A stretch of 64,000 bases of DNA, from assembly GCA_026770575.1 (NCBI GenBank), contig MU657193.1:290735-354734 (forward strand). The letters are read 5' to 3'. How positions within the stretch are numbered: the first letter of the stretch is position 1; every line of letters begins with the position of its first letter. Below, in pieces: positions 1-64,000 of this stretch. The notes beneath the pieces were generated by a model. It was given only the letters and a program-made list of their open reading frames with translations, did no database searches and had not been told where the DNA came from. This stretch comes from Pelagophyceae sp. CCMP2097 (taxonomy: Eukaryota > Sar > Pelagophyceae). Position numbers and translations under genes: made by a program.

Positions 1-1335
1 GACCGACGATACCGTCGCAGAGCCGCCTTTTGACGTTAAAACTCCGACGTCGGACGCAGAGCCGTCTTTTGACGTTAAAACTCCGCCGTCGATAGACGAC
101 ACCTCAAACACTGCCTTCGTCGCCCACGAACGCCCGTAACCTGATGGTTGCCAATGCAACGCCTGCGACGGCTCCGAAGAAGACGGCGCCGACGCTGCCG
201 CGCCGACAGTATACGTCGTTGTGACGTTCGCATTAGCAGTGTTGTGAAACCCTCTGCCCCCAAACCTGTTCATGTCCCGTGGTGGTCGCGAGTCCCTGTT
301 CGAGTCCCGCGGCTGTCGCAAGTCTCGGTTCGGATCCCGCGGCTGAGGTCGAAAAGATTGCGACGCATGCTGAACCATGTTCTCGACGTCTCGTAAAGAG
401 ATGCGCGAGTTTCCAGCCGATGAGCCCTCGACGCCGAGCCGCTGCTGAATGCGATAATTAATGGGTCGGTGGCCAATCTGCTTGCAAAACGAATATAATA
501 AAGCGACGTCGCTGGATAACGATGGGCAAGCGGGTCGGCCGCACCAAGGCAGCTCCTTGTGTCCCACGCCGCCGCACGCAGAGCATATCGGTAAATCGTG
601 TACCTGGACCGCCGACGCTGGCTCGTTTTGAGCTGCGACGGCTTTTACACCCGCTGGCGAAGAAGCCGTCGACAAAATGCCCGATGTCCGGCAAAGCACG
701 TCGAGCTCGCTGTAAAGATAAATCAGCGGAATCGTCTTGTCGAGCGTCCAGCGGAGATGCAGAGCCTTGTACGCTGAACCAGCCCCTTCCGGCGAAATTG
801 CGTCGACAAAAGTGCTGCGCGCGTCGTCAGCAGACGGTTGCGCGATGCCGACGAGGTAGAATTGCTCGGAGTGCAGGTTGTGGTGCGACTTGAAGTTCGA
901 GACGTTGATGTTGTAGAGCTTCTTGGAAGGCGCTTCTCCCTTGTAACGCATGTTGAGCTCCGCGAGGGTCGTCGGCGCATCCGTTGCGGCGTCTACTGCG
1001 TGGCGCGCGGATCCCTTCATCACTTGGCGTAGAAATCGCATAAGCAGCTGCGACGCGCCCGTATCCGACGATACAAAACTGAAGTGGCCCATTTCGTCGG
1101 CGAATGCGGACGTGTTGTCGGCGATGTCCTGCAATAAGCGCACTAAGTCGCGTGCGTCTCTGTCCACGTCGCCGCTAGGGTCGAAGGGTTTAACGGCCGA
1201 CACCACGCGCTGAAAGTTCTTCTCGAGCGTGTCGTACTTCGACAGGCGGCCAAATTCAAGTTTGCGCGGCGTCTGCGGCGGGCTCTTCGGGAGCGACGGC
1301 AAAGGCGCCTGATCGAATGATGGCGACGCCGCCAT
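1..1335 (-). CDS. Retroelement Gag-like protein, partial (runs off left edge)
   Basis: The minus strand is open from an ATG at 1335-1333 to the window edge, at least 445 codons without a stop. The middle part carries a retroviral-type zinc knuckle, CSACGGVGHKELPWC (CX2CX4HX5C; near 575-620), followed by a region rich in RPxRDxNRD repeats and a short tandem repeat of GVLTSK units at 11-92. An N-terminal helical half followed by a CCHC knuckle and a basic, disordered tail is the usual order in Gag of LTR retrotransposons. No protease, integrase or reverse transcriptase lies inside the window, so the class (copia, gypsy or other) cannot be set. GC content and codon bias are visibly lower than in the neighbouring genes, as expected for a mobile element. 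Confidence 0.5.
   Translation of the reverse strand, partial: MAASPSFDQAPLPSLPKSPPQTPRKLEFGRLSKYDTLEKNFQRVVSAVKPFDPSGDVDRDARDLVRLLQDIADNTSAFADEMGHFSFVSSDTGASQLLMRFLRQVMKGSARHAVDAATDAPTTLAELNMRYKGEAPSKKLYNINVSNFKSHHNLHSEQFYLVGIAQPSADDARSTFVDAISPEGAGSAYKALHLRWTLDKTIPLIYLYSELDVLCRTSGILSTASSPAGVKAVAAQNEPASAVQVHDLPICSACGGVGHKELPWCGRPACPSLSSDVALLYSFCKQIGHRPINYRIQQRLGVEGSSAGNSRISLRDVENMVQHASQSFRPQPRDPNRDLRQPRDSNRDSRPPRDMNRFGGRGFHNTANANVTTTYTVGAAASAPSSSEPSQALHWQPSGYGRSWATKAVFEVSSIDGGVLTSKDGSASDVGVLTSKGGSATVSSV
11..92. repeat. Two tandem copies of a ~41-bp unit
   Basis: The units share GCAGAGCCG(C/T)CTTTTGACG followed by TTAAAACTCCG. They lie inside the Gag-like frame and keep it open, encoding a duplicated GVLTSK peptide on the minus strand. 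Confidence 0.8.
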
Positions 1336-1500
1336 CGATACAAAGTACTACGTATCAGAGCAGTGGCAATGATAGACCCATAACCAGAGAGCCACTGGCT
1401 TGATTAAGATATTAGGCGAGTTAGAATGGGACGGACATCCCGGAAAGGGTCGGTCCGTTAGCTAAAGATAAAGAGTCCGTGAGGATCCACGATAAAAGGT

Positions 1501-1576
1501 GCCTTTCAGCGATAAAAGACGGTAGAACGGTAGTCTCGTAATCATAAGGTTATCAGTTCGATCCGGTCAGGAGGCA
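1501..1576 (+). pseudogene. tRNA-like pseudogene (elongator tRNA-Met-like body)
   Basis: The segment can be laid out as a tRNA: GCCTTTC at 1501-1507 pairs with AGGAGGC at 1569-1575 in six of seven positions, a GGTAGAAC D-arm remnant lies near 1521, the anticodon loop reads CTCGTAA (CGU), and a T-loop GTTCGATCC is at 1556-1564. The D-, anticodon- and T-stems each contain several mismatches, so a working tRNA is unlikely. It directly precedes the B-box cassettes and may be the tRNA-derived head of a SINE-like element. Confidence 0.4.
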
Positions 1577-1663
1577 TGTTTATTTTTTTGTTTTGCCCAT
1601 TGCAACAGATTCGGCCAGTTCGCGAGTGGCGATTGATGCGATCGCTCAAAGTCAGGGTCGAGC

Positions 1664-2150
1664 GGGTTCGAATCCCTCGTCGTCAAAGATTTGCTCGGCG
1701 GCTCATATTTCTTTTTGTTTTTTTGAAGTGTTTTTGATGAAGCGCAGCGGCGATGAGGGGGATCCGGGGGGGGCACCCCCCGGAGAGAACGCGCGAAGGA
1801 GCCCGATGTCCGATAGGAATTCCTACTCACCCAATAGACCGATAGTACGTGGGTACCCGTATATCCTGTGATCCAAAAAAGCGCAGGGTCGCGGGTTCGA
1901 ATCCCTGTCGTCGTCAAAGATTTGTTTGACGGCTGCTTCTTTTTTATGTTTCTTTTGAAGCGTTTTTGGTGAAGCGCAGCGGCGATGAGGGGGGTCCAAG
2001 GGGGCATCCCCCGGTAGCTAACGCGCGAAAGAGCTCGATATCCGATACTCGCTCTATAGACCAATAGGACGAGGGCACCCATACGTCCTGTGTTCCAAAA
2101 ATGGATAGGAATCCTGCAATTGTACGGTTCAGAATCCGATTCCCGTCGTC
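1664..2150 (+). repeat. Tandem ~229-bp cassettes each starting with a tRNA B-box
   Basis: The perfect T-arm sequence GGGTTCGAATCCC occurs at 1664-1676 and again at 1893-1905, and a decayed version begins at 2126. After each copy the same order of sequence follows: GTCGTCAAAGATTTG, a T-rich tract, GAAGCGCAGCGGCGATGAGG, a run of G then C, and CCGATA...ATAGACC. The cassettes diverge by many point changes but stay collinear. Apparent open frames here read out the T-arm as GIRTRDP, a well-known spurious product of tRNA-like repeats. A tRNA-derived SINE or a multimeric tRNA-like pseudogene array is the likely origin. Confidence 0.65.
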
Positions 2151-2531
2151 GGTAAAGTTGCTCCGGCGCACCCCCTGACCTCCCCTCCGTCCTCGGCGCC
2201 TGGCAGTTGAAGGACGCAGAGCCGCATCATTCTCCCATTCCCAAAACAAACACCAGCCCCGAAGCCCGGCGACCCTATCTCTCTCTCCCGTTTTCCTGTA
2301 TTTTTCACTGTCGAATTAGATTATCACCGGAAATCTATTAACTATTTTGGCTCGTGAATGCGGCTGGCGCTGCGCCGGCCACTCCCGCGAGACGCCCCGG
2401 GCGCGCTTGTTTGGCTTTTTCGTCAACTGCCTTATTTTGGCGAGTCTCTGCGAAATCTTCTTAATTTAGTAGTTAATCAAGTCTAAACCTTAGGGCCCAA
2501 ATCAAAAGTCGATGAAAACGCCAATGAGTTC

Positions 2532-2592
2532 CCGGCCAATTGAGAGAGACGTTAGGGGCACTGTGCCCGAACGTTATGTCCAAATTGGCCGG
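2532..2592. repeat. 61-bp imperfect palindrome
   Basis: CCGGCCAATT at 2532-2541 is mirrored by AATTGGCCGG at 2583-2592, and the centre is the perfect hairpin GGGCAC-T-GTGCCC at 2556-2568. ACGTT arms in between pair with a one-base shift. It could be a cruciform, a protein-binding dyad or a MITE remnant. Confidence 0.7.
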
Positions 2593-2820
2593 CAATTCCT
2601 TGCCTCCAAAGTAGGCTACTAAAATTTCGCGGTTTAAGACGTTCCTTCTTCGCGCGCTGGTCTCCGAGGCGCCAACTAATACGACTGGAGGGGGCGGCAA
2701 GAGCGCACGCGCTAAAAAAAGTTATCTTCTGCGATTTCTGTTGTGCAAATTCGACAGTGTTTTTTGCTCCTCGACGCTCCCGAGGCGGCGGCGCGCCGCG
2801 CGGCCCGGTTGGCGGCCGCG

Positions 2821-5671
2821 ATGGAGCAGATCTTGCGGGGTCTCTGCCAGAACGGCGGGGACTCGGCCGGCCGTCTCGTGCCGCGCCTCGCCGGCGGGGA
2901 CCTCACGCTTGCCTTCCACGTCGGCGTCCAGGCCGCCCTCAGCGCCGGCCCAGTGGAAGCCGCCGCCGGCGCGGCGCTCCTCGCCGCTTTGGCGGCGCAC
3001 GGCGAGAGCCGCGGCCTCGCCGCGCACAGCTGGCTGCCGACGCTCCTCGCAGACGAAAGCCGGCTCGTGGCGGCCGCGCCGCTGCGCGAGGTCAGTCGAA
3101 CCCCACCTGTCCGCCTTGCCGAAGAGATGTCCCGGTGAGAGACGCTCAAAGACCAGAGAGATGATCGTCGCGCATCCCGCCGCCGTCCGACGCTGCCGTG
3201 CGACAGCTCCTCCCCGACGCGTGGCGGGATGTGCACGGCGGCGCGGTCGCCGCCGCGTGCGTGGCCTGGCTGGCGCGGGGCGAGACGTCTGCGGTGCTCG
3301 GCGCGAGCGTCGCGGACTTTGCCGTCTGGGCCGTCGGCGCGAGCGAGGCGCGCCTGGCCGACGTGGTCCTCGCCATCTTCGACCGGCTCTGCCACGACGC
3401 GGCGGCGCGGTCCCTCGGCCGCCTCGCGTCGAGGCTGCCGCTGCGGCCAGCGGGCCTGGCGCTCGTGCGGCGCCGCCTCGATGCCGCCGCCGCGCAGGGT
3501 GCGGCGCAGGGCGCGGAGCAGGGCGCGGCGCAGCGCCCGTTCTATCAGAACCAGGATCTCACCGGCGCCGCGGAGCGCATGGCGCGGTGGTCGCACCGCT
3601 GCCGCGCAACGTCGGCGGGGGACTCGAGCGCAGCGGCGGAGTGGATAGTCGCCGTCATCCATTTGCTCGCAGAGGCGGGGCGGCCCCGCGCCGTCGACCT
3701 CGCCGTCAGCGCCGCCGCGCTCGTCAGCTCGGCGCGGCTCCGCCTCTTGGCCCAACGGAAGGCGGCGCTCGGCGCCGCACTCCCCGCGAGCGACGAAGAC
3801 GCGAGCGACGAAGACGCGAGCGACGCCCTCGGCTGCGCCATCACCCTCGACGAGCTCCTGATCCGGTGAGGGCTCGTCGTTGCGTACGTATGTCTTCAAA
3901 ACGGAACGGCACCGCACGCAGGCAGCGGTCCGACGGCGTGCTCCGCACCGTGCTGCCGAACCTCGTCGAGGCTTTGCGCGGCGGCCGGCTCTGCCCGCGG
4001 GCGTCGGCCGTCGTCGAGGCGACGCTCCGGACGCAGCTGCTGCGGCACGCGCAGGTCCGGCTGGAGCGCCACGAAGTCTTGAGGCTCCTTGGGCCCGACG
4101 CGGCCGCCCAGGCCGCCGCGGCCCGGCGCCTCGACGAGGCGCCGCCGCCGTGGGCCGGCGGGCCCGCGCTGCCGCCCCTCCTCGCCGCCGCGCTGCCGCC
4201 GACGCCCGACGCGGCCGCGGCCGCGTGCGCCTCGATGGTCGCCGTCTTCGGGGCCGTGCGCGGCGCGAAGACGGACGGGCCGGGCCTCTGGAACCTCGGC
4301 AGCGCGACGACGGACGATCGGCCGGGGCTCTGGAACCTCGGCAACTCGTGTTACCTCAACGCGAGCGTCCGCGCGCTGGAGCTCACGCGGCCGCTGCGCG
4401 ATCTCCTCGTCTCGCGGCCGGCGCCGGCGCCGCGGCGGCGGCGCGCGGCGGTCGGCGCGGGGCAGGACGCGAAGCCGTCGGTCACGCCGGCGCTGCGCGA
4501 GACGTTTGCGCTCATGGCCGCGAGCCGCCGGCCCGCCATCGCGCCGGTCCGCCTGAAGCGGACGCTGCCGGAGCCTTTCGACGGCACGGCGCAGCAGGAC
4601 GCGGCCGAGGTCCTACACTGCCTCCTTGCCGCGCTCGACGACGAAGCCGACCTCGCGGGCGACGACGACGACGATGCCCCCGACGGCGCGCCCGCGGGCG
4701 ACGCCACCGCCGCGCCGGCGGCGGGTTCAAAAGGCCTTTCGCGCATCCTGGGCGGCGTCTACGAGACGACGATTGTGTGCGACGAGTGCGGCGCAGTGTC
4801 GCGCGCGCGGCACGAGCTCGGCGGCGAGCTGCCGCTGTCGCTCGAGGACGACGGCGCCGCGGGCAAGCCGCCAGCGAAGCGGCAGCGCCTCGACGCGCTG
4901 GTGCGCGAGCAATACCTCGCCGCGGAGACGCTCGAGGGCGAGACTGCGTACCGCTGCGACCGTTGCGCCAAGCTCGTGACGGCGACGCGGAGCGGGGCCA
5001 TCGTCGAGCCGCCGAGCCACGTCGTTCTCGCGCTCTCGCGGTTCCGCTATGACCCCGCCGCCGCCGCGGGAAAAGGCGGCCGGCGCAAGATTTCGACGCT
5101 CGTCGACGCGCCCGAGTTCCTCGAACTGCCCTGCAGCCTGGGCGCCCCAGGCGCGGCGGCCGGCGACGGCGAGGCTGACGGCGGCCGCACGAAGCGCTAC
5201 GCGCTCTACGCCATCGTGGTCCACGAGGGCGCGTCGCCGCACCACGGGCACTACTACACGTACGGCATCGACTCGTCGCTTGCGGCGACGAGCGCCGCGG
5301 CGGGCGCCGAGGCGGCGACGGCCGCCGACGGCCACGACCGATCGTGGCGCCTTTACGACGACTCGCGCGTCCGCCGCGTCTCGCGCGCGCAGCTCGAGGC
5401 CGCCGACGCGGCGCGGGCGACGCCGTACCTCCTGTGGTACGCTGAGGTCGCCGCCGCCGCGGCGCCGCCGCCCCAAGCGCCGCTGCTGCCCGAGCTCCAG
5501 CGGCTCGTCGACGACGACAACGCCGCCCTCGACCGGGCGCGCGCCGCGCCGGCCGCGGCGGCGCCGAGGCTGCCGCCGCGCGGCGGCGGCGGCGGCGGTG
5601 TCGACGGCGCCGACGAGCCCTACGGCGGCGCGCACGCGCTCGGCGGCGGCGGGCCCTGGGGCATCGCCTAG
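2821..5671 (+). CDS. Ubiquitin-specific protease, USP35/USP38 type
   Basis: Cysteine protease that removes ubiquitin from proteins. Three exons join in phase: 2821-3090, 3207-3865 and 3922-5671 (introns of 116 and 56 bp), giving about 892 residues. The N-terminus (MEQILRGL) and the helical repeat-like first 330 residues resemble the N-terminal region of animal USP35/38, including a conserved RMxxW stretch. The catalytic domain follows: Cys box GLWNLGNSCYLNA (C about 453), QQDAAE box, two zinc-binding pairs (CDEC, CDRC), and His box HHGHYYTYG (H about 753) with a downstream DD. A GLWNLG segment is duplicated just before the Cys box. The ATG at 2821 is the first in frame. The start and the C-terminal low-complexity tail are less certain than the core. 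Confidence 0.85.
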
Positions 5672-5819
5672 GCGGCGCAAGTAAGCGTCACTTGGGGTGG
5701 ACTTTAAGCAAGCAACCCGCCCGAGAAGAACTTGTTGCGAGAACAAGACATTGGATTGCGACCGGCCGCAGTTTGTTTTAGCGAAGCAAAAAAGACTCTG
5801 AAGCGACTTGAAGCGCGCC

Positions 5820-7281
5820 ATGCAGCTCGCCTTGCTGGCCCTGCTGGTGGCGGCCGCCGGCGCCGCCGAGCCGGCGGCAGAGTGCAAGAAGCAGCCGCTG
5901 AGCGCCGCCGCGACTGCCGTGGTGCAGAAGCACGCAAGCGCTGCGTTGACGGCCAAGGTGCGGCCGCCGGCCGCGGGCCCCGCAGCGTCCGACGCGCGGC
6001 GCGCTAGGCGGCGGCGCAAGTCGTCGCTCTCGTCGGGGCGCCGTGCAACCTCGTCAACCAGGGTTTGATCATCGTGCGTGCCGCGCGGCCCGCCCGCGGC
6101 GCCGCCCGTCGACCCGGGCCCGCATAGATGACTTTCAAGATGAAGAATACGGCGGAGCCGCTCGGCCGCTTCACGCAGCTGCTTCTCGGAGAGCTCGAGG
6201 ACAAGACGGTTGCCGAGTTTTGGACGCTCTTCCCGTGAGTGGCCCTTCTGGAACGCGTCGGTTGCGTGACGATCACACCCGGTTGGAACCCTGCGCTTTA
6301 TGACGGATCGCATGCAGGGCCGAGCCGCGGCATTGGATGCTGAAATCGCTGATCGCCAATTTGCCGTAAACGCGCGGCGTCGCGTCCGTCGAGAAGCGCC
6401 GTCCTTCCGGCGCGGCAGCGGCCCTTCTTAGGTGCCGCGTCGCCGCCGGCGCGAGCAAGTGCGACGAGGAGGAGACGAACGTCGTCCTAAATAAGTTCGA
6501 GTGAGCCACCTTATACCGCGCCGTCCCACCGCCACGCTCATTTCTCATAGGAGCGCGCGTTTCGAGTTCACGCAGAAGCAGCTCGGCGACGCCGGCATGG
6601 CGCCGTTCCCCTCTGACAAGGACGCCGGCGCGGCCGTCGAGGCTTCGGAAAAGAAGTCGCCGGCGGACGAAGTTAAAGAGGCCATGTCGCAGTGAGGCGC
6701 CTTCCCTCGCGATGCATCGCTCGACGCGAGGCCCACAGGTACGCCGCGCGGCTGGGCGTTGATGGCGCTCCCGCGGAGTGGCTCGTCGGCGAGTGAGTCG
6801 GCCCTCATTTCGAGGCACCTGTGGCGCCGCATGCGCGCGTCCAGGTTCACGAGCAAGGTCGCGGCGGGCGAGAACGCGACGATGGTCGAGCCTGACTGGT
6901 TCCGCGGCATCGCGACGAGGTGCCGCGTCCGCGCGCACCAGCACGTGCCGGTCAGTGCCCGCCGCGTCGTGCGGCGGACTCGTCGCTGACTACGCGCGCG
7001 TAGGACGTCGACACCACGGACGCCGAGACGGCGCGCCCGCGGCGTCGTTTGCGCCGCAGCACGTCGCCGCGAGACCGCGTCGTGTGTAGGACCTCGCGGA
7101 CCTCTCGACGGCCACGCGCGCGGCCGCCTGGGCGTGGCACTACAAAAACTGCCACAAGCTCTCCGCCCGCGACCGGCGTCGCCTCGAAGAGGCCCGCAAA
7201 GTCTGCCCGGGAGCGACACGTCGCCACCATAGGTCCTGGCCGCCTTTGCCGACAAGGACGCGCCCGCCCGAACAGAACTCT
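5820..7281 (+). CDS. Multi-exon secreted protein of unknown function
   Basis: Not recognised. The first exon (5820-5957) encodes a clear signal peptide (MQLALLALLVAAAGAAEPAA). Further exons join in phase: 6128-6234, 6432-6500, 6551-6691, 6739-6792 and 6845-6919. Their borders are GTGAG-type donors and the introns between exons 4 and 7 are 47-52 bp; every junction from exon 3 on is phase 2. Two more coding-like blocks follow: one with DLADLSTATRAAAW near 7087, and a last exon ending FADKDAPARTEL at 7281. The link between 6919 and 7087, and the second exon near 6008-6062, are not resolved. The mature protein would be small, charged and rich in Lys, Glu and Ala. No domain or family is evident. 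Confidence 0.4.
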
Positions 7282-7497
7282 GAGCGATACGGACCGAGGA
7301 TCGGGGCGCGGCCGCAGGCCGACCGAGGACCACCGCGGCGGCGGGCCACTGTGCTACGTAAAGATGCCAGGGTGGATCTTAAGGGAGCAATGCCCGAGCG
7401 GCATCTAAAAAGTACGGAGATGAGCAGCGGCAGCGGATAGCGCCGACCCAGAGGCGTGGCGCGTCCTCGGAGCGGCCCCAAAGAGCCCCTACGGGAA

Positions 7498-7558
7498 CCC
7501 AGAGCGGCTCCCGCACACTGTGGCGGAGCCCAGAGCGGCTCTTGCACGCTGTGGCTGT
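7498..7558. repeat. 31-bp tandem duplication
   Basis: CCCAGAGCGGCTCCCGCACA starting at 7498 recurs as CCCAGAGCGGCTCTTGCACG at 7529, each followed by CTGTGGC. It sits in the 307-bp spacer (7282-7588) between two convergent genes, where I see no other feature. Confidence 0.7.
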
Positions 7559-7588
7559 CAGTTAGATAGGCGCCGCCGAGCACGCAGT

Positions 7589-8177
7589 CTAATTTACCTT
7601 GAGGCACTCGAGCGTGAACATGAGCGTCCCGTTCGGCGGGATGCCCCACGCCGGGAAGCCGCCGGCGCCGTAGCCCTCGTGGGCGGGGATCTCGAGCTGG
7701 CGCGTCTCGCCGATGGCCATGCCGAGGCAGCCCTGGTCCCAGCCCTTGATCACGCCGCCGACGCCGGCCTTGTACTCGAACGGCACTTGGCCCGCGTCCT
7801 TCGTCGACCAAAACTTCTTGCCCGTCTCCTTGACCACGCCCGTCGCCTAGCATCCACCGCAGTGCGGCGGCGGCGCATCCGCGGGCGGACGCACGTGGAC
7901 GGTGGCGGTGCAGCCCTTGGTGATCACCTTCCCCGAACCGGCTGTGACGATGTCGTACGTCGTGCCGTTGCAACTACGCACGCACGGTGCAGCGCGCGAG
8001 GCGCAGCGCGCGGCGTGCACGACGGTGACCCCGGGCGGGGTGCGTCGCGCCCCGAATGGCCGCATCCCCGCATCCCCGCACGCAACAAGGGTGCCCTTCT
8101 CGGGTGCCGACAGCGCAGCCCGGCGTCTCGAGCCCCCGCCGGCGGGGAACGCACTCGGGGGCGGCAGTGGCACCCAT
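7589..8177 (-). CDS. FKBP-type peptidyl-prolyl isomerase
   Basis: Catalyses cis-trans isomerisation of Xaa-Pro bonds. Three exons join in phase on the minus strand: 8177-8155, 7973-7895 and 7846-7589, separated by introns of 181 and 48 bp with GTGCGT donors. The product is 119 residues, the size of a single-domain FKBP12-class enzyme. Family signatures are VIKGWDQG, the TGKKFWST segment in the position of the usual TGxxFDSS, and GIPPNGTLMFTLECLKV at the C-terminus. No signal or transit peptide is present (MGATAAPDCNGTTYDIV), so a cytosolic or nuclear location is inferred. The FD of the usual FDSS motif is FW here, which removes one of the pocket residues of canonical FKBP12. Confidence 0.85.
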
Positions 8178-8390
8178 GATGGTAGATATCGATCGACGAG
8201 ACGAAAGAGCCTTCGGAATTGTTCGCCTACACTAAGGTCCGTTGACCTCGCGGCGCCGTGCGTTTCGAATTCCCCCCACGAAAGGCCGAGACGGCCTGCG
8301 TCGGCACGGAGGATACCGCTAGGCTCGTGCGAGTGTCGTCAGAGCACAAAGTCACACACAACAATATAACAAGGAACCCCCTCGAGCGGG

Positions 8391-10683
8391 TCACGGCGCG
8401 TCGAGCGGGTAGACGGAGTGGATCGACGGCCCCGGGCGCAGCGGCGGCGCGTGCTGCTCTGGGCGCTGTTCGTGGACCCACGAAAGCGACGAGTTTTCGA
8501 TGGACCACGTGGGCCGGAACGGGCTGCGGATGCTGACGACCTGCCAGGACTTTGGCGGCAGCGTGTCGCGGACCACGTACGCGCCCGCCGCCGCCGTGGC
8601 GTCGAGGACGCCGCCGTGGCGCGACGAGACGAGGTTGGAAGATTTTCCCATGGTGATGGTGATGGTGAGCGACTGCGACTCTGAGTGGTTCTCCACGACG
8701 TGGATACCGTCGAACCTACAGGAACGTCTCGTGTGATGCAAAGGAGTGGCGAAAGGGGGCGCACTCGAAGATGGCTGCTGGGGCGGTGCCCTTTGCGTTG
8801 CCCTTTGCTTTGACGACGGCGCGGAGCAGCTCGGCGGTGCGCTGCGGCGAGAGCGTCACGGCCCGCGGGTCGCCGGCGAGCGCCTCGGACGAGTAGACGA
8901 CTGCGTGCAGCGCTTGCTTCTCGAGGCCGAGGACGCGCCAGTTGAAGACGAGCGGCAGGAGGAGGTACGACGCCGCCGGCTCCAGCGCCACGTCGTGGAC
9001 GCCCGCGACGGGCGCGAGCGCGGTGCGCGCGTCCGACGCCGCGACAAAGTCCGACGCGCCGGCCCCTTGCTTGAAGACGCAGAGCAGCGTGTCGCCCGAG
9101 ACGTGGTGGCCGCGAGGCACCGTGCCGCGGCCCGTGGCCTGCAAGAGGCACGCGTCGAGCGAAACGGCACCGCCGGCGGGCGTCTGGATGACGTACGCAA
9201 CTGTGACCTCGTCGAGGCCGCCCGCCGCGGGCACGCGGACGCGCGCCTGCGCGAAGTTACGCCGGAGGCGGCAGACGGTGGCCTCGTGGAAGAACTTGCA
9301 AAAGTCCTCGAGGGGCATCCAGAAGACGCCGTCGTTGCGCTCGAGGCAGCCTTCGTCGTCGAGCGCGCGCTTCGCCGCCGCGTCGAGGCCGCGCCACTCT
9401 TTGGCGCCGCGGCCCCAGCGGCCGCGCCACTCGCCGCGCGCCCACGGGTTGCGCAGCTGCACGAGGCGCGTCGGCGCCGCGCCCGCCTGCGAGGAGAGCT
9501 GCGCGACCCTCAACACCGAGTACTCGTGCGCGTGGAGGAGGCCCAGCGGCTGGAACTGCGCCTCGGCCACGCTCGTGTGGCCGCACGACGCCGAGACGAC
9601 GAAGCCGCTCCTGTGCGCACGCGCCAGGTGGCCGAAGACGCCGTCGAGGCCGCCGGGTTTCGCGGCCGCCTCGTGGACCTTTTCCAAGACGTGCGTCGGC
9701 AGGCCCGTCAGCAGGCCGAGCGCCTCGGCCGCCGTGCCCGACTCGAGGGCGGCGTACGATCCGAAGAGCTTGGCGACTGCCTTTTCCAGCAGCGCCACCC
9801 AGAGCACGCCGCCGCGCGGCCGAGCAAACGCCGCCGCGCCGTCGCCGCGCACGGGCAGCGAGTCGTCGAGGAGGAGGAGCCGCCACTCGCCGGCGTAGCA
9901 GAGGCGCACGGCGTACGCGCCGGCGCCGGAGACGGCATTCGTCACCAGCAGCCGCCGGACGAGCTCGGGGTAGTGCGCTAAGACGGCGAGGCTCGAGAGG
10001 AGCCAGCAGTCGCCGACCTCGCCCTGGTCGACGTCGCGCGGCTCCGGGCCAGCGTCGTCGAAGAGTCGCCAGCCCGCGCCGAGCGAAGATGCGCGGACCC
10101 AGCTCGAAACGCAGCGCTTGGCCGCCCAGGCCGCGGACTTCGCGTCCGGCGACGGCCCCACCAGCGCCCCGGGTCCGGGCGGGAACTGCGCGTCCGTAAA
10201 CGCCACGCCGCTCGCCTCGACGCGCGCAACCGCCAAGCGCGCGCCTGGAGCGACGCGTCAGAGTCGCGAGCGGTCGGAGGCGGACGCACGCTCGACGTCA
10301 GCGCGGAACGATTTGTCCGTGCTAAAGTAGTGCTGCGTCGTCGACGCGCGCGCGCGCGTGTCGTGGGGCTGCGCGGCCGGCGTTTGCCGCGGCGCGGCGC
10401 GTGTGGCGGGCGGCGCGGCGGGCGGCGCGGGGGCGCGCTGCTGCGCGGCGGCGGGCGGCGGCGCGTGGCGCCGCGCCCGGAGAGCCTCGGCGCGCGAGAG
10501 GTACGTCTCCATGCGCGCGCCGAGGCCGGCGCGCCGCTGCGCGTCGCGCTCCGCCTTGATGACGGCGAGGAGCGCCGCCGCCGCCTCGACGTACGCGTCT
10601 GCGGCGTCGGCACCGCGGCCCGCCCCGTCGTGCGCCACCGCCACGCGCGCGTGGCCCGCCGCCACCGCGATGCTAGGGTCCAT
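8391..10683 (-). CDS. CAPN7: Calpain-7 (PalB-like) cysteine protease with MIT domain
   Basis: Intracellular cysteine protease expected to work with ESCRT-III. Exons 10683-10290, 10244-8765 and 8715-8391 join in phase across introns of 45 and 49 bp (donors GTGCGT and GTGCGC), giving 732 residues. Residues 1-75 form an MIT-like helical hairpin (MDPSIAVAAGHARVAV...), followed by a Pro/Ala linker. The calpain core has the catalytic Cys in QGEVGDCWLLSS (about C211), His in HAHEYSVL and Asn in LRNPWARGEW. Beta-rich C2-like domains follow and include the third exon (ESQSLTITIT). The MIT-protease-C2L-C2L order is that of CAPN7 and fungal PalB. All three catalytic residues are present. Confidence 0.88.
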
Positions 10684-10976
10684 GTCGCGAACCCACCGGG
10701 CTCCGGGGCGCGGTGGCTCGTCGCTGAACAAATCGAAAGAAATGAAAACTCAAAAAATCCAATCTTTTAAAAATTGGATTCCTTCCATGCTTCCGAGACA
10801 CGGTTTCGGTCCGCGGCCCGGCGAGGGCGTGGAGAGCCCGTCTTCGGGAGCCAAGGTCACCGGTAGCTTTCGCCCCGTCCGCGTCGACGTCCCTCTCGGC
10901 GACTCGTGGAGTGTTGGGGTCCGGCGAGGCCGCAGCCGAACGTTTGGGTGGCCACGAGGCGTCGAATCGTTTGACC

Positions 10977-13675
10977 ATGGGCCCCACCGACGAGGCGGAC
11001 TTCGCCGACGCCTGCGCGCAGTACACGGCAAACGCCGACAGGTGAGGCACGACGGTGAAAATGCCGGTAGGAGAGGGGGGTGAAACGAGTCCAGATCGGG
11101 CGCGCCTCTACTCGCCGCACGGGGATATCCGCAGGTACTCCGACGCCGAGAGGCTCCATCTTTACGCGCTATACAAGCAGGCGACGGCCGGCCCGGCCCC
11201 GTGCGTCACCGCGAGGGGTCCGACCGATGTTCGTCGTGAAAGAGGGTCCGAGGGCGGATCTGCCTTGGCCCCGCCTCTGAACAAAGGACGACGCAGGCCC
11301 AAGCCGCCCGGGTTCGTCGCGCTGATCCGCGGCGCGGTGCGTCCTCGCGGCCTGGAGTTTACCGCGTGCCTTGCACTCGTCGACGCGCGCCCCCGCAGCG
11401 GCACGCGGCTTGGCGGAGAGTCGGCGCGTTCACAAAGGCCGAGGCGCGGCGGCGCTACGTCGAGCTCGTGCGCCGCGCTGAGGGATCGTCGGCCGCGCTC
11501 GGATACGACTGGGCCGCCGTCGACGAGAGCCTCGTCTCCACCCCGCTCGACAAGATGGACCGCGACGCGCTCCTCAAGCTCGCGAGGTGCGTGCTCATCC
11601 ACGCGACGACGCCGGCGCGCTTCGGAACGAGAATCCTCCTGCGTGTCCCGATGGCGTGGTCTTCTGTACGGATGGCGCTGCGTGACGCGACGTTTGTGTA
11701 GCTCGCTGCGCGAAAAGGTGCAGACGCTCTCCGTGGGCCAGGTCTTCAAGGCGGGCGCGCTGGCGCGGTACCGCGAGACGATGACGGGCGGCGACTGGGC
11801 CGAGCGCTGGTTCGAGGTCGTGCCGGGCTGGCTGCGGTGCTACCGGTCGCGGACGCACCGTGAGCTCCGCCTCGAGATCCCGCTGTCGACGTCGACAGAT
11901 GTGGTCGTCGACGACGACGTGGTGACGTGGCGCGGCGGGAGCCGGCACGTCATCCACGTCGAGCTCGCCAGCCCAGCGCCGTGCGCCGCGCAGTTCCTCC
12001 AGCGCATCCGCCTCTCGTCCAAGACGCGAGACGAGGCCGACGCCTGGGTCGCCGCCATCCGCAAGGCGAGCAAGGGCCGCGAGGACGCGCCCGACGCGGC
12101 GCCGCCGCAGGTCGCCCCGCCGCCGCGCGCGCGGCGGAGGCACGGCTCGTCGTCGAAGCTCGCCGAGCTAGACACGGCGAAGCGCGCGGGCGGCGCGGCG
12201 TCGCCGGCGGCGCGCAGGGGCGGCCGAATGTCACTGCGGCGGTTCGTGCACCAGCGCGCGCGCGTGTCGCTGCTGTCGACAGACGCGAGCGAGTCGCAGT
12301 CGTTTGGCGGGCTCGTCAACCTCCTGGCCATCGTCACTGTCGTTTCCAACGCTCGGCAGCTGCTCCACGAGTGGGACGCCATTCCACTCGTCCAGCTCTG
12401 CTTCGCCGGGCCGCCGACGTGGGCGGCGCTGCAAGGTGGCGCGGCGCACGTCGCGCTGGCGCTGACGTCGCCGCTTGAAGAGGTGGGCAAGGGCGTCGCC
12501 TGCGCGCTGGGATGCGCCTTTGTTGCGCTCGCCGTGGAGCGCCTCGCGAGTCGCGTGTCGACGGCGAACACGTGGTGGGCCTTTGACGCGGCGCTCGCGG
12601 CCCTCGTTTCCGCGTCGCTGGCCGTGCCGACGTATCTCATCTGCGCCGCGCCGCCGCGGCCGGCGGTGCACGCGGGCGTGTTATCCGTCTTTCTCGTCTG
12701 GGCCATGAAGCTCACGAGCTGGGCGCACACCAACTCCACCCTGCGGCGCACGGCCGGCGACGAGCCGGCGTCGCCGAAGACGCCGTCGGCGCGCGGCGCG
12801 CCCGCCGCGCCGCACGGCAACGAGTACCCGCTGAATCTCCGCGCGGCCGATCTGGCCATGTTCTACGCCTTCCCTACGCTCGTCTACCAGACGGCGTACC
12901 CGCGCACGCCGCGCGTGCGCCGGGCGTGGCTCGCAAAGCGCTGCCTCGAGCTCGCGCTCGTGCTGGCCGTCATGGCCCTGGTCGTGACGCAGCTCGTCCT
13001 GCCAAAGGTGGCCGCGTCCTACGCGCCCGTCGACTCGGGTGACGTCGCCGACGTCTTCGGGAGCGTCCTCGCGCTGGCCGTGCCGTCTCTGAGCGTGTGG
13101 ATGCTTATGTTCGTTGCCCTCTTTGAAATCTGGCTCAACATCGTCGCTGAGGCCACGCGCTTCGGAGACCGCCTCTTCTACCGCGACTGGTGGTGCGTCG
13201 GCATTCGGGCGCACCGCGGGAGACGTGGATGAGATTGGCGCGTAGGAATGCTTCCAAGTTTGACGAGTACTGGAGGCTCTGGAACGTGCCCGTGCACAAC
13301 TGGCTCGTGCGTCACGTCTTCTACCCGATCCTCGACGCCGGCTACTCCAAGCCGGCGGCCATGATCGCCGTCTTCTTCGTCTCGGCGTCGCTGCACGAGG
13401 TCCTCGTCTCGGCGCCCTGTCACGTGCTCCGCCTCTACGCCTTTGCCGGCATGATGGCCCAGATCCCGCTCATCTACTTGACCAACATCCTCGCCGACAA
13501 GTTCCCGAAGTCGCGCGTCGGCAATGTCTTGTTCTGGTGCACCTTCTGCGTCTTCGGCCAGCCGCTCTGCTTGATGATTTACTTCCACGACTCAGTCGAA
13601 GCGCACGCGGCGGCGGCGCCGCTCGCGCAGGCCGTCCATGCGCTCGCCAACCTCACGGCGACGGGTGAACTCTGA
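10977..13675 (+). CDS. DGAT1: Diacylglycerol O-acyltransferase 1 fused to ACBP and PH domains
   Basis: Makes triacylglycerol from diacylglycerol and acyl-CoA in the ER membrane. Six exons join in phase: 10977-11041, 11135-11200, 11297-11336, 11399-11586, 11702-13192 and 13246-13675 (759 residues). Residues 1-110 form an acyl-CoA-binding domain (YALYKQATAGP, KPPGFVA, AAWRRVGAFTKAEARRRYVE). A PH domain follows at about 125-235 (WFEVVPGWLRCY to DAWVAAIRKA). The MBOAT core from about 295 contains FYRDWWN, the VPVHNWLVRHVFYP stretch and the catalytic His in SASLHEVLVSAP (about 666). MBOAT features match DGAT1 rather than sterol acyltransferase. The ACBP part is split over four small exons, so the fusion depends on those joins, but every phase agrees and the exons are tightly spaced. 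An N-terminal ACBP could deliver substrate directly. Confidence 0.85.
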
Positions 13676-13905
13676 GGAACCAGGCCGTCCAGGACGCGCT
13701 AACGTCCGACCTCTGCGACCGACGCAGATGGACTCTGAGCAATCACGTCACAGCCGCATACCCGCCCACTCCTAGGCTTGCCCTATACTCGTCTCGTGGA
13801 GCTGTCTCGTGGGGGGTTTCCCGGCTCTCCCGGGTGCGTCACGTAGGGCCCGGATACCGTCCTTGACACCGTCGCCAAACGATTTGTAAAATCGTGTTTC
13901 GGGTC

Positions 13906-16900
13906 ATGCTGCGGCTCCGCGAGCGCGCGGCGGTCTGCGCGACGGCGGCGTTCTACGGCCTGATCAACACGATCCTCGCCGTGCCGGCGCTCTACGGCTA
14001 CTCGGCGGTCATCTTCTCCGCCGACGAGTTTCAGGGCTCTAGTTCCATCCTGGCAAAGGCGGTGGTCCTGTCGTCGGCGGTGCACCAGCTCGTCTTCACG
14101 CTGCGGTCGACGCTGCCCTTTGCGATCGGCCAGGTGCAGGACGCGGGGCTCATCTTCCTCTCGAAGATGGCCACGATGGTCGCGCGCTCCGTGGCCGCGG
14201 ACGGCGGCGACGACGCCGACGCCACCGCGACGGCTCTCTTCGCGCTCATGGCAGGCACCGCGACGCTCGGCGTCGTCCTCGTCGCCCTCGGCCGCGCCCG
14301 CCTCACGTTTATAGTCTCATTTCTCCCGATGCCCGTCCTCGGCGGCTACCTGGCCTTCATCGGCTTCTTCTGCTGCGAGGCAGGCCTCGGCCTCTGCATC
14401 GGTCAGTGGATGGGTTGAGGCGCGCGCCGCCGGGCACCGCACGTGGAAAGGAGACTCGGACGTCCGGCGGCCGCGTGGAAGCCCTCGCGACCTTCCCCCC
14501 CCGACGGACGCCGGAGCGCCTCTGCGCAGGCGAGTCGCTGACGGGCCCTTCGACGTGGCCGCGGCTCTGGAGCCCGCCGTGGCGCCTGGTGCTGTGTCTG
14601 CCGGCAGTGCTCGGCGGCGCGGCGCTCTGCCTCGTCGCGCGCATGCAGCGCGCAGAGGCGCTGCTGCCAGTGGCGATGATGGTCCTCCCGGCCATTTTCT
14701 ACGTCGCCGTCGCCTTCACGCCGGGCTACGACATGGACGACGCGCGGCGAGACGGCTGGCTGGCCACGCCCAAAGTGGACGACCACGGCGACCCCGCGGC
14801 CGCCGCGTCCCTCGGCGACCTTCTGCGCCTCTACGACGTGCGCCGCGTGCAGTGGAAGCACCTCCCGCAGCTCGTGCCGGTGCGGAAACGCGCCATGCGC
14901 CAGCCCCGGGGACCGCAGAGGGCCTGGGCGGCACCTTTTGAAGCTCGATACCGGGAGACGCTTTCCCTCCGGTCGTCCCCATCATCTTCTTAGGTCTGGT
15001 GCGCCATGACCATTGTTGTGGCGTTTTCGAGCTGCCTCGACGTGGCCGCCATCGAGATGGACCTCGGCGAGCCGCTGAACATGGACGCCGAGCTGCAGAC
15101 CGTCGGCGTCGCCAACGTCGTCGCGGGATGCTGCGGCGGGTTTACGGGGTCGTATATCTTCTCGCAGACTATTTTCACCTGTCGCTCCGGCTGCCGCAGC
15201 CGCGCAGTCGGAGTCTTCCTCTTCGCAGCAGAGGTGCGTCCGTCCGTCGAACGGGGGCGCGATCAAACGGCTGCCGCTAGATCGCCGTCGTGCTGGTCAA
15301 AGTGGACGTCGTCGCGACGCTGCCGCTGTACTTCTTCGCCGCGACGCTCACGTACAAAATCTGCGTCCGCAACACTCGTCGGGCACGGCAATGCCGGAGA
15401 CTATCGCCTCGTCGCGGCCGTCGGACGCGGGCGGGCGCGAGCCGATTGCACTAGGTTCTTCGGCATCGACCTCATGTGCGAGTGGCTCTGGGAGGTGCGG
15501 CTCAAGTTCGCCAAGCAGTCGGAGCTTTATGCGCTCTGGGCGACGTTCCTTGCGATCCAGGCCTTTGGGCTCAACGAGGGGCTGGTCGTGGGCTGCCTGG
15601 CGTCGAGCGTCGAGGCGCTGGGGACCATGGTGAGCGCGGTGGCGCCGCGGCGCGTGCTGCGCAGCTCGCTGCAGATGCGGCCGGCGCGCGAGGCACGCAA
15701 ACTGGACCAGCTGAAGCCGCAGCTCGTCGTGCTGGAGCTCGCGGGTTTTGTCTGGTGGGGGACGGCCTCGTCGATCCTCGCCTACGTGCGCCGCGCCCTG
15801 CCCGGCACGCACGCCCCGGCCAAGGCGCCGCCGACGGAGCGCGCCTCGCTCCTTAACGTCGCCTTGGCGCCGGAGGACGCGCACTACGCGGCCGACGCGA
15901 GCGACGCGCGCGACACGCACGACTCGCCCTACTCCAAGGCGCCGCGGTTGAACTCGGTGCTCCTCGGCGAGTCTGGGGACTCGTGCCTGGCGGCGCCACC
16001 GACCAAGGAGCTGGCGGACTGGGTCGTCGTGCTGGACTTTCGGCGGATTTCGTCCGTGGATGCGTCGGCCGTGCGCGCGTGCTTCGCACCGCTGGCGCGC
16101 GAGGCGGCGCGGCGCGGCTTCGGCCTCGCCTTTGCCGCCGTGCCGCCGGCGCAGCTCCGGCTGCTGCGCGTGCACCACGTCCTCGGACCCAGCGACGCCG
16201 ACACGGCGCCCGACGCGTGCGTGCGCTGCTTCGACACACTCGACGAGGCCCTGCGCTGGAGCGAGGCAAGGCTCCTGTCCTCCGTCGTCGACGAGGACGT
16301 CTTCGCGCCGCGGCAGCCCGCGGGCCTCGACGGCGGGCCGCGCAAGAAGCGCTGCGCCGCGTCGGCGTGGCAGCGCGTCGTCGGCGCGACGGCGCCGCGC
16401 GCGACCGCGTACGAGGCGGCCGCGGGCGACGAGGTCTATGCGGACCGCGTCATCTCGGCGTCGCTCAACGGCGGCGGCCTGGCGCAGCTCACCGCGCGGC
16501 GCGGCGGGCCGGCGTTGCCGCGCCTCCCGCCGAGCTCGCCGCCGCACTCGCACCGCGACATCGTCGTGCCGACGGCGCTGACCCTCGGCGCCGCGCGCTA
16601 CGTCGCCCGCGTCCTCCAGCTGGCGCCCGACGACGCCTTTATCATCGACGCGCTGACCAACAACCTGCGCCAGCTCACGGCCGCCTCGCCGACGAAACTC
16701 TTCGCCGCTGGCGACCCGTCGCGCGACTTTTACTGCGTCATCACCGGCGAGGTCGCGCTCGAGTACGCTGGCCTCCACGTGACGGGCGTCGCGGCTAACC
16801 GCGTCGAGAGCGTCGAGCTCGTCCGCCCGGGGTCCTTCTTCGGCTACGTCGACGTCGCTTTGAGCCGGCCGCGCGCCATGACGGCGCGCGTCCCGCGGGC

Positions 16901-17015
16901 CGCCACGCTCCTCGTCGTCGCAAGCCAGGACATGGAGCGCCTCGACCCGCGAGTCACCGTCCACCTCCAGGCCGCGCTCCTCCGCATCGCAGCCCTCGAG
17001 CTCGCAAACACCTGA
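13906..17015 (+). CDS. SulP/SLC26-family transporter with STAS and cyclic-nucleotide-binding domains
   Basis: Multi-pass anion or amino-acid transporter of the SulP superfamily. Exons 13906-14401, 14530-14879, 14994-15233, 15281-15351 and 15455-17015 join in phase (905 residues). The membrane half has YGLINTILAVPALYGYSAVI, SLPFAIGQVQDAGLIFLS-type and GSYIFSQTIFTCRSG segments typical of the YGR125W/VSB1 fungal-algal branch. A STAS domain (ADWVVVLDFRRISSVDASA) and a C-terminal cNMP-binding beta-roll (DPSRDFYCVITGEVALEY, PGSFFGYVDVAL) follow. Vacuolar or other endomembrane location is inferred from the yeast relative. The initiating ATG could be preceded by a further exon. Substrate cannot be told from sequence. 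Confidence 0.82.
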
Positions 17016-17202
17016 GCCGCCGCGACAAAAGCCCTGTCCATAACGCACGACGAGCCAAACCCCGTCAAGGGCCCCCGTCTTGCGGATGAAGACCTCCGTC
17101 GATGGCGCGGGCCCCGTGCGGAGTGTGATGTGATATACGAGGCTTTCGGGCCGGGGTGAGGGGGACGGCCGCGGCCGGAGTGCGCTGTCTTGAGCGCACT
17201 GT

Positions 17203-18086
17203 TCAGCGCTGAAGGCGGTCCTTCTGGAAGGTGACGAGCCCTCGGAGGTGGTCCTGCTGCTCGACCATTTGCGTCTCGTCGCCCTCGACGAGAAGCCGCT
17301 CCGCCTGCTCGTTGCCGACGTCCACGCCAATGTACGTAAAGTCGTACGTCCCGAGCCAGCCGCGCTTGACGCACTCGAGCGAGCTACGAAGCAAGGCGTT
17401 TTGCGAAGGGTTCGACGCGTCGGACAGAAAGCGGCGCACCAGACGCCGTCGTACTTTTCGCCAACAAGTGAGAAGATGAGCTGGACGCGCGGCGGCCGCC
17501 AGATCACAGTCGTGCCCTCGCCGGCGAGATGCCCGTGCTCGAGCGTGTAGGCGCGCAGCGGCCCGGGCGCGACGCGGCCCATCTGCATTTCGACAAAGGG
17601 CGAGTTCTGGATGCGCTTTAAAGCCGCGCGGTAGACGGGCTCGGGCCGCATTGTGATGGCGACGACGCCGCCGACGAGGACGATTGCCACGCCCGTCGCG
17701 GTGACGAAGCCGGCGTAGAAGCCGTACATTGCCATGGTCTTGGGTTTGATGTTCAGGATCGAAGAAACGGTGTTCAAAATCGTCTTGGAGACGTAGTACA
17801 CCGACCCCACGGCCACGGCCACGCCGCCGTAGTAGACGAGGTTTTTCCGCGACGGCACATTCCATGACGCCACCTCGGCCGTCGGGCCCGGCTTGATGGA
17901 ACTGAAGCGCCGCGGCTTGATCGAAGTCAAGGGCGGGCGCGCCTTCATCGAACTCAAGGGCGCCTTCATCGAACTGAAGCACCGCGCGGCCGGGCGCGGC
18001 GCGCGCGGGGGCGCGCGCGGAGGACAGGCGAGCGCCCGCCGCGAGAGCGCGGGCGCGCGCCGCGCCGCTAGGCGAGAGGAGAGCAT
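17203..18086 (-). CDS. Mitochondrial inner-membrane protein, Coa1/Tim21-like
   Basis: Two exons, 18086-17440 and 17383-17203, join in phase over a 56-bp intron with donor GTGCGC (275 residues). The first 40 residues (MLSSRLAARRAPALSRR...) are Arg/Ala-rich without acids, a mitochondrial presequence. Repeated SSMK/SSIKP hexapeptides follow. Two hydrophobic segments come next (YYGGVAVAVGSVYYVSKTIL; MYGFYAGFVTATGVAIVLVG). Then comes a soluble domain starting PEPVYRAALKRIQNSPFV, which resembles the helix-plus-beta domain of Coa1/Tim21 proteins after their TM helix. That family call is weak; the location is better supported. Confidence 0.5.
17905..17985. repeat. Short in-frame repeats in the presequence
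   Basis: The plus strand shows repeated TTCATCGAACT(C/G)AAG and relatives at about 18-24-bp spacing. On the coding strand they give serial FSSMKAP, SSMKARP, TSIKPRR and SSIKPGP peptides between the presequence and the first TM segment. Confidence 0.65.
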
Positions 18087-18456
18087 GCTTCTTCGCGACA
18101 CCAAACCGGAATTTTGCAAATGCGCCGCACACGTACCCCTACGTCTGAACACACAAAAAAGATCACTATCTTTTTCGTCTGTCAGCCTGAGAATCGGCTT
18201 TATGAATCTATGATTTATAAAACGGTCGTACGTTCAAGCACGTGTGCGCCGCACATTACCGAAACGCTCCAAAGCTTCTTCAACGACTACATAGTACATG
18301 TATGTTTAGCAAAAGTCCGAATTCGAAAGTTTCCGTGACCCGGTCCGCGTGCCGCGGGAAACCTCAAGCTCGGCCCAGGTATACGCTTGGTGTACGTCGC
18401 GCCGCTCTCGGCACCGCTCGAGCGCATCCACTTTTCCGCCTTGGGGCCCCGGGCGC
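18087..18456. other. Divergent intergenic region
   Basis: 370 bp between the starts of two divergently transcribed genes, less GC-rich than its flanks. It presumably holds both promoters. I see no TATA box or other motif that I would assign. Confidence 0.5.
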
Positions 18457-20514
18457 ATGTTCGGTCTAATGGTGTCGCCGCCGTCGGCGGACGACGCGCC
18501 GTTCGTCTTGGTCGTCTTCACGTGCATCGTGTGCACGGGCGTCATGGCCAACTTCACGCTCGTGGTGCCCATCACGCAAAATTATACCGAGTCGCTCCTC
18601 GCCTCTGCGCTCGTCGTGTCGGCGTACGCCGCGGGCGCGCTCGTCTCGCTCGCCTTCTGGTCGCGGCTGGACCACACCGCCGCGCGCGCGGCGTACGCGG
18701 CGCACGGCGCGCTCATGGGCGCCGGCAACTTGGCCTTTGGCGCCGTGGCCTGGGCCGCGCGCGGCCGCTACCGCGGGGCCGACTTTTACATCCTCCTCGC
18801 CGCGCGCTTCACCATCGGCCTCGAGGGCGGCGCCATGTACAACGCCAACCTCGCGCTGATAGCACACTCGGCGCCATCCAAGCACGGCAAATACTTGGCG
18901 ATGTACCAGGGCTTTGTCGGCTTTGGCCTCGTCCTCGGGCCCGCCATCGCCGCGTCCGCGCAAGCCGTCGGCTTCGCCGCCGGCAGCGGCGCCCAGGTCC
19001 AGGACGCGCTGCCGGCCTTCCTCATGGCCGCCTGGGGCTTCGTCCTCGTCGCCGCCGTCTGGGCCTACCTCCCGGCGGACTGCGGCGCCGAGCAGCACCG
19101 CCTCGCCACCGCCGCGCAGGCGCGGCCCGCGGGCAGCCTCGACGAGGCGCTGGCCCCAGAGGCCGCGGGGTCGGCCCCAGCGGAGACGTCGACGCCGGCG
19201 CAGGACGATTCCGTGCTGCTGGTGCAGACGTTCCTCGGCAACTTCCTGCGCATCTTCCAGCGCCTCGGCTGGGAGGTCGGCGCCGTCCTCGTGCTGCGCG
19301 ACGAGTTCGACTGGTCCCTCGTCGGCGCCGGCTACGCTTTGGCCGGGTTTGGCGTGCTCCAGGGCGTGGCGCAGTTCCTCTTTGCGTTTTCGGCGCGCGC
19401 GCACAACGCGGCCGTCATCGAAGTTCTCGGCGCCGTCGAGCTGCTCTCCATCTGCGGCATGTTCCTCAAGGCGCCCACGAATAACCAGCAGCGCGGCGGG
19501 TACTCGTTTATATTCGTGTGCGTCTCCGCGACCTTTTACGTCGCAAACTGCCTCACCTCCGCGCCGTACAACTCCGTCATCCTCGAACGCGCGCGCGGCG
19601 CCGCCGCCGCGCACCCGCCGCGGCAGGCGCCCTGCCTCCGCGCGTCGCAGTACGGCATCTTTTGTGCGTTTGCAGCGGCACCTCTGGCCGTCCGCGGCGC
19701 CATGGCCCTCACATCAGTCTCCGCAGAAAACCTCGCAGCCGTCCTCCTCCTCGGCTGGGCGGCGCAGGCCATCTGCAACGCCTGGCTCCTCGGCGGCGCC
19801 GCGACGCCGCTCATCCTCGCCGTTTCCGGCGCGACCTTTGGCGCAATCGTCTGGGCCGTCACCGACCGCAGCGTCGGCGGCACGGGCGCCGGCGGCGCCT
19901 TCTCCTGGCACCCCATCTTCATGGCCCTGGCCTTCTTCGGCCTCATGACGCCGGGGCAGTTGGTTTACCGTCCCGACGTCAACGCCATCTTCGGCCGCGA
20001 CGACGACAAAGCCGCCAAGCGCAAGCAGCACGCGGCGCTCATGGTGGCTGCCACGGTCGTCGCCGTGCTGGCCTACGCCTGTATCTTCGCGGCGCACGTC
20101 GAGTCCGGCGAGTCGCAGGTCGGCGCGGGCGAGACGGCGTCGCGGACGACGCACGCCGTGCTCGGCTACGTCGTCCTGCTCTGGCTCGGCGTCCAGGCGG
20201 CCGTCGGCGGCCTCAAGGAGCGGTTCCTGCGCAACCAGCACGTCCGCGCCTTCCCGTGGCACGGCGACTCTGGCAAGGGCCTGCTCCTCGCGGGCTACGC
20301 GGTGGCCACGCTCGGCTTCTGGCTCAAGATGAGCACCAACCGTGGCGGCTGGAGCGGCGCGCTCAAGCTCTCGCTCACCGCCGGTGCCCTCGTCCTCTTC
20401 GGCTTCATGGCCCTCCCGCGGCCCGCCGCCCGGGCCGTCGCGGACCCCGACAAGGACGCCCCGGAACGCATCCCCGACTCGGAACGCACCGAACCCGAAG
20501 CCGGCCTCGCCTAG
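18457..20514 (+). CDS. MFS transporter fused to a cytochrome b561 domain
   Basis: A single-exon gene of 685 residues starting at the first in-frame ATG. Residues 1-470 are a 12-helix-type major facilitator (SALVVSAYAAGALVSLAFW, FTIGLEGGAMYNANLALIAH, YLAMYQGFVGFGLVLGPA), most like SPX/CLN7-type MFS proteins. From about residue 480 a second membrane module begins with FSWHPIFMALAFFGLMTPG. It continues through KRKQHAALM, RTTHAVLGYVVLLWLGVQ and FPWHGDSGKG, the spaced histidines and helices of a cytochrome b561 or b561-like core that binds two b hemes. There is no stop or frame change between the two. Substrate and direction are unknown; an ascorbate- or ferric-type transmembrane electron transfer linked to solute transport is an inference only. 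Confidence 0.78.
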   Translation: MFGLMVSPPSADDAPFVLVVFTCIVCTGVMANFTLVVPITQNYTESLLASALVVSAYAAGALVSLAFWSRLDHTAARAAYAAHGALMGAGNLAFGAVAWAARGRYRGADFYILLAARFTIGLEGGAMYNANLALIAHSAPSKHGKYLAMYQGFVGFGLVLGPAIAASAQAVGFAAGSGAQVQDALPAFLMAAWGFVLVAAVWAYLPADCGAEQHRLATAAQARPAGSLDEALAPEAAGSAPAETSTPAQDDSVLLVQTFLGNFLRIFQRLGWEVGAVLVLRDEFDWSLVGAGYALAGFGVLQGVAQFLFAFSARAHNAAVIEVLGAVELLSICGMFLKAPTNNQQRGGYSFIFVCVSATFYVANCLTSAPYNSVILERARGAAAAHPPRQAPCLRASQYGIFCAFAAAPLAVRGAMALTSVSAENLAAVLLLGWAAQAICNAWLLGGAATPLILAVSGATFGAIVWAVTDRSVGGTGAGGAFSWHPIFMALAFFGLMTPGQLVYRPDVNAIFGRDDDKAAKRKQHAALMVAATVVAVLAYACIFAAHVESGESQVGAGETASRTTHAVLGYVVLLWLGVQAAVGGLKERFLRNQHVRAFPWHGDSGKGLLLAGYAVATLGFWLKMSTNRGGWSGALKLSLTAGALVLFGFMALPRPAARAVADPDKDAPERIPDSERTEPEAGLA

Positions 20515-20550
20515 GCCCGTCTCCACACGACATGATTTTACTTAACAGCG

Positions 20551-21911
20551 CTACACAACATCGTCCTTCCTCGCGAGGTGCGCCGCGAGGCGGCCTTTTT
20601 TCAGTACGCCTTCGAGGACCTTGCACTGGCGCCCGAGCCGCGCGGCGGCCGCCTGGTGCGCCACCTGGATCTGCCGCGCGCGCGCCTCCTTGCCTTGCGC
20701 CGCGCGCGCCGCCACGGCCGCGAGCGCCGACTCGACGGCGGCCTCGGCCATTCGCCTGTCGAGCGCGAGGACCTCGGACTCGTGCGTCGTCTGCACCTTG
20801 ACGACGTCGACGAGCGCCCGCGAGAGCGCTTCCGTCACCTTGTCCGCCTGCGCCTGCCGCGCCTGCGCCGCCAGGCGGAGTGCGGTTTCATTTTCCAACT
20901 CCTCGGCGGCGGCCGCGACGTCGTCCTCCTTGTCGTCGAGCTCGCGGAAGGCCGCCTCGAGGCGCGCGTTGGCCGCGTTCGACGCCGCCGTCGCCTCGGC
21001 CGCTTGTATAGCGTGCCGCTCGGACGAGTCCTGCGCCGCGCGCGCCGCGTCGCCCGCAAAGACCAACTTCTCCGTGAGAGTGTACTGCTGCTCGCGCCGG
21101 AAGCGCAGCTCGTCCTCCACGACCGCCACATCCGCGTCGCACTTCTTCAGCACGCCCTCCTCGCGCTCCTCGGCCTCTGCGGCGCGGCGCTTGTTCAACG
21201 CGTTGGCGAGCGTCGCCACGTTGTTCTCGCGCTCCTGTCGTCGCGATGGGCGCCCGCGCGGATGCCGGGGTCAGTTCCCCGCTCTCGCATAAAAGAGGAC
21301 TCGCCGAGAAGGTGAGCGCGGATCGCAGGCGTTCGTTCTGCGTCGCGGACCGCCGTATGCGCTTCTCGGAGAAGTGGTTCTGCCTTCGCAGTTCGCCTCG
21401 CAGCTCGGCGTTCTCGCGCACCAGCTCCTTGCACTTGGTGTCGGCCTATTTCGGTTGCGTCGACGGCCCCGGGCGAAGGGCGACGACGCACGATTTGCAG
21501 CGTGCGCAGGATGTCTTGGTTTTGTTGCGCCGCGACCTTGATCGCCTCCTCTTTCCCCGCAAGCTCCGACTGCACGAAGCGCAGCCGCACAACCTCGGCC
21601 TGGCTCGCGTCTAGAGTCTTCTGCAGGCCGCGCAGCTCAGAATCCTTGCCCGAAAGCAGCTGCGCTAGGCCCTCGAGCTCGTCCTCCATGGCCGCGAGCG
21701 CCGCGTTGAGCTGAAAGTGCTTGCCCTCCAAAAGAGTGACCTCGCGCTGCTTGGCGGCGAGGCCGCGCTCGAAGAGCTCGTCGCTCGTCAGCCGCGTCTG
21801 AGGCGCCTGCGACGCCTGGGAAGCCAGCGAGGCCTGGGACGCTAGCGAGGCCTGGCTCACCGACCGCGTGCTCGGCGCGGCGCTCGCGAGCGACCGCGCG
21901 CTCGGCGCCAT
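20551..21911 (-). CDS. Coiled-coil protein of unknown function
   Basis: Not assigned to a family. Exons 21911-21492, 21445-21320 and 21234-20551 join in phase to 409 residues. After a Ser/Ala-rich head with SQASLASQA repeats, nearly the whole chain is predicted coiled coil (ELEGLAQLLSGKDSELRGLQ, KCKELVRENAELRGELRRQN, DELRFRREQQYTLTEKL), ending in a basic tail. The first intron is 46 bp with GTGCGT; the second can be placed only with a GC donor (GCGCTC) after 21320. Length and heptad pattern would suit a cytoskeletal or basal-body component, but nothing in the sequence proves this. Confidence 0.6.
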
Positions 21912-22163
21912 CGAGCCGAGCCGCACAGCACCGATCGATGCGGAGCCCCGCCCCAACGGCCGCGGGGTATCAGCGCCTTCCGGTGCACCTCCGGGCGGCG
22001 CGTCGACTCGGCGTCGACGAGCGGCGACTGAGGAGCGGTAGATTTCGGCGTATTTTCGCGTTTCGGCGAAGACCACCGCAAGCTTTCTGCAGCCAGGGTG
22101 TCTTCTGGGCCGTCGAGCGAAAATCCCAGTATGGAACACCGACTCAGTTAAGCGCGGAGGTGG

Positions 22164-23921
22164 TTAGCGCAGCGCGGAAAAGATGGACCCGAGGTCGTGC
22201 TTCTTTGCCGGCTGCGCCGGCTGCGGCGGCCGCTGCGGCGCGGCGGTGGCCGGCGCGGCGGGCGACGACGCGGCCGTGGCGCGCGTCGGCTTCTTCGCCG
22301 GCGAGGCGCCAAGCGGCGCGTGCACCTTGGGCTCGCCCTCGTCGCCGTACATCCGCCCCATTCCGTCGTCGTCGTCGCGGGCGCGCTTCTTCGGCGCGCC
22401 CGCGTCCTTGCCGCCCTTGCCCCGGCCGCCCTTGCCCTTGCCGCCTTTGCCGCCATCGCCCTTGCCGCCCTTGCCGCCGCCGCGGCCGCCCTTGCCTTTG
22501 CCGTCGCCGTGCGGCCGGCCGTGCTCGACGAGGGTGGGCGCGGGCCCCTCGTTGCTAACGCGGCAGACGATCTTCATGAGGTACGACGAGGGGTTGTTAA
22601 AGTCCTCGCGGCCCTCCAAGGCGCAGTACTCGTCGAGGGCAGCCGTGGCGATCTTGCCCGACCTGCGCGAGAGCAGGGCGCGCACGCCGTCGTCGACCTC
22701 GCCGGGCCGCAGCCGGCCGTCCTTTTCGTACTCCTCCACGACGCGGTCCGTCGTCGCCTCGATGGCCGACTGCTGCTCCGCGCGCAGACCCTGAACGCGC
22801 TCCGACCTTACAGCTTTGCCGCCGCCGGCGGAGCGCTCGACGTTGATGCGCCGGCCGTCGAGGTCCGTGTGGTGCAGCGAAATGCACTTGAACAGCGTCT
22901 CCGCCGAGGCGCACTCGACAAAGGCCATGCCTCTAGACTTGCCCTTTTCGTCGGTGAGGAGCCGCAGCTTTGCGATGCCGGCAATGTCATTCTCCTTTTC
23001 GAAGAATTTCCGCAGCCGGTCCGCCGAGACGCTAAAGTCGAGCTGGCCCACGAACGCCACGAGGGGCGCGCCGCCCTCCTTGGCCACCTTCTTCGCCGCG
23101 CTGCGCACGGCCTTCTTCGCCTCTTCCTTCTCCTCGTTGCGCTTCGCCGTCCGCCGCTGCTTGGCGTTGAGGCCATCGGCGCCCGAAGCAGCCTGCGCCG
23201 CAGCCACGACGGCGTCCACCTCGGACAGAGGCTTGCCGTTCGCGTCCGTCGCCGGGGGCGCGTCGCCGGAGAACTCGGCAGCGCGCTTGAGCTTGCGGCG
23301 CTCCTTGGCAGTCAAACCCTCTGCCTCGTCCGCGGGTGCCACCGCCGCGGGAGCCGCCGCGGGAGCCGCCGCGGGAGCCGCCGCGGGAGCCGCCGTGGGA
23401 GCCTCCTTAGGAGACTCCGTAGAAGCCTCGTTGGAAGCCTCGTTGGAAGCCTCGTTGGAGGCCTCGGGCGCGGCGGTGCTGCTGCGCGGCCGGTCCGCCG
23501 CGTCGGGGATGGGCGTAGATTTGGCCGCCGGCCTGGCCTTCTTCACCGCGGCCTCGTCGGCGTCGTCGCGCTTCTTTCGCTTCTTCGCCGGCTGCTCGTC
23601 TGGCGCGGCGGCGGCGCGCGCGGCGTCCGTCGCGCGGTACTCGACGCACTTTTCCGCAAAGCCGGGCTGCGCGCCGAACTCTAAAGCGCGCCGCGCCTTG
23701 CGCTCCGCCTGCTTGACCTGCTTGGCGCTCAGCACGCCCGGCGGCCGCGGCGGCGTCGCCGACTTTGACCGCCGGACGCGCTTCCGCGGCTCCTTGGCCT
23801 CCTTGGGCTCGCCCGCCTCGGCCGGCGCCGCCGGGGCGGCCGCGTCGGGGACGTACTGCTCCTGCAACACAGACCGCGCCGCCTTGCGCCGCTCCTTGGC
23901 CGTCATGACGGGGGCCTCCAT
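22164..23921 (-). CDS. NOP6-like nucleolar RRM protein
   Basis: Single exon, 585 residues. One RNA-recognition motif lies at about residues 300-385: RNP2 LVAFVGQLDF, RNP1 KSRGMAFVEC, and then LHHTDLDGRRINVERSAGGG, the hallmark ending of NOP6-type RRMs. The N-terminal half has three AKERRK/AKQRR-type basic motifs set in Lys-rich and Ala/Pro repeats. The C-terminal part is a long Gly-Lys tract (GKGGRGGGKGGKGDG) and a basic-acidic stretch. A role in ribosome biogenesis in the nucleolus follows from the family. The ATG at 23921 was chosen; a second in-frame Met is five codons later. Confidence 0.75.
   Translation of the reverse strand: MEAPVMTAKERRKAARSVLQEQYVPDAAAPAAPAEAGEPKEAKEPRKRVRRSKSATPPRPPGVLSAKQVKQAERKARRALEFGAQPGFAEKCVEYRATDAARAAAAPDEQPAKKRKKRDDADEAAVKKARPAAKSTPIPDAADRPRSSTAAPEASNEASNEASNEASTESPKEAPTAAPAAAPAAAPAAAPAAVAPADEAEGLTAKERRKLKRAAEFSGDAPPATDANGKPLSEVDAVVAAAQAASGADGLNAKQRRTAKRNEEKEEAKKAVRSAAKKVAKEGGAPLVAFVGQLDFSVSADRLRKFFEKENDIAGIAKLRLLTDEKGKSRGMAFVECASAETLFKCISLHHTDLDGRRINVERSAGGGKAVRSERVQGLRAEQQSAIEATTDRVVEEYEKDGRLRPGEVDDGVRALLSRRSGKIATAALDEYCALEGREDFNNPSSYLMKIVCRVSNEGPAPTLVEHGRPHGDGKGKGGRGGGKGGKGDGGKGGKGKGGRGKGGKDAGAPKKRARDDDDGMGRMYGDEGEPKVHAPLGASPAKKPTRATAASSPAAPATAAPQRPPQPAQPAKKHDLGSIFSALR
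23340..23460. repeat. In-frame microsatellite-like coding repeats
   Basis: Repeated GGGAGCCGCC units, and then GGAAGCCTCGTT repeated three times, lie within the NOP6-like gene. They encode serial AAPA and SNEA peptides on the minus strand. Confidence 0.8.
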
Positions 23922-24320
23922 GCCCGTTCCTGGCACTGGCAGACCCGAATTTATCGCTCAGTTTCGGAATGTTCCAGCGGGTTTTCGGAGACTAGGGATT
24001 GGTTGAGGCTTCAAAGAGGCCGGCGCGAGGGTGGGCTTGCGCGGAGCGAGGGTCGATTGGTGCGGTCGTTCTTACATACTATTACGAGAGGGAAAGAGGA
24101 TGCTGGGAGGGGCCTGGTGCTTGCCCTGGGGTGCGAACTCCGCTTCGGGTCGTTCGTGCTGCTGCGGCACATGGAGGCGCTCGTCGTGCGCTTCTTCGTG
24201 GTGGCGGACGCGCCGTTCGGGGCCGTCCGCGCGTCGTCGTGATGCCCCCGTGCCGAGCGGTCGCCCGCGCGCGCGCGCGCGGGGTCGGCGCTCGCGGGGC
24301 CAAAATGCGGCGCCGGAGGC
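23922..24320. other. Spacer without a recognised gene
   Basis: 399 bp between the NOP6-like start and the last SEC63 exon. It includes a short GC dinucleotide run near 24270. Open frames here are shadows with no family resemblance. Confidence 0.5.
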
Positions 24321-26700
24321 CTACTCGTCGTCGTCGTCATCGTCGTCGTCGTCGTTGGTCTTGGCTTTAGCTGCCTTTTTCTTCTGGATGCGCGCTTTTC
24401 GTCGACGGCGCTCGGCCTCGGTGAGCGACGTGTCGCCGTCGCCGTCGCCGTCGTCGTCGTCGTCCTTGTCGTCGTCGTCCTTGTCGTCATCGCCGTCGGC
24501 CTCGTCGTCGTCGTCGTCCTCGGAGTCGTCGTCGACGTTGCCGGCCATGACCTGCTCGAAGAGCGTCGGCTCGTCGTCCAGGTCAATGTCGTCCTGGTGC
24601 GCCACAAACCTAGAGCGGGCGTCGGCGATGTTTCATCGCAACGAAGGAGGCCGAGCTTCCTCACTTGGGCAGCGTCGAGGCGGGCACGACTGCCATCTTG
24701 ACGAGCTCGCGGACGTCGAGGCCCATGTAGTCGGCGCTCTTCAAGTCGACGACAAAGGCGTACGTGCCCGCGCTCGGCGGCGCGAGGAACTTGACGCGAT
24801 GCTCGACGCGCTGGTCCTGGGACGTGATCTTCTCGCCGAGGATTAGGTTGCCCGCCTGGTCGCTGAGGAAGATCCACCACGTCTCGGCGCGCGCAGACGG
24901 GTAGTGCGGCGCGTGCACCGGCGGCGCGAGATCGCCGGCCTGGACGTGCTTGCGGTCCATGCTCACGAGGAGCGTGACCAGGTCGCGCTCGGCGATTTCC
25001 GTCTCGTCGTCGACGTAAAAGTGAAACTTGGGCTCAAAGTCCGGGATGAGCTTGCAGACGGCGAAGACGTCCTGGACTTGGGCGTCGCTCATCTGCGCCA
25101 TGCCCTTCTTCTCCTCGTCGGGCACGGCGAGGTACTCCTTCAACGTCTTGACGGCGCCCTTGCCCTTGATGCAGTGCTGCACCTCGGCGTCGCCAAAGTG
25201 CGGCAGCTGCGCCAAAGCGTGGTCCTTGTGGAACAGCGCCTGCGTGACGCACTGCGAGAACTCGACGACGGCGAGCGACGTCTGCAGCCACCGCTGCGAC
25301 TGCGCCAGCTCCAGCATCGCGTCCAGCAGCTTCGGCGCATTGGCCAGCATCGAAGCCAGCTCGTGGCGCAGCGGCGGCGAGAGCTCGAGGCGGTACAAGT
25401 GCGCGTGCAGCACGACGTTGCACCGCAGCACCACGGGGTGCTCGAAGCGCGGCTTGAGCATGAGCCCTGCCTTCAAACGCTGGTAGAGCACGGAAACCTC
25501 GCGCTGCGTCGCCGCGCCGAGCGCCGCCTGCGCCTTGGAGCCGCGGTTCTCCGCCGCGCCGGCGAGGACCTCGGGCAGCATCTTGGCCTTGGAGTGTTCC
25601 GAGAGCGCGTGCAAAAAGAACGAGTATGTCTCGTACATGACATTGTTCTCGCCGTACTTGGAAGAGTGCGCGTACCACGCCGCGATGACGACGGGGATGA
25701 CGACGACCAAAGCGACGAGGTAGACGACGAGGACGACGTAGTGGTTCTTCTCGTCCAGCAGAAACGTCGGGAGGCCAATGGAAACCTCCAGCGCCTGCTT
25801 GCCGTCGGGATTGCCAAACTCCTCCCAGTTCTTGCGCGCCTCGGCGTCCGTCAGCGCCTCGTACGCCTTTGCCACCTTCATGAACATTTCCTCGGCGCCA
25901 GCCGACCCGAGGTTCTTGTCCGGGTGAAACTGCAGCGAGAGGCCGCGGTACGCCTTGCGGATCGTCGCCGCGTCCGCCCCAGAGTCGATGCCCAGGATGA
26001 GGTACGGATTGAACCTAAGGAGCGCGCCGGTCCCGCGCAAAGCCCCGGCGGCGCGACAAACCTCTCCGGATCCGCCACGGCAAAAATTGGGAAAACCGCC
26101 GGCGGTCGCGACGGGGCCGCCCGCCCTTCGGCGACGACGGCCCCGGGCCCCGGGATAAGACACCCTTTCTGCCGTCCCTCTGCCACCGGGGTGCTGCGGG
26201 GCGCCGGATTCGCACGAGGCGAGGTCCGAGTCGCCGATGACGAGGTAGATGAGGTAGATGAGCACGACCCAGCAGATGACGAGGATGATGGCGTTGGTGA
26301 TGAACATCTTGGAGAAGAGCACCTGCGCAAGCGCCGACGTCTCGCTCGTCGAAGATCCCCCGGCGGACGAGGTTTTCTCGGCTCGGCGTGCCGCGGCCGC
26401 CGTGCGCGAGCGAGGCGCACCTTGCGCGGCGCCGTGCGCTCCTTGATCAGCGCCACCTTTGACTTTTCGAGCGTCGTCCGGACCTGCGCGCGGCGGGATG
26501 ACGTTTGCCGCGGCGGCCGTTTTCGCGAGCGCTGGCCCGCGGCGACCCCGGGGTGCGCCGCGCACCTCGGTGCCGCGCTTCTGGCCCTTGAAGGCCTTGT
26601 ACGTATACGAGACGACCCAGATGGTCATCGGCACGGCGTACATGCCCAGCATCGTCAGCGAGAAGTAGTAAAACGCCGAATTATCATAGTCGAGCCCCAT
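24321..26700 (-). CDS. SEC63: SEC63, ER translocon J-protein
   Basis: Recruits BiP to the Sec61 channel in the ER membrane. Five exons join in phase: 26700-26566, 26483-26421, 26322-26216, 26014-24665 and 24609-24321 (647 residues). Two early TM segments (YFSLTMLGMYAVPMTIWVV; ITNAIILVICWVVLIYLIYL) precede the lumenal J domain (FNPYLILGIDSGADAATIRKAY with HPD in LQFHPDKN). A third TM (YVVLVVYLVALVVVIPVVIA) follows, then the Sec63/Brl domain (YMGLDV near its end). The last exon adds an acidic tail of Asp runs and a basic patch (RRRRKARIQKKKAAK), like the acidic tails of other SEC63 proteins. Introns 1, 2, 3 begin GTGCG. The in-frame readthrough of introns 1 to 3 could mislead automatic gene calling. 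Confidence 0.88.
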
Positions 26701-27114
26701 CCTCGCGCGCGCTCGACCTGAAGCCCCGTCAAGACCGCGACGCCCGCGGAAACTCGGGAGCTCGGTGCTCCTCCAAAATCTTAGACTGGCGAGTACTTGC
26801 AGTGAATTCAGTTTAGCGAGCGAATGAACCTTAAAATTTCGGCGCTCCGCGTTTTGCGACACACCCCTTGTCGATGCGGGGCGGGCGTCGTATCATTGCG
26901 ACGCGCCCGAAAGGCGCGAGTGAGTCTCTACAAAATCTCGTAAAACCCCACAGATATGCCCGCCAATGCTCGGGGCACGCGTCGCAGGGGCGCGCACTGC
27001 GCATTGCCACCATCTCATCTTCTTACTTCTCAAGGTCCCTTCTCCAAAAGAATCTTTGGACTTTCTCGTGTTCCAAGCTGTTGTGATGCCTCGCGGGCCG
27101 GTGTTTCAAAAGCG
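26701..27114. other. Spacer without a recognised gene
   Basis: 414 bp upstream of SEC63 and downstream of GFM2. It is moderately AT-rich with no coding frame that I can support. Confidence 0.5.
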
Positions 27115-29495
27115 TTATCGTCGGAAGACTGGTGTCGTGGGGCAGACGGCGTGGTGCGCGTAGGCGGCGGAGAAGCCGGCATCGCCGCCCGTGGCGGACC
27201 GGAGGGCCGTGGCGTAGCCGATGAGCGTTGCCAGTGGGGCCTGCGCGAAGATGTTGGACCGGTCGCCGTCGTTCAAAACGTCCGACACCGTCGCCCGCCG
27301 CCCCATGGCCAAATCGTTGAGCACGTCCCCAATGCGCCGCTCCGGCACGCGCGTCACCTCGAGCGACATCAAGGGCTCCACGACGACGGCGCCGCCGGCG
27401 CGCACTGCGTCGGCCAGCACCAAAGCCGCACACGCCCGGATCGCGCCGGGCCTAGTCGTGGTTTATGGACGCTCCATCTTTCGCGGACGAGTTCCTTGAC
27501 GTGAGCCTTTCGGGTCTTGACCCAGGCGTTCATCGAGCCTCTGATGTCGCTTGAGGTCTCCAGTTTCCTCGCGGGCGCGGCTGCGGGCGTCGTGTTGTGG
27601 TTGAAGTGGACGCCCGTGCACGTGATGACGACGGAGCAGAGGGGCTTGCCGATGGTCGGGCCGCGCCGGGCGGCGGCTTGAAGGCCGGTGAGGATGGCGT
27701 CGAGGAAGAGCGCCGATGCGGCCGAGGCCTTTGCTTCCGGCGAGACGGATACGGTCGCGGCGCCGGGGCTGTACTTGCCGTCGTCGGCGGTGGACTGTGC
27801 GAGGTCGACGCGCACAGTGAGCCCCGCGAACAAAGTCTTCGTGCCCATGATGCGGCTGTAGACGTGCTCCGCGCTGCCCGTGTGCGCCTCGATGGACTCG
27901 CGGTACGCGACGATGGCCTCGCCGGTGATGCAGGCGATGCCGTACTCGCGCTTGAGGCGGTCCACAGCGACGTCCAAGTGGAGCTCGCCCATGCCGTGGA
28001 TCACGAGCCTCGCGGACTCGGCGTCCAGCTCCCAACGCAGCGAGGGGTCGTCTCGGCAGAGGATCTTCAAGGCGCGCTCGAGGTCGTCGAACTGCGACGC
28101 CGTCTCCGGTTCCAGAGCGAGCGTGAAGACGGGCGACGGGGCGTCGATGCCCTCGAGCGCCTCGACGCCCTTGGCGCGGTACTCGGTGATCGTCGACCCG
28201 GTGACGGAAGCGCGCAGCCCAACGGCGACGACGATGTCGCCCGGCTCGCCGTACTCCATGGGCTCAAAAGTGTCCGCAAAGGGCTTCAAGAGCGTCGTCG
28301 CGCGCTCTGTCGTCGGCTTGCCGTCGTCGCCCGTCTGCTGCTGGTAGCTCGCCAACGAGTCCTTGGGCCGCCAGACGCCAGAGTAGATGCGCGCGTAGAC
28401 CAAAGGCCCGCGGTTCTTGTCGTTGGAGACTTTAAACGCCAGCGCGCGGAGGACGCCGTCGTCGTACTTGATGTGCCGCCGCGCGAACGCCTCGCGCGGC
28501 GACGGCAGAAAGTCGACGACGGCGTCGAGGACGGAAGCGACGCCGATGGCGCGAAGCATGGACGCGCAGAGCACGGGGACGCACTTCTGCGTCAGCGTCG
28601 CTCTTCGCAAAGCGGCGCGCACGGCCTCGGAGCTCACGGGTGCCTCTGCGAGGTAGAGCGCGGCCAGGTCGTCGTCGACCTCTGCGAGCTGCTCGACGAG
28701 GCGCTCGAAAATCGGCGTCCCGACGGCCGCCGTCGTGTCGTGGAAGCCCTGGAACTCGCCACTTTCAAAGATCGGGTCGTGGATCGGGATCATCGGGGGC
28801 CAGAAAGAGAGGCGCTTGCGCATGCTCTTCATGGCGCCGTCAAAGTCGGCGCCGGCGCGGTCCATCTTGTTCACCACTGCGATGACGGGCACGCCGCGCT
28901 GGAACGCGCGCCGCGCGACGGCCTCGGTCTGCGCCTCAGCGCCCGCGACGGCGTCGATGACTACCACCGCGCCGTCCAGAATACGTAAAGCGCGCTCCAC
29001 CTCGTGGCCAAAGTCGACGTGGCCCGGCGTGTCAATGAGGCAGATGGAGTGGCCCTCCCAGTCAAAGTGCACAGCCGCAGACTGGATCGTGATGCCGCGC
29101 TCGCGCTCCTGCGGCAAGAAGTCCGTCACAGTCGACCCGGCGTCGACGCGGCCTACAAGGCAGACCCTGAGGCGTATGTGGGGTGCGCGTCGAGTCACTC
29201 GGCCTTGTAGAGTGCGGTCCGAGGACGCACCCGGCGACGACCGCCGCAGCTTGCCCGAGACGTGGAGCCTGTTCGAGGATCCATCTCAGACTTGTCGCGA
29301 GCGGAGCCGTATAGACGCGGCGTGATGCATCTGCTCCGTCGACGTCGTTTTTCCCGCGTCGACGTGTGCAATAATCCCAAAGACCCGCGCGTCGACCTTG
29401 AGCGACTCCGCAAACGTCGACGCCCATCGCCGGCTGCCGGCCGCTGCGGGCGCACGCAGCGAAGGGCTGCAGCCGAGCGCTCGGAGGAGGGCCAT
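27115..29495 (-). CDS. GFM2: Mitochondrial ribosome-releasing factor 2 (EF-G2)
   Basis: GTPase that splits mitochondrial ribosomes after termination. Exons 29495-29317, 29268-29231, 29152-27589 and 27451-27115 join in phase (705 residues). The N-terminus MALLRALGCSPSLRAPAAAG is a mitochondrial presequence. GTPase motifs are AHVDAGKTT (G1), QERERGITIQSAA (G2), DTPGHVDF (G3) and NKMD (G4). VEPLMSLEV and LATLIGYATALRS near the C-terminus are domain IV-V signatures. The QSAAVHFDW motif is closer to GFM2 than to GFM1. The last intron can be placed only with a GC donor (GCCCGC) after 27589; the first small junction (29317) is also uncertain and a GC donor a few codons earlier would align better. 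Confidence 0.82.
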
Positions 29496-29696
29496 CGCGC
29501 CTCTCGCCGATTTCGGAGAAGCCAAAGAAGTCTACTGGTCCCTCTTGAGTCTTGAGCATGCTGCTAGCTGACCTGGAGGCTCCTTGTGGTGTCAGCAGCG
29601 TTCAGGACCTCGCGAGGAGCCGCCAGGGAGAGTTGCACCCTCGACGTTAGACTCCAAGCTCGATGCGACCCTCGAAGGCCGCCGTTTGCTCGGCGG

Positions 29697-32600
29697 TCAC
29701 GGCGGCGCGCCGGCCTCTGCCGCTTGGGGCTTTTGGACGACGGCGCGCTTGACCTGGGAGGGCACGAGGAGCGACGGCGCGCCGACGGGCCTCGGCTTGC
29801 GCACGACGCGCCGCGCCGCCTGCGGCACGTACGCAAACGCCGACGGCGCCGCGTCGGTGCGCGTCGCCTGGAAGCCGAGCGTCATGGCGACGACGGTCTT
29901 GTCGAGCGGCGCGCGGACCGCCTCGACGTCGCCGCTGTAGTAGAGCGGCGGCTTCTTCGTCTCCAGCGACGACGAGACGCGCTTGTGCAGCGCCGCCAGG
30001 CGGTCCTACGGCTCGCGTGCGGCGAGGCACGCGGTGGCACTCGGCACCTTTTTTTCAAGAAGTCGACTCACGTCCATGCTCTCCTGCCACACTTTGACCT
30101 TCCGTGCTTCCGCGAGCGTCCGGTTCGCGTCAGCGAGCGCCCTACGGAAGAGTCGGTGACACCACGTCGCGAAAATGAACGAACAAGGACTCTGGAGGCG
30201 ACGTCACGTAACCTTCGGGCGGGTCGGCGTCGGGCTCCTTTTGCGCGCGCCAGCGCGCGGCGGGCGCCGCCAGCGCGGCCGCCGCCACGGGCGCGGCCGC
30301 CGCCGGCGCGGGTTCTTGCGGCGCGGGCGCCTCCTGTGGCTTGGCCCGCAGTGCGGCGGCCGCCTGCGCGCGTGCGCCCGCCTCCTTCGCCTTGAGCACG
30401 CGCAGCGCGATGGCCGACAGCGGCGCCGCCGGCACCGCCGCCGCCGGCGCTGGCGGTGGTGGCGTTTTCGCCGCGCGCGGGATCGGGCGCAGCACGATGG
30501 GCTCGGCAAAGGCGGGCGGCGCGGGCGACGTGAAGGCCGCGGGCGGCGCGGGCGGCGCGCGCCCGCGCCGCTCGTCGATCTTCGGCGGCGCCTTGCTGGC
30601 CGCGTGTGGCGCCAGGATCGGCGACACGCTGAGCGGATGCGACAATGCCGCCCCCTTGCGCGCGGCGGCGGGCGGCGCCTCGGGCGCCACGCGCTGGAGG
30701 ATCTTTGTAAACGTCGGCGGCGGCGGCGGCGCCGGCCGGACGTCCTCCTCGTCCTCCTCGTCGGCGGTGTCTGCGGCGTTGGCGAGGTCTGCCGACGCGC
30801 GAAGCAGCGCGTCTCGGAGGAAGGTCGGCGACGGGGGCTTGTTCTTCCGCGCCTGCGACGAGGAGAGCTGCACGCACGATCGCCAGCGCGCGTTCGCCTC
30901 GGCGAGCCACCGCTCAGCGCCGTAGCGCGCGTGAAAGCGCTGCACGACGGCGGCGATTGTGGCGTCGCCGACTTGGTCCAGTAGGCCCGCGACCTTGCGT
31001 AGCCGGAAGCTCCTCTCGCGCGACGCGGTTGTCGCCGGCGCCGGCGACGCGGACTCGCGGGGCGGCGCCGGCGCCGCGGCGGCGGCCGGCGCCGCGGGGG
31101 CGACCGGCGCGGGAGCGGCGGCGGCTGCGTCGCGCTTCTGCGCCGCTGCGGCGGCTTGCTTCGCCCGGCGGTCGGCGCCGACCTGCGCCTTGGCCTGCTT
31201 CAGAGACGCGGCCTGCTGCAACGCGAGCGCGCGGCGGCCGGCGCCGCGGTCCCGCGCGAAGCCGCCGGCCTTTTCCGGGCCGGCGGCGAGGCGGTTTTTC
31301 AGGAAGCGTCCCTTGGTCGGCGCCGCCACCTCGGGCGCCTTGGCCGGCAGCGCGCCGAGGCGCGTCAGCGATGCCCAGGCGCAGCTCGACCGGCCGCGCG
31401 CGTGGGCGCAGGCGCCCTGGAGCGTCGCGCCGCCGACAAAAGGCTCGTCGAAGACGACGTCGACGCTCGCCGACCCGGCGTGGATGGCCACGACGGTGCC
31501 GCGCGCGCCGAGGGGCGACAGCGAGTCGGAGACGCTGACGATTCGGTCGCCGAGGCGCGGCGGCCGCATGGAGTCAGCGGCGCTGCCCTTGCGCGCGTCG
31601 TCGGCGCGCGTGCGGACGTCGTGCGGCCCGACCTCGACGACGTGCGGCGGCGCGCTCGGGGCGCCGCGGCGCGCGGCGGCGCACTTGTCTGCCGCGCGCT
31701 GCACCGCCGCCACCGCCGCCGCCGACAGCGCGTACGTCGACGTGGGCATTCTGGGCACGCCCGCGAGCGGCAGGTTGGCGAGCCACGCGCACGCCGCCGA
31801 GAGCGCCTCGGCGGCGTCGTCGTCGCCGTAGACCGCGCGCGCTGACTCGAACTTGACGACGTCGTCGTCGTCGTCGTCGCGCCGCGGCCCGCGCTTCGGC
31901 GGCGGCGCCTTCTTCTTCTTCGCCGAGCCGTCGCCGTCGTCGTCTAGGCGCGCCGAGAGCGCATCGAAGAGCTCCGGGAAGGCCTCTGCGTAGGCCGCGA
32001 CGGCGCGTATCGCCGCCGCCGAGTACTCGAAGACCTTCACTCCCTTTTTCGGCGCGGCGGAAGCGTTTTCTTGCCGGCTGCCGACGATGCGCACGGCGTC
32101 GTCGGCCTCCTTCCAGGCGTCTGCGAGGGCAACGTCGGACCGGAGGCGGCAGTAGCCCGATGCGACGAAGGTGCCACCTTCGAGTCGAAGTCGGAGGCCG
32201 ACGTCGTAGCAGACGTCCGCGTCGAGGTGGACTCGGACCGACCCGCAGACGGCCCCGAGGACCGGAGGCGAGAGGCCGAGCTCCAGCGCCGCCGCGTCGG
32301 CGCCGGCGAACTTGTCCGCGAGCGCCGCCGCCAGCGTCAGGCCAAAGGGCGGCTCGGCGACGTCTGCCGCAAACTCCACGACCACGCCCGGCCGCGCCGC
32401 GCGGTCCACGATGGAGACGACGACGCCGACGCAGCCGGCGTACGGCCCGCGCACCGCGACGACGGCATCGGCGGGCCGGAACCGCTCCTTGAGCGGCCTC
32501 GCCTCGCGCGACACGCTAAAGCGCGCGTCCTCAAACTTGTACGGCGGCTCCTTCAGCGCCAACTGCAGCGGCACTTCGGCGTCCTGCCTGCCGTAGACCT

Positions 32601-35307
32601 TGACCAAATTACCGCGCGCGTCGACGACGAGGCCCTGGAGAGGCCGGAGGCGGAGGAGCACTTTCACGGCCCCGACGTCGACGCCGCCGTCGCCCGGGTG
32701 GCCAGAACCGGAAAGGTACTCGTCGCGCAGCGCCGCGCATTTCGCGGAGAAGAGCGCCGACTCCGCCGGAGACAGCTCCTTGGCCGCGATGGTGACCTTC
32801 GCGGCGTCTGTCGGACTGTCCGTGGAAAAGTCCGTCGACGCGTCCGTCACGCCGACGAGCAAAGCCTCGTGCGTGTTGGGCCAGTTGACGAAGATGGGCG
32901 TGCCCAGCAGGCTTTGCAAGTCGGCGGCGCCCCTGGCCTGGGGCGCGGCGAGGTCGAGCGTGGCCGTCTCGTAGCGCGACGGGCTGCCAAAGCAGTTGAT
33001 CTTCAGCGCGCGCAGGCGCACGCCGGCGAGGGGCAGCGCGTGGAGCGACGGGAAGCCCGGGGCCGGCGGCAGCGGCGGCGACCGGCAGGCAAAGGCGGGG
33101 CCGTTTTCGAGCCAGACTTCGCCGACCGAGTCCACTTCCGCGACGGCGCGCGTCTGCCTCGAGGCGCCGAGGACGTCGAAGAGCGGGGCATCCTCGGCGT
33201 GCATTGGCGCGGCGCCGCGGTAGTTGGCCGCGCGGCCGCCGGTGAAGCGCGTCACGGCGCCGAATTCGACGAGGCGCTTGGCGTCTCGCGGCGCCAGGCG
33301 CACGCGCTTCTCGGCGTCGCGCACGGCGTCCGTGAGGCGGTCCGCGTCCAAAAAGGGCAGGAGGTTGACACCCTCCCAGGGGTTGCGCTTGCCGTCCATG
33401 TCGACGTCGAACTCCGCAGGGTAAAAGTCCACGATCGGTGATACCGGCGACAGCATCAAATTGCGGAGCTCGCCGTCCGGCAGCAACCGCGCCGACGCCG
33501 GCGGCAGGCAGGCCAGCAGCTGCTCCAGCGGCCGCAGCGGCGCCCCGACGGAAAACGCGCGCGATAGGCCGCGGCGCACGGCGGCCGCGTCGACGTCGGC
33601 GAGCATGGGGCAGTAGTGGCAGGGGTAGAACCAGCGCCAGTCGACGCAGCCCACAGCGTAGTACTGCAGGCACCAGGCCAGGCCCTCTACGAAGCGCGCC
33701 GCGAGCGTGGCCACGACGGCGTCGCAATCGCCATAGTCGGCGTGGACGCCCAAAGTGCGCAAATAGTACGCCTCGCGGTAGTCGAGGTCGTCGATGACCG
33801 GCGCCGCCTTGACCTCCACCGCACCGCGGCTCCGCTGCCGGTCCCGGCGAGCGCGCAGGGCCTCCTCCTTGGCGCGGTCGCGCAAAATCTCCGGCTCCAT
33901 GGCTCCCAGGGCGGAAATGAACGCGGCAAGGCGGTCCGCGTTCTCGATGGCGCCACTCTTCGTCAGGTAGCCGCCATTCCACGACGCGATTTGGTCCTTG
34001 TATAAGCCGAACATTCGATCAAACGCCTGCTCACCAATGTCGAGCGACGGCGAGTGCGGCAGAAAGTCGTTGCCGACGAAGAACGTGATGAAGACAAAGT
34101 CGTCGACGAGGCGCTCCAAATCCAGCGCCAGCACGCGCTGCGCGCCGGACTCGGCGCCCCGGAGCACGCAAAACTCGAGCTGGATGTACTCTCGTAAAAT
34201 GGAGATGTGCAGCAGCTCAAAGTCCGCGGACCTAGACTGCTTCAGGACCGTCGAGCGCACGTTCTTTGGCGCGCCGCGGTTCCGATTATTCGCGTTAAAG
34301 TCGATGACCTCGCGCAGCAGCGTGAACCGAGGCTCGTGCGTCGCCTACGCGCTCGGTCGAGCGCGTCGCGGATCCTCGACCACGGGTAATAACGCACCAG
34401 CGCGAGCATGATGAGGTCCGCGTCGTTGCCGTACATGCAGTGGCGCGTGGGCTCGGCCATCAAAGCGCGCTCGGGCGCCGTCTCGCGGATGTACTGCATG
34501 ATCTTGTGCTCGCCCTCGCCGGGCACGTCGGCGCCGGAGAAGATGACCGTCTCGAGGTCGGCCCAGGCGCCCTCGCCCTCGCTGAGCTTGCGGTTGATGA
34601 AGAGGCGCAGCTGCTCGCCGACACGGATCATAAAGTCCGTGCCCGGCGTGATGCAGTTCGAGTCAAAGGCCACGTCCTCGGCCTCCAGGGCGTCGCCGCG
34701 CGCCGCCGCCTCGCGGCGCAGCTCGCCGCGCTGCTGCGCGGCGCCAAATCGCCGCGACCGCTGCTGGTTCAGCTTGGCCCGCGGCGCCACGCCGTCGACG
34801 GCCACGTAGAGAAGGCGCTTCGGCCGCACGATGTGCGACACGATGCGGTCCACCGACGCGAAGATGCCCTCGCAGATCTCGCGCTCCGTCAGCGCCAGCG
34901 CGCAGACGTCATCGTCCGAAGGGTGCGAGCACGCGTGGATGATGCCGTTCATGTCCAGGTAGAGCGTGTCTAATCGGCGGCGGTGGAGCCGCGCGCAAAC
35001 GGACGCCTCGCGGGGCCGCGCGCGGCGGACGCACCGAATTCGGGCATGAGCGTGAGGTCTGTGATCGTTGAGTTGATCTTCGGATACCTGCGCCCGGCGA
35101 TCACGCATCGGAGAGGCCCCAAGCCCCCTCTCTACCCGGGCGGCCGCGCGCGATGCCGCGCGCGCGCGCGACGCGGGCAACGTCAACGACGTTCCGTCTC
35201 TCGACGCGACGTCTCGAGACGCAAGCGCGGGGGCGCCTCGCAACCGGGCGCCCGACGCTGCGGGCGCACCGCTCGCTGATCCATCGGAAGAAGCGGGGGA
35301 CGCCCAT
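29697..35307 (-). CDS. XRN1: 5'-3' exoribonuclease XRN1
   Basis: Degrades decapped mRNA in the cytoplasm. Exons 35307-35270, 35087-35035, 34969-34398, 34344-30203, 30141-30072 and 30005-29697 join in phase (1727 residues). The N-terminus reads MGVPRFFRWISERYPK, the XRN start. The catalytic core has YLDMNGIIHACSHP, VDGVAPRAKLNQQR, FDSNCITPGT, PGEGEHKI and GNDADLIML. The length and the FFVGNDFLPHSP segment point to XRN1 rather than the nuclear XRN2/Rat1. The distal third is Ala/Pro-rich and disordered. Without the 61-bp intron at 30142-30202 the frame would instead stop at 30142, so the last two exons (with a GTGAGT donor at 30071) are less sure than the rest. Early introns use GTGCG donors. 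Confidence 0.86.
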
Positions 35308-35466
35308 CTCGACGGGGCGTAGAGGAGTGGCCTCTCCGGCGGGTCCCACCACTGGCACTCGCTAAATGGATCACGGTCGACCTCGGGCACCCTCCGAGTC
35401 AGGCTCCCAGGGGACCTGGGTCACCTGGCTCTTGCTCCCTCGTGCTGCCGGCAACTGCTTACGAGG

Positions 35467-36909
35467 CTACTCGAAGCCTTCGGGCGCCCAGGCGTCCGTG
35501 GCGAGCATGTCGAGGACATCTTGGCGGAGCGCGTCCGTGATCGCAAAGTCGCGCGCCGAAAAGACNNNNNNNNNNNNNNNNNNNNNNNNNNNNNNNNNNN
35601 NNNNNNNNNNNNNNNNNNNNNNNNNNNNNNNNNNNNNNNNNNNNNNNNNNNNNNNNNNNNNNNNNNNNNNNNNNNNNNNNNNNNNNNNNNNNNNNNNNNN
35701 NNNNNNNNNNNNNNNNNNNNNNNNNNNNNNNNNNNNNNNNNNNNNNNNNNNNNNNNNNNNNNNNNNNNNNNNNNNNNNNNNNNNNNNNNNNNNNNNNNNN
35801 NNNNNNGATGCAGGGGGGTACGCACCGCCGTCGGCGACTCGGCGCACGCGGCCGACGAGCGACTTTGCGTTTGTGACGAAGACCTCGGACCACGCGGCCG
35901 CGTCCGCGACGCGCGGCGCCTCAAACTCGACGCGGATGCCTGCGCGCGCCATGGCCGAGGCCCGTGGGTCGCACGTGGAGACCGCGCACCTCGGCGCCGC
36001 GCCGCGTCGATGACCATGGCACGCGCCACGCCCGGCAGCACCGCGTCGTCCGGCGCCGTGCGCCTGCTGTCCACGTCGGACCCAGAGCGGGGCCGCGTAG
36101 GGTTGGTGGGCTCACAGCATCGCGTCGGCGCTCGAGTAGCAAAAGAGGTTGGTCGTGAGGCCCTCGAGGAGGCCGCCGCCGTCGACGAGGACGGCCTCGA
36201 CGCGGGCCGACGAGACGCTTCGGTCGTGGCGCTGCGCCGCCAGAGCCTCTAGAGGCCGCCGCTCGGAGCACCACGCGCCTAGCCGACTTTGTCAGAATGC
36301 ATCACCTCGTCTGTGGGCCCGCGGCGGATGCAACAACATATAAGGACGCGGGAAGGCCGCGCTGCTCTTGATGCGCGGCGCGGCGCGTCTGCCATCGACG
36401 AGCTCGACGTCGAAGTGTTGCATCGCGGGGGGCGCGGCGTCGGCGGCGGCGTGCGCGACGACGGCGAGGTCGGGCGACAGCGCCAGCGCGACGACGGCCT
36501 CGCTCCCTGCGCGCCCGCCGCGCGTGGGCCCGCTGCGCGGCGGCGCGCGGGGAGGCGCGCGGGGAGGCGCACCTCCGGCGAAGATGGACGCGTCCGAGGC
36601 CGCGGCTCGGACGGCCCGGCGGAGGCGCGCCTCGAGGTCGTCGACGCGCGGTGCGTCGTAGAGCGCGGCGGCGCCCGCGGCGATGCGCTCGACGTGGAGG
36701 TGCCACGCTGCAACGCGGCTCCGGCCGGCGGCGGTGCGGAGCACCGTGTACGGCATGGCGGCGGGGTGGCCCTCGAGCCACTCGCGCGCGTTCTGCGCCG
36801 TCGGCACCGCCCGCGCGTCGCCCTCGCGCCACCGCACCGCCACCGCCGGGCCCAGGCCCGCGCCCACGCCGCAGCTCAGCGCTAGACCCAGAACAAAGCG
36901 CCGCGGCAT
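35467..36909 (-). CDS. Class IV (fold-type IV) PLP aminotransferase, interrupted by assembly gap
   Basis: PLP enzyme of the branched-chain aminotransferase / aminodeoxychorismate lyase superfamily. Exons 36909-36348, 36248-36116, 36066-35990 and 35939 onward join in phase; the last runs through the N gap and ends at 35467 with DAWAPEGFE. Signatures are AMPYTVLRTAAGRSRV near the N-terminus, GGLLEGLTTNLFCYSS (the conserved E-G-x-x-x-N loop), PDDAVLPGVARAMVIDAARRRG and EVFVTNAKSLVGRVRRV. The first residues (MPRRFVLGLALSCGVGAG) look like a signal or organelle-targeting sequence; another ATG lies upstream at 36963. The substrate cannot be assigned. Part of the C-terminal domain is hidden in the gap. 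Confidence 0.72.
35566..35806. other. Assembly gap (241 N)
   Basis: A run of N inside the last exon of the aminotransferase gene. Its true length is unknown, so the reading frame across it is not proven. Confidence 1.
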
Positions 36910-36976
36910 GACTTCGTTTTCGCCGAAAGTGTGCAAGTTCACATGAAGCGCTCGGTTGCTCATCGACTATTTCACG

Positions 36977-37423
36977 ATGACGCCGTCCATGCGCTTAGTC
37001 GTTTACCTCGAGAGCATGCCCTTGTGGCAGGCCGTGTCGCTGTCCACGGTCGTCATGGGCATCGGCGCGGGCGTCCGACCCCGCGTCTCGGACCCCCCCC
37101 TTTATTAGAAAATCCGTGCGAGAGACTGCCTTTTGAGAGGGGGCGACAACGTCGACGGCGGCGGAGCTCGCCCGTGGCATCCACGCGGTCGCCCCGGCGG
37201 GGTTTGTGCGTTTTGGGGGGCGCCTCGATTTCCGCCCCGAGGCGCGTCTTGCGCGCGCGCCCTTTGAGGCGTGCGACGACAGTTTTGCTCGGGCGGCATG
37301 ATGATGTGCTTCGGCACGCTCCCGACGACGGTCGTGCCCACGTGGAAGGAGGCGACGGTCGCATACCTCAAGTTCCAGAACGCGGACCCCATCTCCAAGG
37401 TCAAGGCGCCGCCGACGAATTAA
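36977..37423 (+). CDS. Small two-exon membrane protein, unknown
   Basis: Not recognised. Exons 36977-37072 and 37283-37423 join in phase 0 to 78 residues. A hydrophobic stretch (WQAVSLSTVVMGIGAG, then MMMCFGTLPTTVV) is followed by a soluble tail, WKEATVAYLKFQNADPISKV. Size and the single hairpin-like hydrophobic region recall small subunits of mitochondrial complexes, but no family is evident. The donor GTCCGA is not typical of the local consensus, and the start (36977 or 36989) is ambiguous. Confidence 0.4.
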
Positions 37424-38009
37424 AGCCCGCTGCGCGGCGCGCGGCGACCGCCGAGCGCCGCACGTTTCTACGCCCCGCCGCCGCCGCGGCGCGCCGAGTT
37501 GAGCCGGCGCTCAAGGCCCGAGCGCCTTGCTCAAGTAAAACGTATAATTCCCAACGCTAAGGAACTCTGGGCCCCGCTTACGCCCTCGCGCTTGCCGTCG
37601 GGCGGGAGCGCGCTGCCATAGACGTCATCACCGGCGTCGGCAGCGCGCCCGACTCGGCGTCTCGGAGCCGCTCGCCGTCACGATACGCACGACGTCTGGA
37701 GAGAACGCGCCGTGCAGCTCCAGATGGGGCACACGTGCCCTCGAAAGGTCGCGCGGCCCTTGTGCGCCCACGCGAGCGGCCTCGCGAGCGCGCCTGGGCT
37801 CTCCTGGTTACAGTCGGGTGGAGTCCCTTGAAGATCGTCTTCGTATTTCATCTGCTCACGCGCCTTGATGATGGGGAGCCCGATCCGATGAAGTGATGCC
37901 CTCGCGAGGGTCACGGCTTCTGGTCGACTATGCGTGATTGCTCCAGATCCACCATCGGTGCACGGTTGTCTAAAGATCGTTGGACTCGCAGTTTTACGAT
38001 AGTACGAAT
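37424..38009. other. Gene-free stretch
   Basis: 586 bp in which I see no supportable gene, RNA or repeat. Composition is close to random and codon bias is absent in all frames. Confidence 0.5.
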
Positions 38010-38010
38010 T

Positions 38011-38291
38011 CCTAGTTCGTGGGGCAAACGTCGCCAGTTGACGACGCGCTTGCAGAGGCACGGATCGACTGCACGTTGGTCATTCTCCATCTTGACCTGC
38101 TCGAGGCCCTCGCTGAGCACGCTGAGCGGGCGTCATCCTTCTTTGCGGCGGGTGTGTCGGCGACGGCCGCAGCCCGCCGGCGCCGGCGCGTCGGGGTCCC
38201 TTGCACCACATCGGAGCACCGCTTCGCCGTACTCGGCGCGTTTTGCGACGCGGCGGCGTGCGTTGAGAGCTTTCTCGAGGCCGAGGCGTAA
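38011..38291 (+). CDS. Possible terminal exon of a small unknown gene
   Basis: After a TAG acceptor-like site near 38014 a frame with local codon bias runs to a TAA at 38289-38291 (QTSPVDDALAEARIDC ... AACVESFLEAEA). It contains an amphipathic helical segment (LHLDLLEALAEHAERA). No upstream exon with an ATG could be tied to it and no family is apparent. Confidence 0.25.
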
Positions 38292-38640
38292 TAAGAATCA
38301 CAGGTGAGGCACGGCCGCACGCAGATCCGACGCGGCACCACGAGCCGCGACGTCGAGAGGCTCGCTCCGCGGCGCGCCGCGGCGTCGACAAAGGCAACTC
38401 GAGTGCGCCGCTGTCAAGCACAGCCTCCCCGCAAGACAATGAACGATTCCGCCCTTGTCCGCCTCGATTCCGATGGTGTCCTCACAAATCGTAAAAAAAC
38501 AAGGCGTCTCGGGACCATCCCTCGGGATCACTGGTGCCAGCAGGGTGTGTGAGGCGCGCGCGACATCATCGGGGCACGCACGGCCCTCTACGCGACCCCC
38601 GACGGTCCTATAGCGACCGTGTAGGACCCGCGAGGCGCTC
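38292..38640. other. Spacer without a recognised gene
   Basis: 349 bp upstream of the DUF218 gene. It probably holds its promoter; no motif was assigned. Confidence 0.45.
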
Positions 38641-39390
38641 ATGCCCGAGGGCCGTGGCTGCGGCTGGGCCGCCTTACGGCTCTTCCTGTTGGCAGCGTCG
38701 CTTGCTCCGTGCGCCGCGCGGCGCTGGGGCGAGCCAGCGCGGTGCGCGGTGCTGTGCCACGGCTTTCACGTCGACGCGGTGGACTGGCACGCCGTGGTCA
38801 TCGGCGACGAAGGCGCCCTCGGCCGGGCCACGTACGCGGCGCTGCTAGCGCACGACGAGCGCGCCGCGCTCCTCGTCTTCGGGTCCGGCGGCAGCCGGCG
38901 CGGCGACGAGGCCGAGGGCGAGTACACGCTGCGCGTGCTGCGCGAGAGCGTCGACTCGGTCCCCGCCGGCCAGCGCGCCGCCGTGGCGCAGCTCCTCGCG
39001 AGCGCGACGACGGAGACGGTGTCGCGGAACACGGCCGAGGAGCTCGAGCGCCTCGTTCCGCTTATCGCCGAGCACGGCATCGACAAAGTCATCCTCGTCT
39101 CGTCGCCGGCGCACTGCCCGCGTGTCGTGCGCGAGGCGCACCGCATCCTGCGGCCGCACTTCCCCGACCTCGTCATTTACGCCGCGCCCTGCCAGACGTC
39201 CTTCGCCTGCTGCGACGACGTCGCCATCCTCGAGCCGCCGCACCGCGGCGACCGAAACGCCGCGCTGGACCCCGCGCCGCCGCTCCACGCCCTCGCGGGC
39301 CGCATGCTCCACCTCCGGCCGCACCAGAAGCCGGACTTTGCGCGGCGCGCGGACGCCCTCCTCCTCGAGCTCGAAACGGCAGACTCGTAG
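38641..39390 (+). CDS. DUF218 (YdcF-like) domain protein, secreted or ER
   Basis: Single exon, 249 residues. After a hydrophobic leader (WAALRLFLLAASLAPCAA) the chain follows the DUF218 plan: a nucleotide-binding-like first strand (CAVLCHGFHVDAVDWHAVVI), LLVFGSGGSRRGDEAEGEY, the diagnostic SRNTAEEL motif, and VILVSSPAHCPRVVREAHRI. Bacterial relatives (YdcF, SanA/ElyC) act at membranes, and YdcF binds S-adenosylmethionine; the function of eukaryotic members is not known. A convergent ALDH22 gene ends 181 bp downstream. Confidence 0.72.
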   Translation: MPEGRGCGWAALRLFLLAASLAPCAARRWGEPARCAVLCHGFHVDAVDWHAVVIGDEGALGRATYAALLAHDERAALLVFGSGGSRRGDEAEGEYTLRVLRESVDSVPAGQRAAVAQLLASATTETVSRNTAEELERLVPLIAEHGIDKVILVSSPAHCPRVVREAHRILRPHFPDLVIYAAPCQTSFACCDDVAILEPPHRGDRNAALDPAPPLHALAGRMLHLRPHQKPDFARRADALLLELETADS

Positions 39391-39571
39391 CACTTTTGAC
39401 CACCGGAGCAGCGGCGGGCGGTGGATGTACCCCCGACTCGGGCGGATGACCCCAGCTCCGGGCATCGTGTGGTTGTTACTCGGAAAGGCTCGATTCGGAG
39501 GTCGGCGCGTTGATTCTTGGTGTGGCTCGATTCGCGGCGCGGCGATAGACGTCTCCGGGGCGGTCACGGAG

Positions 39572-41485
39572 CTAGAACATGGAGCCGAGGAGCTTTTTGA
39601 GGCCGAGGGCCTTGTTTGCCAGGCCGTGTGCGTAGAAGAGCTCGACGACGCCCTGGGCGAAGACGTGGCCCTTGCCCTTGGACGGGTACTGCATGGGCGC
39701 CGGGATGGCCGTGCGCAGGCCCGGGAAGCGGTCGACGCAGCAGGACCGGACGCAGCAGAGGCCGCGCAGGCCCTCGGGCCCGGCGAAGCGGTCGAAGCCG
39801 CTGAGGCCCGTGCCTCCAAAGGGCAGCGACTGCGAGAGGTAGGTGCAGCCCTCGAGGTCGTTGACGGCGCTCATGCCCGCGTTGAGCCGCGCGGCGACGC
39901 TCTGCGCGCGCTTCGCGTCGCCGGCAAAGGCGCAGCTCGAGAGCGCGAAGCCGCAGGCGTTTGCGCGCTCGACGGCGTCGTCGTCGGACTCCGTCTTGAA
40001 GATGCACATGATGGGGCCGAAGATCTCCTCCTGCGCGATGCGCGCGTCGCGCGGCACGTCGCCGAGGACCGTCGGCGGGAAGAACGAGGCGCCTGCGGGC
40101 GTCGTTGCGTGGGCGCCCTTGCCGCGCGAGAGCACGACGGCGCCGCGCGAAACGGCGTCGTCGACGAGGCCCTGGAGCCGCGCGACGGTGGGCGCGCCCA
40201 TGGGGATGGCGCCGCAGTCGACTTCCGCGGCGAGGAGCGAGGAGCCGTACGTCATGCCGTCGACGACTGCGGCGATCTTTGACGTGAACGCGGCGTAGAC
40301 GGCTTTGTCGACGAAGAAGCGCTCGGGCCCGGCGCAGTTCTGGCCCATGCTCTGAAAGACGCCGCGCAGCGCCACCTGGACGACGCGGTCCATCTCTGCG
40401 CCGACGACGTCGCCGCAGACGACGAAGGGGTCCTTGCCGCCGAGCTCGAGGACGACGGGCGTGAGCGTCTTGGCCGCCGCCGCCATGACCACCTTGCCGA
40501 CGCCGGGCGACCCGACGAAGATGACCTTGTCGACGCCGCCGTTGACGAGAGCGGCGCCCGTGGCGCCGTAGCCGTGGACGATTTGCACGAGGTCCACCGG
40601 CGCGCCCGCCGCCTCGAGGCAGGCGCGGATGATGGCGCCATAGTAGCCCGCCGCGCTCCACGACGCGTATTCCGACACTTTAATCACAATCGCGTTGCCC
40701 GAGAAGAGCGCGGCGGAGAGCGGGTTGAAGACGTTGTGGAACGGGTAGTTCCACGGGACGATGGCGCCGACGACGCCGAGGGGCCGGTACTCGACGTGCA
40801 CCTTCTTCGTGAACATGACAGTCGTGCCCGCGCTCCGGTTCTCCGGGAGCAGCGCCGCCTCGCCCTCGGCGGCGAGCCACTTGAGCTTCTCGCACGTGAC
40901 GAGGATCTCGCCGAAGACGGCGTCGGTGAGCGTCTTACCAGAGTCTCGCACGGCGACGCGCGCAATCGACTCTTGGTTCCTAGTTCGGGGGCTCGGCTTT
41001 TCCGCGGGCGTTTAAAGGCCACGCACTCGACGATGTAGCGCAGCATGATGTTCATGAGCTGCCGCCGCTGCGCGAACGTCGACGAGGCCCACTTGGCCTG
41101 CGCGGTTCGCGCGCGGCCGACGGCATCGACGACGCCCTGCGGTTTCGTCGCGGGCACGGTACCGAGCGAGTCCAGCGTCGCCGGGTCCCAGCAGGGCACG
41201 ACGCTCTGGTCCGCCGTGCCCGCCGCCACGCGCGCCTCGTGCGCCGCGAGGTCAAACTTGCCCCCGGGCGCCTCAATCGACGCGAGCGAGACCACGACCT
41301 TTGGCACCTATAAGCGGAGCGTTCCAAAGGGACCGCGGCTGGCCAGCAACTGCCCTTCGAACGAAGGACACTGCTTTGGGTACCGCGGGCTGCAGAAGCG
41401 CCTCGCCGACTTTCCAGGCGACGTACGCCCCGAAGACGCAGGCCACGCCGTAGAGCAGCGCGTCCGTGTCCACGCTGAGCAGCAT
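39572..41485 (-). CDS. Membrane-anchored aldehyde dehydrogenase, ALDH22/MSC7 family
   Basis: NAD(P)-dependent aldehyde oxidation. Exons 41485-41384, 41307-41027 and 40979-39572 join in phase (596 residues). The first exon encodes an N-terminal TM anchor (LLYGVACVFGAYVAWKVG), a feature of plant ALDH22A1 and yeast Msc7. Catalytic elements are VVGAIVPWNYPFHN, the Glu in LELGGKDPF and the Cys in SMGQNCAGPERF, with EEIFGPIM, LPFGGTGLSGFDRFAG and PMQYPSKGKG at the C-terminus as in ALDH22. Introns of 76 and 47 bp use GTACCC and GTGCGT donors. The natural aldehyde substrate of this family is not established. Confidence 0.85.
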
Positions 41486-41724
41486 GACGCCGGGGCGCGA
41501 CGGCGCGCGGGCCTTTAAATGTGAGTTGCGACGGGGTCCTCGCTGAAAAGCCCCGACTTTTTGGGCCTTTCCAAAGTTTCAAAATTTCCCAGCGGTTTGG
41601 AAAGCAGAAGAATCCTCACGGCGAGCTTTTCAAGAGGGCGCGTTGCGCGGGCGCGGGCGCGGGTCTGCGGCAATTCGGCGCCTCGTCTTCATTGCGGCGG
41701 TCGTCGGCGATCCAGCAGAGCCCG

Positions 41725-43054
41725 ATGGCGCGGTCGACAGACAAGGCGTCGATCGCCAAGCCATCGATCTACTGCGCGGACGACGGTCACGCGGTCTGCG
41801 CGATCGTGTCGCAGCGAGGCTGGCGCCGCGTGCGCGAGCCGGCCGCAGCGACGCTGGTGCTGCCGAACTTGCCGGTCCAGGAAGACGACGACACCTCTTG
41901 TGGATGCTGCGTCCGGCGCGGTTGGACCTGCTCCCGGTCGAACCTGAAAGGTACATGTTCGGCGAGTGCGTGCGGCGGCAACGGCGGCGCCGGCGGCTGG
42001 GTCTGGGCCTCGGACTGCCAGCACCTCGACGACAAGGCCAAGTTCTTCGAGAGCCTGAACCGATTCGTTTCGGCGACGGCGGCCGAGGCCGTGTGGCCCG
42101 AGACGTGGATCTTCAAAAACCGCGCGGACATATTGGCCTGGGCCGCCGAAACCTCTGCCGCCCTCGGCTTCTACGTCAAGCACCCGCGCGCCGGCGGCGG
42201 CTCCGGCACGAACTTTGCAAGGAGCGCCGGCGACGCGTGCGCGCTCGCGCGGAGCGCACTCGCCGACGCGGGCGACGCCATCGTCGTCCAGCGCGCCGTC
42301 GCGCCGGCCACGCTGCCAAAGGGACCCTCTATCTTTGTGCGTCGCCGCCGCCGCAACGCACATTGGTCATCGTGAAACTAGCGGCAAGCTTCCGTCGCAG
42401 CATACCACCAGTCGCGACACGCGCCTTTGTGCGCCGCGTAGGAGCTCCGCGTCTGGGCCCTCCTGCGGTGCGACCGCGCCTGGCTGTTCTCGGAGCACCG
42501 CGCCAAGACTGCGACGCGCGGCCTGATGAACAAGGCCGTGCAGACTACGGAGGCCGACTACGGCCAGTTCTACGTCCTCAACATGGCGTCCGAGGCCGAG
42601 GTCCGGAGCGCCGTGGCCGGCTACGACACCACGACGGCGCCCAACATTCGTGAGTCGGAGGGAGCAAACGCCGGCTTCGGTGCGTGCCTTCGCGAGGGGA
42701 CGTTGCGCCATGTGAGGCGCGGCGGTGCGCATCGCGCATGCGGCGCTGCGGGGCCGGCTGGACGCGCGCGCGTTTTACTGGGTCGGCTTTGACTTCATCG
42801 TCGACGAGCAATCGAGCGCCTGGCTCATCGAAGCCAACGTCAAGTCGCACTGGCGCTACGACGCGCTCGACCCCTGGCAGTTCCCGTCCCGTATCGTGCG
42901 CGACCTCGCGCGCGAGGCCGTCCTCGACCTCGTCGAGCTGATCGAGCAGCCGCGGGCCGAAAGACCGCGCCACGGCGCCGCGGCGGCCGACGACGACGCG
43001 CCGCGGGGCCGGTGGCTGCCCCTCGACGACGAGCCGCCGTCCGACCTCGGCTGA
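41725..43054 (+). CDS. Tubulin-tyrosine ligase-like protein
   Basis: ATP-grasp ligase family that modifies tubulin or other proteins. The C-terminal exons are firm: 42022-42336, 42442-42649 and 42717-43054 join in phase. They carry LGFYVKHPRAGGGSGTNF (ATP-binding), ELRVWALLRCDRAWLFSEH and AFYWVGFDFIVDEQSSAWLIEAN (metal-binding D..E-N of the grasp fold). The N-terminal part starts at an ATG at 41725 (SIYCADDGHAVCAIVSQRGW). Between about 41875 and 41936 the family-like frame shifts by one (LLWMLRPARLDLLP is in another frame), so either an unusual intron or a sequencing error lies there. Which TTL/TTLL subclass it belongs to cannot be told. Confidence 0.7.
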
Positions 43055-43414
43055 GGGCCCCCGCGCGAGCAAAGACGCGACGGAAAGCCGCGACTTAACG
43101 CGGCGCCGATTGAAACATGCGCAAATCCTGTCTGGAGGGCGGGCATACATCGTCCGGGAGCACCGGGCAAATCACGACGTGGGCGTCGAGAAGATGGAGG
43201 GCGGGCGCGTGGCACACAAGCTTCGATCTTGTACGAGCGCCTATAGAGCTCCAAAGGCGCCCCCACGCGGCTCATAGGTCGCCAAATCTCAGGCTTGGCG
43301 ACCGTGACTGCGCGCGCCGTCCTGTCGCTGCAAGCCCGCGAGGCCGCCACCCTCTGCGAGCGGCGCTGCCTCTCTCGCCCGAGCGGCTCGCGCCCGCAGC
43401 CTCGGCGCGCGTCG
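43055..43414. other. Spacer upstream of prolyl 4-hydroxylase
   Basis: 360 bp. The P4H frame stays open upstream to about 43295, so part of this may be 5' coding sequence or UTR. A pyrimidine-AG site precedes the chosen ATG near 43400. Nothing else was identified. Confidence 0.4.
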
Positions 43415-44113
43415 ATGGCGCTGTGCCAGGGCTTCCGCAACTTCAAATGGGTCTCGCGGCGGCCGCGCGTGCTCTTGATCGAGGACTTTTTGTCGCCGCT
43501 GGAGTGCCAGCGGCTGCGCGCTTTATCGGCGCCGCGCCTCGAGCGGTGCACCGTCGACGACGCGCAGGAGTCGCCTTTGCGGACGTGCTCCGGCGCGTGG
43601 CTGCCTCGGTCGGACCTCGACGGCGCGTGGTCCGACGCGTCTTCGCAGAAGCTCTTGCGCAACGTCGAGCTCAAGGTGGCCAAGCTGACGCAGTTCCCGG
43701 TGAACCACGGCGAGCCGGCGCAGGTGCTGCGCTACGGCGCGGGCGACGAGTACAAGCTGCACCACGACTTCCTCGAAGGCGCGGAAGACCTCGCCAACGG
43801 CGGCCAGCGCCTCGCCACGCTCCTCATCTACCTGTCCACGGTACCCGCGCAGCACGGCGGCGCCACCATCTTCCCGCACGCGCAGACGCCGCGCGGCAAG
43901 GTGTCGGGCGCGCGCGTCCAGCCCGTGGAGGGCCGCGCGCTGCTCTGGTGGAACACGCTCGACACGGGCCAGCCCGACCTGGCGTCGGAGCACCGGTCCG
44001 AGCCCATGCAGTTTCACAGGAAGAAGACGACGGAAAAGTGGGCCCTCTCCAAGTGGATCCGCGAGCAGCCCTTCCAACTCGACGAGGACGCCGCCGCAAA
44101 AGCCGGCTTCTAA
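43415..44113 (+). CDS. 2OG-Fe(II) oxygenase, prolyl 4-hydroxylase type
   Basis: Uses Fe(II), O2 and 2-oxoglutarate to hydroxylate proline in proteins. From the first in-frame ATG it is 232 residues. P4H signatures are RVLLIEDFLSPLECQRL, QVLRYGAGDEYKLHHDF (the HxD iron ligands), LATLLIYLSTVPAQHGGATIFP, RALLWWNTLDTGQPD and the distal SEHRSEPM His, followed by a basic KKTTEKW segment that would hold the 2-oxoglutarate-binding Lys. The C-terminus ends KAGF without an ER-retention signal. No clear leader is visible from this start; an upstream exon may add one. Confidence 0.8.
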   Translation: MALCQGFRNFKWVSRRPRVLLIEDFLSPLECQRLRALSAPRLERCTVDDAQESPLRTCSGAWLPRSDLDGAWSDASSQKLLRNVELKVAKLTQFPVNHGEPAQVLRYGAGDEYKLHHDFLEGAEDLANGGQRLATLLIYLSTVPAQHGGATIFPHAQTPRGKVSGARVQPVEGRALLWWNTLDTGQPDLASEHRSEPMQFHRKKTTEKWALSKWIREQPFQLDEDAAAKAGF

Positions 44114-44166
44114 ACACCGATTCGACCCTTCGGCCCGCCTGGTCGCTTAGGAGAACGAGAGCTCTC

Positions 44167-46683
44167 TTAGGAGAAGATGTGGGCGTCGGTGTTGCGGTCG
44201 CCGGTGAGGAGGTCCACTGCCTTTTGCGCGCCGACGAGGCGCTCGACCTGGAGCGCGTCGAAGCGCGTGTAGAGCACCAGGGCGTGGTTTGCCTCGGCGC
44301 CGGCCTCGTCTTGCTGCAGCAGGCCGACGACTTCTGGGTAGAATTGCGCGTGGTCCGGCGGGCTCACGAAGACGACTCGGCGCGCGCCGCGGATGCGGTA
44401 GCGATGGTAGAAGTGCGCGCGGCCGCTGTAGAGCATGATGGGCGCCTTGCCGTGGTAGAAGTTGGACCGCGCGCGCGAGACTTCAGAGCCGCGCGAGTAC
44501 TCGTGCACCATGACAAAGTTGGCGCCGCGCCGCCGCAGCTCGGCGCGGCAGGCCACGAATTCGTGGTACGTGTTGCAGAAGACGAGCGTGCGCGCGCCCA
44601 CAATGTCTTTGCTGGACGCCGCGCCCGCGGCGCGCTTGAGCAGCGGCGGGATGACCTTGTGCGCAAAGTACGCCACCTTGGCCTCGGCCGACGCCGTGGG
44701 CGTGCGCGCGCGGATGGGCTGGAAGACGTGCTGCGCCCGCCGCGCCGCCGCCGTCAGCGCCGACGCCGAATCGGGCGTCGGCGCCGCGCCGAGGCGCGCG
44801 GCGCCCGCGCGGTTGCGGCACGCCTCGGCGGACCCGGCGTCGACGAGGGCGCGGAGCCGCGCGTCGGCGAAGCGCGCGAGGACGACGAGCTGGCGGCAGG
44901 CGGCGGCGTCGCCGTCGAGGACGGGCGCGCGGACTCTGGAAAAGTCCGTCTTCGTCGACACCTCCTTGGGCACGCGGTTGCAGGACTGTAGGGCGGCGGC
45001 GACGTGGTCCCAGTTCTGCATGAGCATGACGTCGGCCTGGTCGATGACCACAATTTCGACGCTCGATAGAGCAAAGTCCATTTCCGCCTCGCCGCGCTCG
45101 CGCGCCAGCTTCAACGCCATGGGCGTCGCGACAACGACGTCGCAGTCGTCCAGCGGCGCAAACGCCGAGAGGAGCACGCCCTGCCGGCGCACCTGGACGG
45201 CGAGGCCCACGGCGCAGTCGTCGTCGCAATTGCCGCCGAAGACTTCCTCCCAGTCCGCCGGCCCCTCGCGCGTCTCCTCCGCGTCCGCGCCGAATTCGTC
45301 GTCCAGTCGCTTGCGGCCGCTCACCTTGGCCACGCCCCAGAGTTGGCGCAGGTGCTCCACGACGTCGACGGCCGCCGACCGCATGGGCACGAGCACGAGC
45401 ACGCGCGCGCGCGCAAAGCCCTGGTCGCGGAACTTGTCCGCGCCCGGGCCGTCGCCGCGCAGCACCTCGTCGTCGTCGTCGAGGAGAAGCCGCGAATCGG
45501 CGCGCGCCTTAGGCTTTTGCGGCGCCGTGGCCGGCGCGACGGCAGTCTTCTGCGCCTTGAGCCTCTTGTTGTGCCGCAGGACGCGTTTGCGGCTCCGGAG
45601 CACGTGGTCCGCGACGTGCGCGAGCGCCGCCGAGAGGACCTCGGCGCGGCGGCTCGGCTCCGGCAGCGCGATGGAGGCCTCGGATACCATGTTCGTCGCG
45701 AGCACGTCGCGAAACGTCGCCGCGGCGCGGAGCACGCCGCACTGCAGCGGCGACGCCTCGCCGACGCCCGCGCGCACGATGGGCGCGAGGCGCCGCAGGT
45801 CGGAGGCGCCGACGCTTTCCATGGACAGCGCGTCGCCGGAGCACGTCCACGACCCGAGGCCGTCCGCGTCGGCCGCCGGCGGCACGCGCGCGTAGCTCTG
45901 CGCGTCGCGGCGCGCGCGCACGTCGCCCTTCTCTGCCGCACTGAGCGGCCGCCCGTACTGGCCGTCCATCAACGCCAGGCGCGCACGGCCTTCGCCCGTC
46001 TCGCCCGCCTCGTCGTCGTCCGACACGTCCGCCTCTTCGTCCTCCACGTTCGCCGCGGGCGCCTCCTCCTCCTCCTCCTCCTCTTCCTCCTCCTCGCCGC
46101 CGTCGTCCTCTTCGCCTTCGCGATCCTCGGCCTCGTTGTCCTCCTCCTCGCCGTCGTCCTCTTCGCCCGAGCCGTCGTCGCCCGAGTCGTTGTCCGAGGC
46201 GCCTTGTCCAAAGTCGCGCTCGTCGGCATCCTCGGCGGCGCCGTCGCCGGCGGCCGGCGGGCCGAAGAGTTCGTGCGCGGCGGCGCGCCAGGCGTCCGTC
46301 GCGCCGGCCGGCGGCTGCACGCGGAGGCCCGCCGAGCGCCGGAGCTCCTTGCGCGTGGGCCACGCCGCGCCGGCGGGCGCCGCGGGCGTGGCGTCGCCCT
46401 TGATCAGCTGCTTGCGGCGGTTGCGGCGCTGCGTGCTCGTCTGGCCCTTGGCTCTGGACGCGGGCACGGGCTTCTTGAAGCGCTGCAGGCGCCGCGCGTC
46501 GAACTGCGCCTCGGTGCCGCGGAGCCAGCGGCGCCGGTTCGAGTCCATCTTCTCCGCCGTGATGCGGCACCGGTCGTGCTCTTGCGTGTGCATCTCATCC
46601 TCAGAGTCATCGTAGTCGCGCTGCACCTTGCTCCGCTTCTTCCCCTTGGGCTTGGCGTTCTTCGGCACCTGCTTGCGCTTCAT
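44167..46683 (-). CDS. UTP25: UTP25, small-subunit processome protein
   Basis: Nucleolar factor for 18S rRNA maturation, a helicase-like protein without helicase motifs. Single exon, 838 residues. A Lys-rich N-terminus (MKRKQVPKNAKPKGKKRSKV) and a long acidic tract (Glu/Asp runs at about 46040-46220) precede the RecA-like halves. Diagnostic stretches are VVIDQADVMLMQNWDHV in place of a DEAD box, ARTLVFCNTYHEFVACRAEL, ANFVMVHEYSRGSEVSRARS and APIMLYSGRAHFYHRYRI, all typical of UTP25/DEF. The start is the first ATG, 80 bp from a divergent region. Confidence 0.88.
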   Translation of the reverse strand: MKRKQVPKNAKPKGKKRSKVQRDYDDSEDEMHTQEHDRCRITAEKMDSNRRRWLRGTEAQFDARRLQRFKKPVPASRAKGQTSTQRRNRRKQLIKGDATPAAPAGAAWPTRKELRRSAGLRVQPPAGATDAWRAAAHELFGPPAAGDGAAEDADERDFGQGASDNDSGDDGSGEEDDGEEEDNEAEDREGEEDDGGEEEEEEEEEEEAPAANVEDEEADVSDDDEAGETGEGRARLALMDGQYGRPLSAAEKGDVRARRDAQSYARVPPAADADGLGSWTCSGDALSMESVGASDLRRLAPIVRAGVGEASPLQCGVLRAAATFRDVLATNMVSEASIALPEPSRRAEVLSAALAHVADHVLRSRKRVLRHNKRLKAQKTAVAPATAPQKPKARADSRLLLDDDDEVLRGDGPGADKFRDQGFARARVLVLVPMRSAAVDVVEHLRQLWGVAKVSGRKRLDDEFGADAEETREGPADWEEVFGGNCDDDCAVGLAVQVRRQGVLLSAFAPLDDCDVVVATPMALKLARERGEAEMDFALSSVEIVVIDQADVMLMQNWDHVAAALQSCNRVPKEVSTKTDFSRVRAPVLDGDAAACRQLVVLARFADARLRALVDAGSAEACRNRAGAARLGAAPTPDSASALTAAARRAQHVFQPIRARTPTASAEAKVAYFAHKVIPPLLKRAAGAASSKDIVGARTLVFCNTYHEFVACRAELRRRGANFVMVHEYSRGSEVSRARSNFYHGKAPIMLYSGRAHFYHRYRIRGARRVVFVSPPDHAQFYPEVVGLLQQDEAGAEANHALVLYTRFDALQVERLVGAQKAVDLLTGDRNTDAHIFS
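46040..46220. repeat. Acidic-codon low-complexity tract in UTP25
   Basis: Serial (CTC)n and (CTCGTC)n-type triplets on the plus strand encode long Glu and Asp runs on the minus strand. Confidence 0.8.
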
Positions 46684-46951
46684 GCCGGAGCGCGCGCGGG
46701 GGCGAGGGCGGCGGGAGAGCTTCTCGTCTTATCGCCAGTCGCCGAAATGGGGACTTGAATTAAAGCGTTGAGCTTTGAGGTCATTCTTCGCGCGGGCATC
46801 GCGCGGGCGCCTCGCGCGCGGGCGCCTTATCTATGGGCGTGTCGATTCGCGATCGTCTGCGGCGCAACGGCGCGGCCGGTGCCACCGACCACCCGCGCGA
46901 CGAAGTCGATCACCACGGTGTCGGAGAGTCCCGACCATGTACGATTCTATT

Positions 46952-48460
46952 TTACGGATTTCGCGCGCCTCGCCGCGCGACGTGGGCGTCGATCTTCGCC
47001 GCCGTCGCTCGGAGGTCGGCCGCCTTGTCGTCGGCGTAGTGGTACGCCGGGTGGACGGCGAACGCGTTCAGCGTGCAGAGCGCGCCGTGGCGCTCATCGA
47101 TGGTGTAGCGGTTCAGCGGGACCTCGTCGTACTTGAAGACGAAGAGATCCACGCGGTCGAGGATGGCCGCGTAGTGCCGAGCCGTGCTCATCCACAGCGC
47201 CGCCGTGAAGTACGGGTACGGCGCCACGCCCGGCCCGTGCACCGTGAGGCCGCCCGCCGGCGCGCCGGCGGCGCCCGAGGCCGGTGCGAACGCGGAATCG
47301 AGGCCGCGGTCCCACCAGCTGGGGATGTCCCGCAGCGCGAGGTCGAGCGAGAGCGTCATGCACTTTTTGTCCCACCGGATCGGGTGGCCGCCCTTGAACC
47401 AGCCCGGCAAGCCGGAGACCCTGGACCACCACTCGGTTTCGTTCCACGGCGACATGGGCATCGGGATCCGGTCCATGTGGATCCGCCCCAGCCGGCCGAG
47501 CTTGGACTGGGCGAAGCAGCCGTCGAGCTCCCGAACCGCGGCGGGGCCGAGCGCACCCTCCGCGAACAGCCGGCCCGTCGGCACGGCGTTGTGGACCAGC
47601 GGCGTCGCGATGGTGCAGCCCGCCCGCGCGAGCCACGCCTCGGGCGCTCCGTGCGCGGCGCCGCCCGCGTCGGCCGCGGCCCAGGCGAAGGCGCGCCAGG
47701 CGTGCGCGGGCACGAAGAGGTCGTCGTCGGACGAGACGATGTGGTGGTAGCCCTGAAGCGCGGCGATACGAACCATGGCGCACGCCTTTGCCATGTAATC
47801 GTTCTGCTGCACCGGCGGCGCCACGAACGGATTGGCGTTTGTAAAGATGTGGACGCCGCCGAGGAGGCTCCGGCGGCCCTCGAAGTGGCCGAGCCAGAAC
47901 TCGGCGTCGTAGCCCCGCGTTGCCGCCTCCGGGCCGCACAAGACGTGAAGCCTCGGCGCCGCCAGCCGCGCGGTGCCGCGCTCCGCGTCCGGAGGGAACG
48001 CCTCGCGCAGCGACCGCGCCAGCAGCGGCAGCGCCGCGTCGGTGGTGTGCTGCAGGAGCATGATGCCCACCGTCGCGGCGTCGGCCGCGCCGCCGGTGTC
48101 GGGTTTCGCGTCGACCTCAGCGCGCGTCTCGTCGAGCTCCCAGGCGAGCCTGCCGAGGCCGCTCGCGTCGGCCGCCTGCGCCGCGGTCGCGCACGCCGCG
48201 CGCACGAGCCGCGCGTTGGCCACAGAGTCGCAGCCCGGCCGCCCCGCGCAAGCCTCGCGCGTCAGCTGCGCCGCGCTGGCGCTGGCGCGCAGCGTCGCCG
48301 TGACGTTGCGCCCCGCGAGCGCCAGGCGCACGGAAACGCCCACGTACCGCGCGCGCAAGAGCGGCAGCGCCGGCACGTCGTCCAAGTTGAACGCTGCGGC
48401 GAACGACGCCACCAGCGCAAAAAGCCACAGGAAATGGCGCCACCGCCGCAGCGCGCCCAT
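46952..48460 (-). CDS. Type II membrane glycosyltransferase-like protein
   Basis: Single exon, 502 residues. A single N-terminal signal-anchor (HFLWLFALVASFAAAF) is followed by a lumenal domain. The putative nucleotide-sugar site is IVSSDDDLFVPAHAWRAF, a DxD-type motif after a hydrophobic strand, and the upstream YDAEFWLGHFEGRR and WFKGGHPIRWDKKCMTL regions look like acceptor loops. The plan is that of Golgi glycosyltransferases, but I cannot place it in a CAZy family. It diverges from the PhyH gene, whose start is 177 bp away. Confidence 0.55.
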   Translation of the reverse strand: MGALRRWRHFLWLFALVASFAAAFNLDDVPALPLLRARYVGVSVRLALAGRNVTATLRASASAAQLTREACAGRPGCDSVANARLVRAACATAAQAADASGLGRLAWELDETRAEVDAKPDTGGAADAATVGIMLLQHTTDAALPLLARSLREAFPPDAERGTARLAAPRLHVLCGPEAATRGYDAEFWLGHFEGRRSLLGGVHIFTNANPFVAPPVQQNDYMAKACAMVRIAALQGYHHIVSSDDDLFVPAHAWRAFAWAAADAGGAAHGAPEAWLARAGCTIATPLVHNAVPTGRLFAEGALGPAAVRELDGCFAQSKLGRLGRIHMDRIPMPMSPWNETEWWSRVSGLPGWFKGGHPIRWDKKCMTLSLDLALRDIPSWWDRGLDSAFAPASGAAGAPAGGLTVHGPGVAPYPYFTAALWMSTARHYAAILDRVDLFVFKYDEVPLNRYTIDERHGALCTLNAFAVHPAYHYADDKAADLRATAAKIDAHVARRGARNP

Positions 48461-48636
48461 GGCGCGGCCGGACCGCGCGGCGTCGCGGGGTCCTTCTCGG
48501 TCCGAACGTCCGATTCTTCCAAGTCTAAGAGCTTTTCTTGAGTAAAATACCCACAAACGCGCGCGCGCCTTCGAAAGGCTGGCGCCGTCGACGCAGGGCC
48601 GATCCGCCGCGTCCGCTCGGTCCAAACTCCGAGCCG

Positions 48637-49665
48637 ATGCGGGCGATGCGGGCGGCTTGGGTATTTTTCGCCGCGGCGCGCCTGTGCGGCGGGTCGGAGG
48701 CGCCGTCGGCGGCGGCTCTCGCTTCGGCGGGCGCGGCGTTCCGCCGCGACGGCCTCGCCGTCCTCGAGGGCTTTGCGGATTCGGTCGAGGTGGCGGCGAT
48801 GAAGGCCAGAATGGCCGAACTGCGCGCGTCTCACGACGCGTCGGCGGCGGAGGCGCATGTCTTCGTCACGGACGAAAGGCAGGGCGCGCAGCAGGCCAAG
48901 TCGGCGCACTTCTTCGAGAGCGCGGCGCAGACGAGCTTCTTCTACGAGGACGACGGCGAAACACTCAACAAGTGTGGCCACGGCCTCCACCTCGCCGACG
49001 ACGCCTTTGGCCGCTACAGCGCGTCGCCGGCAATCCGCACCTTGCTCGGCGCCTTTGGCCTCGAGGACCCGGTGCTGCCGCAGTCCATGTACATATTTAA
49101 AGAGGCGGTCCGCGGCGGCGCCGTCACGTCGCACCAGGACGCGACGTTTCTCCACACCAAGCCCGCGCAAACCGTCGTCGGCCTCTGGCTCGCGCTCGAC
49201 GACGCCACGCTGGAAAACGGCTGCCTCTGGGCGCGCAACGGCTCGCACGCCGAGCCGATACGCCGCACGTTTGTGCGCGCCCCCGGCGAGCAGTACAAGA
49301 TGGTCTTCGAGGAGACTGGGGCCGCGCCAGCGCCCGCTGACTACCTCGACGGCCGCCTTTTGGACGCGGCGCGGCGTTTGGGGCCCAAAGACGCCGCGGC
49401 GTGGGAGGGGAAGAACGTCGACGCGGCGGCGGCACTTAAAAACGGCTTCGTGCCGCTGCCCGTCAAGGCGGGCACGCTCGTCGCGTTCGCGGGCACGCTC
49501 GACCACCTCTCGCTGCCAAACGAGTCGCCCCACGACCGCCACACCTTCCAGCTCCACGCCGTCGAGGGCCCCGGCGCCGGCATGGAATGGTCCGACTCCA
49601 ACTGGCTCCAGTACACCGACAAGGCGCCCTTCCCGCGCCTCGCCGACCGGGGCCGCGAGCTGTGA
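48637..49665 (+). CDS. Phytanoyl-CoA dioxygenase (PhyH) family protein
   Basis: 2OG-Fe(II) oxygenase acting on lipids or small molecules. Single exon, 342 residues. A hydrophobic leader (MRAMRAAWVFFAAARLCGG) suggests secretory or organelle entry. The family core includes FRRDGLAVLEGFADSVEV at the start, TSHQDATFLHTKP (the HxD iron ligands), VGLWLALDDATLENGCLW and DHLSLPNESPHDRHTFQLH with the distal ligand. It is most like PHYHD1. The gene is convergent with the GNAT, with 31 bp between their stop codons. Confidence 0.82.
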   Translation: MRAMRAAWVFFAAARLCGGSEAPSAAALASAGAAFRRDGLAVLEGFADSVEVAAMKARMAELRASHDASAAEAHVFVTDERQGAQQAKSAHFFESAAQTSFFYEDDGETLNKCGHGLHLADDAFGRYSASPAIRTLLGAFGLEDPVLPQSMYIFKEAVRGGAVTSHQDATFLHTKPAQTVVGLWLALDDATLENGCLWARNGSHAEPIRRTFVRAPGEQYKMVFEETGAAPAPADYLDGRLLDAARRLGPKDAAAWEGKNVDAAAALKNGFVPLPVKAGTLVAFAGTLDHLSLPNESPHDRHTFQLHAVEGPGAGMEWSDSNWLQYTDKAPFPRLADRGREL

Positions 49666-49696
49666 CGGGTGTGTGGTTAACGCTTCACGCCAAAGG

Positions 49697-50435
49697 TCAT
49701 CTGCTCGCGAGGGCCTTTGCGACGTAGCCGAGCGTGAAGCCGTCGATCTTGACCTCGTCCGCGGCCTCGACGGGTAGGTAGCCGAGTCGCTGGTAGAACA
49801 CGGTCAGCTTGGCGTCCTCCTTATCGTGGTGCAGCGCCAGCGAGTCGCCGCGCCAGCTCTCGCGGACCTGCGCGGGACGGTTTTTGCGCGCCGCGCGCGG
49901 TCCGCGAGGGGGCGCCACGCGCCTCGGTCTCGCAGCGCTTGACGAGGGCCTTTCCTAGGCCTTGATTCCTGAAGGGTTGGTCGACGAGGAGGTTGGAGAG
50001 GTATGGCCGAAGGTCGGGCCCCTTGAGGAAGCGCGGCCTCGGCACGGGCGGCGCGAGGGTGCAGAAGGGCTGCTTGCTGATCTCGACGACGCCTCGGACG
50101 CGGGCCGCGTCGTCAAGGGCGATGAGGACACGGTGGTCGTCGTCGACCTCGTACGTCTCCTGGTACGTCAACCTCAGGTAGAAGCCGACGTACAAGAGCA
50201 GCAGCAGGTTCACCGACTCGTACTCGGCCCACAGCTTCTGCAGCACGTCGCCCGACGACCGCGGACGGAACTCGCGGTGCGACAGCTCGACGATGTGACG
50301 CAAGTCGCGCAGCTCGGCGCGCCGGATCTCCAGCGGCTCTGCGCGCGGCCGGAAGTCGGCTCGCGGGCCCGCCGGCGCCACCAAAGCGCTTGCCCAAGAG
50401 ACTGACACCGCGTATAGGAGCGCCGCTCGGAACAT
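49697..50435 (-). CDS. GNAT-family N-acetyltransferase with plastid-type presequence
   Basis: Acetyl-CoA-dependent acetyltransferase. Exons 50435-49923 and 49867-49697 join in phase 0 to 227 residues over a 55-bp intron that starts GCGCGT, one base from the local GTGCGT consensus. The core has DDDHRVLIALDDAARVRGVVEI, LSNLLVDQPFRNQGLGKALV (the acetyl-CoA-binding RxxGxG) and FYQRLGY. The N-terminus MFRAALLYAVSVSWASALVAPAG is a signal peptide ending in ASA-LVAP, close to the ASAFAP motif that sends proteins to complex plastids of stramenopiles. Substrate is unknown. Confidence 0.75.
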
Positions 50436-50500
50436 CTGCAGTCTTCGCCGAAAGGAATGGAATCCGGCGATAGCGGACTCGGGTTCCTACGCGTCTGGCT

Positions 50501-51202
50501 ATGCGCCTCCTCACTATGAACACGCTGCGGTGCAACCGCAAGGACGTCGACGAAGGTGCGCCGAGGCGCCCGTCTTCACACCAGAGTTGCGTCGTCTAGG
50601 TCGGCTCAAGTTGGAAGCGACGAAGGTCGAGGTACGGTCTTGGCTGCCCCGCCGCGCCGATCCGCGCAGGAATGCGGCGCTAGGTCCGCGAGACGGAGTT
50701 CGACCGCACCTTCGTCGAACATTTGCTGCCTTCTCTGGAGGTGCGTTCTCGTCCGACTCGCGAGGCAACGACATCGAGCCCCGAAACGCTCCGACGCGTA
50801 GTGGGCGACGCTCCGCGACGCAGCCATCTCCACCGGCCTGACGTGAGTCGCTTCGCACGGCGGAGATCAGCCTTTGGCCGCCCGTTGCGCCGTCGAGCCA
50901 CCGGTGGCGCCGTCGAGCGGTGGCACTCCCGCTGCCGAGCGTCGAAAACGATAGCGCGCTGCCGTTGGAGCTGGACGACACTTTGCGCGGCGACGGCGAC
51001 TTCCTGCGCGCGCTGCACCACGTGCTCTTCGACGTCCACGTCCTCGAGGGCCGCCTTGTGTGCGCAGAGACTGGCCACGTGTTCCCCATCGAGCAAGGAC
51101 GACCAAACATGACGTGCGTCGTATGCGTCCTTCGTGCGCCGCTCTTTGCCGCGCCGTGGCGGCGCAGCGTGCGCGCGTAGGCTGCCGGAGGAACTCGTCT
51201 AG
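50501..51202 (+). CDS. TRMT112: TRMT112, activator of methyltransferases
   Basis: Small zinc-binding partner that activates several tRNA, rRNA and protein methyltransferases. Six exons join in phase: 50501-50555, 50600-50631, 50684-50740, 50802-50842, 50871-51113 and 51181-51202 (149 residues). Family features are MRLLTMNTLRCN at the start, RLKLEATKVE, FDRTFVEHLLPSLEWATLRDAA, DFLRALHHVLFDVHVLEGRLVC, TGHVFPIEQGRPNM and the C-terminal LPEELV. A short Trp/Arg-rich insert before LPLPSVENDSA may reflect a slightly different acceptor. Only part of the usual zinc cysteines (C in RLVC and near the start) is kept. Confidence 0.85.
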
Positions 51203-51574
51203 AAGAAGCGTCGCACCGCGTCGTAAACGTTTTGACGACGTGTGGCGTCCCCCGGCGAGGCGACTCCCCGTGACGGCTCGGCGACTCCCTGGGCCGGCTC
51301 GCCGTCGCGCCCCATCGAGCCGGCCCTGGGGTGCTGCGTCGAGGAGCCGCTTGAAGAATGAAAGCAAAGTTTAAATCGTCCTGGGAGGATCTCGCGGCGG
51401 CTCGGCGGCAGTGGCGGGCTGCGGGGCCGCGCACTGCCCGCGCTGCGGCGGCGCCGGGCTGCGGTGGACCGATTTGAACCGCCGCGAGGCGACGGCAACG
51501 CGGTATGGCGATGGCCGCGGCGTGCGAGGCCGGCGGCGTCTGGGCCACCGCATTCCATCCGTTCGAGCGTAGTA
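51203..51574. other. Spacer without a recognised gene
   Basis: 372 bp between convergent genes. The plus strand briefly encodes a CPRCGG-like peptide near 51429 but no gene could be built around it. Confidence 0.4.
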
Positions 51575-53936
51575 CTACTCCTTGGCGCCGCGATCGTCGT
51601 CGTATTCAAACGCGGTCGCGTCCTCCGCAGCCTCCAGAGACGCATACCACGGCTGCGCCCGGTCCTCCGCGACGCGCGCCTCGAGCGCCTAAGCGTGCCG
51701 TCGGCCGAAGGAGGCAGAAGAGAGACAGCAGTCGGGGCGACAAAGGGCTCGTCAGCCGGCGTCCGGCGCACCTCGAGCCGCTGCGCGTTGAGGTCGAGCT
51801 GGTCCTCCCAGGCGCGGTCGGCGCGCGCCCGGAGCGCGCGCGCCACGGGGCCGTTTTCCAGATCACCAGCCTCGCCTGTCAAGGAACAACGTCAGCGGAT
51901 CCGCGCAACGGTTCAAGAGGCGGACCTTCGAGCGCGAGGCCGGCGACAAAGGGCGGGAGGCGGTAGTACCACGAGTAGTACCTGGGCGAGTCGCGAAATT
52001 CATTCCGCGGCGGTCCTTTTGGAGGCGTCGGCGCAGGCGCGCTCTATTAACGCACGTCGGGTTGCGCGTGCCCTCGATGGCGTCGAGGCCTCCCTCGACG
52101 ACGTTTGGGTGCACATCGATGCCCGGGCCCCAGTCGCGGAAGCCGTCGCACGAGGGGTTATTGTAGCAGACGTAACCGAGACCGTGCAACATGCCGTGCG
52201 CCTGCGCCCAACCGTCGGGACTGCGGGGGTCGGGACCGCGGGGGCGAGCGTTGGGGCCGCGGGGAATGGGTGGGCCGAGCCACACTCTTCCCAAAAGGAC
52301 TACTTTTTCGTGGGGGCTTCTCCGGCCGCGGCGCGGGAAAGGGACCTCCGAGGGCCATCGAGGGCCCATGGGGGGGGCACGGTGGGATCGAGGGCCATTT
52401 TGGCATCGAGGGTCCTCTGGTATAGATGGCCCTCTGGTTTCTTCGCCCTCTCGACGGTCCTGGTGTCGAGTCCCCTACTCTGGCCGGTCGTTTGGCGTAC
52501 AAGCGTCTTTGTTGTTTTGCGCAGGTGCCGCGCCTCTTCGAGGCCCGCGTCCTTGTCAAGATGAACTTCGGAGAGGCCCGTGAAGACACGCAGCGACTCG
52601 GCCTCGCGGTGCAACTCGCCGTAGCAGAGGCGCAGCAGCGGCGGCGTGGGGGCCTGCGCAGGAGTGCGATGCGCCGCAGCCGAAAGCGAAAGGGCTCCCC
52701 TCTCGGCGGCGCACCAGGTGGGCGTCGTCGCCGAGGCGGAAGCCAAAGTCTTCGGTCGTGAGACCTGACGGGCGAATGATTGATGAACGAGTGTTCGATG
52801 GAACAACGCTAGTCGGACGCCCTCTGTGGTCCCTTTCCCATTCGACGGCGCGCAGCCTCGAGGGGCTGCGGGCCTTTCGAGCACGATGTCACCGAGGGCC
52901 GCGAGCGGGCGCCGCGAGACCCCCGGTCGCCGGTCTTTTGGGCCGCGGTCTCTGACACGACGGCAGTCTCGGCCCGACGGCGCCCCGGTCTCAAAGGACC
53001 ACGTCGACCATCCGGGCACCCGAGGCGTCCGTAGCGGTTCAAAGTTGCGCGGGTCCATGCAGAGGCGCGCCTCTTCGACGGAGAGTGTGCCGAAGCGGCC
53101 GACGTGACGCTTCGTCACCGAACCGAACCGCTTGCCATACTCCGGAAACTGCCGCGTAGACGCGCCGCAGTACTGCTCAACCGTCGCGCAGCCCTCGATG
53201 CGGTAGCCGCCGCGGCGACGGCCATCCGCGTCGATCACCTAGACGCTGAGAGTGCGGCGAGCACGTACGAGGCCCGTACGAGGCCCGTACAGGGGCCGTA
53301 CAGCGGCCGTACAGGGGCCGCCGAGGACCGTATAGGCCGCCTCGATCCCGGGTATAGATGCCCCGACAGAGCCCCCTCTTCGGCGTGGCACGTTTTCAAA
53401 TTGTGCCCGCGCCGGGACGCGCGTCGTGGCCGTTCTCGTCTTTCGAGTCGTCGACGATGCGCCAGTCAGGCACGGGCACGCCGTCGTCGTCGTACGCGAT
53501 GCCCAGCGGCGCGGCGCCCTCGGCTTTGGCCTGCGCGGGCACAAGAGTCCGTCGGGGCGCGCAGCGGCGCCTCGGCCCGACTAGCGCGCACCACGCCGCG
53601 AGCGTCGTGGAGCGTCGGCGCGGCCTTTGCGCGCAAGCGGAAGAGCGGCGGCACGTCGATGTCGGAGTGGTTGCCCGCCGCCGTGCGGCCGATTTCGTAG
53701 AACGTCTCGCCCTCGATGTCGACGGCCTCGAGGCCCACGGTTGGCGGGAGGCCTTGCTGCCAGGACCGCTGCAGCGCGTCGAGGCCCGCGGCGCGGTCGT
53801 GCCCGGCGCGCAGCTGCGCGGCATCGGCCGCGCCGTGGGCCGACCGGAACACGACCGCGTCGACGCCGCGCAGCGCCGCGGGGGGGGCCTGGAACATCAT
53901 GGCGTCGTCCCGACACGAGAGGCCAATCAGATTCAA
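51575..53936 (-). CDS. Multi-exon gene of unknown function
   Basis: Not recognised. On the minus strand, phase-consistent exons are 52653-52501, 52201-52056, 51981-51926, 51875-51772 and 51688-51575 (stop). They give serial peptides such as LLRLCYGELHREAESLRVF, HGLGYVCYNNPSCDGFRDWG, YYSWYYRLPPFVAGLALEG and AWEDQLDLNAQRLEALEARV. Upstream coding-like blocks are 53238 to about 53000 (EGCATVEQYCGASTRQFPEY, LSVEEARLCMDPRNF) and 53936-53399 (MMFQAPPAALRGVDAVVFRS, GIAYDDDGVPVPDWRIVDD). Whether the last belongs to the same gene is open, because its frame meets a TGA at 53399. Repeats lie in the introns. No domain could be named. Confidence 0.4.
53262..53320. repeat. 11-bp minisatellite
   Basis: About five consecutive units of GCCCGTACGAG / GGCCGTACAGG type, inside a non-coding part of the unknown minus-strand gene. 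Confidence 0.8.
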
Positions 53937-54216
53937 GTTCGCCCTGGGATATTCCTGGGATATTCTGCTCCGAGGGATAGGAATTCCTAGGAATTCCTCA
54001 GTAGGCTAGATTGTCCCGGAGCGAGAAGCTTTTTGAGCGTCAGAGAACCACGAGTCTCGCCCCAGGGTGCATCTTCAGCACGGGTGTGCGCATCGACGCC
54101 CTCGAGACACCTCACAGGATTGAGTTAGTCAGAGTTTGCATCATAGAATTCCATATTGGATGACGGCGTCGCTTCGCTCGAGCCGGGCGCTGCGGACGAC
54201 CTGGACGCCTCGTGCC
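53937..54216. other. Spacer with small repeats 3' of the polyketide synthase
   Basis: It holds a doubled GGGATATTCCTGGGATATTC (53944-53963), the palindromic AGGAATTCCTAGGAATTCCT (53979-53998), and a degraded second copy of the synthase 3' end at 54155-54212. Confidence 0.7.
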
Positions 54217-57200
54217 TCATTGAATGAGGGCGTCGCTTTTGTCGAGCCTGGCGCCGCGGAGCGCGAGCTCGGCGACGACCTGGACGGCGCGCGTGGACGC
54301 GTCTGCGCGGGGCCGGAGCCAGGGCACGGCCACGACCGCCGCGTCTGCGCGTTTCGCGCGCCACGCGGCTGCGTAGTACGACAAGTCGCCCTTGAGCGAG
54401 AGGTCGACGAGGACCACCGGGCGCCCGGCGGCGCGCGCCACGACGGCGTCGAGCGCGTCCATGAAGCGCACGGGCGCTGTGTAGAGCGCCCCGAGGTCGC
54501 ACAGCGTCGGCGCCGCCTCGTCGACGAAGCCGCCGCCGGCGCACGAGACGAACGGCGCCCGCGGCCGCCGCGCGGCGCGGCCGACGCGCGGCCGCGTGAC
54601 GACGAAGTGGAGCGGCGAGTGATACGCGTGTGGCGCGTCCCCGAGGATGGTGCGGCGGGCACCGCGCGGTAGCGCCGCCGCCAGCGCGTCGACGGCCGCG
54701 CGCCGCCCCGCGACCATAAAGTCGCCCTCGGAGTACTGCGCGGCGACGACGAGCGTGCCGTCGTCCGTGTCGGCGACGGCGCGGTCCAGCGCGGCGCGGT
54801 CCACGCCCGACACCACGGCCATGGCGCCGCCGGGTTCAAAGCCGGCGTACGCCGTGTCCGCGAAGAGCGACACGACGTCGTCTTCCGTGAGCGCCCCCGC
54901 GCCGACGGCGGCAGCGAGCTCGCCGATAGAGTAGCCGAGGTACGCCACCGGCCGCAGGCCACAGCGCCGCAGGAGCAGCAGCCGCAAAGCGTTTTGAACG
55001 GCAAACGCCGCGCAGTTGCGGTCGCGGACGCCGAGCGCCGCCAGGCAGTCCGCGCGCTCGGCGTCCCCGCGGTCGCGGGCGGCCTCGGCCGGCGCCACGA
55101 TGGCGGCGAGCCTGGCGGCAAAGCCGCGGAAGCCCTCGCGCGCCTCGAACTTTGCCGCGACGCGCTCGCAGTCTCCGCGGAACTCCACGTCCTCTGCCCA
55201 GAGCGCCGCCGCGACGCCCGCGTAGAGCGACTCGCCGCCGAACATGACGACGACGCACGGCCCGCGCCGCGCCGCGGCCGCGTTCGACGGCGTTTCAAAA
55301 ACGAGTCGCTTCCAGGAACCGTCGTCCGCGCCGGCGCCGGCGACCGAGAGCCGGCCGACGGCGGCCGCCAGCGAGCCGTCGTGCAGCCGGCCGACGACGA
55401 CGACGGCGGCGTGCGCCGCGCGGTCTACCAGCGCAGCCGCCGTCGCGCGGACCTGGCGCCGGACCTCGACGAGCGAAGGTGATTCGAGCGCGCATGAGAG
55501 GTGCGCCGCCGCGCGGCAGACGTCGGCGTCCGTCGCGCCGCGGACGACGAGCGCGCGGAGCTCGCCGGGCCGCGCGGGCCCCCAAGCCGCGGGCCACCGG
55601 CCGCCCTTGCGGGCGAGGTGGCCCCTGGCGATTGCGCAGAGGTCGGCGTCGGAGAGAGGCTCGACGCCGTCGCCGGCGTGTCGCCACGCGCCGTGCGCGC
55701 CATCGCGCGCGGCTCCCCGTGCGGGGTTGCCCTGGTAGCGGCCACCGCCACCGTAGGTGCCGCGCAGGGCCATGGTCCCCGGGCCGAAGACGACGCCGTC
55801 GCCGACTTGGGCGCCGGGCAGAAACGCCGCGACGCCGAAGAGCGCGGCGTCGTCGCCGACGGCGCTGCGGCGGAAGGCGAGTTTGCCGTTGCCGGCAAAG
55901 TCGTGGGCGAAGACTGCGGCCGCATTTTCGATGTAAGCTCGGTTTCCGACGGCTATGACGTCGTGGTCCGGCGGTCCGATTTTCCCAATGCGCGCGCGTT
56001 TGCCCACGGCCGCGCCGAGGCCACGCCAGATTATGCTGTACACTTCGGTGCACGCAAACGCGGCTAGCCAACTGTCGACGTCTAGGTTCAGCCGGAACTG
56101 CGCCAGCCAGCACGCCGTCGCCACACTCCGCGTCGGCCACAGCGACGGCGGCCGGTCCTCCGTAAAAGCGTCGTCGGCGTCGAGGGGCACGACGCGCCCG
56201 ACGAGGAGCCACTTGTGCAACACGGCGACGGCGGCGAAGAGCAGGCCGACGCAAATGCGCAGCGGCGGCATGACCAGCACCAATGCGGCGATGGCCGCGG
56301 CCAGCGACGCCGCCGGATGGCTTTCAGGCTCGCTGCAGACGTCGCTCACGTCCTCAGGCGCGCGGCAGGCGTCGTCGGCAACTGCGGCAACGAGGACGCG
56401 CTCGAAGAAGCGGCGCGCGTGGTCCGCGGGCCAGGCTACGGCGCCGAGCGCCAGCACCTCGAGGGCCAGCCCGACGACGAGCAGCGCCGCCGTGACGGCG
56501 TGGTACGCGGCGAGCGGCAGCTCGGCCGTCCAGACCGCGTCCGTCTGCTTGGGACCGCCCGCGGCGGCCTCGCCGCGCTTAAAGGCGAGGACGCGCTGAG
56601 ACGCGTGCGCGATGCCGATAAAAGCGGTGCCCGACTCGACGGTGGCGCCGACTCCGAGCAAAGCGAGGTCGCCGACGGCCGCGCCGGCCTCGACGGTCGC
56701 GCCGGGCGCGACCGTCGCCGCGAAGCCCACGTAGCCGCCGCGCTCGACGCGGACCGCCGCGTGCGTCACGTCAAAGCCGCCCTTGCGTTTGGTGCAGTAC
56801 GACGTCACGAACTGCGGCATGCCGGCCAGAAACGCGTCGGGCCCGATGTGCAGCAGCGGCGCCGTGGAACCGCAAAACTCGCGGAAGAACGCGACGTTGG
56901 CGGACCAGTCGACGTCCGCGCCGAGGCAGCGGAGCCAGGCGTTTTGCGCGACGTTGGACCGGAAGAGCGCGTTCACAAACGCGTTCGAGGCCAACGCCGC
57001 GGCGGCGTCGACGTACTCGAGGCGCAGCTTGTACCCAACAGTCAGAGCGCGCGTCGACGGCTCGAGGCCGCCGCCGACGAGGAGCCGCTGCGCAGCGACG
57101 GCGTGCGCGCAGGCGAGCGCGCCAAACGCCAGGTAGCCTGCCACCCCCGCGGCCACGGCGCCGCCCAGGCAGCACCAGGCCGCGAAGCGCGCCGCCAGCG

Positions 57201-60200
57201 TCACCGCGCCCGCAGTCGTCGCGAGGAGCGTCGCAGCAAAGGCCGCTTCGACGGCGGCCTGCAACGGCCAGGCGTACCGCGCCGACGCGTAGTAGAGCGT
57301 CGCGTCCTCGGCGGCGTCTGCGGGCACCGGGCCGTCGACCGTGGACCCGCGGACGCGGCGCTCGACGCGGCCCTGCACGAACGCGCGCGCCCCGGCTGTG
57401 GCCGTGACGCCGAGCACCGCGCCGCCGGCGACGACGGCGTCGGCGCCAAGGACGGCGCCGTTTCCGACGATGGCGTAGCGCGCGGTGAGCGAGGCGCCGT
57501 CGTCGCTAAACGCCGTGGGCCGGAGCGCGGCGCCGCGCTGCAACACGGCGCCGTCGCCGATGACGCAGAGGTCGGGCGCGTCGATGCAGGCGCCCGGCGA
57601 CGAAATCGAAACGCCGCGGCCCACTTTGGCGCCGAGGAGGCGGAACCACCAGACGAAGAAAACCGAGTCCGACGGCAGCGCCCAGGCGAGGGCCGCGCCG
57701 ACCTGCGCCACCTCCGTCGTCGCGAGCTCGCACCGCAGCGCGTACGCCGACCACCGCCACTCTGAATCGCACGCGCGGTACTTTCCCACGAGCGTCCACT
57801 TGCAGGCCAGCGCCCACGCCAGCGACGCGCACGCGCCGGCGACCATCGCCGCCAGCGTGCTGGGGAACGTCGACTCGAAGCGCGACCAGGCAAACGCGCA
57901 CGCCGCGCCCACAACGACCATACGCAGCGCGCCAAAGTACACCCTGGCCACGGCCCACACGACGAGCCACTCGCCGCCCGGCACGCGCCGCTCGAAGCGC
58001 GCCGCGGCAGACTCCACCGGAGAAGCCGTCTCCACCGGAGAAGCGCCGGCCCGCCGACGCGGCGCCCGCGGCCGCGGGGTCTTGAGGTGCTTGTCGGCGT
58101 CTGCCGACAGTTCAGCGCGGACGCGCCGGACGAGCTCGCCGAACGTCGCCGCCTCGAGGAGGAGCATGGGCGACGCGGCGAAGCGCAGCGCGGCCCCGAC
58201 GTCGGCGGCCACCTGCGACCCGTCGATGGAGTCCAAGCCCAGCGAATCCAGCGGCGTTTCGCCCGACAGCGCGCCGCCTTGCTTGGCGTACTTTGCGAGG
58301 ACCAGACGCAACGTGTCCTCGACGTCCGCCGGACTCGACAGGACGGTGACCTCGTCGCCGCTGCTGCACTGGCCCTGGCTCCTCGCCGTCCCGCTCGCCT
58401 CCTCCTCTTCGCTGCTGCTCTGGGCGTTTCGAGGCAGCTCGTCGACGACTCTTGAGACGAGCTCGCCGAACGTCTCCACCTCGAGGAGGAGCATGGGCGA
58501 CGCCGCAAAGCGGAAGGCGGCGCCGACGTCAGCAGAAATTTGCGACCCGTCGATCGAGTCCAACCCGAGCGACGTCAGCCGCGTCTCGCTCGACAGAGCG
58601 GCGCCGCCCTCGCCATGCTTCAAATACTTTCCGAGGACCGCGCGCAGCCTGCCTTCGAAGTCGTCGCCGCTTCTCCGGTGGCCCTCTCTTCTCCCGTGGC
58701 CGTTGCGCTTCGCCGTTTGGGGCCTGGCTTCGTCGTCGTCGTCGTCGCGCTGGACATTTCGAGGCAGCTCGTCGACGATCCGCGCGACGAGTTCGCCAAT
58801 CGTCTCCACCTCGAGAAGCAACATCGGCGACGCCGAAAAACCAAAAGCGGCGCCGACGTCGGCGGCGATCTGCGACCCGTCGATCGAGTCCAACCCGAGC
58901 GACGAGAGCCGCGTTTCGCCGTCCAGCGCCGCCTCTTTCGCGCCGCGCGCGTACCTTTGCAGGAGCGCCCGCAGCGTCCCTTCGACGTCGCCGCCCTTCG
59001 TGGCTGCCCGAGGCGGGGCGCCGCCGAGCCGCCTGGATCGCCGCTTCTCCCCGCTGGGCGGCTTGGCGGCGCCGTCGGCCGGCGAGACGAGACGGCTGAA
59101 GAATTTCCGGCGATGGCCGTCGCCGCGGCAGGACCGCCGGAGCGCGTCGCCCTGGAAGCGCGCGACCGTGGCGACGGCGGCCGGTGCCGCGCCGCGCGTC
59201 GCCTCGTGCAGCGCGAGGAGCGCGCCGAGGCCGCGGAGCGCGTCGGCGTCGCTGAGCGGGGCCCAGACGGAAGTGCGCGCGAGCTTGGCGGCCAAGCCGC
59301 GCGCCATGCCGCGCTCGGCCCAGGGCCCCCACTGAATGGCCAGGGCCGCCTTGCCCTCTCGCCGCCGCCACCGCGCCAGCGCGTCAAGCGCGCCGTTGGC
59401 CGCGCCGTAGCAGGCCTGGCCCGCGTTGCCCATGAGCGCAGTCACCGACGAAAAGAGCCAGAAGAACGCCAGGCCATCGCAGAGCCCGTCGCCGGCCTCG
59501 GCAAAGGCGCGGTCCAGGTAGATCGCGGCGTGCGCCTTGGCCTCGAAGACGCTGCGCGCCGACGCCTCGAAGCCCGCGTAGTTGGCTAGAAGGTCGTCCT
59601 GTAGCACGCCCGCCGCGTGCACCACGCCGACGACGTACCGCCGGCGCGCGCGGACGAGCGCGCGGACGTCGGCCCACTTCCCGACGTCGCACCGCACGAC
59701 GTCGATAGACGTCCCCTTCTCCGCGGCGAGGGCGCGCAGGTCATCGAGGCGCCCCGCGCACTCGGGCGTCTCGCCGGACCGCGAGACGAGGACCATGCGC
59801 GGCGCGCCGCCGTCGGGCGCCTGGCGCAGCAGCCAAGTCGCCACCGCCGCGCCGAGGGCGCCCGTGCCGCCCGTGATGAGGACCTGGGCGTCGCGGCTCG
59901 AGCCGACGAGGCCGCCGAAATCGAGGTAGGCGTCTGCGGCCGAGTGCGGCGACGAGGCGAGGGTCCGCGAGACGCGACCGACGGCGCGGCGCGCCGGCGA
60001 CAGCCGCACGTCGGCGTCGTCGTCGCACGCGACCTCGGCGCCGACGCGGCATACCATCGCGGCCTCCAAATCGCCCTCGAGGTCGACGCACCGGATGCTG
60101 AGCCCGCCCGCCGCCGCCGAGCCCTGCACGAGGCTCAGCTCGAGGCGCGCGACCGTCGCGGCGCCCCAGAGCGCCCCGCCGGCGACGGCGCGGCCGTCCG

Positions 60201-63200
60201 AAAGAGTTGCGCCTTTGGAGGCTGCCGCGCCGCCGTCGGAGCACCGCCGCGTCGGACCCGTTTGTTCCGCGTGGACGTCGCGCGTCAGCACGACGACGCG
60301 GCCGACCCTCGCCGCCGGCAGCTTTGCGAGGCCGCTCAGCAGCTGGAGCAGCGCGGCCGTCGTCCGCTCCAAGAGGTCGCAGCCGTCGGCGTCGTCCATG
60401 CCCGCGTCCAGGCCGTAGCCGAAGACGACGCGGCGGACGCGCGCGCCCGCAGCGAGCCGAAGCCCGACGTCGGCGACGACCGCGGCCACGTCGCTTTCGA
60501 CTTGCTCGATCGTCGCCGCGAGGCGCGGCGCAGCGACCGCCTCGTGCACCGCCGTGGCCGCCTCGTGCGGCCCAGCGAGGCAGCGCTCGACGAAGCCGGC
60601 CGCGTCGGGGAAGACGACGTCAAAGGCGTCGACCGCAGCGCTCAGCGGCACCGCCTCGCCAACGAGCGGCGGCGCGTCGCCGGGGCGCGGCGCGTCCACC
60701 CAGTCCACGGCGTAGACGACTTCGTCGGCGAGGCGGGCGTCCTCCAGCGCCGCCGGATCCTCTTCGTCGCCCGCGTCGTCGAGCCACCGCCGCTCGTTGG
60801 CGAACGCCGTCGGCGGCGGCACGGAGAAGATGGCGTCGTCGTAGTCTATTTTCGCGGCGATCGGCGCCTCCCAGAGGCTCGTCAGGCTCTCCGCCGACGC
60901 AGCCCTCGGGAGGGCGCGCGCCGCCGGTGGCCGCGCCGCGCGCAGCGCGACGGCCACGGCGGCGAAAACGTCGCCATCGGAGCGCCGCCGCAGCGTCGGC
61001 ACGGCGACGACGCCGCCTTGGCAGCCTGCTTCGGAAAAGATGGCCTCGATGTGGCGGACGAGCTGCGGGTGCGGTCCAATTTCGACGAAGGTGGTGCAGC
61101 CGTACGGCGGCGCGGCGGCGCAGCGGATGGCGTCTTGGAAGCGGACGCGGCTGCGCGCGTGCGCGACCCAAAACTCGGCCCCGGGCGCCGCCTCAAACGG
61201 CGCCGCCGTCAGCGCCGAGATGCACGCCATTTTCGGCGCCGCGCGCGGGAAGCGGAGCGCGTCGATGCCCGCCCGCAGCGCCGGCAGCGCCGCGTCGACG
61301 CCTCGCGAGTGGAAGCCCGTCGTCACGGCGAGGACCGTCACCTTCCCAAACGCGCGCTCCAACGCCACCTTCGCAGCGGCCAGGCTCGCCGCGTCGGCGC
61401 AGGCGACGACGGTGGCCCGCGGCGCGTTCTCGGCTGCGATTTCGAAGAGGTCCGTCTCGCCGATTTCAGCCGAGATCTCGATAGCCGACGCTCCGACGGC
61501 GAGCATGCCGCCGTTTGACCGCGCGCAGTGGCCGTCGACGGCGCGGCCTCGGATTGCGGCGACGGCCATGCCGTCTGCGAGGCTGAGGAAGCCGGAGCAG
61601 ACGAGGGCGGCGACCTCGCCGAGTGAGTGCCCGACGGCCGCCGACGCCTCGATGCCGCCGTCGGCGCAGAGCGATACGAAGAGCGCGTGCTGCAGCGCCA
61701 GCTGCGCCGTCTGCGCGACCTCGGACGACTTGAACGCCGAATCAGCGTCCGCGGGCGCCCAGTCGAAGAGCGCGCCGCTGACGTCCGTCCTCGCGCCCGC
61801 CGCGCCCGGCGCGAGCGCGGCGTCGGCGGCCGCGGCCGCGGCGCGGAGCGCCGCGGCGAACGCCGGCGACAGCGCGAGCAGCGGCCGGCCCATGCCGCCG
61901 TACGCGGCGCCCTGCCCCGTGAAGACGACACAGACGCGCTCTCCAGTGCCCAGCGAAGCCGTCGAAGAGGAGATCCGGTCGCTCAAAGGCTCGATCCACT
62001 CGAAGGCGCCGTGCCGCGAGCATTGCGGCGCCTGTGTCGTCGACCGCGCGAGATCGAGCAGCGTCGCAAGCGCACCGTCGCCGTCCCTGGCGCTCAAGAC
62101 GGCGGCGCACGCCTCCGACGTGCCGTGGTAGACGGCGCGCCGCACATCGTTGCACAGCTCCGCCTCGTCTTCCAGGTCCGCGCCGCCGCGCCGATTTGTG
62201 AAGTGGCGCGCCCACGCGCGGGCCTTGCGCCGCAGGCCCGCGGCCGAGTGGCTCTCGAGCCGGATCACGAGCCGCCGCGGACCGGCCGTGAAAGGGCCCG
62301 CCGAAAAGGGGCGCGCCTCGACGCATAAGCGGTCGTCTGCCGTGCGCGCGCGTGGCCGTCGTCCGTCGAGGAGGGCGTGCGCGTTCGTGCCCGCGAAGCC
62401 AAAGCCGCTGGCGCCGCAGCGTTTGTCTTGCGGCCGTGCTGCCGCGTTCGCCGTGACGACAACGACGCCGCACGTGGCCCAGTCGACGACGCGGTTCGGT
62501 ACGCGGACGTGGAGCGACGGCGGCAGGCGCTCGCGGTGTAGGCAGCACGCGACTTTTACCAACGCCGCGGCGCCAGCGCCGCACTCGAGGTGGCCGAGGT
62601 TCGACTTGACGCTCGCGCAGCGCAGTGGCGTCTCGCCGCCGAGGACCCGCGACAGCGCCGCGAGCTCGATGGGGTCGCCGAGGCGCGTGCCCGTGCCGTG
62701 CGCCTCGACGTAGCCCGGCGGCGCGTGCGCGCCGCCGGCGTGCGCGGGCGGCGCCGCCGCGCGCTCGAGCGCGGCGCGGAGCATGCGCGCCTGCGCCGCC
62801 GGGTTGGGTGCCGTAAGGCCGTTTGAGCGGCCGTCTTGGTTCACTGCCGTCGACGCCAAAATGATACCACCCCGGAGATCCGCAACCGCCTCGGCGGACG
62901 ACGCCGCGACGAGCGTGACGAAGGCGCAACCTTCGCCTCGCACGTAGCCGTCGGCTTCGTCGTCGCCAAACGCGCAGCGGTGCGTCGGCGAGAGCATGCC
63001 CGCGCGCGCAAACGCGTCAGACCAGCGCTTGACGAGCTGCACGTTGACGCCGCCCACCAGCGCGGCGACATCGGCGCGCTGCAGCAGCCGCGAACGCGCG
63101 GCGTCCAAAGCCACGAGCGCGGACGAGCACGCCGTGTCGATTGCGACGCTGGCGCCCCTCAGGTCGAGCGCGTAGGCGACGCGGTTCGCGACGGCCGCCG

Positions 63201-64000
63201 TCGTGCCGACGGCCGTCGCCGTGAACGCGGAAGGCGAACCGGCGTAGGCGGCGTAGTCGACCTGCGTGACGCCGACGTACGTCGCCACGGCCTTGCCGCG
63301 CACCGCGCGCAGCGCGCCGCCGTCGAAGAGGCACGACGCCTCTAAAGCCTCGGCGGCGCACTGCAAACAAAGCCGCTGCTGCGGGTCCATGGCGCACGCC
63401 TCGGCGGCGCCGACGTGGAACGCCGCGCCGTCAAAGCCCGCCAGCACGGAAGCGTCCAGGTAGCCCGACGGCCGCCCGTTCGAGGGCCGCCCCGCCGGCG
63501 GCGGCCGCACGGCGTGCGCCGCCGACTCCAAAAGCACCCAGAGCTCGCGCGGCGAGTTGACGCCGCCGGGCAGGCGGCACGCCGCGCCCAGCACGCCGAT
63601 GACCAGCCGTGCCTCGTCGGCGCCGCTGCGCACGCTCAAGGCACCGGGGGCCCTCTGCGCCGCCGCGTCGTGGTCCGCCTCGGGCGGCGCTTCGACGAGG
63701 AGGCCGAGGATGTGCTGGGCGATGCCGCGGATCGAGACGCACTCGAAGAGCAGCGTCGGCGACAGCGCCAGGTCGCTCTCCTGCGCCAGCTTTGCCGCGA
63801 GCGCCACCGCGTGCAGGCTCGAGACGCCGACGGTCGCAAGGGCGGCGTCGGCGTCGGCCGCAGCAGCGTCGTCGCCGACGACTTCGCGGAGCGCCGCGCG
63901 CACGCGGAGCGAAATGAGGCCGGCCTGCGCCTCGGGCTCGAGGACGGCGACGTCCGCCGCCCAGCCGTCGCCGAGCGCGCGCAGGTCCGGCGCCGACTGC
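54217..64000 (-). CDS. Giant modular polyketide synthase with Pls-like membrane/LbH region and C-terminal AT (5' partial)
   Basis: One open frame of about 3260 codons runs from the right edge to a TGA at 54219-54217; the start is outside. Numbering from 63903, the order is ACP (GVSSL, S about 29), KS 100-515 (Cys in DTACSSAL, about 259; His in EAHGTGT and SNLGHLE), AT 657-970 (GHSLGE, S about 760; GFHS motif, malonyl-like), KR-psi and KR 1061-1590 (GGTGALG, Ser-Tyr-Asn triad) and three ACPs (GLDSIDGS at S1673, S1783, S1892). Next come three rounds of TM segments plus hexapeptide/LbH repeats, 1978-2730, each with a W/R-x-LVG boundary. This matches the C-terminal region of bacterial poly-lysine synthetase (Pls). 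A second AT (GYSIGE, S about 2992; HAYHS) ends the chain. No DH, ER or thioesterase is seen. Product unknown. Confidence 0.85.
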   Translation of the reverse strand, partial: QSAPDLRALGDGWAADVAVLEPEAQAGLISLRVRAALREVVGDDAAAADADAALATVGVSSLHAVALAAKLAQESDLALSPTLLFECVSIRGIAQHILGLLVEAPPEADHDAAAQRAPGALSVRSGADEARLVIGVLGAACRLPGGVNSPRELWVLLESAAHAVRPPPAGRPSNGRPSGYLDASVLAGFDGAAFHVGAAEACAMDPQQRLCLQCAAEALEASCLFDGGALRAVRGKAVATYVGVTQVDYAAYAGSPSAFTATAVGTTAAVANRVAYALDLRGASVAIDTACSSALVALDAARSRLLQRADVAALVGGVNVQLVKRWSDAFARAGMLSPTHRCAFGDDEADGYVRGEGCAFVTLVAASSAEAVADLRGGIILASTAVNQDGRSNGLTAPNPAAQARMLRAALERAAAPPAHAGGAHAPPGYVEAHGTGTRLGDPIELAALSRVLGGETPLRCASVKSNLGHLECGAGAAALVKVACCLHRERLPPSLHVRVPNRVVDWATCGVVVVTANAAARPQDKRCGASGFGFAGTNAHALLDGRRPRARTADDRLCVEARPFSAGPFTAGPRRLVIRLESHSAAGLRRKARAWARHFTNRRGGADLEDEAELCNDVRRAVYHGTSEACAAVLSARDGDGALATLLDLARSTTQAPQCSRHGAFEWIEPLSDRISSSTASLGTGERVCVVFTGQGAAYGGMGRPLLALSPAFAAALRAAAAAADAALAPGAAGARTDVSGALFDWAPADADSAFKSSEVAQTAQLALQHALFVSLCADGGIEASAAVGHSLGEVAALVCSGFLSLADGMAVAAIRGRAVDGHCARSNGGMLAVGASAIEISAEIGETDLFEIAAENAPRATVVACADAASLAAAKVALERAFGKVTVLAVTTGFHSRGVDAALPALRAGIDALRFPRAAPKMACISALTAAPFEAAPGAEFWVAHARSRVRFQDAIRCAAAPPYGCTTFVEIGPHPQLVRHIEAIFSEAGCQGGVVAVPTLRRRSDGDVFAAVAVALRAARPPAARALPRAASAESLTSLWEAPIAAKIDYDDAIFSVPPPTAFANERRWLDDAGDEEDPAALEDARLADEVVYAVDWVDAPRPGDAPPLVGEAVPLSAAVDAFDVVFPDAAGFVERCLAGPHEAATAVHEAVAAPRLAATIEQVESDVAAVVADVGLRLAAGARVRRVVFGYGLDAGMDDADGCDLLERTTAALLQLLSGLAKLPAARVGRVVVLTRDVHAEQTGPTRRCSDGGAAASKGATLSDGRAVAGGALWGAATVARLELSLVQGSAAAGGLSIRCVDLEGDLEAAMVCRVGAEVACDDDADVRLSPARRAVGRVSRTLASSPHSAADAYLDFGGLVGSSRDAQVLITGGTGALGAAVATWLLRQAPDGGAPRMVLVSRSGETPECAGRLDDLRALAAEKGTSIDVVRCDVGKWADVRALVRARRRYVVGVVHAAGVLQDDLLANYAGFEASARSVFEAKAHAAIYLDRAFAEAGDGLCDGLAFFWLFSSVTALMGNAGQACYGAANGALDALARWRRREGKAALAIQWGPWAERGMARGLAAKLARTSVWAPLSDADALRGLGALLALHEATRGAAPAAVATVARFQGDALRRSCRGDGHRRKFFSRLVSPADGAAKPPSGEKRRSRRLGGAPPRAATKGGDVEGTLRALLQRYARGAKEAALDGETRLSSLGLDSIDGSQIAADVGAAFGFSASPMLLLEVETIGELVARIVDELPRNVQRDDDDDEARPQTAKRNGHGRREGHRRSGDDFEGRLRAVLGKYLKHGEGGAALSSETRLTSLGLDSIDGSQISADVGAAFRFAASPMLLLEVETFGELVSRVVDELPRNAQSSSEEEEASGTARSQGQCSSGDEVTVLSSPADVEDTLRLVLAKYAKQGGALSGETPLDSLGLDSIDGSQVAADVGAALRFAASPMLLLEAATFGELVRRVRAELSADADKHLKTPRPRAPRRRAGASPVETASPVESAAARFERRVPGGEWLVVWAVARVYFGALRMVVVGAACAFAWSRFESTFPSTLAAMVAGACASLAWALACKWTLVGKYRACDSEWRWSAYALRCELATTEVAQVGAALAWALPSDSVFFVWWFRLLGAKVGRGVSISSPGACIDAPDLCVIGDGAVLQRGAALRPTAFSDDGASLTARYAIVGNGAVLGADAVVAGGAVLGVTATAGARAFVQGRVERRVRGSTVDGPVPADAAEDATLYYASARYAWPLQAAVEAAFAATLLATTAGAVTLAARFAAWCCLGGAVAAGVAGYLAFGALACAHAVAAQRLLVGGGLEPSTRALTVGYKLRLEYVDAAAALASNAFVNALFRSNVAQNAWLRCLGADVDWSANVAFFREFCGSTAPLLHIGPDAFLAGMPQFVTSYCTKRKGGFDVTHAAVRVERGGYVGFAATVAPGATVEAGAAVGDLALLGVGATVESGTAFIGIAHASQRVLAFKRGEAAAGGPKQTDAVWTAELPLAAYHAVTAALLVVGLALEVLALGAVAWPADHARRFFERVLVAAVADDACRAPEDVSDVCSEPESHPAASLAAAIAALVLVMPPLRICVGLLFAAVAVLHKWLLVGRVVPLDADDAFTEDRPPSLWPTRSVATACWLAQFRLNLDVDSWLAAFACTEVYSIIWRGLGAAVGKRARIGKIGPPDHDVIAVGNRAYIENAAAVFAHDFAGNGKLAFRRSAVGDDAALFGVAAFLPGAQVGDGVVFGPGTMALRGTYGGGGRYQGNPARGAARDGAHGAWRHAGDGVEPLSDADLCAIARGHLARKGGRWPAAWGPARPGELRALVVRGATDADVCRAAAHLSCALESPSLVEVRRQVRATAAALVDRAAHAAVVVVGRLHDGSLAAAVGRLSVAGAGADDGSWKRLVFETPSNAAAARRGPCVVVMFGGESLYAGVAAALWAEDVEFRGDCERVAAKFEAREGFRGFAARLAAIVAPAEAARDRGDAERADCLAALGVRDRNCAAFAVQNALRLLLLRRCGLRPVAYLGYSIGELAAAVGAGALTEDDVVSLFADTAYAGFEPGGAMAVVSGVDRAALDRAVADTDDGTLVVAAQYSEGDFMVAGRRAAVDALAAALPRGARRTILGDAPHAYHSPLHFVVTRPRVGRAARRPRAPFVSCAGGGFVDEAAPTLCDLGALYTAPVRFMDALDAVVARAAGRPVVLVDLSLKGDLSYYAAAWRAKRADAAVVAVPWLRPRADASTRAVQVVAELALRGARLDKSDALIQ
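58105..58995 (-). repeat. Three tandem near-identical ACP units
   Basis: Within the synthase, acyl-carrier units recur at a spacing of about 330 bp (serines near 58887, 58557 and 58230). Each reads GLDSIDGSQ(I/V)(A/S)ADVGAA and then ASPMLLLE. Linkers are acidic or basic and variable. The near-identity suggests recent duplication or gene conversion. Confidence 0.9.

Follow-up and report, generated by a model that had tools for sequence, protein, structure and literature searches.

A polyketide synthase frame of Pelagophyceae sp. CCMP2097 continuing into a Pls-like membrane/beta-helix region and a second acyltransferase

The stretch of DNA analyzed here, denoted as the window, comprises 64 kb of the genome of the alga Pelagophyceae sp. 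CCMP2097. An open reading frame of 3260 codons occupies positions 54217..63999 on the (-) strand, as do all domains described below; its stop codon lies at 54217-54219 and its 5' end outside the window. The frame is uninterrupted from 63999 to 54217, with no stop across any domain junction, and the third codon position shows 83-94% G+C vs 53-62% at the second in all 17 blocks of 200 codons, of which the final one is shorter. Pfam, NCBIfam, and motif analyses yielded the order ACP (residues 32-97), KS (134-557), AT1 (692-1009), KR (1372-1562), three consecutive ACPs, Pls-like region (2005-2780), and AT2 (2912-3252). Pfam assigned four PP-binding stretches, one ketosynthase, two acyltransferase stretches, and one KR to the protein. 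The arrangement proposed by the first-pass annotation, KS-AT-KR-ACP-ACP-ACP followed by three rounds of membrane segments with left-handed beta-helix (LbH) repeats and an AT, is recovered by Pfam, motifs, hydropathy, and a structure model, and the fusion of a PKS module to a Pls-like membrane/beta-helix region and a second AT in one frame is confirmed.

Two relatives of the complete architecture were found. P0001 (4417 aa) shows 36% identity over 92% of the Pls-like part of the window protein, and P0047 (4042 aa), retrieved with P0001 as query, is the hypothetical protein CTAYLR_003120 of the pelagophyte Chrysophaeum taylorii, so that the same order does occur in another pelagophyte, where the annotation had suggested looking for it. 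All three proteins are colinear from the ACP preceding the KS through the final AT. At their N-termini, P0001 and P0047 have a FadD-like AMP-binding (A) domain followed by a KR and either one or two ACPs, and both KRs of each protein carry the Ser-Tyr-Asn pattern. By extrapolation from these two proteins, the window protein, whose own start lies beyond the window, probably begins with A-KR-ACP as well. For the A domain of P0001, the best match among 25 of the 191 NCBIfam matches of this protein is PRK06187 (long-chain acyl-CoA ligase; 5e-105, under the cut-off). Feruloyl- and fatty-acyl-CoA synthetases are the enzymes of solved structure nearest to the P0047 A domain.

An artefactual origin of the frame, whether by chimeric assembly, by the reading of two genes as a single one, or by contamination with bacterial DNA, is largely refuted and hardly credible. 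The identical order is present on two other contigs, one with a protein deposited for a named alga, and every junction is passed without a stop and with even codon use. Neighboring frames of the window show family matches to Xrn1, Utp25, Sec63 with DnaJ, ubiquitin hydrolase, and calpain, which indicates a eukaryotic chromosome and bears out the earlier designation as a eukaryotic PKS. Bacterial contamination was rejected on the basis of these neighbors and of the C. taylorii relative.

The PKS half starts with an ACP upstream of the KS (63709..63906; best PF00550 stretch) harboring the motif GVSSLH. It is followed by the ketosynthase with its C-terminal extension (62329..63600; PF00109, PF02801, and PF16197, the last below its cut-off) with Cys, His, and His motifs, and by AT1 (60973..61926; PF00698) with GHSLGE, an Arg at Ser+25, and FHS, its extender type being assigned by motif. 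The ketoreductase (59314..59886; PF08659, 2.4e-43) displays GGTGALG and the Ser/Tyr/Asn motifs, and three tandem ACPs (approximate limits 58120..59004; PF00550) carry LGLDSID serines at residues 1705, 1815, and 1924. The window protein thus has the residues that define a type I PKS, namely KS Cys-His-His, AT Ser-Arg-His, and the ACP serine, and the motifs of KS, AT1, and KR are intact in all three proteins. The ACP number differs among them, with 1+3 serine motifs in the window protein, 1+2 in P0001, and 2+3 in P0047; the ACP copies of P0047 are almost identical in the vicinity of the serine, which points to a recent duplication. As the annotation had it, no thioesterase family is listed by Pfam for the window protein (E up to 1) or for its two relatives (E up to 0.01), and no separate dehydratase or enoylreductase domain is present in the lists of the three proteins; PF13561 (named for an enoyl-ACP reductase; in P0047) and PF16363 (named for a dehydratase) are short-chain-dehydrogenase-type matches on the KRs. 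From this domain content, a beta-hydroxyacyl chain, which may be elongated one or several times, is the expected carrier-bound product.

The Pls-like region (55660..57987) was delimited by TIGR02353, the Pls/PosA family (4.8e-34 on the excised piece), and by alignment with 45 Pls-type proteins. Against the whole window protein the same NCBIfam model gives E=1.8e-31 in two stretches, the best covering residues 2025-2509. The bit scores amount to 117.7 for the window piece, 139.8 for P0001, and 107.6 for P0047, all under the curated cut-off of 423.1, which the Pls-type controls P0002, P0007, and P0016 pass with 736.1, 562.3, and 694.2 bits, respectively. Since all three scores miss a cut-off passed by the controls, the algal-type Pls-like region is regarded as a separate branch, and the window region is, as judged by its sequence, a distant relative of Pls/PosA and not a family member by score. 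The plan of the Pls C-terminal region, to which the annotation had likened this part, is therefore upheld as a relationship with a three-fold membrane/LbH layout and not as membership in TIGR02353. A chance occurrence of hexapeptides was considered as well and rejected, the next NCBIfam match on the window piece reaching 35.5 bits.

Hydropathy analysis predicted six putative membrane segments in three pairs in the window protein and in P0001, on a scale that also marks some soluble stretches; in P0047, the first of the six becomes visible only at a lower threshold. Structure prediction, which the annotation had named as a check together with that of membrane segments, returned an LbH fold in three repeats, with low confidence in the membrane helices. 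The first repeat, C1 (about residues 2085-2230; 57310..57747), lies behind hydrophobic pair 1 (2012-2066), C2 (about 2320-2490; 56530..57042) behind pair 2 (2252-2298), and C3 (about 2618-2762; 55714..56148) behind pair 3 (2504-2588). C1 and C2 are supported by hydropathy, the structure model, and hhalign, and C3 by hydropathy, the structure model, and fold comparison. On a 48-row family alignment (45 rows Pls-type, 3 algal-type), hhalign matched C1 with C3 at E=1.8e-37, and C2 with C1 at E=6.2e-33, a third comparison of repeats giving E=1.2e-29; C3 of the window protein and the first repeat of P0001 align at E=0.002. A sequence search for solved structures gave no relative of the membrane part (best E 0.086). 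The fold matches listed include no Pls structure, which is not evidence either way.

Searches admitting large proteins, one with the whole frame (2468 candidates) and one with P0001 (1498 candidates), each scoring just those candidates with most words in common, returned P0001 and P0047 alone. A profile search with an 816-residue Pls-like piece yielded 45 matches of 1034-1383 aa, none of them with a KS; as this search admits proteins of 0.55-1.75x query length, the set is no test for large fusions. Among bacterial Pls-type loci (80 of 475 confirmed ones), the Pls-like piece of the window matched in 80 of 80, while KS, AT1, and KR of the window matched in none at E 1e-5 within flanks that extend to 8 kb at most and are smaller at several loci. 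The viral contigs scanned held no confirmed relative. The restriction to algae is the outcome of these searches and not proof. In a tree of 48 sequences, the algal-type group received an SH-aLRT value of 100; its branch is very long, with 4.06 changes per column, and the placement of the group is not trusted.

His2699 (codon 55903..55905), located in C3, is the sole histidine among the 32 columns common to the aligned family and is found in 48 of 48 sequences (45/45 Pls-type, 3/3 algal-type); it is a candidate catalytic base. The surroundings are less conserved. The motif QTHLF..DR around the histidine of Pls-type proteins is altered in the algal-type proteins, and of eight columns that are acidic in at least 40 of the 45 Pls-type proteins, some of them adjoining alignment gaps, the algal-type proteins keep an acidic residue at two throughout and at one in two of the three proteins, whereas five are acidic in none of them. 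Because of both changes, a Pls-like activity may be altered or lost. In our reading, a site that accommodates a cationic amino acid disappeared with the acidic columns, and the substrate is hence a different one; loss of activity would account for the missing columns, too. If the region served as membrane anchor or scaffold only, its beta-helices would be non-catalytic and release would fall to AT2 or a separate enzyme. Such a role, which the missing acidic columns, the changed motif beside the histidine, and TIGR02353 scores far under the cut-off would suit, is judged unlikely: Asp2680, Lys2596, and Arg2659 are, like the histidine, kept in all three algal-type proteins, and identity among these proteins is 40-59% in C1-C3 vs 13-27% in the linker behind, which indicates that the repeats are under constraint.

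The same columns bear on whether the protein could be a true Pls-type homopolymer synthase that polymerizes an amino acid, with the PKS module making or capping the monomer. Although a carrier immediately precedes the Pls-like part and the C3 histidine is common to Pls-type proteins, this is very improbable, as the A domains of P0001 and P0047 are acyl-CoA-ligase-like according to the PRK06187 match and the solved relatives, and most of the conserved acidic columns, which might bind a cationic monomer, are missing.

The terminal AT2 (54244..55266) retains Ser3024 in GYSIGE and the His of YHSPLH and shows a Thr at Ser+25, where AT1 has an Arg. An AT fold with Ser and His kept and the malonyl-binding Arg absent would be expected of an AT-like PKS acyl hydrolase. 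AT2 displays this combination, but a loading AT can show the same pattern, which does not tell the two roles apart. In fold and in the retained Ser and His, AT2 resembles PksD of the bacillaene system and the loading AT of AVES1; the latter is also similar in sequence, and other PKS ATs match equally well. Unlike both, AT2 is placed at the C-terminus, following a membrane region; a hydrolase or loading role is putative. In the linker that connects the Pls-like part with AT2, the window protein has no hydrophobic segment at a threshold of 1.6, and lowering the threshold to 1.3 reveals a weak one (2852-2870). The P0001 linker has none at either threshold. P0047 possesses an extra segment in this linker (residues 3578-3596) and P0001 one at its N-terminus (residues 13-31); these extra segments would change the topology of AT2.

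Domain order, homology, the invariant histidine, and the intact PKS motifs, as read from the sequences, point to a type I PKS that would be anchored in a membrane of pelagophyte-type algae and whose Pls-like domain would transfer ACP-bound acyl chains to a nucleophile. This is the interpretation we favor with moderate confidence; in it, membrane location, catalysis, donor, acceptor, and the role of AT2 are putative. The FadD-like A domain would activate an acid and load it, the KS would add malonyl units supplied by AT1, and reduction by the KR would give a beta-hydroxyacyl chain attached to the tandem ACPs. In the Pls-like domain directly behind the carriers, the C3 histidine may help to move this chain to a hydroxyl or amine nucleophile at the membrane, resulting either in conjugation to an acceptor or in units joined to one another. 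AT2, with Ser and His and lacking the arginine of AT1, may load, transfer, or hydrolyze a non-malonyl acyl group and might substitute for a thioesterase.

Pls enzymes are described to join amino acids brought by a carrier ahead of the membrane part (PMC10522769, PMC7179176). Members of the Pls/PosA family described there include epsilon-poly-L-lysine synthetase, the delta-poly-L-ornithine synthetase PosA (PMC10522769), and fungal Epls (PMC7179176). The window protein shares with them three pairs of membrane segments (by hydropathy), three beta-helix repeats, a carrier in front, and the third-repeat histidine present in 45 of 45 Pls-type matches. It differs in that the region is placed behind KS-AT-KR-ACPs and not behind an amino-acid A-T unit, an AT follows, and the algal-type proteins stay under the curated cut-off and are devoid of five of the eight conserved acidic columns. 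Carriers again directly precede the Pls-like part, and an analogous transfer, from a hydroxyacyl donor to a hydroxyl or amine acceptor at the membrane, is deemed most likely. Oligomerization by the Pls-like domain is possible. A polyketide-derived polymer or conjugate synthase, in which this domain joins beta-hydroxyacyl monomers to an oligoester or caps a membrane-bound acceptor and AT2 sets length or release, is put forward tentatively; such an enzyme would be the hydroxyacyl counterpart of polylysine synthesis.

C. taylorii produces antibiotics and has 13 PKS genes that diverged strongly from known fungal and bacterial ones, and LbH is named among the atypical domains of its AT-containing, apparently iterative, single-KS PKSs (PMC10366177). 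P0047 is probably one of these LbH-containing enzymes. The annotation's statement that no system with this order had been described needs qualification, since LbH in a pelagophyte PKS has been in print since 2023 with that report; the Pls link is absent from the account given there, as are membrane segments and a second AT, and the terms hexapeptide, poly-lysine, and transmembrane do not occur in its main text. Algae have single-KS enzymes with a cis AT as well as N-terminal ligase domains (PMC4661987), but the passages on these type I PKSs mention no membrane or beta-helix domain, and 'transmembrane' has 0 occurrences in the main text. For Aureococcus, passages of PMC10756674 mention PKS genes without a PKS-Pls architecture. 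Apart from the LbH mention, no PKS-Pls fusion was found among the titles and abstract starts listed for open-licence papers. The passages of PMC10366177 on these PKSs report neither a relation to Pls nor membrane segments, a domain order shared by three proteins, or a terminal AT with altered residues. The domains are known, and their combination changes what each of them must do. If the favored interpretation is true, the Pls polymerizing domain would be a transferable chain-end module not bound to amino acids, and eukaryotic PKSs could end a chain at the membrane, besides using thioesterase, reductase, or condensation domains. The architecture may, speculatively, be a testable candidate for the synthesis of surface or mucilage polymers or lipid conjugates.

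Further frames were noted in the window. At a distance of about 4.6 kb from the end of the PKS, positions 48529-49665 (+) encode a phytanoyl-CoA dioxygenase type protein. A 637-codon frame at 46955-48865 (-), whose codon positions resemble those of coding sequence, is without a Pfam match at E 1e-4. An aldehyde dehydrogenase is encoded at 39575-41011 (-). At 18310-20511 (+), one frame has matches to a major facilitator transporter and to a eukaryotic cytochrome b561, an unusual joining.
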